Shown here: positions 1 to 64,000 of the stretch, piece by piece
Numbering within the stretch: the first letter of the stretch is position 1
Layout: each line of letters starts with the position of its first letter
Assembly: GCF_009730915.1 (NCBI RefSeq)
Contig: NC_052496.1
Span: 605,875 to 669,874, forward strand
Length of the DNA stretch: 64,000 bases
Source: Dioscorea cayenensis subsp. rotundata
Lineage: Eukaryota; Streptophyta; Magnoliopsida; Dioscoreales; Dioscoreaceae
Direction: 5' to 3'
Made by a program: the position numbers and the translations under genes
Notes under the pieces: model-generated
Database searches by the model: none
The model's input: only the letters and a program-made list of their open reading frames with translations
Told to the model about the DNA's origin: nothing

Positions 1-765
1 TTCTTATTGTGAGCACTGAATTGGATATTCAGTTATGAGCAATCATGGGACACTTGGTGGGAACGTTGATACTTGTAAATTATTTTTGGGTCAAGTTTGC
101 AAATCTCCATTTATTAGATTTATAGTATAATTTTTGTTTCAAGATGCAAGCCACACCCTGGGTAGACTATGAGTTTTATGCGTTTATTTTGATGGTTTGA
201 CTTGTTCAACTCCTTGTTGAGAAAGTGATACAGGTGGTCAATTGTACTCAGGATTTAACCTGGTTTTTGCTCCCTTTAATTATTCCCCACGTTGATGGAC
301 TACTGGCCTAGGAGGATTGAATCATCAATGGATGCTTTTTCTGATAATTCTATGTGATGCATGCAGAAGGAAATTGGACTGGGGGGATTTTGAGTTTAGA
401 CATTCATTACTAGTGCTGATAACAAGAATGGACCTTGAAGAGATGGTATGTTCATGATTAGATGATCTAACTTAACCACCAATGCTTTCATCTCCTTCTG
501 GTGGTATGTGTAGTACCATGCCTGCAGTATGAGTTTGTCGATGAGAAAATATGTTCTTGCTGCTGTCTGGCATCCCATCATTTAAGACAATGGACTTTAT
601 TGTGCTTCTAGAACGAAGCAGACTCTGGATCACATTTAAAGGTCAAAATTATTTTTTGTGCAAAGTAGTTCCATGAGGAAGCTGGATTTGAACAATGGGT
701 AGATGGGTAGAGTTCACATGGTTGTTCTTTATAACTGTCATTCTTACTTAATTATCCTTTGCCAG
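1..765. other. Upstream or intron 1 of the myosin XI gene; no coding exon identified
   Basis: AT-rich, intron-like sequence ending in a pyrimidine-rich tract and an AG acceptor at 764-765. The myosin exon that follows enters in phase 0, and in this family the first exon often carries only the initiator Met and a few residues. I found no ATG here followed by a GT donor in the right phase, so the first exon is probably left of the window. An ATG at 703 reads into the exon through the acceptor, but its predicted N-terminus does not resemble myosin. Confidence 0.5.
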
Positions 766-3700
766 GGGGCTCCGGATAACATTGTTCTAGGCTCTCATGT
801 CTGGGTTGAAGATCCATCATTGGCTTGGATTGATGGTGAGGTTTTCCGGATCAATGATCAGGAAGTCCATGTCCGTGCTACCAATGGGAAAACGGTATGT
901 GCTACTTATCAGCTTGTTCTTTTTCCTTCTACTTTTTTATCACCTCATTTAGGTCCATCAAAGTATAAAATAAAGCATACACTTTGATGATCCGTCACTG
1001 ACTGAATTTGAAAAATCTAACATTTCTTTAATGATCCTTGCATACAAATGTAGCTTCCTAATCATGTGGCAAAATGCTCCAGGTGGTTGCAAAATTATCA
1101 AAGGTCTTTCCAAAAGACACAGAAGCTCCACCTGGTGGAGTGGATGATATGACGAAATTGTCCTACTTGCATGAACCAGGAGTTTTACAAAATCTGGCAA
1201 CCAGATATGAGCTCAATGAAATCTATGTGAGACATTTCCTTTATTGCACCGCATTCTTGGATGAATGACTTGCAGTTATTTTTCATGACACTACAACATT
1301 TCTTTGAAATTTCAGACCTATACAGGAAATATATTGATCGCAATAAACCCGTTCCAAAGGCTGCCCCATTTATATGACACCCATATGATGGAACAATATA
1401 AAGGAGCAGGATTTGGGGAGCTGAGCCCTCATGTTTTTGCAGTTGCAGATGTGGCATACAGGTGATTTGTCTTTTTCTATTTTTTCTTTTTTCCTTTTCT
1501 TTTTCTTTTTTGTTTTTTTTTCTTTTTTCGTCTATCACTCAACATCTATTTATGTCAAGTTTTATTTCTTTTGATATTCATTCTTCCATAAGAAAATAGG
1601 GCAATGATCAATGAAGGCAAGAGCAATTCAATTTTAGTAAGTGGTGAAAGTGGTGCTGGTAAGACTGAAACAACAAAGATGCTCATGAGATATCTTGCAT
1701 ACTTGGGAGGACGGTCTGGAATAGAGGGAAGAACGGTTGAGCAGCAGGTTCTTGAGGTAAGTCAAATAACTTTTTGCTTGTCATTTTAGAGTTCCTGCCA
1801 TTTATATTCAACAATGTTCTATTATCTTATATGCATGGAGTGCCAAGGGTCTTAAAATTTCTTTTCTTGTCTTAAATTCAGTCTAATCCAGTTCTTGAAG
1901 CATTTGGGAACGCAAAAACTGTTCGTAACAACAACTCAAGGTAGGCATTTCTTTATGCAAAATCTGAAGCCTACCCAGCCTGCTATTTGTAGCGTCAGCT
2001 TTGTGTAATTTGTTATTGTCTTTTATGCTCCATTGTGTTTCATCATGCTAATCTATCTCAGTGCATCTTCTTCTATTTGTTCATGAAGTCGCTTTGGTAA
2101 GTTTGTTGAGATTCAATTTGACAAAAGTGGGAGGATTTCTGGTGCTGCCATACGAACCTATCTGCTAGAAAGGTCCCGTGTCTGCCAAATTAATGATCCT
2201 GAGAGAAACTACCATTGTTTTTATCTTCTTTGTGCGGCCCCTCCTGAGGTATGCATGTGTTGGTTTATGCCTTTCTCACACTTGTTCATGTTAGTTTTTT
2301 CCCCTCTTTTATGCAATGCTGACAAGATCATAGAAGGGCCTGCATGATGAAATCTTCACCTTTAATTTGCAGGATATTGAGAAGTATAAATTAGGGAATC
2401 CTAAATCCTTCCATTATCTTAATCAGTCAAATTGCTACGAATTGGATGATGTTAATGATTCTCATGAATATCTAGCAACCAGAAGGGCCATGGATATAGT
2501 TGGCATTAGTGAGCAGGAGCAGGTATGCACTTTTTACATATTTCAGGGTAAATGAAACGTTGTGGTAAATTGTTTATCAATTTTTTTTTCTATGAAAATA
2601 ATATTTGAATGCATCTCCAGGAGGCAATATTCAGGGTTGTGGCTGCTATTCTTCATATTGGGAATATTGACTTTGCAAAGGGGAAGGAGATAGATTCCTC
2701 GGTCATTAAGGATGAAAAGTCAAGATTCCATCTTAATATGACAGCTGAACTTTTGAAGTAAATCTATCTCTTTAATTTTTTATTGAACATATTGCAGCAT
2801 CTTCAGACCTGAATTACTTCTCTTCGTGATCGGCAGACTTATGTTTCATAAGCAATGCATGTATGTCTATCACAGGTGTGATGGTCAGGGTTTGGAAGAT
2901 GCACTGATTAAACGTGTTATGGTGACACCAGAAGAAGTTATTACCAGGACACTTGATCCTTCTTCTGCAATTGTCAGCAGGGATGGCCTTGCAAAGACAT
3001 TGTATTCTCGCCTATTTGATTGGTAATGACCTCCAATTTTGAGGGAAGTTTTTAAGGTTCTTGCATGCCCTTTTTATCTTTTAGTAAATGGAGTGATATT
3101 TTATTTAGTATTCTGCCTGCAGGCTGGTAAATAAGATCAATGTGTCGATTGGACAGGACCCAAACTCGAAGTCGCTGATTGGAGTACTTGATATATATGG
3201 CTTTGAAAGTTTCAAATGTAATAGGTATGAGTTGGCTGTGACAGTTTACATTATACCTAAATACTTTACAAATGTCATCGTGGCATAATTTTAGAATGCT
3301 CTACAAGGCTTATATGTATAGCAGCTATTGACTGAACAAAAAAGCTGCAAAAGTTTTTAGTAGTAATTATGTAGCCTTAATATTCTGAAATGATTAGATT
3401 TAGAAATTTTAAAGGTTGACCGGCTGGTAAAATACTGCATAAAGCATTGTAATGCCAGTGATATTTGACTTTTACATGATTCATGTTAAACAGCTTTGAA
3501 CAATTCTGCATCAACTTCACAAATGAAAAGCTTCAACAACATTTCAACCAGGTGAGGTGGATTTTATCAGGACAATCTTCAGTTTTGCTTTGGACCTTTG
3601 GTTATTCCTTAAACTAACATGTAAAAGTTTTCAGCATGTCTTCAAAATGGAGCAAGAGGAGTATACAAAGGAGGAGATTGATTGGAGCTATATTGAATTT

Positions 3701-6700
3701 GTTGATAACCAAGATGTTCTAGACTTAATTGAGAAGGTATCTTTTACCAACCAAGGAAGTTTTCCCTGCTAAGATAAGTTTAAACAAATGAACATTCCTT
3801 CTGAAAATTGATGACATTAACTTTAGATTCCTGAATGCTAACTTTCTTGGTTGCGGATCTGAGGATTTTATCATGTGAGGTTATCACTCTGCATATTTGT
3901 GTTTTTCTTCTTCAAAAGAGATGTTTCAATTTCCTTGTGATAAACAATCATATTTGTGGCAAGCCATCTTTTTAAGTTTTGATAAAAAAAATCATATCAT
4001 GCCAACAAGGGAATATATACCCTTTTCTTTCCTCATTATTCATATGTTGCAGAATACCCCTCTTCGTTTGTGTGATTCTCCAGGAAAGATTTTTGCAAAT
4101 GCTGAGAAAATCATTGATCACAAGTATGATAGTGAAAACGAGATATATATATATATATATATATATGTATACATTTTTCTGTTATTCTTTATGGCACATT
4201 CTCAGGTCATTTTACAATGTCGCGAAATAGCTTGTACTATTCTACAGAAATCCTTTCTAATTTCTGAATATTAACAATCAACTAAAAATGTTTTTGACAA
4301 CTTTATAAATAAGCCAATTATGTTTGTAATATCTATCTGTTCGCTGCTGCTGTCTGAAATATAAGTTAATACTGACTACTAAATATGCAAGTTATTCTTT
4401 TGAATATTTCTTTTTTACTGCTAGAGAATTCTTGAACTTTACATCTTGAAGTCAGAATAAACGACTCGAGATTAATGATTGCATGCATGTGAAACTATTG
4501 GCTTTGATTTTTTTTCAAGGTTCTGAAAGGATATTATGTTTTTGAAGAATTTTTTGAATTTTGGATATTGTGCATGACCCTTCGTAGATGAACTCTCATA
4601 TGTTGAGAAATTATACTAAGACAATTGGAGAATGTTAGAGGAGCTATCATGTACAAGTTTTCTTTAGTGATTTTACAAAATTATAATTTTTTATTTCTGT
4701 CATACATATGGATTTGCTTTCCTTTATTTACTTTACATTAAGACAGGTGTGATACTAACATTTTGTTTGCAGAAACCTGGTGGTATAATTTCTCTTCTTG
4801 ATGAAGCTTGGTAAGCAGCCTCTGTTTCATATGTTCCAGTTTCAAGGCATTTCCCTTTTTCGTTGATTAAGATTAAGATTGTTTAGGGGAAAAGATGTGC
4901 TTGGTGAATGCTCTTTTTCTATTTGATAATATGTCTTTGTTATAAGCTTATGTTTCCTTTTCTTTTGTTATCTGATGTGTTATGCAGCATGTTTCCTAAG
5001 TCAACACATGAGACATTTGCTCAGAAGTTGTACACAACATTTAAAAATAATAAGCGGTTTGCTAAGCCAAAGCTTTCACGCACAGATTTTACCATTTGTC
5101 ATTATGCAGGAGATGTAAGCATATGTTGGTCATGGTATCTTTGTTTTATATGGAAGAACTTCTATCTTGATATGTCTTAATCTTATTTATAGGTGACTTA
5201 TCAAGCTGATCAGTTTCTAGATAAAAACAAAGACTACGTGGTCGCAGAACATCAGGATTTACTCAATGCTTCCAAATGCCCATTTGTATCAGGTTTATTC
5301 CCACCGCTTCCAGAGGAGACATCAAAGTCTTCAAAGTTTTCTTCAATAGGGTCACGATTTAAGGTTTGATTACTTATTTTCTTTTGCATGAAAATTTGAA
5401 ACATGTAGGAATTCCAATACTTTTTATTTTTTTTGTTTCTTACCCTTTTCACCATTTTTGCTAGTTGTTTTGCTGTTGCTGTGGATGTGATTAAATAGCT
5501 TTGGCTCATTTTGTGTGATCGGCAGTAATAAATATAATTTCAGCACCAAGCGAACATATGTGTAAACAATTATGAAGATTCTCAATGATTCCCCGCTGCA
5601 AAATATTTACATATAGAATCATGTTAGCTTTGCATGTTACGTTTGACTTTTTTTTTTTTTTTATTGTGGTATGCTGACACTATGACTTGAACTGTTGTAT
5701 GTTTGCTTGAACTGTAATGTTATGTCATATGTAAACTTTATGTGACTCGGTTGTACTTGTATTATTTTATTCCTGGACTGAGTTTGGGTAAATCTGTATT
5801 TCAGCTTCAACTTCAATCTTTGATGGATACATTGAATACCACTGAGCCTCATTATATCAGATGTGTAAAGCCAAACAATGTTCTCAAACCCGCTATATTT
5901 GAGAACTCCAATATCATCCAACAGCTCCGTTGTGGAGTAAGATCTAGACTGATGCACACTATATTAATCTCTTAAGTGTTCCTTTGCAAGTTCCTAAAGA
6001 TTATTTCCCTTGCAAAAAATTCATTTCATACTTGTAGGGTGTGCTTGAAGCGATTAGAATCAGCTGTGCTGGATATCCAACCAGGAGAACATTCTATGAG
6101 TTTCTACATCGTTTTGGTGTTCTTGCCCCTGAAATACTGGAAGGAAAGTAAGTGTCTTTTTACTTTTAATATAGTAAGTGTTAGTCAGATCTAAAATGCA
6201 TGGAAGCTCAGATTCTTTTTATCGAATTTATATATGGATTCATGTAAATTTTTGCTTCTGGAAGCTATGATGACAAGGTCGCCTGTCAGAAGATTTTGGA
6301 TAAGAAGGGTCTGCTAGGTTACCAGGTAAAGGAAATAATTCCAAAATGACTTGTTTCTTATTTTTCCTTCAAAGGTTTTTATATAAATAAATTATTTATA
6401 GTCGCTTCCACTATGTTGTGGATGTATGAATTCCCATACTTTTATAACTGTTATAAGTTATGTTGTCATTCGACAGATTGAACATTATTGATCCCTTAAT
6501 TGTAGTAACTCATAATGCCTGCTCCTGCTTGGTCTTTTGGGTAACATCAAAGTAAACTCTATAAAATTCATGGCAGTGAGTAGCTAACTAGTGCCAGATA
6601 CGTGAGATTCTTTATCCATATGCTGGCAAAGGCAAATTATGAAGTTTGTTTGGTTCTTTTTATTTACTTTTCTGATGAAAGGAATTTGTCCTCTGTCAAG

Positions 6701-9700
6701 TGGTGGTAAACAAGGGCCACTGTGAAAATTTTAACTGCACGTATGTTACTGAGTTTCTTGCTTGGGTTTGATCATTTAGCATAAGTCATCATTGTACATC
6801 TGAAGATTATGTTGTGGATAAGGTCATAGGTATCACATTGGCGTAGTATTGTTACTCTTTTCCGGGTGTATGGCAGCCAAGTGGATATTGTGAAACCCTC
6901 TTTTAATATTAATGGCTGTTTGTTGCTGCCAGATTGGAAAGACCAAGGTATTCCTGAGAGCTGGTCAGATGGCTGAATTAGATGCAAGAAGAGCTGAGGT
7001 TCTGGGAAGAGCAGCCAGAACTATCCAGAGACAAATTAGGACCCATATCGCTCGCAAGGAATTCATCAAGATGCGCAAAGCTGCTATTCTTTTGCAGTCT
7101 CACTGGAGAGGTACGGTTAGAATATGTCTAATCATATGATCTGTTACAGGCTAGCCTAAGCGTATGTTCTTATTTTTACTATGTTATTTAAAAATCTATG
7201 ATGCAATTGATTCTAGGGTATGCTGAACTTCAATTATTATCACAATCAAAGTGCTTATTTTTTTTGGGTGAGATTTTACCCCCTATGGTATCCATTGCAG
7301 GAAGGTTGGCTCGTAAGTTGTATGAGCACATGAGACGTGAAGCAGCTGCTGTTAAAATTCAGAAGAATGAACGCCGGTATTTTGCTAGAAAATCTTATAC
7401 AACACTCAGATCATCTGCAATTGCATTGCAGACTGGCTTAAGAGCAATGACAGCTCGTGATGAATTTAGATTTAGAAAACGCACAAAAGCAGCAATTATA
7501 ATACAGGTAAGCATTTTTCTTTTGTTTCATCTTTTCATGAAAAGGAGATATGTCCATCCTTGGCAAAACAGTGTCTCCTTCATCCATGTGTTCACCAATT
7601 GTTCAGTTTACTGATTACATGTTCCATTTGTTCATATATGGCCTCTGCTTCTGTTTTGACATCACTTTTCTCAATCTCCCACAGGCATACTGGCGTTGCC
7701 ACAGAGATTATTCATATTATAAGAATCTACAGAAGGCGACCCTCACCTATCAGTGTGCATGGAGGCAGAGAATTGCAAGGAGAGAACTCAGACAACTTAA
7801 AATGGTTTTCTTCTTCCTCAATCTCTTCGTTTTTGTAATTATAAATTCACTGATTTTCTGTGACGAACAAACCTAATTGTTCGTGTATTCACAGGCTGCA
7901 AGAGAAACAGGTGCCCTTAAGGAGGCAAAAGACAAACTTGAGAAGCGTGTGGAAGAACTGACATGGCGATTGTCTCTGGAGAAACGACTAAGGGTAACCA
8001 TTGTTTCTTCTTAATTGTCTGTTGTAAAAACTAAATTGTCCCATAATATCTTTTGAAAAAGTGCTGTTGCCAGCATTCTGGTTTCCAGTTAGACACTGAA
8101 GTGCCTAATCCTGTAGTGAATTATGAGAAATCGAATTTTTACTAAAACCTAATCGTATTACCTTCGGCTGCAGACTGATTTGGAGGAGGCGAAGGCACAA
8201 GAAATTGCTAAGCTGCAGGAGACATTGCATGAGCTGCAACTGCAAGTAGAGGAAGCAAACTCTTTGCTTATTAAAGAACGGGAGGCTGCTCGGAAAGCTA
8301 TTGAAGATGCACCTCCAGTAATCAAGGAAACCCCTGTCTTAGTTCAAGATACAGAGAAAATTGATTCATTAACTGCTGAAGTTGAACAGTTAAAGGTAAC
8401 CATGATCTCAATTTATGTTACTGCCTTAATGCTGTTGTTTTTACTAGGGCATTATGATTCTTGTTTCAATCATTTAATGCAGGATTCAAAATGAAAATAA
8501 ACCTGTAATCGCATCAAGTTGCATTGCATCTTTGATTTCTTATGCCAATGTACACTTGAAACTTGACCGCTGGAGGGAATATTGTATAGGAGTATTTTGA
8601 GGCTGGCCATAATTTCTTTGGTTTACTTGCTTGGACTATATCATGCTAGCATAAGACTATGATCCTCATCATATTCAACATAGGCGCCATCTGGATTAAT
8701 CTAACTCTTATGGCTTATCCTCATTGATTTCTTGTTAATTGATCCACCGTTTAATAACTTCATCATGCCATTCGTTTCATGCACTGTTTTGCTACCTTTC
8801 TAGACTTCGCTGATATCTGAACGGGAGGCAACTGAAGAGGCCAAGAAAGTTTATGCTGAGGCTCAGGGTAAAAATAGTGAACTAGTGAAGAAACTCGAGG
8901 ATGCTGAGACAAGGGCTGATCAGCTTCAAGATAGCGCTCAGAGGTGCTTTTGATATTAAGAGTGGATCATTTTATTCTAATCTCTTGAAAATATGTTTTG
9001 TTTAATTAGGAAGTGTGTGTATAAATATGTACACTTTTTTCTTTTGTTCATTTAAACAGGCTTGAAGAGAAAATATCCAACTTGGAATCAGAGAATCAAG
9101 TCCTTCGTCAGCAGGCACTTGCCATTTCACCAACTGCCAGAGCTCTGTCTGCGCGTCCAAAATCGACTATAATCCAGGTTTGAATTATGGCATACCAGCT
9201 TTTGATTATTGACAATATTTAGTTACTTTTGTCAAATTTCTTTGTCAACAGAGGACTCCAGATAACGGGAATGTTGCAAGCAATGAAACGAAACTTGCGT
9301 TGGTAAGTGCAGTGTCGGGCATCTATTGAATGCATGTGCCATCTTATGTAAAAGGTGTGCTGACATTTCTCGGGATGTGTTATCTTTGGAAAAATTTCCA
9401 GGATTTGAGTCCTGCTTTACCAAATCCAAAGGAACTTGAAAGTGAAGAGAAACCACAAAAGTCACTCAATGAGAAGCAACAGGTGAATTTAAGATGTATT
9501 TGGAAGTCAATAGAGGTTAGATATCAGTATTAGAATAATTGTTTTCCATGTCCTCACATCGTACTTTCTTGGTACAGGAGAATCAGGACTTGCTGATTAA
9601 ATGCATTTCACAAGATCTGGGATTTTCTGGAGGAAGGCCTATTGCTGCTTGTCTCATATACAAATCTCTTCTCCACTGGAGATCATTTGAAGTTGAAAGG

Positions 9701-12225
9701 ACTAGCGTTTTTGACCGCATAATTCAGACGATAGGCTCAGCCATAGAGGTATAGAATTCATAATTTGAACTCTTAGTTCTTTGTCAATGTTGAACCAATT
9801 TCTTCTAATGTCAGAATCAAATTATCATCAGATCTGTTGACTTTACTTTTTCACTAGACTTGAGGCATTTAGAAAGTTGCGCCCTTGGTTGCTGACTTTT
9901 AATTACATTGTTAATATCATATAAATCTTAATTGTTATACTGGGCTCTTGATGTTCATCTCAGTTTGAGTGCCAATCATAAAAGAGATCATGCCTTCAAT
10001 GGGAGGTTTTTGCTGTTGATTTTTCTGAATCCAAAATCATGCTGTTGTGTTCATTGTTAAACTACTTGTCATTTTTTGGACTAAACATTTATGCGCATAC
10101 CTGAACTCATTCCATTGCTGGTGGGTGATGGGTATGGTTTCTTCTTAGCATGAGACAAATTGCCTCAGGATGTCTCTTTCAGTATTTATCAGTTAAATTG
10201 TTGATTTTCTTATCTTTTATTTGCTCCAGACCCAGGATAACAATGATGCATTGTCATACTGGCTTTCCAATTCAGCTACATTACTATTGCTCCTACAAAG
10301 GACTTTGAAAGCAAGTGGTGCAGCTAGTTTGACTCCACAAAGGCGGAGAACATCATCAGCTTCTCTATTTGGGAGGATGTCTCAAGTAAGAAATTAGAAC
10401 CTTCTATATGTCCTCTTCTAAGTAAATTAATATCAAAGATATTTCTTGTGTAGTTTCATTAAATTTCATATACCTGTGCATCATATTGTTTTCATTTTCG
10501 ATAGGGAATGAGAGCTTCTCCTCAGAGTGCTGGACTTCCATTTCTTAATGGTCGGATGATTAGTGGGTTTAGTGACTTGCGCCAAGTTGAAGCTAAATAT
10601 CCAGCTTTGCTCTTTAAGCAGCAGCTTACAGCGTTTCTTGAGAAGATCTATGGGATGATAAGAGATAATCTGAAGAAAGAGATATCCCCATTGCTTGGAC
10701 TGTGTATCCAGGTAATTTTTGAAATCTTGTCATTTAAAATTGGCTGACTGGTGTCTGCACAATTAATAACCAGTGATCCTATTATGTATTGCATACTGTT
10801 GATCGGGGACTGTAATATACCTTGTGAAACTCTTATAGATGAGTAATTTTGTATTGGTTTCATAATACAGGCACCTCGGACATCCCGTGCAAGTTTAGTA
10901 AAAGGATCACGCTCTCAAGCAAATGCCATGGCCCAGCAAGCTCTGATTGCACATTGGCAGAGCATTGTGAAAAGCTTAACAAATTATTTGAAAACAATGA
11001 GAGCTAACTTTGTAAGTTTTACATCATGCTGCAAGTTATCAATGAAAATCTGAATTACTCACATTTTGGAGCTTTACAGGTTCCCCCATTCTTAGTTCGG
11101 AAGGTGTTCACTCAGATATTTTCATTTATAAATGTTCAACTATTCAACAGGTAGTGTTGTCCTGTTTTACACTTCTCTCTTGCAATTTCTTGTGCCCTTT
11201 TAAACTTATGAAGTAATTATTGTGTTTCCTTTCCATTTCTGTAGTCTTCTCTTGCGTCGCGAGTGCTGTTCATTCAGTAATGGTGAATATGTGAAAGCAG
11301 GATTAGCTGAATTAGAAAGGTGGTGCTATGATGCAACAGAAGAGGTTGGCTTCTGTCCCTCAATTTTCTTTTTTACCACTCTGAACGCTTTGCTAAAAAA
11401 AATATATATATATTTGCAATGCAGTACGCAGGTTCAGCATGGGAGGAATTGAAGCATATCAGACAGGCTGTAGGATTTTTGGTATGTTACATGATGAACA
11501 TCACCAAAACTATACTGCTTATGTGGCTATCATCTTCCTGATGTACTACTATCTTTTGTGTCTTTGCAATGTTACCAGGTGATACATCAAAAACCCAAGA
11601 AGACGCTGAAAGAAATAACAAATGACTTGTGCCCGGTGAGTCATCATTTTCTTTTGCTACAAAAATTTGTCAGCAAGTTTTTATTTGGCTTCAATCCTCA
11701 GATGCTTGTTGTTTGTACTGTTGACAGGTGCTAAGCATACAGCAATTGTATAGAATCAGCACCATGTACTGGGATGACAAATACGGAACTCATAGTGTAT
11801 CATCTGATGTAAGTATTGTAACTTGATGTTGTTTTTTTCTTGATCATCAATTTACATTTCTGCTTGTATAAGTTATTGAAGGCCTTCCTTAGTAATTATA
11901 CACTATAAGTTCAACTTTGTCTCAGGTCATTGCAAGTATGAGGGTTATGATGACCGAGGACTCCAACAATGCAGTGAGCAGTTCCTTTCTGTTGGATGAT
12001 GATTCAAGGTGAGTTCTAATAACTTTGCATTCAACATCAGTATCAGTACAAAGATTGAATGAAAATGGCATTTGATTTCACCCATCTAATGAATGATGCA
12101 GCATACCATTCTCAGTGGATGACATCTCAAAATCACTGACACAAATAGAGATCTCCGATATCGATCCACCACCATTGCTTCGCGAGAATTCAGGGTTTGT
12201 TTTCTTGCTACAGAGGACCGAATGA
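766..12225 (+). CDS. Myosin XI heavy chain, XI-K-like (5' incomplete)
   Basis: Plant class XI myosin, the actin motor that drives organelle movement and cytoplasmic streaming. I rebuilt 38 exons; all junctions keep phase, giving about 1,530 residues plus a TGA stop, the usual size. First exons: 766-894, 1083-1226, 1316-1461, 1600-1756, 1882-1940, 2089-2248, 2373-2522, 2621-2757, 2876-3022, 3123-3224; last exons: 11728-11808, 11926-12008, 12102-12225. Visible: SH3-like start (SHVWVEDP), P-loop GESGAGKT near residue 155, switch I NNNSSRFGK near 208, switch [10 protein letters not shown] near 433, IQ repeats about 735-875, a coiled coil to about 1060, and the DIL/globular cargo tail from about 1120. 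The closing residues SGFVFLL resemble XI-K tails. The third IQ motif has Glu (KNERR) where relatives I recall have Phe. The intron at 7805 has a weak donor (gttttc). The initiator codon is missing from the window. Confidence 0.95.
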
Positions 12226-13019
12226 TAGTTTTCAATGTCATGCCGTCCTCAACCATCCAAACTTATTCTATTGTTTTTCTCCCTTTGTCTTTCCCTTCCC
12301 ACAACCTGTGCATATATCTATTCCATCACCCATAGCTTTCATGTAAGTAGTAAGTACTACATCATTCTATTCCTACCAACTCAGCTGGTCAGCATAGCCT
12401 TGCATCTTAGGTTTATTTGGTTTTAGCATATCTTGGATTTGATTTGATTGATTTTTTTCTTTATTTACTTATTTTAATATTTTTTTTCTTGCACGCTTGA
12501 GTTATTTGGGGGGCCACGGAGGCCCCCTCAGTGACTCTGAGCTGCTATTATATTAAACCCAGGGTCTGGTTTCAGTCCAAAGGGTCCTAGAGCTAGCAAT
12601 ACGTTGGCTTGTCATCAGTGTATTTGCTTCCAATGTAATTTACAATAGAAGCAATAGCGGTCATATTTGTAAGTTCTTCTATATTCATATGTAATATAAT
12701 ATTATTCTTTTTGCTTGCTGGGACTTTAAAAGGCAACATCTATGTTTTATAGTTATCAGACAATTACTTAACATTATCATGCAGTGTTTCCTAGATAACT
12801 TTTGTTATGCTGGTTTGAGCTCAGAAAGACATAGAGAGCATTCAAATTAATAGTTTTACATCAAGCCTTGTAATTATAGTCTTATTATCTAGTGCCAGTG
12901 CAAAATACATGTAAAACAGAAATGGAGGGTATCTTTTTAACTATTGTTGTCCATCTTGAATTTGATATAAGGGTAACTAATAAAATGTATACAAAAACAT
13001 GATGGGAGTAAGAGTTGTG
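12226..13019. other. Convergent 3' region between myosin XI and CFIm25
   Basis: About 0.8 kb between two genes whose 3' ends face each other. It must hold both 3' UTRs and poly(A) sites; it is T-rich near 12440-12490. A GC-rich 7-bp inverted repeat lies at 12509-12527. No further coding potential was seen. Confidence 0.6.
12509..12527. repeat. Short GC-rich hairpin in the myosin XI 3' region
   Basis: Perfect 7-bp inverted repeat GGGGGCC / GGCCCCC with a 5-base loop, standing out in AT-rich sequence 284 bases after the myosin stop codon. It could form a stable RNA hairpin in the 3' UTR. A role is not shown. Confidence 0.5.
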
Positions 13020-15498
13020 TCATCCTTGAATTATGTTGAGGGAGAATTTCGATATCATTTGGGGGATTCCAGAAATGACTGGGCCATATGTCTGCATGAT
13101 CCAATGATTGAAATGAGCAATTTGTTTAGTTCATATATATATTGATACAAAAATTCCCATATGGTACCTGGCAATTGTCATGAATCTGGAATAATGGCAC
13201 AGCCAGCAGTTTCATATGTTTCGGCACAAAAAACTTGCGGCTGATTGGCAGCCTAACCAGAAAGAGCTTTATACACTCCTGGATGATCATGATCATTGAT
13301 CACACTGATATTAATAATAATTATTATTGATGATGATGATGATGATAACCGGTGAAAAAAAGGGACGTAGCTACCTTTGGCCTACAACCATTTCGGGGCA
13401 AATAAGGATATGGTAATGTATCAAAACTGGACTTCCACCACATTCCAATGCATTCTCCTACCTAGGAATTATATAAAGCATCATTTAGATAGCTGTTGTG
13501 ATCCTTTGTTTTTTTGGGTTCCAAGTGTTAACAAGAAAAAAAAAAAGTGAAAAAGGAGCATCAAGATTCAAGCTAGCCTTACTTGCCAGTTGTCGCTCGT
13601 GGTACTCTCAATGGGGGATAACTTGTTTGAGAGTTTGCGTTTCAATCCTTCAACTACTATAAAAACAAAACACATTAGTGTTCCCTATACATGTTCAGCT
13701 GAAAACCATGAATTTTCAATGGTTTAAAACATTTAGTTAATGTGGAGAACATGTTTGGAAGATTTCAAGATAAGAATGAATCTTCTAGGACTGATTTCAC
13801 TCAACAAAGTAAGGGTAGTAGTATTATTGGGGCACTAACAATGACTCTTGAATTCTGACAGAACAAGAGCTTTTGCCACACTAGATGTAAATGCAGTTCA
13901 ATTAATAGAAAACAAAGTGGGTTTAGTACTGGTTGAGTAAAAACCTGATTCACCAGGCCTCAAACGGCCACCAGGAAGTCGGAAAAATGAATTTTTCACT
14001 TGCAACAACAGCACATGAGGGCGCCCCAATAATTCAACCTATTTCCAGAAGAAGTATGGCTTTCATTACAAACAACTATCATTAAACAGTGCGAGATAAA
14101 TAACTTGCTTGATCCCAGCCTCCTGGAAGAGCAAAAGGAGGAGATTTGACAGCTGATGAAACAACAGCAGCATGAAACATGTGCCACCATGAAATGAACA
14201 TATTAAGAGACAGATAGCTGCACTAACATGTAATTATTAATCAAACTGGGAGATCAGTCAGTCATGGCACTTATCCCAACTTGTTCCACATGAAATCTAA
14301 CCACCTCAAAATTTAGATTAGACTAGATAAGTAGCAAGCATGCTCTACCACAACCTTAAGAACTGGGCTCTTGATGTAGTAGCACCAGGCAACCACTTGC
14401 AAGGTGGTACTGATTCTAACATAACATTCTAAAGAGCAAATGATCAATGACATCTTGTCATCAGTTCTTCAACTGAAGAGGAGATCTATGACAAATCTCC
14501 GTCCATTATCCTTTGTTTTTTTTTTTTTTTATATATAATCTTCAATCAACAACAGGGGAATGATAACCCGTGGGTCACACTATAATTCAACTGTAATAAC
14601 ATGTATGAGCAGTAAGATGCATATAAGAATTTCCACTCCCCAGGAAATTTATAATTAAATGTATACAAACAACCTATCATCAAAAGCTCTGTTGGGGCAA
14701 TGTTTATTTCTCTATAACCTATTGAACTCTGGAAGTGGAATGATAATTTTGAAAGTGAGCCTAAATTGGAGAAAATCTGATCACAAAGTCAATAAAATCA
14801 ACTAGTGAAATTTAACATTTCTTTGTCTTTGTTCAGAATGAAGTGACAATCAGAATGTACTACCTCAAGTTTGCAAGCCATTAAATTAGACAAATCACTA
14901 GTTATATAAGATTAAAATTAGCAATGCTACCAATAAGCATAACAAAATTTCAAATGATTACGATATTGTTACAATTGTTAATCAAAGGAAATTTCCTTCA
15001 TGATATGATCACTAGTTCACAAAAGAAAAGCAGGTTATATTCCAAACAGAGAAGTGGAAAGATTGATGATTATGAGCTTGTTTGCTACTCAAAAACCCTC
15101 TACTTCAAAGCAAATTCAAGACCTCAAACCCTCATCAATCACATGTACAAAACACAAGAAAAAAACGTAAAGAAATCAAGAGAATCAAAGAAGAATACAA
15201 GGAAACTAACCAGAAGAACCCCTTCAACGCAAACCCTCATCCCATTCACCTCATAACTAACAATCAAAACAACAACAACATCAACAACAAAATCAAGAAG
15301 ACATCAAAAGAAAAACAGAAACCCTAAAAATCCAAGATCAAAGAATCAACCGTACTTGGCTTTTAAACGATGGATCCGATCAACCAGATCATCATCATCC
15401 TTTTTGGAGATCGCCTCTTTGGAGCCAAAGTAGTAGCGATTCAGAGGATATACATCCACGACATCGCCATGGCCAACGCCTCCATTGTCATCCTCCAT
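13020..15498 (-). CDS. Pre-mRNA cleavage factor Im 25 kDa subunit (CFIm25/NUDT21 family)
   Basis: Subunit of cleavage factor Im, which binds UGUA elements and guides 3' cleavage, polyadenylation and poly(A)-site choice in the nucleus. Seven exons (minus strand): 15356-15498, 15211-15256, 13945-14038, 13583-13656, 13375-13461, 13168-13278, 13020-13091, giving 208 residues, normal for the family. Recognised by YYFGSKEA near residue 22, RPHVLLLQ, the Nudix segment LPGGRLRPGES, EGLKRKL, GECIGMWW, and the C-terminal YGPVIS. The Nudix box lacks the REUxEE glutamates after the GG, as expected for a non-hydrolysing RNA-binding member. The start ATG is preceded directly by an in-frame TGA. Exon 1 uses donor gtacgg; the 46-nt exon 2 is easily missed. 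Intron 2 is 1.2 kb and intron 4 is only 121 bases. Confidence 0.93.
13310..13347. repeat. ATT/ATG trinucleotide repeats in a CFIm25 intron
   Basis: Short runs of TAA/TTA followed by six GAT units, inside the intron between the fifth and sixth coding exons of the CFIm25 gene. Simple repeat, no function inferred. Confidence 0.7.
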
Positions 15499-16435
15499 CG
15501 CTCAACCAAAACCAAGACTCAAAAGACAATTAGAAAGAGAAGAAGAAGAAGAAGAGGGAAGTGAGGATGATATGCGCGGGGATTTGGTCGGTTAACAAGT
15601 GATAGTGTGACGTGGCAGGGTGAGAATGACCCACGAAGCTCAACAATTTGTTTGGGATTCGCTGTTTCCTATAAACAGCAAACAGCTTTCGTTTTACCAA
15701 TCAGGATCTCCCACGGCATATAGCTATCATTTTCGGAATTATCTAGGGGGTCACTTTAGAATATTGTAGTCTGACTTGATCCGGGCCCGAGAGGCCCACC
15801 AAGGCTAAGGATTCTTGTGGATTTTCTCCTGATTGGCTGTCCTCAATAAACAGCGAACAGCATCGTCTCTCCAATCAGAATAACCCATGTCATTTATCTA
15901 TTAGCTTGGGTCTATCTAGGATTTACTCTTTATTTCTAAACTTTATTTCCTAGAACGGATTGTAGATGAAATTACGTACCAGCCCGTCCAATCATAATGA
16001 GAAAAAACTAAATTTGGCGCAACAAACACTGTAAAAAAAATAAATAAATAAAAAATAAAAAATGATATACTCAGGCTCAACTCAAAATTTTTTATTATTA
16101 CAGAAACTGGAAAAATTAAAAGAGCAGGGGGAACAATTAAACCGGTAAGCGAAACAGAACGTGAAAATCCCACATGAGAATGTGACCCGAAGGGAAGGCA
16201 AAAATATATATAAAAAAAAATTGTATAACAAAATCTGATAACTCTGATATAGTCTGATGGCAGGGAAAACTTCATCAGGCCACCACTCCCACTCTATATC
16301 ATATATTTCATTCGAATCACCACTTCGAATTCTCGTATTTTAGGCATCAAGGAAACTTGAATCAATTATCTGCAAACATTGGAACAACAGGTTTAGATTA
16401 GGCCAGCAAAACGGATGGCCTTTGTCTTTGCTGTT
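15499..16435. other. CFIm25 promoter side and eIF5B 3' flank
   Basis: The two genes run in the same direction, so this 0.94 kb holds the upstream region of CFIm25 and the 3' UTR of eIF5B. A degenerate direct repeat at 15661-15713 and 15836-15894, described separately, lies here, 160-400 bases upstream of the CFIm25 start. The part from 15960 to 16240 is A-rich, with no gene seen. Confidence 0.55.
15661..15894. repeat. Degenerate direct repeat with CCAAT boxes upstream of CFIm25
   Basis: Two ~53-base units, 15661-15713 and 15836-15894, share GCTGT, an ATAAACAGC[A/G]AACAGC core and CCAATCAG in the same order, about 175 bases apart. CCAATCA is the classical NF-Y site, and ATTGGCTG before the second unit is its inverted form. 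Such placement upstream of a housekeeping gene suggests duplicated promoter elements. Confidence 0.55.
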
Positions 16436-19400
16436 TTAAGGTATCTTGAAAATCTGCTTCAATCTGACAACAAGCTTCCATTCTTCCATGGATAAATCAT
16501 CCTGCAAATCAAAGTCAGAAATTTAGAACAAATAATAGCATCATTTTGGGATGTGATGTTAATCAAAGCCCATTCATTCTACAGCAATCCAAAATGCTAT
16601 CCATGCAACCGTATGAAGGTTTAAAATTTTACCCTATAATCAGACTTCAAAATGTCAATTGATCTTCTAGAGATGTGGCTGACAAGCTCATCATCAATCT
16701 CAAAATGCCTGCCAAACATCTTTTGTTGTTCTTCAGGACTATTGCTAACAATCTGTACGCAGATAGAGTAGAACTTGCCATCAGGGGGGAAAAAATGATG
16801 TGTCATAAGAGGTAATAGAGATTTTTTTATTTAGAAAAAAAAAAATACCTTTATGGCTACCTTCTGCCCTTTTGTGGCCACATCAACCTGTTTGTGATTT
16901 ATCTCGATCGACGCTATCTTCCCGATGTCAATGAAATCCCTTGAAGGAACACAAATGGGGGTGCCCACCTACAATTGCAGTTAAATCAAAATCAGTGATC
17001 AAATAAGGCTGTGTGCATGGCCGACATTTTTACTTCCTCTGTACAGCTCTTAGAACTTAGAAGAAATAATACCTTCAAAATGCCTTCAAGGACATCAACA
17101 CCTAAAATAATAGGATCCTTTTTGTTGAAGATGCAGTCACGCATAATCTTAAGAACACATGGGAAGACTGCTTCTTCAGCGCTTTCTTTCTTCTTCTCTT
17201 CCCTCAAGTTATCAATGTAAGCCTTGAACTGGTCAAACAAGTGATAGATAATATCTGCCACAAAAATCTTCACACCAGTCTCCTCTGCCAGCTCCCGAGC
17301 ATCAGGCATCACCTTGACATCAAAAGCCAAGATGGTTGCAAATTCTTTTTTTCTCTCCAGCATAACACTAGCCTTCATCACATCCTTTTTGTGCACTGGA
17401 CCTATACTAAAATCACTAAATGGAATGTTCACAGCAGGACTCCTTAGAAACTCCGTGAGAGCTTCCAACGAACCTAGGGTAGAGGCTTGTACGAAAACAC
17501 CCTCCCCACTTTTGTCAATTCGACTCATAACTTTCCTCATGTCTTGCATTACAGATTCTTTGACATCTTCTACGTCATCATTTGGACCTACCACATAAAG
17601 AGCAGTTCCTGCAATTGCATGCTCGAGGCCCTGAAACAGGAGAAAATTATCATGACAAAGTTGTTTGACCATTATTCATGGATGTAAAACTTGACTGAAG
17701 ATGAAAGTTCACCTGTGCAGCGATTTTGACACCCTGTGCAGCTTTAAGCTCTTTGTGATGTATGTATTGTCCCTGAAGGAAATTTAAACAAAGATCATTA
17801 ACATGATAAATTGGAGAGAAAATAGTCTAAAATTTAAGAATAACCAGTAATTGCTTGCATAATACTGTAAAATGCTCCCATTAAAAAAAAAAAAACAAAA
17901 TTCAAAAACAGAACTCCTGATCCAAAAAAGAATCCCATTGAAATAGATTTGTTCTGCCAGAAATGGGAAGGGGTGGGGTTACAAACAAGATAAAATTAGT
18001 AAATCTCATCAGTTATCAGCGCATTGCTGACCTTGAATGAGCTTACACCCTTCCAAAACTGACCATATATGTTAAAATAGTCTCTTGTTGTATCAGGCCT
18101 CTACAGAATCAATATTAAATCCCTTTCAATGATTATTGTTGCCTTAAAAACATGGCGTACGATTGAAAAGAAAAATAATACTTGTTGGTTGCTAATCACC
18201 ATTTTGAGCTTGCATGAAACAAGAAGAACAGCTAATGGACAAAAGAAGTAAAGTTTCTCCCAATTGGATAACACAACCCATTCTAACCTGTACATATATA
18301 ACCAAATGATTTAATAATAACAGACCACTCACCTTAACACGGAGCTCCTTCATTGGTGCAGGTGTCAACAAAGTTCTGATATTGGTCACAATAGGGCCCT
18401 AAATTACAAATATCATATGTTAGAATACAAGTACATATGTAAACAGTATTCCTTTTGCAAGCCAAGTATGATTTCTGCACCTGCATGCCACAGACAACTA
18501 TCTGGTCCCCTTCATGAAGAACACCATTAACCAGCACGACATCAATGGTTGTTCCCAAACCTTCAATCACTTTAACCTCAAGTACTGTGCACTGAAAGAC
18601 ATTAAAAGATTATTAACCAATGAGAATCAGCGGACAGAGCTATATATATTATATAGATACGATCACCCCTATGACGAGCAACAAGAGGCAGAATTTATAC
18701 AGTAAAATGACCATAAAAATCAGGAAATATAAAGGTTTTTAATCATGATTTTAAGACTATCAAATTGCAATGTGAACTTATGGACGGGTCACTGCTTATC
18801 TTATATTGCACTAACAGAAAAACTAGATGAAACATCTATCAACATCACCTGCTGGAAATAAAGCAAGAACTAACCTGTACTTCATCAACATAGGTGAGCC
18901 TCTCTGCCATTGTCTTCTGAGACCACTGAACCAACAGTAATAGAAGATCCGGGATGCCTTCACCACTAGAACATCAAATAAAATGATAACTGAATTTTAG
19001 AAATTCAAGAGTCAATTCCAAAGCATCAATAACAGAGAAAATCATGTTTGATCCTACCTGATGGCACTTGTAGGAACAATGTTGAACGTCTCACCCATAT
19101 CTTTGTTTTTATAATATAGAGCCGTATTCAGGCCTTGCTCCTTTAACTGTGTTACAATCTGGATAACAAAAACCATAACAGTAAAGTTCCCATTAGCATT
19201 AAGATTTACATCCAGAAAGGAAAACCAAACTGTGCTAGAAGTACACACCTGGGTAAGTCTCATATTGAATTCATTTTGCACATCTTTTGACTGCTGTTTA
19301 ATAGATTTGATTATAGGTGCGTTTGGGGTGGCTTTCCACCCATAAAGTCGATCAACCTTGACAAAGAATATAAGAATCAGCAGAAGGGCACACCAATCAA

Positions 19401-21753
19401 GTGCCAGAAAACAAGGCAGGTATACAAGAGTAATGCACCAGCAATTGCTCACCTTATTCAAAGCAACAATGAATTCTGTGTTTCGACTTTTCAAAAGATT
19501 GAGAGATTCTATTGTTTGCTGCTCAAGCCCATGCATGATATCCACAACCAAGATTGCAATATCACACAAGCTTGAACCTCTGGAACGTAAGTTAGTGAAG
19601 GACTCATGACCAGGGGTATCAATGACAAGCAGCCCAGGAACCTTCAATGTTGCATCAGCTTTTAGCTCCTTGGTCCTCTCTCTTATATATTCAGTTGGAA
19701 AATATGTAGCTCCAATTTGCTGTGTAATACCACCAGCCTCTCCTTCTTGAACATTTGTCCGTCTGATGCAATCCAGAAGTTTAGTCTTTCCAGTGTCAAC
19801 ATGGCCAAGAATACAGCATATTGGTGATCTGAGGTCATTTCCACTCTTTTTCTCAGATGAAGCTGGCTCCTTCTTCCCCTTCACTTGCATAGTGCGTTCA
19901 GTTGCTCTATCAACCTCACTTCCATCCACATCTTCATTCTTGGAAGGTGCTCGGGAGGCAACAACCTTCTTGACAGCAGGCTTAGCAGGAGCTGAGTTCT
20001 TTGCCTGAGAATCATTGGTTGCACTGGATATAGATGCAACACGCTCAAGACTTTTCTTCGTGGTGACTGGAGCATCTTCTTCATCGTCCTTGTCTTCCTC
20101 AGCAAAAGGACTAGTAGCAGGCAGCTTCACAACAAGGTCATCCAAGCTCTTTGCATCCCATTCATCTTCATCCTCCTCCTCCTCCTCCTCCTCCTCCTCC
20201 TCCATAGGTTCACCCACCTCTTCCACAAGCTTGTCCTCAACTTTGTCCTCAGGTTCCTCAACTTGAGATTGAATCTCCTCCTCAATAACAGAATCATCCT
20301 CAGCCAGCTCAACATCAGGTTCAGAAGCCTCCTTTTGATTCTCCTCCACCTTGCCAGTGACTAAAGCCTTGGCTTGGTTGGCCTTTGACTTCTTAGTTTC
20401 ATACTTTGGTCTTTTTTTGGTCTCCCCAACAACTTCACCAAGTGGAACATCCCGTTGAGCAAGAAACTGATTCCTCATTGCTTCCAACCTCCTCCTTTCC
20501 TCCTTTTGCTTCCCTGTCAAGAGCTTCCCCTCCTGCCTCTTCTTCTCCCTCAGTTCCTTCTCCTTCTCCTTCTTCCTCCGTTTGGCCTCCTCCTTCAGCC
20601 TCTCTTCCTCCTCCAACCGTTTCCTCTCTTCCTCCTCCTTCCTAAGCCTTTCTTCTTCTTCCTTCTTCTGCCTCTCCTCAGCCTCCTTCCTCCTTGCCAA
20701 CGCCTCCTGCATCTCCCTCACATGTTTAGGTAGCTTTTTCGCAGGACCCTTCCCCTTCACCTCCTCTTCCTTCTCTTCCTTGGCTTCAGCTACAGCCGGC
20801 GCAGCCTTCTTATCATCCTTCTTTTTCTTCTTTTTCTTCTTAGACGCAGCGGTCCCGACTCCGTCCACTTCCTGATCCTTCTCCTCGGCCTCAACCTCAC
20901 CTTGCTCCGGTGGAGCAGAAACAGACTCCTCCACGGCCACCACTGGAGGAGCCAATGGCTGCGGTGTTGGAGCCGGACCTTCCCCAAGCTCAGCAAGTAG
21001 CTTATCCAAGTCCTCCTCCTCTTGGGCAGTCCTTCCACCCTTCTTCTTTTTCTTTTTCTGCTGCTTCTTCGAGCCAGCCTCATCCACTCCACCTCCTAGC
21101 TGGTCCTTACTCTCGTCAACGTCATCCACAATCGGAGCAGGAACCGGAACCGGAGCCGGAGCAGGATCGCTCGGTACCGGTCCCTCACCAAGCTCAGCAA
21201 GGAGCTTATCTAAATCCTCCTCCTCCTGCGCACTCCTCCCACCCTTCTGCTTTTTCTTCTTCTTCTTCTTCGATGCACCATCCTCGCCACCTCCAAACCT
21301 ATCAACCTCTCCATCTGGATCCCTAATCTCATCACCCTCATTCTCCACATGATTCCCAATGTCAAACCTCGAGACCACCCTCGTCTCCTCCACCTCATCG
21401 TTGCCCTCGTCCTCCGCAATGAGATTAAAAGAACTAAAAGCACTAGCACTAGAACTAGAACCACCAACCTTCTTCGACTTGGAAGACTTCTTTTTACCAG
21501 AGAACACGACGTTGATCGGCTCATCATCGTCATCCTCCTTCTCCTTCTCCTTCTCCTTCTCATTCTCATCAGCTTCTTCATCCTCCACTACCTTGTTCCG
21601 CTGCGCTTTTCCTCCACCTCCACCACCCTTCTTGTTCTTCTTCCCAGCCACCCCACGGTTCTCCTTCTCCGGCCCCTCCGACGCCTTCTCCGAAGGATCA
21701 TCCGGGAAAGAGTACTCATCATCGTCAATGGCTACAGCCTTCTTCCGCCCCAT
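16436..21753 (-). CDS. Eukaryotic translation initiation factor 5B (IF-2 family GTPase)
   Basis: Cytosolic GTPase that joins the 60S subunit to the 48S complex at the end of initiation. Eleven exons (minus): 19453-21753, 19249-19356, 19058-19158, 18875-18965, 18481-18591, 18333-18398, 17713-17772, 17073-17630, 16849-16968, 16633-16752, 16436-16501; all phases agree and give 1,233 residues, in the range of plant eIF5B. The first 767 codons form one exon. Residues 1-640 are a low-complexity, highly charged region with Lys blocks, Glu runs and a repeated [18 protein letters not shown] module. The G domain follows: G1 GHVDTGKT near 650, G2 [10 protein letters not shown]3 DTPGH near 712, G4 NKVD near 766, G5 SAISG. 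Domains II-IV complete the C-terminus. The start is the first ATG of the frame. A (CT)n tract lies just upstream. Confidence 0.96.
20170..20202. repeat. CTC trinucleotide run encoding poly-Glu in eIF5B
   Basis: About ten CTC/TCC units in the + strand read as an uninterrupted Glu run on the minus strand, in the charged N-terminal region. The Glu stretch is typical of this protein, but its exact length probably varies between alleles. Confidence 0.8.
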
Positions 21754-21907
21754 CGATCCAAGCTCCCAAAATTCCGATCTAGAGAGATCGAAGGAGACGC
21801 GAGCACGATGAAAACCCTAGAAACGATGAGATTGGCTCCGATTCGAGGCGGCTACACTGGCCTAATTCGATCAAAACTCCCAACTTTTTATGTTTTCTTT
21901 TGTTTGT

Positions 21908-21909
<2 letters not shown>

Positions 21910-21953
<44 letters not shown>
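21910..21953. repeat. (CT)22 microsatellite in the eIF5B 5' region
   Basis: Uninterrupted CT dinucleotides for 44 bases, about 160 bases upstream of the eIF5B ATG. On the gene's strand this is a (GA)n tract, a known promoter or leader feature of plant housekeeping genes and a candidate target of GAGA-binding BPC proteins. It is likely to be length-polymorphic. Confidence 0.9.
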
Positions 21954-21954
<1 letters not shown>

Positions 21955-22393
21955 ATCAGCGAGCAAACAAAGCTATCCTGATTCCCCGCCACGGGGATGA
22001 TATCTCGCACGTGCTGTCCCCGAGTCCTGATCTCGAGGCAAATATCCTGATAATTTATTAAATAAAAATTACATTAATGCAATAAAATTATATATTTTTT
22101 ATATAAATGTAACCAGTCTTCATATTTATTTTCAAGAATTACCTAAGAATATTAGAAATAAATATTTACTTAAATAAAAAAATATATGTAAATATTCAAA
22201 ATTTATATTATTTTTATTAGTAAAAATATATATTTAAAGACACTTGTGATCCATGTTTATCAAGACAATATAATGTTCTAACTCAACTTACAATCTAAAC
22301 TTAATAAAAGAAAGAAAAAATCTCTATTTATAAAATTTGGATTAAACTAGCTTGTAATGAAGTTTTTATGAAAGCAAACGATTATATTTTCCT

Positions 22394-22530
22394 AGCTCTT
22401 TACTCATTTTTTGTGAGGATATTGTTTTTTAATCTATGATTGTCTGTTTTTTTTTTTTAAGCTGTCTTTTTTGTTGTACTTCTACATCTTTATTCAATAA
22501 ATCAGTGGTTCATCCATTTTATTTAAAAAA
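22394..22530 (+). mobile_element. Possible retroposon (LINE-like) 3' remnant
   Basis: T-rich segment ending in a tail of the form TTCAATAAATCAGTGG, then TTCATCCA and a T/A-rich run. The same tail pattern recurs at 34467-34515 and, more loosely, at 42048-42083. That suggests copies of one retroposon family, but no coding region or clear target-site duplication was seen here. Confidence 0.3.
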
Positions 22531-24014
22531 AATAATTATATTTAAATAGCAACTAAACTCTTATGAAACAATTGACAATACATCATGACAAGTTCTAAAT
22601 TTCAACAAACATATTTATGATTTCGTCATATATAAATATAATTAATTATTGCCTGCAATAAGCAAAAGAAATGATGATATTTGTTTGCTTAAATGAAAAC
22701 ATTTAAAAATCAATAAATTATGTATTTGATTAATATTTTGATTTATGAATCATAGAATGACATACATGATTTGTAATTAATTACAATTTAAAAACAAACA
22801 ATAAACAAGATGCAGACTCACCTTCACCTTATAACAGAGAGAGTTGTGTTATGCTACCCATACTTATATAAATTATACATATCAAGTTATAATCGGACTT
22901 GAATTTTAAAGTAAAATAAAATTTATTTCAATTAAAAAATAAATAATAAATAATAAACTACTAAAACCTCATCTTATATTTTAATTTTTTTTATGGGTAT
23001 TATACTATTAATATGTTAATATAATGCCAAAAATAAATTTGGCACCACCGTTAAAGTACAAGATGATGTCAAGGGTGAACTCACCTCCTCACGCCTAAAC
23101 ACAATGGTATTTAGAGAAGCAGAGGTCAAATAAATTTTTTTTTACAAATTTTAAAAATTATATATATTTTAGGGATTTAATAAATTTAAAAGACTTCTTA
23201 GGGAATTAATAGAGTTGAAATGGCTTGTATTTTTCTCTCAATAAAAACATAATTTACTGAATTTGAATTTGAATTAGACTTGTGGAAAGATGGAGAAGTC
23301 AGGATTCATGATAATTATCAACAGCAATAATAAAAACAATTCCTATCAATATCTATGCAATATTCATGTACAATTACTTGTTACATTTGATAACAAAACT
23401 TAACCTCTTATTGAACTTAAAAGTTAAAACTATATGCACATTTACACACATACCCCTCCTTGAGTTAAGGCTCAACTAACATTTGGGAGACTGAATAATT
23501 TTTCGGTTGCTTATTGAGACTTTTCGTTTAATATAAATTGCATTGACAATGACTTTCCACCATGCTTCCTTTTGATTTATTCCTTCCACTTTCTATACAA
23601 ATGACTCAAAATATCAGTTCCTTTTTATTATTGGGTCTTATTTGGCTGCTAAGTCCTTTGTGTGAACAAATATCAAGACAAAATAAAGAATGAAACTTCT
23701 CTATAATACAAGCAAATATATATATATACATGCAATCATACAACCTCTCTTGCTTTCTCCTTCTTTGCTAGTCCCTTGCAGGCAAGTCTTTTCAAGTCTC
23801 TTCTTTTTTCTCTCTCTCTTTTTTTTTTTTATTTATTTAATCATGTCTTTATCTATGATTTCTTTTAGAGGACTTCACTTAATAGATCTAGTTTTTTTTT
23901 TTTCCCTCTCTTGTTTAATTTTCTAAATTCAATGATTTATTAATGGTCATTTAATTTGAAGCAGGTTCTTGGAGATTAGCAAAGGAATCAAAGGAGTTTA
24001 TATCTGTGAGAGAG

Positions 24015-24596
24015 ATGGAGTTAGGTAGCATCTCATCTCTTAATTCATGTTTAACATCTAATATGTTAACTTAGTTCTAATTTTAATGCTAGATTTCGGT
24101 TTATTAGTTGGAATTCAAGATAGATCTTTGAAAGTTTACAATATTGGAAAAAACCATGTCTTACTTTTATTTTTAGAAAAGCAATTAGAATCCAACTCAT
24201 TTAGTAATGTTGCCCTTTTTTTTTTTTAAATTTTCTGATTAAAAACAGAGCAATCTAATGGCGTTAAGGATCATACTGCAAAGTACTTTTTGCTGAAAGA
24301 TGAAGATGATTTAAAGTATGGAATGTTTGCCAAGCCCCTTCCTTGCTTTGGCTGTGGAATTGGATGGTTTTCGTAAGCATTTTAACCCTCAATAATTATA
24401 TATAATTAGTGTTTCTCTTATGGTCTTAATCTCATTTAATTTGATATATATATATATATATTTTTTGGTTTATTTTTGTTGCAGATTTTTATCAGGGTTT
24501 GCATGTCCATTAATGTGGTACTATGCTACAATTCTATACTTCACAAGGCACAAAGATCCAAGAGAAAGAGGAGGTCTTGCTGCTTCTGCAATAGCT

Positions 24597-24634
<38 letters not shown>

Positions 24635-24761
24635 GATTGAGTTGAATTGAATTTTGTTCAGCAATAACACAATCTGCTGAATAACAATATTCATTGATGA
24701 GTTTTTGCAGGCTTTGATATGTACAGTTGCAGCCTTGGTCTCATTTTTTATTCTTCTGTAA
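24015..24761 (+). CDS. 60S ribosomal protein L18a-like membrane protein (plant family)
   Basis: Four exons: 24015-24024, 24249-24372, 24485-24596, 24711-24761, giving 98 residues. The family is annotated by similarity to L18a, but its members are small plant membrane proteins, not ribosomal proteins, and their role is not established. Recognised by KYFLLKDEDDL, the Cys-rich PLPCFGCGIGW, MWYYATILY and KDPRERGGLAASAIA. Two hydrophobic segments are visible: one at about residues 40-65 and one at the C-terminus (ICTVAALVSFFILL). The first exon is only 10 nt (M-E-L plus one base), but its donor, the acceptor and the phase fit. A spliced 5' leader upstream is possible because of AG-rich acceptor-like sites at 23780 and 23964. 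The gene is divergent from eIF5B and convergent with the next gene. Confidence 0.85.
24602..24632. repeat. (CT)n microsatellite beside a splice donor
   Basis: About 15 CT units start directly after the GTAAG donor of the third intron of the L18a-like gene. It is a simple repeat that could vary in length without touching the splice site. Confidence 0.85.
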
Positions 24762-25348
24762 AAGAGTTCTTGTACTACTATCCATTTGACTATCTCTTGC
24801 TAAATTTCATTGTAAAAAACCTCTGCAGCAAATGCTTGAGGTTATACAAGTTCATTATCATTACAAATTACTTTTGACAATAAATACACAGCACTGTTAT
24901 AGTATTCGATAAAAATAAAATTCATTCGTGTCGTCATTCTGCAACTCCAAGTAGCTGCAACAACTGGGAAAAATAAATTAAATATGTATAATCATAAGTA
25001 CATGCTGAGAAGCTCTTTGACAAAAATGTCTTGCATTCATTACATCACAAAACTCAAGAATGTCATGTAGTTGTCCTCAACCAACAATACAAGTGGTTGT
25101 GATCTCTTACAAAAAGAAATCGAAGAATGGCAGGTGAATTACAAGATTGGTTTGAATGAAATCAGACCAACTGCAATCAGTGCGTATTAAGAAAAATTGA
25201 GTTAACAATATATCTTGCGGAATGGCCTATAACAAGAGATGATCAGAAAAAAAAGAAGATAATTCGGCCTATATATCAACCACGTCTCAAGATGCAGCTC
25301 TTCCTCAAAAGGCTTTGTAGCAGTTTACCATCAAAATATAATCGTCAT
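24762..25348. other. Convergent 3' flanks of the L18a-like and LYAR-type genes
   Basis: Nearly 0.6 kb between two stop codons on opposite strands, containing the two 3' UTRs. No additional coding or RNA gene was recognised. Confidence 0.6.
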
Positions 25349-27339
25349 TCATGATTGCTCAGTCCTCTCCATCAACCGAATGCGCTTGTCATCAATAACA
25401 AATTGAGAACTTGATTTTATCTGCAAAATTAACTAACCGATAAGTATCCAACTGAATTTAAGGAATGGGAAAAAAACTTTGCCAACCCAATCTAACCTTG
25501 TTCATTAGCATTTCCTGAAGCTGAGCCTTGTCTACCGTTACACCAGAGTCCTGAAGTTCCTTGATCACAAGCTTTTGTAGCTTTTTTATTTTCATAGCCC
25601 TATCTGGATTCTGCATAAGAAAACACTAGGTTTTTTTAACAGAAATCATCACATACTAATAACAATAATCTGCAAAATAAGTTGCAGAAAATGACTAGTC
25701 CTAGAAACAATGCATTTATTCCAAATGGCACATCATAACTCCCGGGAATCAAAGATGTCCAAGTTGAATGGCTCATACAATTAATTTAAAGTGGCAAAGG
25801 TACTTTTAAACATGGCAAATACAGAATCACAATAATTGGTTGAACAAGCATTTGACTTTTTCATAGTGTAAGGTAAAAGTTATTAAAAAAAAAGATTAGC
25901 AAGGATTTATATTGAAATAGCATACCGTCTTCAATGTAGATTTAACAAGCTTCTTCCATTTTATTTTATGATTAGGTGGCTCCTCCATGTGATCAAGTTG
26001 GTCCATCTTATTCTCACAAAACTTCATCCCATTTGTGTGTTTTTTAATCTTTCGCTGACATTGTGAGTCTTCTTCATGCTCTGCTTGTGTCACTGTTCCA
26101 TTGGTTCCTGCTACTCCTTGAGTTTGTCCAGCATAAGCCAGTGTACTATCCCTCTTTCTCTTTGATAAGCTCTGTTTTCCTCCCTCTGTGGCTATCATAT
26201 CAGTGACTTTAGATATTGGCTCCTTTTGTTTTAATACATCTGGTTTTTCAGAACCATTCGCTTCAACTGATTCTACTTTTTGAGTGTCACTAGATACACC
26301 ATTCTCCTTCGGATTTGGATCTTCAGTTTGTTTAGTTTGATTCTGCGCCGCATGAAAAGCCCGTGCTTTCGCTCTGTGTTTCTTGCCATCTGCATGAAGT
26401 AGTAAAGTTTGCTTGCTCGTAGTGTTCGTGTTGCAGAGACTGCAGAAAGAATGACAAAAGAAGATATGATAATTACTTTTTGCTCTTCAAAAGAGCAATT
26501 TATAAGAAAGTATCCACAAAAGCTATCACATCCTAAACTACTGATTTAAAAGCATGAAGATCTCTATAACATACTCAAGTAGCACAACTTACTCAGCCTA
26601 CCTACAAAACCAAGGAGGATGTGAAGACAAGCCAACATTGACATCAACCTCTGGCTGTTGCTTCCCTTTATTAGGTTTCGGTTGTGCGATGTGTGAAGCT
26701 TTTCCTTGATCTTTAGGACCATACTTCTCCTGAAGAGAAGTCATATTAAGTAAACTTAAATCTCTAAAAACAACTACAAGAGTTAATTAGATGGAGAGTT
26801 GATGTGATTTCATTCTAATATGGAGATTCAGAGACCTTATTAGAATGTAATTAGAAGCACTACAATAATGGTCATTGACAAGCTACAATCATCTCAGAAA
26901 AATTCAAACTTTTTGCACCAACATAGATTTTCACATTAAATTTGAAGTTTCAAACGGGATTATTTACACAATCATCATAAATAAAACATCAAAATACGCT
27001 AAAATCTGGGCATTCTATAGCAATCAGATACCAGAAATCCACTCAAATTTAGATCATTCGACAATTTAAATTAAGGATTAGAAACAATACCGCTTCGGAG
27101 ATGCACTGAGTGTGGCTTTGCACGCTCTGCTGATCAAACACCTTCCCGCAATCAATGCAGGAAAGCTACAGATCCACAGAAATCACAAGAAGATCATTGA
27201 TACAAAGGAGAGGGAACAGCAAGAGCCATGAAAAAATGTGATTTTCGCCAACCTTGAAAGCTGAGCAGATCCGGAAATGGTTGGGGAGCTTCGGCTTCTT
27301 TAGGTTTTCGCCGCAATCCTCGCACTGGAACCACACCAT
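25349..27339 (-). CDS. LYAR-type C2HC zinc-finger protein
   Basis: Six exons (minus): 27253-27339, 27091-27165, 26602-26729, 25926-26439, 25497-25610, 25349-25420, giving 329 residues with all phases consistent. The N-terminus has two LYAR-type fingers: FQCEDCG...H..C (residues 4-25) and [18 protein letters not shown] (about 31-50). A U1-like C2H2 finger follows, spanning the exon 3/4 junction: FCSLCN, then H-x5-H in [11 protein letters not shown]. The middle is Lys/Glu-rich and poorly conserved. The C-terminal [19 protein letters not shown] and DDKRIRLM resemble the cell-growth-regulating nucleolar protein family. A nucleolar or RNA-binding role is inferred from the family. The ATG at 27339 is the first codon before the finger, and a short upstream region separates it from the PP2C 3' flank. 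Confidence 0.87.
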
Positions 27340-28286
27340 TGTTGATGCTTCCCCACAAGCTCGTTTCTAGGGTTTTCACGGGAAACGGGGTTTAAGCCGG
27401 GAGAGGTCATAAATCGGATCCTCCTTGGTTCGGATTCAAGCCCAATAAGTATCGGATCCGAATCCATTTTGGCCGGATCCAAGTTCATTTTAAGAGGCCC
27501 AAGCCTATTCTGAAATTTAAACTAGCTTTTTTTAAAATATTACTTATACAATAATCTAATTATTAATATAAATTATTTATTGATTAAATAAAAAAAATAT
27601 TAGAAATCCAGTAACATCAGGAGAGATTAATGTTAGGGTAATAGACCAATGTGAGATAACAATGGGGATGAAGAATCTAACAATGACGTAAATAATCTAT
27701 TAATAATCAAGTTCCCATTATAACTCTCAACATAAGTGACCTATTTATAATCGAATTCTCATTAGAACTCATCACAAATAGTGAAAGAAGTGAAAGCACA
27801 TTTCTGATAATGATTATGTTGCACTCCCACTTGCTCTTCTGAAATTTATGGGCGGTCGTCTTTCATCACAGCTTAACCACTCGTCCTAGCAAGCAAAACT
27901 ACACAAGTACTATGAAGTAAAAGAACCTCACTGAGCCTTGGAACTTGGCGGGGGACCCAAATACACTGAAAGAGACAGGGATGGTAATGTCCAGGAGGTA
28001 GCATTGATCCCTCCCAGTCGGGGTATTTAATCTACAATAGCCAACATTACAATGCTAGTACTAACAGGCTGAATTGAATGAACAACAGGTGAATTACAGG
28101 CATTGTAGACTAACACCATCTAGGACTAGGAGCATACATACATGGTATATAATCTCTTACAACCCTTGATGCCCAAATGATAAAAACAAATGGACTGTAT
28201 CAATGGTGGTAAATGACTGACAAACTTTCTTTTTTAAGTTCTATATCACACGGATTTAAGTTTTCTAGTTCCACCCAGGGCATTAA
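27340..28286. other. LYAR-type gene promoter and PP2C 3' flank
   Basis: Both neighbours are on the minus strand. Near the LYAR start the DNA is GC-richer, with GGATCCGAATCC-like motifs at 27455-27480; the rest is AT-rich. No gene was seen. Confidence 0.55.
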
Positions 28287-31200
28287 TCAAGTTGCCATTT
28301 TGCTCTTGAACTTCCTCTGGGGTTTTAAGTCTACCACAATGATTGAGATGTTGTCTTTGCTTCCCTTCTGAAGCGCTAGTTTTGAGAGGTATTCCGCCGC
28401 TGCTTGAGCAGCAGGGTCAACTTCCCCGTCGCTTCTTGTGGAGGATGATTTGACACCATTCTTTTTGTGCCATAGTAAAATTCGCCTGCGAGCTGCGTCA
28501 CATGCCTCTTCATTGGACATGACGTCCCATAAGCCATCACTTGCTAGAATCAGGCATTCATCTTCTTTTGCCCGTGGAATAATCGTTACTTCTGGTTCAG
28601 GAATGATCCAAGGTTTCAGGTACCGATCCCCTGCATGAACCAATCATATATTTCCATTGATCAGTAATTCAATGTGCATCATCAATTCAAACCACTAAAA
28701 CTATATTTACCAATTACCAGAAATTTAAGATATATATATGCCAAAATAGGCATCTAGATTCTACCACTGAGGATATTTCTTTTGGACAAGAAATGACTGT
28801 AAAATTACGTATGAGAACTGGATCTGCATATTTGTTCTATCAGTTTACGCAGCAAAAATCTAGGAAAGGTTAATAATATACTAGAGTAAAATGCAAAAGA
28901 AAAACTAAAAGTTAATTTTTTTTTTTTTGCAAACAAACCTAGAACTGGTTTCCAGATGGCAAAGGGTGCAAGGCAAACCATCCCAAGAACAGAACATGTC
29001 AACATCAGTCCAACAAAAATCTTAGAAATCAGTCTAGAATAAACATGCACCAAAGAAAATGGTGGTAAAGATAAATTTTAAGAATTTAGGTGCCGCCTTA
29101 CTGCCCAAGAAATAATGTTTCATTATTTCCCTAACATTCATCAACATTTTTCCAAAATAGTAAAGCAGGTTAATGGGCATAGACTTGATGCTAGCTGATG
29201 GCCTGGTTTTCTGGCATTAGAGAAGTTCAACAACAAAATAACAAAAAAAAGCTTGGTTGTCAGCACACTCCTAGTAAAAAAGCATGCAAAGGCAGTGGCA
29301 GCTCAAGCACATGGTCAGGATGGATCACATCCTTTAGATTTATAAACACAGAAAATTTATGAATATTCCCTATCTCTATTTCAATGTAAGGCAAGAATTA
29401 TTCAGATGTTATGGTTGGTAAGGCTCTATAATGCAAAAGCCTAAAAATGCACCAAACTTTACAGCTAAAACCACAGACTGTAATGGAAGGTGAATCTTTA
29501 ACAGAATTATACTACACTGATTTATAAAAACATTGAGCACAAGCACACCTGTATAAAAACAAATGCAATCAAAAGTTTTGCAAAAGATGCATGAACACAA
29601 GCACAAGGCCAAGGTACAGCAACACATAGCTTTGATTGTGCTGGCCATAACTTGGATATTTACCCAAAAAGCCATATGACACTAATAAATTTATGGGCAC
29701 TGATCTAAGCACTAGGATTTGCACTGCAATTGGCAAGCATGCATTACAAAGGAGGTGTAAGTGAAACTTCCCTCTTATTTTACTGAGTTAACTTCAAAAA
29801 AGCAAAGATCAATGATGTTAAAATAATGCTAAAGTTTAAAGATGATTATGTACAAACAATCACTGAACTAGTGATACACGAGATGCCACTTTATAAATAA
29901 AAAATGAAGACCAATGTGTTTATCATATACATTTGCCTTAAATAAGAGGATATGCTTATAGCAAGCTGCCATTTTCTGGTGCTGACTGCATAACTCATTC
30001 AGCCAGTTCTCATATTAGAACATGGTTGGTAGAAGAGGATTTTGCACAAGAGTTCTCCTTCTAACTTTAATGTGTTTCTAGAATTATTGCATCCTCAAAA
30101 TGGTCACTGGAGTATTCACTATCCCATCCTGTATAGCTTGGAAACTGTTCACTAATGACTAGACACTGATTATTTATGTGTTAATAGTAAACAAAGAGAA
30201 AATCAGATGACTTTCACAAATGACTTGTACGTATGTCACTCTATCTGGTCAAACTAATTTCTTTATTTTTATATACCAATATAAGCAACAGAATATGGCC
30301 AAAAGAACAATTCATGTAAGTTTGTATGCACTGTCGCCCAATACTTCTGTCCTTATGCCTGGGGCCTAGATCTTGACCAATGATGTACAGTGAGCACACT
30401 CATAGACATCAACATAGGGTATGTTCAGGATACATGGCAGGTATATGTACAGTCCAAGCGTGCAGAAAATACAACCTAACAGGTCTGTGAAGGGCTATTG
30501 GTAGCGTTGAACTTCCTTAAATGCTACACAGATGACATAAATCACACCGGGTCATCCATATCCCTTATAAATGCACTGCCCATTTAGACAAAACAGGAAA
30601 AACGCATAGCAACATGCTACCAGTACGTGCCAATTTAAAAAGGAAATCAGGCTCAAAGACAAAAGAAAAAGATTTTGGCAAAATAAACAAACACAAAAAA
30701 AACACACAATTTGCATATGGAATTACAAATTGTGATGACGCATAAAAGATAACAATCATAAAGTTTGACTTACCTTATACCTTCTCCTAGTAGAGTGTAA
30801 GTTTTCAACACTAAATCAGCACATGTTAAAACAGAATCAAATTCAAAGGCTGATTGATTTGTCTGCTTATTAAAAGGTTTGCGTAAAGAAAAATGGCTGG
30901 CAAGCTAGAATCAAATTACCAAGTGAAAACACATTATTTGCTCATTTCAAATAAAGGATACTAACAATACTCTTTCCTTGGTTCGAAGGATGAGGAACTG
31001 GACTATCAAATTATTGGAATAATTTTCCTTAGCCTCAAAACAAACAGATAAGTTTGCATGGAAACATGCAGATAAAATAAGCCCCCAAGAAAATAAATAT
31101 ATAGGCAAACACATTTAAATCTTCTTTCAACTATGACAAAAATTACTACATACGGGGGAGCACATACCAATTGACCTTGACATTGCAAGGACTCCAAATA

Positions 31201-32556
31201 CTCTGTAGCCATTCCACTGAATGACTTTGCCTCCCTCTGCTTCAATTCTTGCATACTCATCCTCTCTGTTTGGCTGAAGCAAAAAGAAGGAAGCAGGTAA
31301 CTTGTAGGAGATATACCTTGTAATCACCAATACACAAACCAAACTATGTATGGATATTTCTTACTTTATGATCTACAGACAGAGGAACAGGTAGCTTCCC
31401 ACGACATAGGACTGCCCTGGAATCTCCACAATTCGAAATGATGATATGAGAGGAACAAATAACAGCAACCACTGCAGTAGACCCAACAGTCTCTGGGGCC
31501 ACAGGTTCTGATGTCCCCCCAGAAGAAAGACTGCTACCTTCCTCATATGTGTCAGCCGCCATTTCAACAATGCATCTGCTCACTTTCCCACCAATCTCAT
31601 CATCCACCTTGAGAAAGCAATTTACAAAGGCCTTCTCCCACTTCTTCTGCCAATCACTTCCAGCAGTGCCACCAGAACCAGTTATTACATTCCGCAACTC
31701 TTCAACCAATGCCAGATGGATTCGCTCACGACAGTAGTTAGCAACCTGGAATGAAATTAGTAATCAACATGGAAAGCATTTGAATAGCAAGAGAATATTA
31801 CAGAACTATGGAATCAAAACAACAAACCTGGGCACCACCATGGCCATCATAAACTCCAAAGAAATGAGCAGTCAAAGGGTTGAAAACCTCCTCAGAAAGG
31901 TCAGCGGTTAGCATTCGGATAGGAATCTCAAAGAACCGGGGCGCTGCCACCACAGCATCTTCCATCTCTGGTCTTCTCCCACAGATTGATATAATTCCCC
32001 AAAGGGGCACACAGTCCATCAAAAACACACTCCTACACCCAGTACCACAAATCTGGCTTCCCTGAATTCCCAGTTCGAGAGCGGACGAACCACCAGCAGC
32101 TACAGTGACCATCTTAACCACAGCAGATTGGCGAGCTATGATATCCTCAACATCACCAATGCCCTGAACAACATCAAGAGAACCAGGGGCAACAATCTCA
32201 CAAACAGCATCCAAAATCAACTCCTCAGGGACACTGGCAATGTTAATATTACCATCACTAGCAATCGAGCCAGAGCTCCCAGCAGACAGCTCCGTCTCTG
32301 GCTCTGGTCCTACAGACAATACCTCATCATCATCACTTGCAGGCAATGTCCGCACTTCAAAATCATCCCCTTCCCCTCCTTCCTCCATAGCAACCACAAC
32401 CACAGCTCCAGCTTCCTCCACAGTATGATTAGGATCAGCAGCCATCAAGCTCGCAGTGTCAGTCATGAGTTTGAGGCGGGTGATCTCCATAGAGTTCTCG
32501 CAGAGGGAATTGCCTACTCTAAACGGCAAGGCAACCGCAGGAGCCATTCCCTCCAT
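28287..32556 (-). CDS. Clade A protein phosphatase 2C, HAB1-like (ABA co-receptor)
   Basis: Ser/Thr phosphatase that holds SnRK2 kinases inactive until ABA-bound PYL receptors block it. Exons (minus): 31828-32556, 31365-31745, 31168-31273, 28287-28630, giving 519 residues, close to HAB1. The N-terminal 180 residues are variable and acidic; the catalytic core follows. Metal-binding motifs are visible: EMED near 215, DGHGG at 237-241, CGDSRAV, SDGLWDV, GSKDNIS. Trp in VIQW (residue 390) matches the HAB1 Trp385 lock that senses the receptor's gate. The N-terminus MEGMAPAVA resembles other HAB1-type starts, and an in-frame TGA at 32647-32649 with no ATG in between fixes this start. The third intron is 2.5 kb. 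The upstream DNA carries G-box/ABRE motifs, fitting the known ABA induction of clade A PP2Cs. Confidence 0.95.
28631..31167 (-). other. Long third intron of the PP2C gene
   Basis: This 2.5 kb intron is far longer than the other two introns of the gene. I saw no open frame with recognisable similarity, no transposon ends and no RNA gene in it. The splice sites GT (31167-31166) and AG (28632-28631) are standard. Confidence 0.7.
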
Positions 32557-33400
32557 GAGCTCCTCCTCCAGAGTACTCGTGGTAACAACAAAAGCAACGA
32601 GCGCAGCAACACCAGCAACCCACCACCTCAAAACAAAAACTAATTCTCATTGCCAATCCAACACCACCTCCTCCTCCTCCTCATCACTTCAAACACTTCC
32701 CATACACCAAAAAAACTCAACTTAAGCCCCAGATCTGATGACAACTCGCTCTACTCACAAATCAATGAATCAATCCAAAAGCGAGCAATTCCCCGCCGAT
32801 CTAATCACACCAAAAATCACCCAAAAAACCAAAAAAAAAAATCAGAGAAATAGAAAGAGATCAAAGTGACCTTATCTATAAACACAAGAAAGATGAGGTG
32901 AAAAAGGGAAGAAGGGGAGGAACCTAGGAAGGTAAAGGATGAAGGAATCACAAGGAAACCCTCAAAAAGATGGTAGACCTTTTCCCCTCCGGGTTCCCTG
33001 GATCTCAAGGCACCCATCTCAGCCTCTACTTCTCCATTACCACTAACTATATACTCAAATAAATTCCAAAAAAATGAAAAAAAATAAAAAAAATAAACAA
33101 AGAAAAAGAAAAAGAAACCAACTTCATAAATCTCCTCTCATGAACTCCACACACAGATCAATAACGCAAATCACAACTTCCATTAGAACGAGAGGGATGC
33201 ACAGAGGGGCTTACCAGCGAGAGCTTCGTCTCGTTCTCAATCCCAATCTCTCTCCGCGCGAAGATGGAGATGGAGATGGAGATGGAGATGGAGGAGGAGG
33301 AGAGAATGGAAGCAGAGAGAGGACGAGAAGAAGGGACAGGTGTCCAAGACTCCCGCGAGCTTCTCTCTTTCTCTCTCTTAAATTTTAGAGAGAGAAATAG
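32557..33400 (-). promoter_or_regulatory. 5' leader and proximal promoter of the PP2C gene
   Basis: Region upstream of the PP2C ATG. It is A-rich at 33040-33120 (T-rich on the gene's strand). It contains GGAGAT hexamers at 33264-33297. A short upstream frame starting with ATG at 33017 and running 66 codons lies within the likely leader. The transcription start cannot be placed from sequence alone, so leader and promoter are not separated. Confidence 0.45.
33264..33300. repeat. GGAGAT hexanucleotide repeat
   Basis: Five to six GGAGAT units followed by GGA triplets, upstream of the PP2C gene. Simple repeat. Confidence 0.8.
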
Positions 33401-33497
33401 TTGAAATTACCAAAAAGGGGCTTGGGTTTTGAGGGAATGGCACGGGGAAACGTGGGCAAACAGGTGTCACCCTCTTTGGAGCCCCCATGGTGGGGAC

Positions 33498-33671
33498 CAC
33501 GTGATGCTGATTAAAGAGATTATCTGTGATGATGCGATCCTAACCGTTGGATTTTGGGGGGACATCACCCGTTTGGGTGGTTCCGTTGGTGGGCAGCTGG
33601 GAGTGGCATGTGGACCCCGCCGCCGGTGCTTCGAGTGTATGCTTAACACGTGGCCTGCCTCGACGCACGTG
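33498..33671. promoter_or_regulatory. Cluster of three CACGTG G-boxes / ABREs upstream of PP2C
   Basis: CACGTG occurs at 33498-33503, 33647-33652 and 33666-33671; the middle one is ACACGTGGC, a full ABRE core. bZIP factors of the ABF/AREB group bind such sites. They lie 0.94-1.1 kb upstream of a clade A PP2C start, a gene class known to be ABA-induced, so a feedback promoter is likely. Confidence 0.6.
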
Positions 33672-33699
33672 ACAAAATTTTACTTTATTATTATTTTTA

Positions 33700-34290
33700 A
33701 AAAAAAAAGATTATAAATTTGGGGTAACCTTCTTCATATATGCCCTCACAAAAGTCTATATTTGCACTTATAACCTCATTGATTAAGTCTTACTTATCTA
33801 CATAACCATAAATTATTAATACACTCCTGCAATTGAGAATTATTAACATTTTTTTCGGTTACTAAGAGCAGATAATTAATAATATGTACTACTAATAAAA
33901 TAATTTTACTATTTATATTTTTTTTTATAATCAATACATTAAGCTCATATATAATCAAGGACATATTTTTAAAAAATAATGAAAGTCCATTTATAGGCAT
34001 TCACTCCTCGGTCCGTCTCCAAATATTTTTTTTATTATTAATGTATAGCTAAAATAAAATTTTTATATATTTTCACAAAAAATATATTTTAAGTTTTTTT
34101 TATAATTCTATTTTTTTTTATATAGACATTAGAGAAAAAAAATACAATTTCGGTTCACCATACTTTCTCCTCCGTTGCATTGCTTATAAAATATGATGTT
34201 TATAAAATACGCACATCTAATCTAATTATTTATGGAACAAAGACAAATATCTTAAAATAAATAAATAAAAACATACGAAAATATAGTCCG
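33700..34290. other. AT-rich intergenic DNA
   Basis: Very AT-rich with poly-A/T runs. No coding exon, transposon end or RNA gene could be supported. Confidence 0.6.
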
Positions 34291-34303
34291 AAAATGTGTT
34301 CCC

Positions 34304-34531
34304 AAAGTAGGTGGGTTGGCAATATAGTCCGAAAAATTTTTGTTGAGTGCAGGCGGGCGAGTGCTGGGAGCGGTGTCTTCCGCCTTCTCAGCTTTTTACT
34401 CTTCGTTTTTTTGTTTCTTGGTTCTTTTCATCACTCGGTGAGAGGGTTTTATCTTACGTTCCTCATTCTCTTTCTATTCGATAAAGTTGTGGTTTATCCA
34501 CATTTATTTCAAAAAGTGGGTGGGTTGGCAA
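34304..34531 (+). mobile_element. Probable 5'-truncated LINE-like insertion with 19-bp direct repeats
   Basis: A 19-bp direct repeat, AAAGT[A/G]GGTGGGTTGGCAA, stands at 34304-34322 and 34513-34531 with one mismatch, flanking about 190 bases. The enclosed piece ends in GATAAAGTTGTGG, TTTATCCACA and an A-rich tail, as retroposon 3' ends do, and a similar tail occurs near 22490-22530. A long variable target-site duplication plus a 3' tail fits a truncated LINE. ATATAGTCCGAAAA is also repeated at 34281 and 34323, which makes the left edge less clear. Confidence 0.4.
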
Positions 34532-34539
34532 AATTGTAA

Positions 34540-34960
34540 TTAACAATCTAAGCCAGGGCAAAAACCATCCCAAGTAAACATATAGAGACAACGGCGGGGA
34601 AACGGCGTGAGGGCAGTTACTTCGATGCTTATATGCGTTTCCGTTCCCCCGAACATCTGACGTCGTTGAAGACCACCATCTGAATGCCACGTGTCCCATT
34701 TCGCCGACAAAACCCTGTCGATGCCGTCACGGGATCTACGACACGTGTCCACCGTTGCGATTTTGACAGTGCCCTTTGACTCCGCACCGTCATCCGTGAC
34801 CGCGCATTGTACTCACCGCCTCTGTTTACCCCGGTCTAACCTATCATCTGTGGACGCGTGTCCCTCGTTCGCTTTCCACCTCGCCGACCATCCTTGATTG
34901 GCGATAACGTGGTCCAGCGACACACGCAAGGTTAAATAAGGACACGTGTCACTGTGGCCT
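34540..34960. promoter_or_regulatory. GC-rich island with repeated ABRE and CE3-like motifs
   Basis: A GC-rich block in AT-rich surroundings. CACGTGTC occurs at 34688-34695, 34742-34749 and 34943-34950, and ACGCGTGTC (the CE3 coupling-element core) at 34853-34861; TGACGTCG and AACGTGG are also present. No gene with recognisable protein was found in the block. It may be a distal regulatory region of the PP2C gene 2.1 kb away, or a remnant of another promoter. Confidence 0.4.
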
Positions 34961-35204
34961 TTAGATCTTTGTGCTAAACTAGAATGTTTACTGCCTAATT
35001 GCCAGGAGATTAAGAAATAATTTAAGTCATTTTCAATGCTCGTAGCTCAATAATGGTGGTTGTTAATTTATTTAAGTTCGGTTTATAGTGATTTATTCTT
35101 GTTTTAGAAGTCGTTGTATTATTCATTTATTCAAATATTATTATGTGTTTTATTAAAATATTTATATAGACCGGTAGATAGCTTACAAACACAAATAGAA
35201 GCTT

Positions 35205-35335
35205 TTCAGGAACGTGATCAGATGGGTTAGTTTAGCCCACTAGTAATTATTTGTGTTTGTGATTGAGGTCTCGAATTCGAACCTCTTAGATTACAATTCA
35301 CTTTTTTCGGTTCTCGTAGGGTTTCTGTGTGAAAA
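35205..35335 (+). mobile_element. SINE-like fragment
   Basis: The segment contains GGGTTAGTTTAGCCCACTAG, then GGTCTCGAATTCGAACCTC. The second block resembles the internal B box of tRNA-derived SINEs (TTCGAACC core), and the first could be a degenerate A box. Ends and target-site duplication were not defined, so this is a weak call. Confidence 0.3.
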
Positions 35336-36715
35336 ATATCTCTTGTTCGCCACCATAACTGATACACCTCCATATTCGTTTGTCTTTTACTTTGTCGTTT
35401 ATTGACTTTGTCAAAAAATATATATATATAATCATAAGGCAGAAAAAAAAATATTTAACAAAAAAAAATTATAAAAATAATTTACTTATCTAATCTTTTG
35501 GCTGGACAAAATAATACAAAAGATAAAGATTTATATAACCAAATTCAAATAATCGGGACTATCTAGATGTGAAAATTGAACTGGATTTAGATAATTAGGA
35601 CTATCAATATGTAAAAATTGAAACATGTTTTTTTTTTTTCTTTTATTAATACCACACAAAACAAACCGTCCACATTTTAAATTTAAAAAAAGTTTTTTTA
35701 ATGTATATTAACAACATTAAAAAAAAAGAGGTTGTTTGGTACTATTTATTTTATATTATAATAACAACGTGGTAAAATCATTTTAAATTTATATAAATTT
35801 TTTACATCCGGATTCCAATAGTGTCCAATACTGTTTATATTCATAATAAAAGTGATTGTCACTTATTATTAAAAAAAATTATATAAATTTTTTATTATAT
35901 CTTTTAATTATATATTGGAAGAAAATTAAACTCTAAAAATCCTGTTTGAGGATCAAATGCGCTAATCGCTCAATTATTACTGTGGTAATAATTGATAAGA
36001 ATTCAAACATCATCTTCGGTTGAAAGAGAAGAATACAATAACAATTAAGACTCTTAATTGTAAAAGTGGTAACTTAGATGCACGTGATTACGTATAACTT
36101 TATACAACAATATTGGAATGGAAGTCACAATTGAAAGCTGCTGGAAAAGAGAAGTCTACAAAAAGAATTAAAAATTTTGAAGAAATAAAAACAACTCCGA
36201 ATTTCCAAATTGAGTTCATCCAAGTTTCCACCAATAAAACACAAATGAATTCAATCAGAATGACATTGTTCAGTCATGTCAGCAAACCACCAACTTGCCC
36301 AAATATGAGAAAGATCCAAACATAAGTTTCAATGCAACCAATGATATATAGTTCCACCACATGCTCACAGAGTTTTAAAGATAATAAAACTATATATCAC
36401 TGTGTCAAGGACTTAAAAAAGTTGTATTATTAAAAAGAGAGAAAAATCACAATTGGCAAGCATAACATGAAAACCAACCTTCAAATCCCCTTATGTTGCT
36501 ATGAACTCTCTCAGTAACATTACAAATCAGTTGGTAATTTACAAATGAAGATTTTATTAGTTTCTAAAACGGATTAGTGCATTTATGATTCAAATTTTGA
36601 AATGATCCTAAATTTTATTTGTAAAACTGAAATGGACGGAGTAATCCGTTGCTAATAGGTTATTAAATAGCAACAGAACTATTCCGCTACTAAATTATTG
36701 TTTTTAATTCAATAG

Positions 36716-36727
36716 TTTCTTGTAGTG
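36716..36727 (-). mobile_element. Terminus of a CACTA (En/Spm) transposon
   Basis: TTTCTTGTAGTG is the exact reverse complement of CACTACAAGAAA, the standard CACTA-superfamily end. CGGATTAGTGC and GGAGTAATCCG just upstream look like subterminal repeats. No partner end CACTACAAG was found to the left, so the copy is truncated or solitary. Confidence 0.55.
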
Positions 36728-36954
36728 TAAAAATCACAATTATATAAACCAAATATCTTTAAGGGAAAATTACTGTTTACCCCTCGATAATTTCAAAACT
36801 TCCCAAACAGCCCCTGTGAGTTTTGCATACCTCAGACAACCCTTCCTTTATTGTTTCACTTCCTTTTTACCCCCTGCATTATGAAATTCCATCATTGCCC
36901 TTAAACCTTTTTGCATACATTTTTTTCATTCTTTTTTGCATTCCTTTTTGTATG

Positions 36955-37200
36955 TACTCATTTCTTAAACAGAGAGCTCATTTTTTTAAAGCAGAGAGTT
37001 CATTTCTTAAACGAGAGTTCATTTCTTAAACGAAACCCTCATTTCTTAAACAAAAAAACTCATTTCTTAAAGCGAAACCCTCATTTCTTAAACAAAAAAA
37101 CTCATTTCTTAAGCAGAAAAACTCATTTTTTTAAAGCGTAAAACCTCATTTTTTTAAACATAAAACTCATTTTTTTAAACAAAAAAACATTGATATTTAA
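36955..37200. repeat. Left array of ~20-bp degenerate repeats in the Mutator-like element
   Basis: About a dozen units of the pattern CTCATTTCTTAAAC[G/A]... or CTCATTTTTTTAAA..., 17-24 bases each. The same unit forms the right array at 38725-38965, so subterminal arrays bracket the insert. Confidence 0.75.
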
Positions 37201-37271
37201 ACAGAAAAACCAATATTTACGTGGCAAATTAATCCTGCATATAAAACCAATTAATCTTGGCCACTCATACA

Positions 37272-37945
37272 TATTTAAATAGAAACAACGATATTTAAGC
37301 ACTTTTTAAAGCGTAAGCGCAATATATTAAAGCGAAACATCGATAGTTAAACAAAGACAAACAAGCGTATAAGCAGAGAACTCATTTCTTAAGCAGAGAG
37401 CTTATTTTTTTAAACAAAGACCTCATTTTTTTAAAGCGAAACCTCATTGAGTAGGGACATTGAGTATCTCATCGTCGTCGATCTCGCGCGAACGCTGAGT
37501 CTCGAGCTCCAGATCTGGCGAGCGATCTCGAAGGTGACATGCTCGTGTGGGGTCTTAAAGGAGAAATCTTTATCGGCGTTGGCGATCCGGTTGGCGACGT
37601 TCCTCGGCGGTCGGAGTGGTGAGGTCTTCGGTGGCGACGTCGGATAAGACAGGGTCGAACTTGAATCGGAACCATTCTCGATCGCGGAGACCGCAACATG
37701 GATAGCAATAGGGTTAGGGTTAGGGATCATTCCGGGGTTTGGATCCATGGTGCCTAAGTCGGTGACGGGAACGGAGGGAGGAAGTGGAGCCGATGAGGGT
37801 TCGATCTCGCCGTCTTCGTCTTCGTCTTCATCGTCTTCCCTGTCGTCGACCTCATCTCTTTCATCTTCTTCGTCGTCGACCCTCGGGGAAGACCGCGATG
37901 CTCCTCGTCGTCGAGCGAAGGCATCGAAAGGTTGCACTCAGTACG
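37272..37945. repeat. Internal tandem unit 1 of the Mutator-like element
   Basis: First of two tandem copies with a period of 674 bases. It begins TATTTAAATAGAAACAACG, contains AT-rich spacer with CGATAGTTAAAC, then a GC-rich gene-like part (37450-37935). Confidence 0.8.
37431..37937 (-). pseudogene. Captured gene fragment in unit 1 (function not recognised)
   Basis: A GC-rich open frame of 168 codons on the minus strand, in contrast to its AT-rich surroundings. The predicted product has an acidic stretch (DDEEDERDEVDDRED), a Pro-rich piece and PNPGMIPNPNPIAI, then NVANRIANADKDFSF. The frame ends in element repeats, so it is at most a fragment. I do not recognise the donor gene. The second copy at 38124-38600 has frame-changing differences. 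Confidence 0.4.
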
Positions 37946-38594
37946 TATTTAAATAGAAACAACGATATTTAAGCACTTTTTTTAAACATAAACGCAATAT
38001 ATTAAAGCGAAAACATCGATAGTTAAACAAAGACAAACAAGCGTATAAAGCAGAGAACTCATTTCTTAAACGGAGAGCTTATTTTTTTAAACGAGACCTC
38101 GTTGAGTAGGGACATTGAGTATCTCATCGTCGGGCCGATCTCGGCGAACGCTGAGTCTCGAGCTCCGAGATCCGGCGAGCGATCTCGAAGGTGGCCTCGC
38201 TCGTGTGGGGTCTTAAAGGAGAAATCTTTATCGGCGTTGGCGATCCGGTTGGCGACGTTCCTCGGCGGTCGGAGTGGTGAGGTCTTCGGTGGCGACGCTC
38301 GGATAAGACGAGTCGAACTTGAACGGAACCATTCTCGATCGCGGAGACCGCAACATGGATAGCAATAGGGTTAGGGTTAGGAATCATTCCGGGGTTTGGA
38401 TCCATGGTGCCTAAGTCGGTGACAGGAACGGAGGGAGGAAGTGGCGCCGATGAGCGTTCGATCTCGCCGTCTTCGTCTTCGTCTCCATCGTCTTCCCTGT
38501 CGTCGACCTCATCTCTTTCATCTTCTTCGTCGTCGACCTCGGGGAAGACCGCATGCTCCCTCGTCGTCGAGCGAAGGCATCGAAAGGTTGCGAC
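37946..38594. repeat. Internal tandem unit 2 of the Mutator-like element
   Basis: Second copy of the 674-base unit, slightly shorter, with substitutions and small indels. Its gene-like part (38124-38600) is frameshifted against unit 1 between the PNPNP block and the following region. Confidence 0.8.
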
Positions 38595-38724
38595 CTTTTT
38601 TCCGTGAACTTGAAATCCCATTTTTTTCATGCAACGTGATCGTGATTGTGAGTCGCGTGCTTTGTCTCACCGGCCCCAAACTACTGATAAAGCAGATTTT
38701 GGGGGTGATAAATACACCACAAAA

Positions 38725-38965
38725 AACTCATTTCTTAAACAGAGACCTCATTTTTTTAAACAAAAAGCTCATTTTTTTAAACGAAAAACTCATTTTTTTA
38801 AAGCAGAGACCTCATTTTTTTAAACGAAACCTCATTTCTTAAAGCAGAAAACTCATTCCTTAAACGGAAAACTCAATTTTTTTAAACAAAAAAACTCATT
38901 TTTTTAAATAGAAAACTCATTTTTTTAAACAGAAACTCATTTTTTTAAAGAGAACCCTCATACTC
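38725..38965. repeat. Right array of ~20-bp degenerate repeats in the Mutator-like element
   Basis: Roughly eleven units such as CTCATTTTTTTAAACGAAAA with variable A/G-rich linkers, in the same orientation as the left array. Confidence 0.75.
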
Positions 38966-39251
38966 TCATATTTTTAAATAGAAGCTTCAGTTTTCAAATA
39001 GAAAGCTCATTGCACTCAAGGGCATTATAGTCAAACCCCTGTCACACTTGCCACAACTTCCCACGCAAGGGACAATTTCAGTCCAAAAAAAATTCCAAAT
39101 TAACTCTATAAATCACTATTAGATGTTTGGGGGGTTTAAAAAATCATTGTATTCAAAAGGAAGGGGTTTTTGAGGAGTGCAAAACTAACGGGGTATTTTT
39201 GGCAATATTGCAAACTTAAAAGGTGTTTTTGACAATTTCCACTATCTTTAA

Positions 39252-42200
39252 AGGTATTTATTGGCATAAAGAAATTTAATTGGTCAATGAATTTGAAGGT
39301 TAATCTCTAATGGAAACCATGAAATTAAATTGACTGTAACATCACATAACAAAGAAAGCTCTTATCAGAAATTTCACAAAAGAAGAGCAAATGTACTGGT
39401 TATGTCTTTAAAATAGCTCATCATCTTTAAGATAAGAATAACAATACTAGTAATTGCGAATTGAACAATAAAACAAGCTGCAAGTAAGTATCTTAATTTG
39501 ATTTAAAAGCAAAGTTCAATTCTTTTTTCAACAATTTAATCCAACATAAAAGTTTAGACAAACAAACAAACAGAGTTTCTAAAAAAAAACATATGTGCTT
39601 CAACTAGAGTTTCATATATTTTCATAACAATATATTTGAAACCTAAAATCATTCACTAAATTACAAAGAGATTGATAATTTGACTAAAAACATAAATATT
39701 ATGCTCAAGAACAGCACTAAACAATAAAGCATACCTTCCCCCGCAAAAAAACAAAAACAACCTCCAATTGTGTTCTTAGAAGAGCAACAGTATAACAGTT
39801 ATATTCAAGATTCAGCTATTACAATCCAAAATCACCCAATTAAAACTTCAAAAGACATAAAGCAATGCCACAAATTTCATTGAAACTAATAAGAGTACAA
39901 ACAGAATACATTCATCAAGAACATTTTCCAAGCAATTGAAAATACAAATGGCATGCATATAGATTAGAACATCAAATGAGGAAGCTACATATTGATATTG
40001 TATGTTTATCCAAAATCAAACTGTATAACGACCATAAACGCTGAATACATTTGGGGGCAGTAGCATGAACTACAAATCAATCACATTATGGAATTTATAT
40101 TGCCATGCTTAACGGTAATAACAGTAGCAATACGAAGAGAGTAATTGCCAAGCAGTGGCTTACTTTTTTTTTATTAAATAAAAAAAAAATATATATTTAT
40201 ATTCTTTATAAAATTAATAAAAAATTCTTTTTTTTTTTTTGCGATAACGATGTAATTATCGCAGTAGTAATATCGGGAATGTTATCTACTTGAGAATGTT
40301 GAGGTAATTTGATATGACTCTGTTTAATTAGGAATTCGTATTATTAGCAATTGTTTATTACAATGTTTAGTTAATCACTGTAAGCAACTTGATAAAATAT
40401 TAAAACTCCTGAGATATCGTTAAACATATAAATAAAATAAAATTAAATAAACATAATAAAATATACTAATCTTGATCACACGCACATGTGTATATATATA
40501 CATAACACATTATATGCATGTATATATATATATGTATAGATATATGCACATTTATATTATATATAGTCTGATATGTATATTTTATGTATATATATATAAA
40601 ATATATATATACATACACATATTAAAAATCAATTAGTAAAAGAAAGGTAAATTGTTAAAACAATACTCTAAGATTACTACCACTCAATCATCCACTTGGT
40701 AATTTAAGATAAATATATATTTTGATGATAATGTGATTACTGAGTTTATTGATAATATTTTATTATCGATAATTTTAGATTATCATTAATATTATTGATA
40801 CTATAGTCATGTGCGTGTTAATCTTTTTTAGATTATCGTATAATAGACTACTCAAAATATTTATAATTTTTTAAAGGCTTAATCCATAGGCACCTGAGAA
40901 GAACTTCTAATTTTTTAGCTACATTTTAAAATATTTAATTATTAAAAAACTACCTCTCTTATAACACTCTTCTTTTGCCTATTTTGATTATGATAAAAAT
41001 TACTTTCTATATTAATCTCATGATTATTTCTATAATCAAACGAATTATCAAATTTTTTAGGTATACCCATCACTGATCTAAGTGATGCGACAATACTTAA
41101 TTCTATAATAGACCTTGATAGCTACTATTTGGCATCCCTATTACCACTTATGATAATGATCAATTCTCACATTATTATTTCTTAAATATCACTCGTATCT
41201 TCTATTTATCTAAATATCTTTTTTCAGTGGGATTCCATTTCCAGATGGCATTTGAGGTTTTAGATCATTATCATTTTGTTCACAAATTGCTCCTTTGTAC
41301 ATCTAATTGTAATAAATTTTGTTTGTTTTAATTAAGTGTTGTTCATCTTTTTAAATATCAAAATTATGATAATAATTGAAAAAAAAAAGAAAATGAAATT
41401 CAGTTTTGTAATTCATGGTTTGAAGCTATTTAGGGACGTGCTTGAGACGAAAAGATTCAAATTATTTTTATTAATTAATTTTAAAATAAAAATCGTAAAA
41501 AGGGAAACTGTGGATCACGACAACAGTGATTGAACAGACCGTGCATTAGCATGATAATAATAATAATAAATAATAACAAAGAAAGATTGTAAAAGTAATA
41601 GTTGACACGTTAAGTTGGAAGTCATTGTTGAATGATTTATTTGTATTAAGTAACAACTAGTTCAACATCGTGTCATGAATTCATAATTAATAGCCTTTCA
41701 ACGAGTTTCTCGTGCTAATGAAATATTTATAAGTAAATAATTTTTAAAAAATTTTATTTGGGAGATAATTGTAATGATAGCTTATTGAATATTATATGTA
41801 TAAATATATATTTTCAAATATTATGAGAAAGAAATAATCATAATCTAGTAAAAATAAAATACTGTATAAAAAAATATTATAATGGTCAAGGATCTAGGGG
41901 ATTCTCTCTATGGCTGGTTTTTCCTTGGCTCTCCTTGATGTATTCACTTTTAATGGACTCATGTTATATTAATTTTTTTGTTATTTGTTTGTCTTTTTTG
42001 TTTTGTTTTTTAAATTTATATTTTTGATTTTTTTAAAAATATTTTAGTTTTTAATGCGTTCAGTGATTTATCCATTTGATAAAAAAATTTATAATGAATT
42101 TTTATATTTATAAAATAATAAAATTTTATTTATACATACTAGATTAATTTTGAATACAATATTATTGATAAAATAATTAAATATATAAAATTAATTACAA

Positions 42201-44150
42201 TTAATAGTAAGAAAATTCAAAACAATATTAAAACTCTAATATATTTTGATAATGTGAGTAGTTTATTTGTTTGTTTTTTTTTTTTTTTTTTTATAATTTT
42301 ACGTTTTTACATTAGCAAAACTTGATGTTATAGTATTGAAATTACCACCAACATAGTCTAACAACAAAAAAATAATTCTAATTTTCATATTTCAAGTTTC
42401 ATATCTCTTTAAACTTTTTATGATATTTTTAAAAATTAAAAAATAAAATTCAACACTATAAAAAATTAGTCCAAGTAATAAAACTTTAAAATTACTCTAA
42501 TAAGTGATTCGAATTTGAATCTTTGTAAATGTAGAAAATTTGTGTTGAAACATTGGATTAGTTAAATACCTAAACTCTCTCCATAGGCTCTAACGCCATT
42601 GATGGTCAAAAGATTAGAAAAATATATATATATATATATATATATATACAAAAGTTGTTATCATGGAGTTTTTACACAGAGAAGAGGACAAACATTGGAG
42701 TTATACCATGAATGATAATAAAAATTATATAAACTTTGTACATGATTCAAATGATACAAAAATAAAAGTCATGATCATAAAAGTGCTCTATCACAAGATG
42801 GACCCCTGGTTTTTTTTTTGGTGACCTTCACTTTTCCAAAGAATTCACTCGGTTGCTTGTGTTCCATGTCTAGCTGTCTGATTGTCTCTTTTGAAACAGT
42901 GGAACATTCTATCAAGTATCAAATGGTCAATGAAGCCTTAAAATGGAGGTTATATAATGTTTTTAGTTTCTCATATATAAGTAACATGCAAACAGTCAGA
43001 TCAGTTAGCTACACTGATTGACCTTAAACATTGTTTCTATGTATGAATAGTCAACAAACTACTCATCTTGTCAGGCATGACACATGGACCACTTTTATGA
43101 TATGTTTGGCAACAAGCTTTGGTCTTATAAGTTGACTTTCTATTGCCTTCTTACTATGCTATTATTATTATTATTAGTCATCAGAGTTGTGTTTGATTTG
43201 GTTACCATGTATCTGAAAATATGGTTCTTAATGACTACTAAAAGTTGGTAAATTTTTCACATCTTCAAGTTTGGTAGATTAGGCTAATATATTTGTTTAT
43301 GACTTAGTTATATCATACATGAACAATTATATAATAGGCTTTATGTTTATTTGACTGAATTTGGACTTCCATATATATATATATATATATTTTTTATATT
43401 AAAATATTTTTTAACAAAATAAATAAAAATAAATAAATATATATATGTATATATATTCGATCACATTTATATAATCTTTCACAGCTGTATAAATAAATTA
43501 ATCATCACTGAACAATATTAGAACTAGTAATAATATATTCAATATAAATATTAAATAAATACAGTAAATTTAATAAAAAAAATATTTTATATATATCTAA
43601 CAAAATATTGAATAATTTTTTTTTAATAATATAAATAAATTATCATACACATTTTTATTATCACGTCTCAATCATGCATCAGAAGAAAAATCTCGACCCC
43701 TAAGAACGAGAGTCAATTTCATATACAATACAGTGATTGACAAACATTTACAAAAACTACACCGGAATCAAAATATGAATACTCAAAGACGGAGGAGTCC
43801 ACCTGCGTGTGGCTGAGCTGGCATCCAATCAAAACAACAAACAAGTAACAAACGCGCATACTCTCGCGCTCACGCTGTGCCACGCATACTTCATACTCGC
43901 TCGCGCGCGCGGGAGCGGGCGCGGGCGCGCGGAAACTAACAGCCTGATTCCAAATCTAAATTGATTCCAAAACCATTCAGGGCACACCAATCCAAAGTTC
44001 TAAACCAAACCAATCCAATCCAATCACCGTCCAGTCCACTCAGTCACAAAACCCCCCACGTTTTGCTCCCCTTCCTCAACCGCGTTATCCGCGGTTCTTA
44101 GACTACCAGTCATTCTCTCCTCTCTCCTTCCTTCTTCTCCCTCCTCCCTC
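39252..44150. other. Long AT-rich intergenic region without a recognised gene
   Basis: Nearly 5 kb between the Mutator-like element and the ALP1-like gene. It is rich in TA microsatellites (around 40490-40620, 42620-42650 and 43370-43460) and poly-A/T. T-rich DNA at 41900-42085 ending in GTGATTTATCCA may be another retroposon 3' remnant. From 43800 to 43935 the DNA turns GC-rich with CG/GC runs, towards the promoter of the next gene. No coding exon could be supported. Confidence 0.55.
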
Positions 44151-44196
44151 GAACCTTCTCATTCTCCGCGTTCACACGTTCCTCTCCTCCAAAACA

Positions 44197-44206
44197 TATA
44201 TATAAA
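44197..44206 (+). promoter_or_regulatory. TATA box of the ALP1-like gene
   Basis: TATATATAAA in a C/T-rich context, 86 bases before the ATG. A start of transcription about 30 bases downstream would give a leader of about 60 bases. Confidence 0.5.
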
Positions 44207-44291
44207 TTCCATCCTCCAATTCTCTTTCGTTCACATTGACTCTTACCAACTCTTTTCCTTTGCTTTTCAACCAAGCTTTCTATCAAAACTT

Positions 44292-45815
44292 ATGAAAAAC
44301 CCCATCACCACCGCCGCCGCCGCCACCACCGCCACCACCGTCGCCGCCGCCGACGACGATTTCTCCTTCTATTACTCTTACTTTCAGGACGCTATTGCCT
44401 CTTTCCCTGCTTCTCCCCCTTCCGACATGCCCAAGAAGAAGCTTGACTCTGCTAATCCTTCCAAGAAGCGTTCCATCGCTAACATCCTCACTTCTCTTGC
44501 CGCTCTTGATGATCAGGATGCTTCTGAGCGTCGCCATGCTGATGATGCTTCTCTTCATGATCTCTCGCTTCTCCAGGCTAATCATCAGTCTCGTCTCAAC
44601 GCTACTCTTGATTATTTTGACCGTGTTGAGGAGCATTTTGATGAGGCCGAGCAATCGGACACTCTTCGTAGTAAGCGCGCTCGTCTTGCTGCTTCTGCTG
44701 CTGCTGCCACGGTTGCTGATGGCGCTGCCTCTGGTGCTCAGCCGCAGCACCATCAGCGAAGGCTTTGGGTCAAGGACCGGTCGACGGCGTGGTGGGATCG
44801 CTGTAATCACCCTGATTTCCCCGAGGCTGAGTTCCGTCGTGCGTTTCGGATGTCTAGGGCTACGTTTGATATGATCTGTGATGAGCTTGGGTCTGCCGTT
44901 GCCAAAGAGGATACCATGCTTCGTGCTGCGATTCCTGTTCGTCAGCGCGTCGCTGTGTGCATCTGGCGGCTTGCTACCGGTGAGCCTCTCCGTCTCGTTT
45001 CCAAGAGGTTCGGGCTTGGGATATCCACTTGCCATAAGCTTGTTCTTGAGGTTTGCTTAGCTATCAAGACCGTTCTCATGCCTAAATTCCTCCAATGGCC
45101 TGATGAGCAGAGCTGCTCCTCCATCAAATCGAGATTTGAGAACATCTCTAGGATCCCCAATGTCGTGGGATCCATGTACACGACCCACATCCCCATCATC
45201 GCTCCAAAGGTCAGCGTCGCCGCCTATTTCAACCGTCGTCACACCGAACGCAACCAGAAGACCTCGTATTCGATCACTGTCCAGGGAGTCGTTGATCCTG
45301 ATGGGGTGTTCACCGACGTGTGCATTGGGTGGCCTGGCTCGATGCCCGACGACAAGGTGCTCGAGAAATCGGCGTTGTTCCAGCGTGCCGAGTCCGGGAT
45401 GCTGAAGAACGTCTGGGTCGTCGGCAGCTCTGGTTACCCACTGATGGACTGGGTGCTCGTCCCATACACACACCAGAACCTAACTTGGACGCAACACACA
45501 TTCAATCAGAAGATCGGGGAGGTGCAGAGGGTGGGAAAGGAGGCCTTTGCGAGGCTGAAAGGCAGGTGGACGTGCTTGCAAAAGAGGACAGAAGTCAAGC
45601 TACAAGATTTACCTGTGGTGCTCGGAGCTTGCTGCGTCCTTCACAACATTTGCGAGATTCGGAAGGAGGAGATGGAGCCTGAACTCAAGTTTGAGCTGGT
45701 GGATGATGAGATGGTGCCTGAGAACAGTCTCCGATCGGTGAGTTCAATGCGAGCAAGAGATAACATTGCACATAATTTGTTGCATCGTGACTTTGCGGGA
45801 ACTAATTTCCTTTGA
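44292..45815 (+). CDS. ALP1-like protein, domesticated PIF/Harbinger transposase
   Basis: Single-exon gene, 507 residues. The N-terminal third is Ala/Asp-rich and variable, including an Ala/Thr stretch encoded by GCC/ACC triplets. From about residue 155 it matches the plant HARBI1/ALP1 group: WWDRC, EFRRAFRMSRATFDMIC, IPVRQRVAVCIWRLATGEPLR, RFGLGISTCHKLVLEVC. The DDE nuclease fold follows. The site that carries the first catalytic Asp in active Harbinger transposases (DGTHI) reads GSMYTTHI here (293-300), so Asp is absent. The second block, GWPGSMPDDKVL (346-357), keeps Asp; the third has KEAFARLKGRW with Glu417. An Arabidopsis homologue has, as I recall, the same substitution, suggesting an old domesticated lineage. 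ALP1 relatives act in chromatin complexes; a role for this copy is inferred only. Confidence 0.92.
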   Translation: MKNPITTAAAATTATTVAAADDDFSFYYSYFQDAIASFPASPPSDMPKKKLDSANPSKKRSIANILTSLAALDDQDASERRHADDASLHDLSLLQANHQSRLNATLDYFDRVEEHFDEAEQSDTLRSKRARLAASAAAATVADGAASGAQPQHHQRRLWVKDRSTAWWDRCNHPDFPEAEFRRAFRMSRATFDMICDELGSAVAKEDTMLRAAIPVRQRVAVCIWRLATGEPLRLVSKRFGLGISTCHKLVLEVCLAIKTVLMPKFLQWPDEQSCSSIKSRFENISRIPNVVGSMYTTHIPIIAPKVSVAAYFNRRHTERNQKTSYSITVQGVVDPDGVFTDVCIGWPGSMPDDKVLEKSALFQRAESGMLKNVWVVGSSGYPLMDWVLVPYTHQNLTWTQHTFNQKIGEVQRVGKEAFARLKGRWTCLQKRTEVKLQDLPVVLGACCVLHNICEIRKEEMEPELKFELVDDEMVPENSLRSVSSMRARDNIAHNLLHRDFAGTNFL

Positions 45816-46125
45816 ATTAGAGTTATCTGAATGTTGGGGATGGGGTGATTCTTTTGTTTATTGCAAACAGGTGGGAATAAGTGATACATGGATTGTTTTT
45901 GCTGGATTGGGGGGGGCTTCTCTGTTTAGGATAATCACTTGCCTTTCTGATGGCTTATAGGCGTTTGAAATTCGGTTAGGAATGGGAGAATGATTGATCC
46001 ATAGAGTTTAGTTTGTGGGGTTGGAGTCCTCTGTTGTTGTTGTTGTTGTTGTTGTTGTTTTAGTTTGCCCATAGATGTATAAGTTAATATAATTTCGAGC
46101 TTATTTGCATTTTTTCACCAACTGT
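45816..46125 (+). other. 3' flank of the ALP1-like gene with a GTT microsatellite
   Basis: Likely 3' UTR. It holds about nine GTT units at 46033-46060. The 2.7 kb duplicated segment begins directly after it. Confidence 0.5.
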
Positions 46126-48860
46126 TAGCCTGCTTTCAATGCCTTCTTCTTGTTCAGTTCTAGTTGATTGGTGATGCTTGAAAAAGGTTGTGGAAATGCT
46201 GTTTCAGCAGTATGATTTTGCAGATGATGGTATGCCAAGAACCCTTTTGAGACAGAATCTCAGTTTTCATTGCTTTCCTGATCTGTGAAATAAGGCTGAT
46301 AATGATGTCCTGATTGAGTGGAATTCACCAGGTTTTCCTCATGTCTTCTTTGTGCTTAAAGTCAATTTGAGCGTTTGTTTGTTTGTTTGTTTGTTTTTAA
46401 TCGAAGCTGAAATATCGAATATTGTATGGAGGGATACGTGATTCTTTTGAGCTCATGGTTTGTTTTCTTAGAAGAGGACATGGTGCCTGTAAATGCTGAA
46501 GTGTTCTTCAACTGAATTGCCAGGTTGCTGATGTCGTGAATGGACTGTGCCACTTTAATGTTATTTATTTATCTCCTTTCAGCTAAAGGCTGCCTTATCT
46601 CAAACTTTATGGCCATGAAGTCAAATATTATACACTGTGCGGTCTCTTTATGGGACTTTGATATGTACTGTTGTTTGCTGCCTAACCTTGAATTTAGAAG
46701 ATTTGAGTCTCTGATAACAAAAGAATACTTAAAGGCCATTAACAATGAACCAAGACGTTTGTATTTGGATATTCATTTGACTGAACTTCTTTCTTGAACT
46801 TAGTAAATTATATATATAATGATAAGCTTTTGCAGCCAAGTTGCTTGAGGGCAATTTGCATACCATGAGTTTGAGGTGAGAAAATTCTCTTCAGCTGTGG
46901 TGTTTAACATTTAAATATATATATATATATATATATATATTCCCATCCGAGCATTGCTGGCGGGAATCTTATATGCATTGGACTGTCTGTCAATATTTAT
47001 CATAATTTAGAAGAACTAATACACAACAGACTCCTGCAGAGGAGGCAGGAGGGTTTAGGGTAGTTTCTTGTACCTGAATCCCTCGTGTTATGCTTTGACA
47101 ACTTTAGTTCGTATCTGTCTGAGTTTGATGTGACTCTATTTCTTTTAAAGTTTATCTTCATATGTACGACACACACAAGGAAGTGAATATCACTACACTG
47201 TTGGTAATTTGTTTTATTTTCTGGCTTTTCATTCCATTTGTCTTTCAGTTCTAGACTAATATTATAATCGATTTTCTTCTCCATGAGCATCTTATGTTGG
47301 AAATTTTGGTCCTATGCTGACAAGGTGATATATATATATATAATATTTTCAAGACATATATATGGGCATTGGTAGTTGATGTTAGGATGCTTTTACATCA
47401 TTTAGTACAATTGAGGGACTAACATGCAGCTTGATGTGAGTAGGTTTCTGATTTGCCCTGTGCTGTTGGATACAAACACATCAGTTGTCTTATGGTGTAT
47501 TGGTTTATGCATCATGTTTCATTGTTATTTTCAAACTGTAGAAGCTAGTCATCTGACACTTGTATTGGACAGCTTAATCAGACAATAGGATGAAGAAGAA
47601 TACATAATGAGTACAGAAATAGGATACATACAGACCATAAAAACAGGATGGCTATGTGACGGATGTCCTAAATCAATTGAGGGTTGATATTTTTTGAGCT
47701 ATTGTTGAACAATAGGCCATGCTATTCGTGTCTTTTGATGCAAAGCTAGATTTTCTTTGTACTCTCTAGAAGAGTGGTTTGTAATTTATCTTATTTTCTT
47801 TAATGCATAATTCAGGACAGTAAATATTTGTTGCTCTGTTTTCTTTTGCATTAATTCAGCAAGTTATGGATAGCACGACAATGATAGCTAATTTAGTCAT
47901 GAAAAAGTTCTTATACGACTATACATGCTTTGAAATTTTCTGTTGAAATTGCAGTTATGTTGATGATTTCTTTTTTGGTTAATTATTTGATTGTGCTGAA
48001 CTTTCTGATATGGCTTTATGTCCAAGTCAAGGTTGCCGTAATAACATACTAATCTATTTTCAATCTGTTTTGTCATTTCATGATAGCATGCGTTAAATGC
48101 TGTCCTCCAGAATGTATGGCTGTGTTCCGTTTTTGTTTCAAACTGTATACAAAGTTGTCATTCCTGTACGGCTGTACAGGATGTTTTGCACATGATATAT
48201 CAGTACCATCAACTGTTGTTGAATTCCAACTGATTGCTTGAAGTTGTCTGCTGCTCAAGTACATAGATTCTTGGATTATATAAAGTGAGTTCATACTTTT
48301 GGTATTTCTGATGCCACTTCTAACAGATGATCTTTCCGTAGGGGTTGCATGTTCAAGAGCAATGGAAAGTCTAAAGCCTAAGTTTATTCTTAAGATAGCT
48401 GCTAGTTGTACAGGAAAGTAGTTTTATCTGTTTTTGCTTTGCTTTCATTTTTTTATGCAGTGATGAGAACTAACTATGACTTTTGCTTTTGTGTTCGTTA
48501 TTGAACGGTCAGTAAATAAAGGAGGCTCACAACATTTGATTCCTGTTTTTATCATTGATTATTATGAACTTTCATTATTATGCACCTATGAACTGATTGA
48601 ATGAGTAAAAGTCTCCTACTTTCTGTTTATCAATGGAGCATACAGTGGTTGAACTTCAATATTTGGCTCTTATCTGACTTTTATTACTTGAATATTTTTC
48701 AATGATTGTGATTAGGTGATGAATCTGACAATTTTGATGTGCCTGTGCTCTCTTCAACAAGCTGACGCTTTGTCACAATCAATTGTTTGGTGATTCTAAT
48801 CATCTGGATTATGAGTACTAATTCTAATCTTCTCATTAATGTAGCTTTCTTTGTCCCTTT
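46126..48860. repeat. Copy A of a 2.7 kb direct segmental duplication
   Basis: Colinear with 54195-56907 over its whole length, same orientation. The copies differ by scattered substitutions, short indels and TA-repeat length (46917-46940 versus 54984-54995). Both start with TAGCC, then GCTTTCAATGCCTTCTTC, and end after CTTTCTTTGTCCCTTT. Neither has clear inverted repeats or a target-site duplication. No conserved coding frame was found. Confidence 0.9.
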
Positions 48861-50589
48861 TATAATTTGGTGATTCTAATCATCTGGATTTTGTTATGAG
48901 TTCATATTTGATATTTATTAGTGTGAATTTTGGATTTGTTTGTTGGATTTTTGATGTTTTTTCTATTTATTTTTGTTATCATTGATGTGGGTCTTGCTTT
49001 GCTGTGATCTGGAGGTTGTTTCCATTAGGGGTTGTGTTGATTTTTTGGATTTTCAGTCAAGTGATACCTTTTGTTGTCCTAATTTTTTTTAATCTGCAAC
49101 ATTATTAAAAAAAAAAAAGATGAAAGGTGAAATTTTTCTGGGTTTCGTTTTGGATTTGTGGATAATTAATTTCTATATATATATACTGACAATCCACTGC
49201 GAAGCTTGAAGTTGAATGAATGAGAAATTTAGGAAGACCCAGAAATTGGATCTATTTATCTTACAGGACAAATACACATGGCTTATGGTCCTTCTTTAGT
49301 CGGACTAGTGATTTGCAACCTTAATTTTCATCAAAAGATAAATTAACACAAGTTCTTCACAAAAGCATAAATCGAGTTCCATTTCAAATATTCAACCATT
49401 TCCATTCATGAATAAACGTGCAAACTTTGAACAGTAAGTAGACCATCAGAATAGTAAATAATAATAATCACTTTTTCCACGTAAGTATATTAAAACTGTC
49501 CATTAATCATACTTGCCAAGATGAAGAAATCAAATATTAAACCGAACAGGGAATAAGGTAAACAAAATGGACCAAAAATTATAATAAAAAAATCAGAAAC
49601 CTCATCATAATCAATCAGGTTTAAAAATTTTCACCTTTACCAACTAGGGTTCCAAATCAAGCAACCAAAAAAAAAAAAATGACAATCACCACAATTTCAG
49701 AATGGACTTGCTATACAGGCGCAATTTCTAATAAAAATATGATATTAAAAAAAAACATAAAGATCTCAGTAAAATCATGATAAAACCATTCAGTAATCCA
49801 AATCTCTGTTAACGAACTTCAAGATTAAAACTAAAACTAACAGTCATGTAAAGGAAAATTCTTCTTTAATTATATATTTTTAAAATATTAATTTAAATAA
49901 ATTTGAAAATGCCATATTTTCCTATGATATGATGGAGATGAACTTTTAATTTAAAATGTTATATTTATTTATTAATTACTAACAAAATTCAATTTATGTG
50001 AGTAATAGTATACTTTAACAATGTAAATTTTGTAGAGAGTATATATGCGAACAAAATGAATTTTATACATATAATCACGTGAATTTGTAAAAATATACTG
50101 ATAAAAAAATTTTAAAAAATATTGGATCAAGGTTTCATAGTCTTTCATGAATTTAAATTTATAATTATTTTCCCTATTTTAATAACAAAATACAATTTTT
50201 ATCAAATGTATAACTGGTTGATAAAAGTAAAACAATCAATTTTTTTTTAACTTCAAATAGATAATTAGAGGGGCATTAAAATTTTTTTTCTTTTACTTAT
50301 TATATGCTCAAATTATGTAAACTAATAATAAGTTTTCTTGGGGTCTGTTTGGGAAGGAGTGCATAAGAAGTAATTTCTATAATTTTAAGGGTTCATGTGG
50401 TAAATAATGGCCAATTTATTTTTAACAATAAGCGCAGTGGATTTTTGCAACCGAGTTATCGGATCCACAGAACGAAAAGATCCGAATCCGACCCGAAATC
50501 TCCAAATCGGATTCGGATGCGAAGAAAGGAAGGAGAAAGATGTCTCTACCAATAGCCAATGGAAGTAGCAACAAAGGAACAGGAGTTCA
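48861..50589. other. Intergenic region between duplication copy A and the membrane-protein gene
   Basis: AT-rich. Just at the edge, TTTGGTGATTCTAATCATC (48785 on) occurs again at 48866, a local repeat 81 bases apart. The last 150 bases before the next gene are less AT-rich and contain GGATTCGGATGCG-type motifs. No gene was recognised. Confidence 0.5.
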
Positions 50590-51411
50590 ATGGATGACGA
50601 GATGGAGGAGAAGAAGAAGTTCGATGGAGAGCCTGAAGGCCCTGAACCTTCTCAGCCATCTGTAATCCCTAACCCTCTCTCATTCTTTCTTTGAGATATC
50701 TTTTGGTGTAATTTTCAAGTGCAATTCCTTTAAATAACTTGTTTGTTGTTTCTAAGTTATGAATTCGTGATGAATCTGGATGGTTCTTGCTTTGAGTTGC
50801 TGTTTTGCACTTGGTTTTTCTATTATTGTCATCAAAATTGTTGCTTTTCTGTTGCTATTGGTGTATCTAAAAGGGATTTTTTTTTTCAGATTTTTTGAGT
50901 GGATATTTTGGATTTATGGTTAGTTTTGTGATTTGGATGCAATTTTACTATTCTTTCTGAATAACTTTTGTTTTCTTATATTTTGGAAAGTACTGAATGT
51001 TTGCTTGTGATTCTGAACTTTTGTTTTATTGTGTATTTCTGCCTTAATTTAAAACCTAGAGGAGATTATCTTCACTATCTGATTCTTGTGATAATTTGTT
51101 TTGACTGTTTCTTGCTCATTTTGTTATTTAACGAAGATGATATGTTATGTGATTCATATAGCTCATCAGTTTATGTGATTTTATTGTTGTTGTTGTTGTT
51201 GTTGTTGTTAATATTATTATTATTGTAAATGAAATCAATTTTGCTTCTCACACTATGCTTTCAGAGTTTGACATCGATGCTTGAAGTAATAAATGTAATT
51301 CTATTTCTTCTGGGAGCAGTTTCTCGAGGTTTTGTGCAAGAGCTCTGGCAAAATGAGGCGTTTTGCTGCTGGTACAGAATCTGGGTTTGCAATATTTTTG
51401 ATCAACCGTAA
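50540..51411 (+). other. Overlapping upstream reading frame of the membrane-protein gene
   Basis: An ATG 50 bases before the proposed start opens a different frame. After removal of the first intron (50662-51319) it runs to a TAA at 51409-51411, about 70 codons, overlapping exons 1 and 2 of the main frame. The product would be Arg-rich (TRWRRRRSS) with no similarity I know. If the leader includes this ATG, it would limit translation of the main protein. Confidence 0.4.
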
Positions 51412-53306
51412 ATTTGAACCTGGGAATCCACACGCTTTGCATATTGAAGCTGTCAAAGATGGCGAAGAACCTGTTTGCTTCGGTCCAAATGCAGTTCTTG
51501 TCAACTATGGCAAGGGTTGGAGGTTACAAACGGTTATTGATGAAGGCATGCATAGCATGCATAGAAAAGGTAAACTCAGTCATGTCTCTCAAGCTTTTTC
51601 TTGATTATAATTTGGGCTTTATAAGAATTTCTTGTCTTAATCCAATCAGGATTTGAAGAAATGAGAGGGTTGAAGTCGGCAATGAGGCAGAGAACCAGCA
51701 CAATTGTAAGTGGCTTGCTTGTTTCTAAGCTTTGAGAAACTGTATATTTACTATATATTAGTTATTTTTACATGATATGGCAGCAGTTCAGGTAAAGATT
51801 TCTCTTTTAGAAATGTAGGGTGCGTACTGTTTAAAAATATTTGCAACCTTTGATTCTTCAAGATATATTGATTTTAATTTTTTAAAAATAAGTGAGAAGA
51901 AAGGTAGGTGTTAGGTGTTTTGGTGCTTCTGCTTGAATTTTCTGAATATGAGAATATGGCTATCAGGAATTCACATTTTTTGCAAATAAGAAATGATTTT
52001 GCAGTAATCGCAAAAGAATAATTCTAGATCATGGAAACTTTTTGTATATTTCTGGCAAATCCTTATGCTTCCATACCTCACTCTAATGAAGTACATATAC
52101 AAATCATTGGTAAAAGACATTTTTTTTTATTTGTATACTATGACAATTTTAAGAGGTGAACCACTATAATGCTTCATAGTTGATCAATGAAAGCACTGGT
52201 GTATAACTTTATGCATACACTGTTGAATTTTGTGTTTGTGTGTCTCTTGCCTAACTCCCTTGAAGATATTTCCTCTTTGTAACGGTTGTTTTTCCAATAT
52301 TCCAAACTATAACTTGTATTGATGCTTGTGATAGACATCAAAAAGCAGTTGATACTAACTGATAATTTTTCAACCTTTCATGCCATCTACATAAACATTT
52401 GTTGAGAAGCACAAGTATTAGGATACCCAGATTCACAAATTGCACTGAAACCTAGAAAAGAATCTTTGTCACAGCCTGAGAGATGGAAATATGAGAATGT
52501 TTGAGGTTCACATGGAATTCATCAAACAAATGAACATAGTTCAGCATAGAGCTAGTGGCATATACACTGATGGGATAGATCATTGGCATGTGGATTGATT
52601 CACATCTTGGTAAGCTATTCAGTGTCCTTGTTTACTTGATGAAAGCCAGGATTGTTTAGGCCATGAACTTTAAAAATGGAAATTTGTGCACCGGCAAGAT
52701 GAAAAAGCAATTAGAGCAACAATATCTTAACCTTTATTTCTCTTGTAGGAGATGAGTCATTGTCCATCGAGGTTAGCAATTTCATGTTCCAATTGATATT
52801 GAGTTATAGATTCATGTAATCTCCTCAACTCTTTTAAGACTATATAACTTATCTAGTCAAGAGAATTCAATTAAGTTGAAGTTTTTAATACTCTAGAACC
52901 GTCTGATGAACAGCTAGTCATCTTTCAATTTACAATCCCTTTTCTGAAGTGAAATCGAGTAATTTAACCTATTTTCAGTATCTAAGCCATTGTGTGTTTT
53001 TCCTTGTGCGGTATTGTTTCCTTCTATTTTATCTCTTCTTTCCTGAATATTAAAAAAATAAAATAGAATACTAACATTTTTGCCAAATATATGTTGACAA
53101 AGTATTATTATGTAATCAAAATGCAGAATCCTTCTGAAATTCAATCTGCCGAGAAGCCTATTGCAGAATCAAGTATCCGCGGAAATTGCGAATATTTTGG
53201 AAGGATACTACTTGCTTTTGCCTTTATCTTTCTTCTTGGAGGAACACTTACTGTTTTTCTTGAAAAGCTACCTGAGTTAATATCATTTGTAAGTTCAGCC
53301 ATGTAA
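50590..53306 (+). CDS. Plant single-pass membrane protein of unknown function
   Basis: Four exons: 50590-50661, 51320-51569, 51650-51705, 53127-53306, giving 185 residues; all phases agree. The first 24 residues are acidic and Pro-rich. Residues 25-108 form a compact conserved-looking block (KMRRFAAGTESGFAIFLINR, EAVKDGEEPVCFGPNAVLVN, YGKGWRLQTV). A hydrophobic segment, about residues 145-165 (LLAFAFIFLLGGTLTVFL), predicts one membrane span near the C-terminus, with a short tail outside it. I recall similar undescribed plant proteins but no assigned function. An ATG at 50540 opens an overlapping frame, and a GTAAGT at 53290 could splice away the last five codons. The gene is bracketed by the two copies of the 2.7 kb duplication. 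Confidence 0.8.
51184..51225. repeat. TTG/TTA trinucleotide repeat in intron 1
   Basis: About nine TTG units followed by ATT units in the first intron of the membrane-protein gene. Simple repeat. Confidence 0.8.
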
Positions 53307-54194
53307 GTTCAGATTTTTTTTTTCCCTTAGTCAAATATGAAATTACTTTTTGCAGCTCACAGCATTTTTGCTCCATCTAGCAAAAATTTTTATGATGGTG
53401 AATGATGAATAGGAAGAATTTCTCTCTCTGTAAAAAAAATCAGATTTATTTTGCAGAGTTGACATGACCTCGCAACATCTTTCGTAACCATCAAGAGGTT
53501 ATTATTTTTAAATTTATGTCGTGTAAATGAATTGAATTTCTGTTTGATTGGCTAGATATATAGTCAAATGAAAATTTGCACGTCTCTGAATTGCAACATG
53601 AATTGGTAGAAGTAACAATTAGTGTTTGAAATAAAGTTCCCATCTTAAGTATCATACAATCAAAATTAATAAGAATGAGAAATTGAGTATGAAATCATGC
53701 ATAATATAGACAAATCTGTGATAATAGAACAGCTAAGAATCATGAACAATATTATGAAGTAGCACTTGTAAGTAAGTTCAGAATCACATCATGGATTGAA
53801 ATCGATAAAACATGAAGTCCATTACAAAACCAGAATAATACATCAGAAATACACACAATTCTTTGAAGTTTAGATAAATAAATGGAAATCACTATCAAGA
53901 ATACAAATAGAACCAACAAAGACTTCTTTTAAAAAAAATAGCATGAGTGCAGCGGTTCATTTACTCGTTGGTGCGTAGAGCTCCAACAACAAGAATGCTA
54001 GGTAGCAACAAGTGCTAGACCTTGGCCACCATCACCCCGGCACCACATTCTTCCTCTCTTATTGGAAGGCACTTACAAAAACCTTTCACCTAAAATTGGT
54101 TGTGACAAAGGTTGGAGCCTCCAAGCTAAGGCCATGCCTTAAGGATGATGAATAGGCTGAGGATGCAAATGGGTTGAGGTCCACACTAAATGAA
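53307..54194. other. Intergenic region before duplication copy B
   Basis: Starts with the 3' flank of the membrane-protein gene. At 53940-54190 the DNA is less AT-rich than its surroundings and could be a small gene or transposon fragment, but no reading frame could be named. Confidence 0.45.
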
Positions 54195-56907
54195 TAGCCA
54201 GCTTTCAATGCCTTCTTCTTGTTCAGTTCTAGTTGATTGGTGATGCTTGAAAAAGGTTGTGGAAATGCTGTTTCAGCAGTATGATTTTGCAGATGTTGGT
54301 ATGCCAAGAACCCTTTTGAGACAGAATCTCAGTTTTCATTGCTTTCCTGATCTGTGAAATAAGGCTGATAATGATGTCCTGATTGAATGGAATTCACCAG
54401 GTTTTCCTCATGTCTTCTTTGTGCTTAAAGTCAATTTGAGCGTTTGTTTGTTTGTTTGTTTGTTTTTAATCGAAGCTGAAATATCGAATATTGTACGGAG
54501 GGATACGTGATTCTTTTGAGCTCATGGTTTGTTTTCTTAGAAGAGGACATGGTGCCTGTAAATGCTGAAGTGTTCTTCAACTGAATTGCCAGGTTGCTGA
54601 TGTCTTGAATGGACTGTGCCACTTTAATGTTATTTATTTATCTCCTTTCAGCTAAAGGCTGCCTTATCTCAAACTTTATGGCCATGAAGTCAAATATTAT
54701 ACACTGTGCGGTCTCTTTATGGGACTTTGATATGTACTGTTGTTTGCTGCCTAACCTTGAATTTAGAAGATTTGAGTCTCTGATAACAAAAGAATACTTA
54801 AAGGCCATTAACAATGGACCAAGATGTTTGCATTTGGATATTCATTTGACTGAACTTCTTTCTTGAACTTAGTAAATTATATATATAATGATAAGATTTT
54901 GCAGCCAAGTTGCCTGAGGGCAATTTGCATACCATGAGTTTGAGGTGAGAAAATTCTCTTCAGCTGTGGTGTTTGACATTTAAATATATATATATTTCCA
55001 TCCGAGCATTGCTGGCGGGAATCTTATATGCATTGGACTGTCTATCAATATTTATCATAATTTAGAAGAACTAATACACAACAGACTCCTGCAGAGGAGG
55101 CAGGAGGGTTTAAGGTTGTTTCTTGTACCTGAATCCCTCGTGTTATGCTTTGACATCTTTAGTTCGTATCTGCCCGAGTTTGATGTGGCTCTATTTCTTT
55201 TAAAGGTTATCTTCATATGTATGACACACACAAGGAAGTGAATATGACTACACTGTTGGTAATTTGTTTTATTTTCTGGCTTTTCATTCCATTTGTCTTT
55301 CAGTTCTAGACTAATATTATAATCGATTCTCTTCTTCATGAGCATCCTATGTTGGAAATTTTGGTCCTATGCTGACTAGATGATATATATATATATATAA
55401 TATTTTCAAGCCATATATATGGGCATTGGTAGTTGATGTTAGGATGCTTTTACATCATTAGGACTAGTGAGAGACTAACATGCAGCTTGATGTGAGTAGG
55501 TTTCTGATTTGCCCTGTGCTGTTGGATACAAACATATCAGTTGTCTTATGGTGTATTGGTTTATGCATCATGTTTCATTGTTATTTCAAACAGTAGAATC
55601 TAGTCATCTGACACTTGTATTGGACAGCTTAATCAGACAATAGGATGAAGAAGAATACAGAATGAGTACAGAAATAGGATACATACAGACCATAAAAACA
55701 GGATGGCTATGTGGCGGATGTCCTAAATCAATTGAGGGTTGATATTTTTTGAGCTATCGTTGAACAATAGGCCATGCTGTTCGTGTCTTTTGATGCAAAG
55801 CTAGATTTTCTTTGTACTCTCTAGAAGAGTGGTTTGTAATTTATCTTAATTTCTTTAATGCATAATTCAGGACAGTAAATATTTGTTGCTCTGTTTTCTT
55901 TTGCTAATTCAGCAAGTTATGGATAGTACGACAATGATAGCTAATTTAGTCATGAAAAAGTTCTTAAACGACTATACATGCTTTGAAATTTTCTGTTGAA
56001 ATTGCAGTTAGGTTGATGATTTCTTTTTGGTTAATTATTTGATTGTGCTGAACTTTCTGATATGGCTTTATGTCCAAGTCAAGGTTTGCCGTAATAACAT
56101 ACTAATCTATTTTCAATCTGTTTTGTCATTTCATGATAGCATGCGTTAAGTGCAGTCCTCCAGAATGTATGGCTGTGTTCCGTTTTTGTTTCAAAGTTTC
56201 AAACTGTATACAAAGTTGTCATTCCTGTACAGGATGTTTCGCACATGATATATCAGTATCTTCAACTGTTGTGGAATTCCAACTGATTGCTTGAAGTTGT
56301 CTGCTCAAGTACATAGATTCTTGGATTATATGAAGTGAGTTCATACTTTTGGAATTTCTAATGCCACTTCTAACAGATGATCTTTCCGTAGGGGTTGCTT
56401 GCTCAAGAGCAATGGAAAGTCTAAACTAAAGTTTATTCTTAAGATAGCTGCTTGTTGTACAGGAAAGTAGTTTTATCTGTTTTTGCTTTGCTTTCATTGT
56501 TTTATGCAGTGATGTGAACTAACTATGACTTTTTCTTTTGTGTTCGTTATTGAACGGTCAGTAAATAAAAGAGGCTCACAACATTTGATTCCTGTTTTAT
56601 CATTGATTATTATGAACTTTCATTATTATGCACCTATGAACTGACTGAATGAGTGAAAGTCTCCTACTTTCTGTTTATCAATGGAGCATACAGTGGTTGA
56701 CCTCCAGTATTTGGCTCTTATCCGACTTTTATTACTTGAAAATTTTTTTAATGATTGTGATGGTGATGAATCTGACAATTATGATGTGCCTGTGCTCTCT
56801 TCAACAAGCTGACGCTTTGTCACAATCAATTGTTTGGTGATTCTAATAATCTGGATTATGAGTAATTATTCTAATCTTCTCATTAATGAAGCTTTCTTTG
56901 TCCCTTT
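54195..56907. repeat. Copy B of the 2.7 kb direct segmental duplication
   Basis: Matches 46126-48860 in the same orientation, 8.07 kb downstream. Typical differences are single bases and 1-12 base indels. It is preceded by unrelated sequence, whereas copy A follows the ALP1-like 3' flank, which suggests copy A is nearer the ancestral setting. Confidence 0.9.
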
Positions 56908-57092
56908 GAAAATTTTTCCTAGTGCTCTATAGTTTCTCAGTTGCAATATTGCAAGCAATCAATATAATTAGTTGATCTAGAATTGAGCAGGACATGTGAA
57001 TCTTGTATTGATGAACCTGCTGTTATTTTTTCTGCTATCACAGGAGCAAACTTTGCTTGTCTGTGTAATATATCAAGTTTCCATTCTTTTCT
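56908..57092. other. Spacer between duplication copy B and the long-TIR element
   Basis: Short AT-rich stretch, with TTGCAATATTGCAA as a small palindrome at 56941-56954. No gene was seen. Confidence 0.5.
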
Positions 57093-58085
57093 GCTATTCA
57101 TAGGGTAATAATCTTGTTTGGGGTACTAAACTATACCCATATTTCAAAACGGATACCGCATTTCAATTTGTTTCTTTTCGAATACTACACTTTAATTTCT
57201 GTTCAGCGGGAGGATACCCGCGCGTTTCCGATGAGAATAAGTTGACGTGGACGCCGGATTAATGACGTGGCGAGTGTTTTGACAGATCATCTGCTGACGT
57301 GTACCACCAATTAATATTTTTTTTAATACACATCACCAAACATAAGCCACATCATTGAAAAACCTAGCCACGTCATCGTCATCCTTCTTTTTCCGAGCTG
57401 TTGCAGCTTCTACTGTTGCTCTTCTCCTTTGTCTTCTTCTTCTTGTGCTGCTCTTCTTCTTCTTGCTCTTCTCCTTCTTCTTCTTCTTGTCCTGTCCTTC
57501 TTCATCTTAACCTGTTGACAGAATTAATTTCAGATGTAATTGGTTTTTCATTTGCATTACATAATTAAACATATTTGATTATGTTTCAGGGGGATAAAGA
57601 TAAAGTAGGACAGTCATCTGCTTTAGGGAATAATGCTTCAGGGAATGATGTGAGGGTTTTTGTAAGTTACTAAAAATCAAGTGCATTTAATAGTTTGGAC
57701 TTTAAGATGAAGAAGAAGAAGAAGAGCAGCACAAGAAGAAGAAGAAGACAAAGGAGAAGAGCAACAGTAGAAGCTGCAACAGCTCGAAAGAAGAGGGACG
57801 ATGATGACGTGGTTAGGTTTTCCAATGACGTGGCTTATGTTTGGTGATGTGTATTAAAAAAATATTAACTAGTGGTACACGTCAGCAGTTGACCTGTCAA
57901 AACACTCGCCACGTCATTAATCCGGTGTCCACGTCAACTTATTCTCATCGGAAACGCGCGGGTATCCTCCCGCTGAACAGAAATTAAAGTGTAGTATCCG
58001 AAAAAAAACAAATTGAAATGCGGTATCCGTTTTGAAATTTGGGTATAGTTTAGTACCCATACAAGATTATTACCCGCTATTCATA
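57093..58085. mobile_element. Long-TIR (Mutator/foldback type) element with 10-bp target-site duplication
   Basis: The element is 57103-58075 (973 bp). GCTATTCATA is duplicated at 57093-57102 and 58076-58085. The ends GGGTAATAATCTTGT and the complement of ACAAGATTATTACCC match, and the inverted repeats run about 365 bases each (57103-57467 and 57711-58075) with few mismatches. The inner third of each arm is a CTT/GAA-rich tract. The arms hold several ACGTG/GACGTGG motifs. The 243-base core (57468-57710) contains an exon-like piece. No transposase is encoded. The 9-11 base duplication and long arms fit a non-autonomous MULE with long terminal repeats. Confidence 0.85.
57590..57661 (+). pseudogene. 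Exon-like captured fragment inside the long-TIR element
   Basis: Exactly 72 bases lie between a textbook acceptor (T-rich, TTTCAG) and donor (GTAAGT). They read as 24 open codons beginning GDKDKVGQSSALGNNASG. This looks like one internal exon with both splice sites, copied from a host or transposon gene. I do not recognise the parent. Confidence 0.45.
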
Positions 58086-58518
58086 GATTTTTCTGCATTT
58101 GAAGTTGGATCTCTTTTCATCAGCCAAGCCAATCTGAAACGATCTGGTCCAAATTCAACAAGGTATGTGAATTTCATTTGTTGAGCTTCTTATGGTTTTG
58201 ATAGACTGCATGTTTTGTCGGGAAAGACACCTGTGTTATCTGCTTCATTGATAAGTAAGTTTCTTCGAACCTTAGTTGTCGTAACACCATAAGATGCAAA
58301 AGTGGAATGTGAAGGGAAATCTCAAACATATCTAAAGCAAATCTCTCATTGTAATTTGCATATACACATTATAATTTTTTCAGGTAGTTCAATATGATGC
58401 TGTAAGCCTGTAAGAGACTTATGGTATCTGAATCTTATACATTTTATTCGAACATTATTATTATTATTATTATTATTTAGTTTATAGTTTTTAACATTGA
58501 GTCGTCTCATTTTAGACA

Positions 58519-58558
<40 letters not shown>

Positions 58559-58817
58559 TCTATGCAATATATATAAGAAAAATATCAAACCTCATTTTAA
58601 TTTCAAATATTTATTATATTTAATAACAACTCAAGTTTATTAACAAGCCCAATGATAGAAAATCCAACCAGTTGGGCTTAGTTTTTGGGCCCAATGAACC
58701 AAACAAAGATAAGCCCAAGATGAAACTAACGCCGATTCGGCAGCGAAGCCAAGACGAGACGAAGAAGAGAAGGTGAGGGATCGCCGTCGTTTGCCGGAGT
58801 TCTCGTGAGCTTCGACC
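58086..58817. other. Upstream region of the CYP57 gene
   Basis: AT-rich, with a TTA repeat and a complementary TAA repeat near 58453-58556, then a compositional rise near 58680. The last 150 bases are the likely leader and core promoter. No other gene was seen. Confidence 0.5.
58453..58556. repeat. Facing ATT and TAA microsatellites
   Basis: (ATT)n at 58453-58478 and (TAA)n at 58519-58556 are complementary and 40 bases apart, so a transcript or single strand could fold on itself. Simple repeats, probably variable in length. Confidence 0.7.
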
Positions 58818-61332
58818 ATGTCGACGGTGTACACCTTGGAGCCGCCGACGAAGGGGAAGGTGGTGCTCAAGACGACGATGGGGCCTGTCGACATCGAGCT
58901 TTGGCCCAAAGAAGCTCCCAAAGCCGTCCGCAACTTCGTCCAGCTCTGCCTCGAGGGCTACTACGACCGCACCATCTTCCATCGCGTCATCAAGTCGTTC
59001 CTCATCCAGGGCGGTGATCCCACCGGCTCCGGCACCGGTAACCAATCCTCCTTCCATGTCTTGTGGTTGTTGTTGGCCGGAGCATTGATGTCTGCTAGGG
59101 TTTGTGTTCAAGGTTGAGACTTTTGATTGAATGTAATTGGTTATAATATTGATTGTAGGTGGAGAGAGTATATACGGCGGTGCATTTGCTGATGAATTCC
59201 ATACGCGATTGAGATTCAATCATAGAGGCTTGGTTGCTTGTGCTAATGCTGGTTCGCCGCACTCGAACGGAAGCCAGTTCTTTATATCTTTGGATCGGTG
59301 TGATTGGCTTGATAAGAAGAACACCATATTTGGCAAGGTGACACTTTTGCTGGTTTTGGTATTGGTGACATGAATAAGCTGTTTGAAGCTTGCTTGCTTT
59401 GACTTTTGTAGGTCACTGGGGATTCCATATATAACCTTCTGAGGCTGGGCGAGGTGGAGGTGGATAAGGATGATCGGCCATTGGATCCCCCAATTATACT
59501 CTCTGTTGAGGTAGCCTCCTGTTTTTATTGCATCTTCACTTAGGGCATCGGGTTCAATTGCCTACAAAATTTTAGATGCTTAGTCGGAGGAGAATGTGAT
59601 TAACTCCATTGAAAACAATGCAAAATTCAGAGGCAGCCTTGTGTAACAACCTCAGAACCTGCACTGTGGTCCTTAGGCAATGAATTATATTAGGAAATAG
59701 GATTAGCAATGTGTATTTGGCCTTTCTGTCCTAGAGAGTCATAAAGTTGTTTGCTCTTCACTTTGAAGCACGAGGTATGAGAATATGATTTTTGAGTAAA
59801 AAGTGATTTATGCTTGGAAAAAAGAAGTGTATCTTTGATCATTCCAGCCACTCTACATGATAAGACCTAGACACCTATGATGCCTATAATCATGTGTTAG
59901 TATTCAATCATCTTGTAAATGGTTATCTAAATTATATGTTTTGCTCAGGTATTGTGGAACCCTTTTGATGATATTATCCCAAGGAAAGTCTCTGAGAAGC
60001 CTCTCTCACATATAAAAACTGATGATGGGGGAAAAGCTTTGAGGAAGAAGGCTGAAAAGTGAGTGTATTTTGCTTCAAGTGCATTTTTCTTTCTTCTTAT
60101 TCATATAGCATTGTTGCACGCAACCTTAACATAGCTAGCTTTTTTATTTAGGAAGCTAAATGTGCTATCTTTTGGAGAAGAAGTAGAAGAGGAAGAAAAA
60201 GAGGTGGAGGCAGCTGGCAAGGAGAAGATTAAAAGTATTCATGATGTCTTAGATGATCCCCATTTTGTCAAGGAAGAAGTGAAGAGAGATGAACCAGTTC
60301 TAGTTACTTACCTAACTCACCATTAACATTTTATTTGAGTTCACATGAACCTTATATGTTATTGTTGAAACTTGATACCTTTCTGATGCATGCGTTTAAG
60401 CCTTACACTAGCTCACATTATGAGAGTTTTGGAACATTGACAACAGAAACCTTTCTGATGCATGTGTTTAAGCCTTACACTAGTTCACATTATGAGAGTT
60501 TTGGAACATTGACAACAGGGCTATCATTGGTATTCATTTCACATTCAAAATAGGAGAGGTCCTCATATATAAACCTATTATCTTGTCAGAGGACAGAAAG
60601 TTCACCAATTCCATGCCCCTCCTATGATATCTTATGATATGCCTTTTTTGACAAGCATTCACCGTCTATGATCTCATGAGGGTTGATATCACATTTCAAG
60701 AGGACAGAGAGGCGATTCACTATCCACTTTCCTGTTTGAACTCATCCTTTAAATTGTCATATATTCCACATTCTCCTTACGCATGAACATACCCTATAAA
60801 TGGTCTTTATGGTGATAACAGACATTTGTTTTTATTATCAGGTTAAGAGACTTCCTATCGGACTGGCGCTTGTCTAAAATTTGTTCTGTCAAAATTACCT
60901 ACTACAAACTACTTGCATTTTGTTTGCTATTCTGTCTGGTTGTAGAGCTTTTATTCGTACACGTTTAGGTATGGGATGTTTCTTTATTAATAAGAAAATA
61001 ATGGACTGTTAAGTTTTAAGGATTTCATGATCATCTAGTCCCATTTTAGACCACTTTCTGTGCAGGAGGTTGAATGTAAAGTTTGGCTTGCATAGAAATG
61101 TTTTTAAATTCTGCACATTATTATACTGTCAAAGCTGTGTTTGATTTATATTTTGAGCCAGCACATAATTCAATACGTATGTGGTGAAAATTCATTTGTC
61201 ATACAGAATCCTGCAGAAGTTGAAAGGAAAAAGGATATTCAATTATCTGTCAGGGAGGCCTTGAACTCAAGGAAAGGTGACTCGAATAAAGCTGAAGGAA
61301 TTAATGCTCCTGATACTTATGATTATAGTGGC

Positions 61333-61363
<31 letters not shown>

Positions 61364-63628
61364 GCGATGAGGCTAAGTTTGATGCACACATGCGTATGCA
61401 AATCTTGAGAAGGCGGAGGGAGTTGGGGGATATCAGCACTCGTGAAAAGTCAGCCACTGGTAAGGCATATCACAGCAGATCTTGTTCCAAATTACAAGAT
61501 ATATCACATGCCAGTGATAAGATCTTTCTTTATGGAAAAAGAATGCATTTTGTTTTTCTTTAAATTTGGTGTAAGCTTGTCTTTTGTGGCCGCTGTTTGC
61601 CCTTGTGGCATTCACTGATGCTCCATAGTGGTGAAAAACATCTTATATATATTGGCAAAATTTGAAACCCCCTTTCTTCTTTTTTAATTATCTGTTTATT
61701 TATTCATTTGCTTTTACGTGTTGTGTCTTTACTGATTTATGTGATTTGAATGTTATTGCAGGTAAATCTGGACAGAAGGAGCGTCAAAATTCTCCTCCAA
61801 GGTATTCATTCCAATCCTGATACAAATGCTTTTGATGAGATATTGAATTTATTAATCTTATCTTTTAACTAATTGCATGTTTCATATTAAATAAGATTGT
61901 TCTGAGGCACTCAGACCAGTAATGGTGTGAAAATTTGTTGCTGTCAAAGTTCCAAGAATGCCTCGTAAATACACAGTTATTTTTTAATATATGTGTAGCT
62001 TTGTCTCTTGTATATTGCCATTATTTTAAGTTAATACAGTTATGGTGGTCTTATATGTGCATATAATGCATTATTATCTGTTAAATTTGAATTTGTAGAC
62101 TGGATGATGTAAAGTGATATGTGGAGTATTGCCTCTCACTAATAAATTATGCCTTCATTGCATTTCATTTTGGCTTTGTACTGCTTGCTTGTAATGTTTT
62201 GTCGCATTAAAAGTACGGAATATATCTTCTACTTCCGTGATCACTTCAAAGCTTTGTTGGGTGCTAGCTAATGGTGATTTGCTCCTTTTGGATGTTGGAC
62301 CAGCTACAAATTCTCTTTCCCGAACTTCTTCCCCTTACTGTTTAGGACTCTAAGTCAAAAATGCTAATCTGACAGATACTGTCAACCGCATCACTGTAAA
62401 GGTTGTTAAATGACAGTGAATCTCAAGGTTTTAGAGCCTCAGATGAGATGCCCCATGGTAAACACCACTTGGATTTACCAGTTTACTATATTGATTAACT
62501 CTTAGGTTCCTTGTAGTTGACAGCCATTTGAAATTGGTGAAGTCATGTATTTAGATAGCTACTTTTTGATCTTCTGTTTTCAACTCTTGGTTAAACAGTT
62601 TTCACTTGGTAGAATCTTTCATATTAACCTTTTTCTTGAGATAATGTTTTGATCTCTGAGTTTGTCTGTGGAATAGCTCCTATTCCCTGATTCATAAGGA
62701 TAAACTTATTTTTCTCTTAAGCATTCTTGCAATATAATTTGTAGATGGTTTGCACCACAATTTTTTGTTATGTGATTTTGCAAACATTGTAGGTTGTGGG
62801 TGAACACCACTTGAAAGTCCTTTTTATTTATTTGGAAGTTACTCCGCTTTAAAATTGCAAACTTTATTTTGAACTCCATTCTAAACATGCTTCAACTGTT
62901 GCGCTTCAGGAGAGACACTGAAGAGGATGAGCGACGGAAATTGAAGATCGAAAAACTGTCTATGAAGAAGAAAGGTATAGGTTCTGAAGCTATATCTGAG
63001 CAGCTGGCGAAAGCAGATGCTGACTTGCAACTATTGAACCATGCGGAGCAAGAAAGACAGATGCAGAAACAGAAGAAACGTAGACTCCATGGCCGTGAGG
63101 AAGATGTAAGTTTTGTGAAATTTGTTTTCATATTACTTGAGAAACATTTGTCATCTTCCGGGAAATTAAATCTCTTAAGAAATCAGAAACAACATTTATT
63201 TTACTTGATAAATTACTCTGCTGATCTATTTATTACAGACGCTAGCAAGGCTGGATAAGTTTAGCAAGACCTTAAGTACAAAGCTATCTGTACCTGGTAG
63301 CAGTAAAAATTCCATGGAGACTGATGAGGATAATGAGCCAGGGTGGATGACAAATCAGTTGAAGTTCATTCCTGATTCTTCTGAAAAGGTGTGTGTTACT
63401 ATTGTTCACCGGTTCCTTTCTTAGATGCCCATTGCCATTGCTCTTTCTCTTCTGCCATGATGCTACATTCTGATGGTCATGTTTCAGGATGGTATGGCCC
63501 GGAAAGATGATCCAAACGAATATGTTGTGCTCGATCCTCTTTTAGAGAAGGGGAAAGAAAAGTTCAATAGAATGCAAGCAAAGCTTAAGCGTCGGGAACG
63601 TGAATGGGCTGGAAAGTCTCTTACCTGA
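58818..63628 (+). CDS. Spliceosomal cyclophilin CYP57 / CWC27 homologue
   Basis: Peptidyl-prolyl isomerase-type protein of the activated spliceosome. Ten exons: 58818-59037, 59159-59337, 59412-59510, 59949-60058, 60152-60302, 61207-61459, 61762-61801, 62910-63105, 63239-63388, 63488-63628, giving 512 residues, near the 504 I recall for Arabidopsis CYP57. The cyclophilin domain covers residues 8-165: [53 protein letters not shown]. Catalytic Arg in FHRV and Trp in CDWL are present; the His usual before VFGKV is Asn here. After it come [12 protein letters not shown] and LSFGEE, the CWC27 signature, an Asp run, [18 protein letters not shown], and the C-terminal [19 protein letters not shown]. 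The exon 5 donor could instead be at 60297 (two residues fewer). The ATG sits in a good ACC-ATG-TCG context. Confidence 0.94.
60378..60521. repeat. 72-bp tandem duplication in a CYP57 intron
   Basis: Two adjacent copies (60378-60449, 60450-60521) begin CCTTTCTGATGCATG and differ at only a few bases. They lie in the fifth intron, just after exon 5. Recent local duplication. Confidence 0.85.
61332..61365 (+). repeat. GAT repeat encoding poly-Asp in CYP57
   Basis: About eleven GAT/GGC codons in exon 6 encode [12 protein letters not shown]. It extends an acidic linker between the cyclophilin domain and the FDAHMRMQ motif, and the length may vary. Confidence 0.85.
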
Positions 63629-64000
63629 TGGTTCACTTCAATGTCATAGATCCATGGTAACTATGAATTATTGGTTAGTGGAAGCAAGCACACTCATCTA
63701 CTCATAATTTTCACTAAACTAGAGGGTTGGACTTTGTGGGCTCTATGTGAGATTTGAATACCATTAATTCCTGGTTCTTAGTTTCAAGCTGTTATTTTCC
63801 CATCAACTAGTCTTTGCCGGTTTTGATTACTTTAATCTGTCAATAATAATAAACAAATAATTAGATGATTACTCTCTTTTCCAAAATCAGGAAAAAAAAA
63901 AAGTTTTGTCATTTGATCATGCTTGAACAAATTTGACTAGAAATTTTTCTTGTCCTTCCCTTTGATTATGCTGCTGTTTGTTCTAATATTCTTGTTATTC
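63629..64000 (+). other. 3' flank of CYP57
   Basis: AT-rich sequence holding the 3' UTR. AATAATAATAAACAAATAA near 63842-63860 could serve as the poly(A) signal region. The window ends before another gene is seen. Confidence 0.5.

What the first reader, a model, noticed from the sequence alone, without database searches (positions are those of the whole stretch)
36754..39251. Composite Mutator-like element: exact 9-bp TSD, subterminal repeat arrays and a doubled gene-like insert
The boundaries are exact: TATCTTTAA on both sides and matched inverted ends. The interior order is TIR, ~20-bp array, 674-base unit, second unit, ~20-bp array, TIR. The units carry a GC-rich segment with a 168-codon frame in unit 1, unlike any nearby DNA. 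A Pack-MULE whose captured piece was later duplicated in tandem, with arrays that may replace the subterminal region, is unusual. The idea that the arrays and the insert move as one unit is inference.
Basis: partly seen in the sequence, partly recalled or inferred. Interest (0 to 1): 0.7.

Follow-up and report, generated by a model that had tools for sequence, protein, structure and literature searches.

The report
Jumping gene carrying doubled stolen gene-piece
This is one copy of a large plant jumping-DNA family that picked up the front half of a host transcription-factor gene, lost part of it, doubled the remainder and then spread the doubled version around the genome; it is a clear and unusually complete case of a known kind.

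Summary
36763-39242 is a 2,480-bp non-autonomous Mutator-like (Pack-MULE-type) element with an exact 9-bp target-site duplication. In its own assembly (584 Mb, plant) I read 40 other copies, with 1 to 4 inner units; 23 of 33 readable elements have an exact 9-bp duplication, against 10 of 1056 mismatched flank pairs.

The GC-rich insert comes, on the minus strand, from the 5' half of a GeBP-like transcription-factor gene whose apparent donor is intact in the same genome (L053). Seven elements read across still carry the insert without the 257-bp deletion that removed most of the DNA-binding domain. All 40 unit junctions examined share one breakpoint, so one tandem duplication preceded dispersal.

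A cargo-less relative (L074) has the same ends, an exact duplication, and three tandem units of about 500 bp, each an array of ~20-bp repeats plus AT-rich spacer. The arrays therefore belong to the base element, in one orientation, and the gene piece landed inside one. I found no convincing selection on the captured frame; the window's 168-codon frame is copy-specific.

Not found: the transposase source. Not answered: the empty-site search. The arrays resemble VANDAL/VANC target arrays in form only. Interest moderate.

The parts
36754..36762 (.). left copy of the 9-bp target-site duplication TATCTTTAA
36763..36955 (+). left terminal region; outer 21 bp GGGAAAATTACTGTTTACCCC; inner part 75% complementary to the right end
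   Evidence: the 198-bp arm is 88-100% identical in the elements where it was found; outer word 1492 matches genome-wide
36956..37186 (+). left array of ~20-bp direct repeats (CATTTCTTAAACAGAAAACT type)
   Evidence: also in the cargo-less relative L074
37187..37369 (+). base-element spacer; from about 37268 on it belongs to unit 1
   Evidence: the same spacer in L074
37268..37941 (.). tandem unit 1 (674 bp: spacer, short array, deleted gene piece)
37449..37935 (-). captured GeBP-like gene piece, unit 1; start codon at 37924-37922 on the minus strand; 257-bp deletion joint near 37593-37605
37942..38591 (.). tandem unit 2; joint with unit 1 near 37935-37945 (GGTTGCACTCAGTACGTATTT)
   Evidence: same breakpoint in 40 of 40 junctions
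38103..38591 (-). captured GeBP-like gene piece, unit 2; start codon at 38580-38578 on the minus strand; deletion joint near 38251-38263
38592..38719 (-). remnant of the captured 5' leader and upstream sequence of the donor gene, kept only behind the last unit
38720..39010 (+). right array of ~20-bp direct repeats, same orientation as the left one
39020..39242 (+). right terminal region
   Evidence: outer 23-bp family word 807 matches genome-wide at <=2 mismatches
39243..39251 (.). right copy of the 9-bp target-site duplication

Best explanation
A non-autonomous Mutator-like element moved in trans by a transposase encoded elsewhere (inferred). Its base form is an AT-rich element whose interior is a tandem array of ~500-bp units, each a run of ~20-bp direct repeats plus a spacer (shown in L074). 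Once, a stretch of a GeBP-like transcription-factor gene, from upstream of the start codon through about codon 242 including the DNA-binding domain, was copied into an array of such an element (shown by comparison; the copying route, gap filling or template switching, is inferred). The piece then lost leader sequence and, in one lineage, 257 bp of the binding domain between two copies of a short word (up to 7 bp, AACGTCG). A 674-bp stretch of spacer plus deleted gene piece was then duplicated in tandem, once, where the two parents share CAC. The composite spread with 9-bp target duplications into AT-rich sites, and the number of units went on changing (1 to 4), by unequal exchange (inferred). 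The captured frame does nothing detectable now.
For: Both ends recur with different 9-bp duplications: 23 of 33 exact and 28 of 33 with at most one mismatch, against 10 and 50 of 1056 cross pairs. Unit junctions alike in 40 of 40. Apparent donor L053 with a 440-aa open frame, without significant match to the element arms and with array-motif counts like other GeBP loci. Seven elements read across without the deletion; the 22 deleted units tested group with full copies L062 and L069 at 98/96, the other five full copies outside. Cargo-less relative L074 with the same ends and an exact duplication. Genome words 1492, 807, 337 and 347 matches against 0 in each control. MULE transposase domains are plentiful: 150 listed.
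Against: No transposase domain was found near these ends: none of the listed transposase hits lies within 30 kb of the listed exact left ends on C1-C9 (both lists are capped). No empty site could be tested. 5 of 33 elements lack a recognisable duplication, and of the full copies only L062 and L065 have an exact one. The deleted units alone form a branch at only 57/88. Only one cargo-less element was read. Part of the divergence between copies may be assembly error.
Confidence: 0.9

Rival explanations
1. The captured GeBP frame is (or was) used: full copies make a truncated transcription factor with the DNA-binding domain, acting on the host or on the element.
For: 3 of the 7 full copies read across (L062, L063, L064) keep the frame open over about 240 codons; their domains score 94-101 bits, like the donor's 97. 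Pairwise dN/dS among these three is 0.27-0.41, and 0.20-0.44 against the donor.
Against: Changes private to one copy show no convincing synonymous excess (L062 0 of 2, L063 6 of 12, L064 10 of 18 synonymous; expected 0.314; p 1.0, 0.14, 0.029 without correction for eight rows). 4 of the 7 are broken. The abundant deleted form lacks most of the domain and looks near neutral (0.83 and 1.22, frame-shifted controls 1.00, 1.01, 0.82, 1.38). Copies were found by domain score, which favours intact ones.
Confidence: 0.06
2. The arrays and units are maintained for a role in the element's own activity: binding sites for a transposase or a VANC-like anti-silencing protein, as in VANDAL elements.
For: Same-orientation motifs at high density in noncoding DNA, present with and without cargo, with imperfect end repeats; the same description as VANC targets (PMC5735166 and PMC10398659, passages).
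Against: No binding protein, autonomous partner, methylation or expression data. Tandem arrays inside transposons also arise by unequal exchange alone.
Confidence: 0.15
3. The doubled units arose separately in each copy, or through assembly collapse and expansion.
For: Unit number varies (10, 23, 7 and 1 of 41 elements with 1, 2, 3 and 4 units), and needs at least 13 changes on a weak tree; two-unit elements show slight homogenisation.
Against: One breakpoint in 40 of 40 junctions; the two units of an element differ almost as much as units of different elements (0.072 against 0.075).
Confidence: 0.04

Closest known systems
Pack-MULEs (plants; rice, maize, tomato)
   Same: Non-autonomous ends with 9-bp duplications around a host gene piece; multicopy with distinct duplications; GC-rich, 5' gene sequence (PMC8277862 and PMC3310237, passages; the preference for 5' ends is recalled).
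   Different: The cargo sits in a higher-order tandem array of the base element, and most copies read carry it two to four times.
Tomato PM-ZIBP family, Pack-MULE with tandem TIRs (PMC3310237, passages)
   Same: A multicopy Pack-MULE family in which the form with duplicated parts outnumbers the simple one (13 against 1 there).
   Different: There the TIRs are duplicated; here the spacer plus captured gene piece.
VANDAL elements and VANC target arrays (PMC5735166, PMC10398659, passages)
   Same: Short motifs in tandem, same orientation, high density, noncoding; poor end repeats; 9-bp duplication (PMC6446971, passages).
   Different: Another motif; no coding genes in the copies read; no test of binding or anti-silencing.
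Tetris foldback transposon of Drosophila virilis (PMC4079207, title and start of abstract in a listing)
   Same: A DNA transposon linked with tandem-repeat (satellite) arrays.
   Different: Animal foldback element; gene capture not looked up.

Membership tests
Mutator-like element (MULE) | 9-bp (9-11 bp) target-site duplication | tested here: met
   exact in 23 of 33 readable elements against 10 of 1056 cross pairs
Mutator-like element (MULE) | terminal inverted repeats | tested here: met
   imperfect, 75% over 59 nt; shared by the copies
Mutator-like element (MULE) | mobilised by a MULE transposase with matching ends | tested here: inconclusive
   150 MULE domains listed, none near listed ends; lists capped, larger end pairs not readable
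Pack-MULE | host gene sequence between the ends, with a parental copy elsewhere in the genome | tested here: met
   L053, 94% and 95% identical to unit L042, 89-93% to the window units; no element arms found in L053
Pack-MULE | moved as a unit (copies with different duplications) | tested here: met
   23 exact duplications, 21 different words
VANDAL | VANA/VANB/VANC-type coding genes | not tested
   the composite copies read are 1.7-3.2 kb and hold no such frame that I recognised; no VANDAL protein was used as query
VANC target array | same-orientation short motifs in tandem in noncoding DNA | tested here: met
   1101 forward, 41 reverse motifs
VANC target array | bound by a VANC protein and demethylated | not testable with these tools
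   needs ChIP/DAP and methylome data
GeBP-like transcription factor (the cargo as a gene) | GeBP-like DNA-binding domain (PF04504) above the curated cut-off | tested here: not met
   window unit 1 frame and 16 of 16 family frames match only the end of the domain, below cut-off; the window's unit-2 frame does not match. The full copies and the donor are above it

The most novel reading that the evidence does not exclude
The ~20-bp arrays are a sequence-specific platform on which a DNA-binding protein of the element's own system assembles, as VANC does on VANDAL arrays, arisen independently in another plant lineage; capture of a transcription factor's binding domain into such an array (seen undeleted in seven elements, open in three) could be one way by which such self-targeting proteins are born.
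Probability: 0.07. Interest if true: 0.8.

Novelty: new variant of a known kind. Interest (0 to 1): 0.45.

Why it matters
One genome preserves the steps side by side: intact donor gene, full capture, internal deletion, single tandem duplication, dispersal, and later change of unit number. Short shared words at the deletion and duplication joints show how a captured gene piece erodes and multiplies inside a transposon. The contrast between broken and still-open full copies lets one ask when captured transcription-factor domains die. The same-orientation arrays, present with and without cargo, make a VANC-like anti-silencing hypothesis testable outside Arabidopsis.

Tried and rejected
Rejected: a functional 168-codon gene (the frame is a copy-specific fusion and the units evolve near neutrality). 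Rejected: independent duplications in each copy (one breakpoint in 40 of 40 junctions). Rejected: two ancestral unit types, first and last (the unit tree mixes them). Rejected: arrays as inverted subterminal repeats.

Led nowhere: nearness of transposase matches to ends; tRNA and Rfam scans of the window (none); solved-structure search with the window frame (five matches, E 0.38 or worse); selection on the full copies (not convincing); other copies in the window (none at E 0.001); PF03108 and empty-site searches (not completed). One transposase domain lies 4.3 kb from two base-spacer words (G000:C2:21767079-21772077); by a rough hand estimate about 0.3 such pairs are expected by chance.

Full report
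OBSERVATION. TATCTTTAA flanks 36763-39242 on both sides. The ends are inverted but imperfect (75% over 59 nt). Arrays of ~20-21 bp lie at 36956-37186 and 38719-38961. Two copies of a unit start 674 bp apart at the left edge and 655-658 bp apart in the GC-rich part, with GC of 0.47-0.61 in the GC-rich parts against 0.25-0.29 in the adjoining flanks. The 168-codon frame is on the minus strand.

COPIES. The window lies in a 584-Mb, 2249-contig assembly; searching it with the element gave 71 matching pieces from 40 scored of 3139 candidates. I fetched 39 loci, which hold 40 elements; with the window's that is 41: 10 with one unit, 23 with two, 7 with three, 1 with four (L012 was printed there as three because one unit is split by an insertion, and is counted as two from then on). 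Of the 41, 33 had both ends readable at the fixed position; 23 have an exact 9-bp duplication, 5 one mismatch, 5 more than one. Pairing left and right flanks of different elements gives 10 exact and 50 with at most one mismatch of 1056. The 23 words are 21 different ones, AT-rich, beginning with T in 20 and ending with A in 20. These are the best-scoring copies, not a random sample.

GENOME-WIDE COUNTS. The outer 21 bp of the left end match 1492 times at <=2 mismatches, the outer 23 bp of the right end 807 times, a 24-bp word of the gene piece 337 times, and a 27-bp word of the base spacer (below) 347 times; the reversed patterns match 0 times in each case. Pairing the listed places on C1-C7 gave 28 end pairs under 12 kb: one of 1731 bp, one of 2063, 20 of 2379-2488, four of 3048-3125, one of 5249 and one of 9567; the lists are capped. 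Of 99 listed exact left ends on C1-C8, 33 have the exact gene word and 12 the exact base-spacer word within 3.5 kb inward, none both, 54 neither; on the outer side 0 and 0. Among the elements read and the pairs listed, the two-unit form is the commonest.

THE CARGO. The window's unit-1 frame gave a weak match to the end of the GeBP-like DNA-binding domain (PF04504, E 0.026); its unit-2 frame gave none. Sixteen family frames chosen from the 90 all match it, best E 0.0013, below the curated cut-off. PF04504 has 19 matches in the genome, and I read all 19 places. L053 (G000:C7:354500-356800) has a 440-aa open frame; it matches the deleted unit L042 at 94.3% over 350 bp and 95.5% over 154 bp, and the window's units at 89-93%. 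It has no significant match to the element arms (best E 0.19), and 4 and 6 loose array motifs on its strands, like other GeBP loci (0-6). It is the apparent donor. Eight of the 19 places are element-borne (L062-L069).

FULL CAPTURES. L062-L067 and L069 carry arrays and element-end sequence around a gene piece without the deletion, from upstream of the start codon through about codon 242; L068 is cut off within the piece. L065 has its own 34-bp loss at the start of the domain. Exact duplications: L062 and L065; 2 mismatches at best in L064 and L069; 3 and 4 in L066 and L067; no right end found in L063 and L068. L063-L065 keep most of the 5' leader; L062, L066, L067 and L069 have lost some 60 bp of it. 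The deleted units lack 257 bp against the donor and five of the seven full copies (223 in L065, 266 in L067), at a joint where L069 has AACGTCG on both sides and others shorter matches; 257 is not a multiple of three, which explains the two frames. A further leader deletion splits the deleted elements into long and short forms. In a tree rooted on the donor, the 22 deleted units tested (of 81) group with the full copies L062 and L069 (98/96) and the other five full copies lie outside; the deleted units alone form one side of a branch at 57/88.

THE TANDEM DUPLICATION. All 40 unit junctions have the same breakpoint, where the leader (GGTTGCAC) meets the spacer (CACTCGTACATATTT), sharing CAC. 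Units of one element differ about as much (mean 0.072, 50 pairs) as units of different elements (0.075, 3190 pairs); within the 23 two-unit elements the two units are slightly closer than shuffled pairs (0.066 against 0.076; 0 of 10,000 shuffles as low). So duplication came before dispersal, with some later homogenisation. On a weakly supported tree of the ends the unit number changes at least 13 times, which fits unequal exchange (inferred).

THE BASE ELEMENT. The end pair of 2063 bp was fetched (L074). It has both ends, an exact duplication (TATTTTAAA), no match to the gene piece, and three tandem units of about 545, 535 and 492 bp, with 10, 9 and 7 array motifs and a final short array; each unit has an AT-rich spacer that begins like the spacer of the window element. 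The spacer word recurs in the genome, 13 of 17 listed neighbour distances under 2 kb being 356-565 bp. The arrays are thus part of the base element, itself a higher-order tandem repeat; the gene piece sits inside an array. This is why both arrays of the composite run the same way: 1101 forward against 41 reverse motifs over 40 elements. Only this one cargo-less element was read in full.

SELECTION AND DECAY. In the deleted units, observed over expected nonsynonymous/synonymous ratios are 0.83 (N-terminal part; the same stretch in shifted frames 1.00 and 1.01) and 1.22 (domain end; shifted 0.82 and 1.38), near neutral; 39 of 81 units keep the N-terminal frame open. The family majority reads the N-terminal part and the domain end in different frames, so the window's fused 168-codon frame is its own. 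Among full copies, L062-L064 are open and pairwise dN/dS is 0.27-0.41, but changes private to single copies give no convincing synonymous excess (L062 0 of 2, L063 6 of 12, L064 10 of 18; expected 0.314).

MECHANISM. Shown: repeated insertion with 9-bp duplications, a captured gene piece with a donor, one deletion class, one tandem duplication, dispersal of the composite. Inferred: mobilisation in trans by a MULE transposase (150 domains listed; no linkage to these ends found in the capped lists), capture by gap filling or template switching (models discussed in PMC8277862, passages read), and unequal exchange between units.

COMPARISON. It meets the structural features of a Pack-MULE. It differs from the tomato PM-ZIBP family with tandem TIRs (PMC3310237, passages) in what is duplicated. 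Its arrays resemble the same-orientation motif arrays of VANDAL elements (PMC5735166 and PMC10398659, passages), but no binding protein, coding gene or anti-silencing was tested. Verdict: a new variant of a known kind, of moderate interest.

Noticed in passing
units in window and L009-L047: One-base indels among copies are concentrated at CAG/CTG, CCG/CGG and CG sites (0.019, 0.023, 0.015 per site per unit, against 0.006 elsewhere) and unevenly spread over copies; array words AAACAG appear as AAAGCAG, AAACGAG or AAAGCG. This may be assembly error at methylated cytosines rather than mutation.
   Followed up: partly
L025 (G000:C9:1945815-1952899): Two elements of the family lie in opposite orientation, left ends facing each other some 240 bp apart.
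   Followed up: no
G000:C2:12552964-12562530 and G000:C2:22875794-22881042: Two end pairs far longer than the rest (9567 and 5249 bp); the second holds two exact gene words in its first half.
   Followed up: no
window 44004-45815 +: A 603-aa open frame with a DDE superfamily endonuclease domain (PF13359, E 5e-36), a transposase-derived gene or transposon.
   Followed up: no
window 16992-21816 -: Exons of an eIF5B-like translation factor gene (IF-2 and GTP_EFTU domains); the name eIF5B is recalled.
   Followed up: no
window 60377-60518: A 72-bp sequence twice in tandem, 97% matching.
   Followed up: no
units in window and L009-L047: CpG observed/expected is 1.36 in the gene piece against 0.53 in the window, high for a transposon; CHG sites show the highest transition rate (0.078 against 0.039 at CG).
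   Followed up: partly
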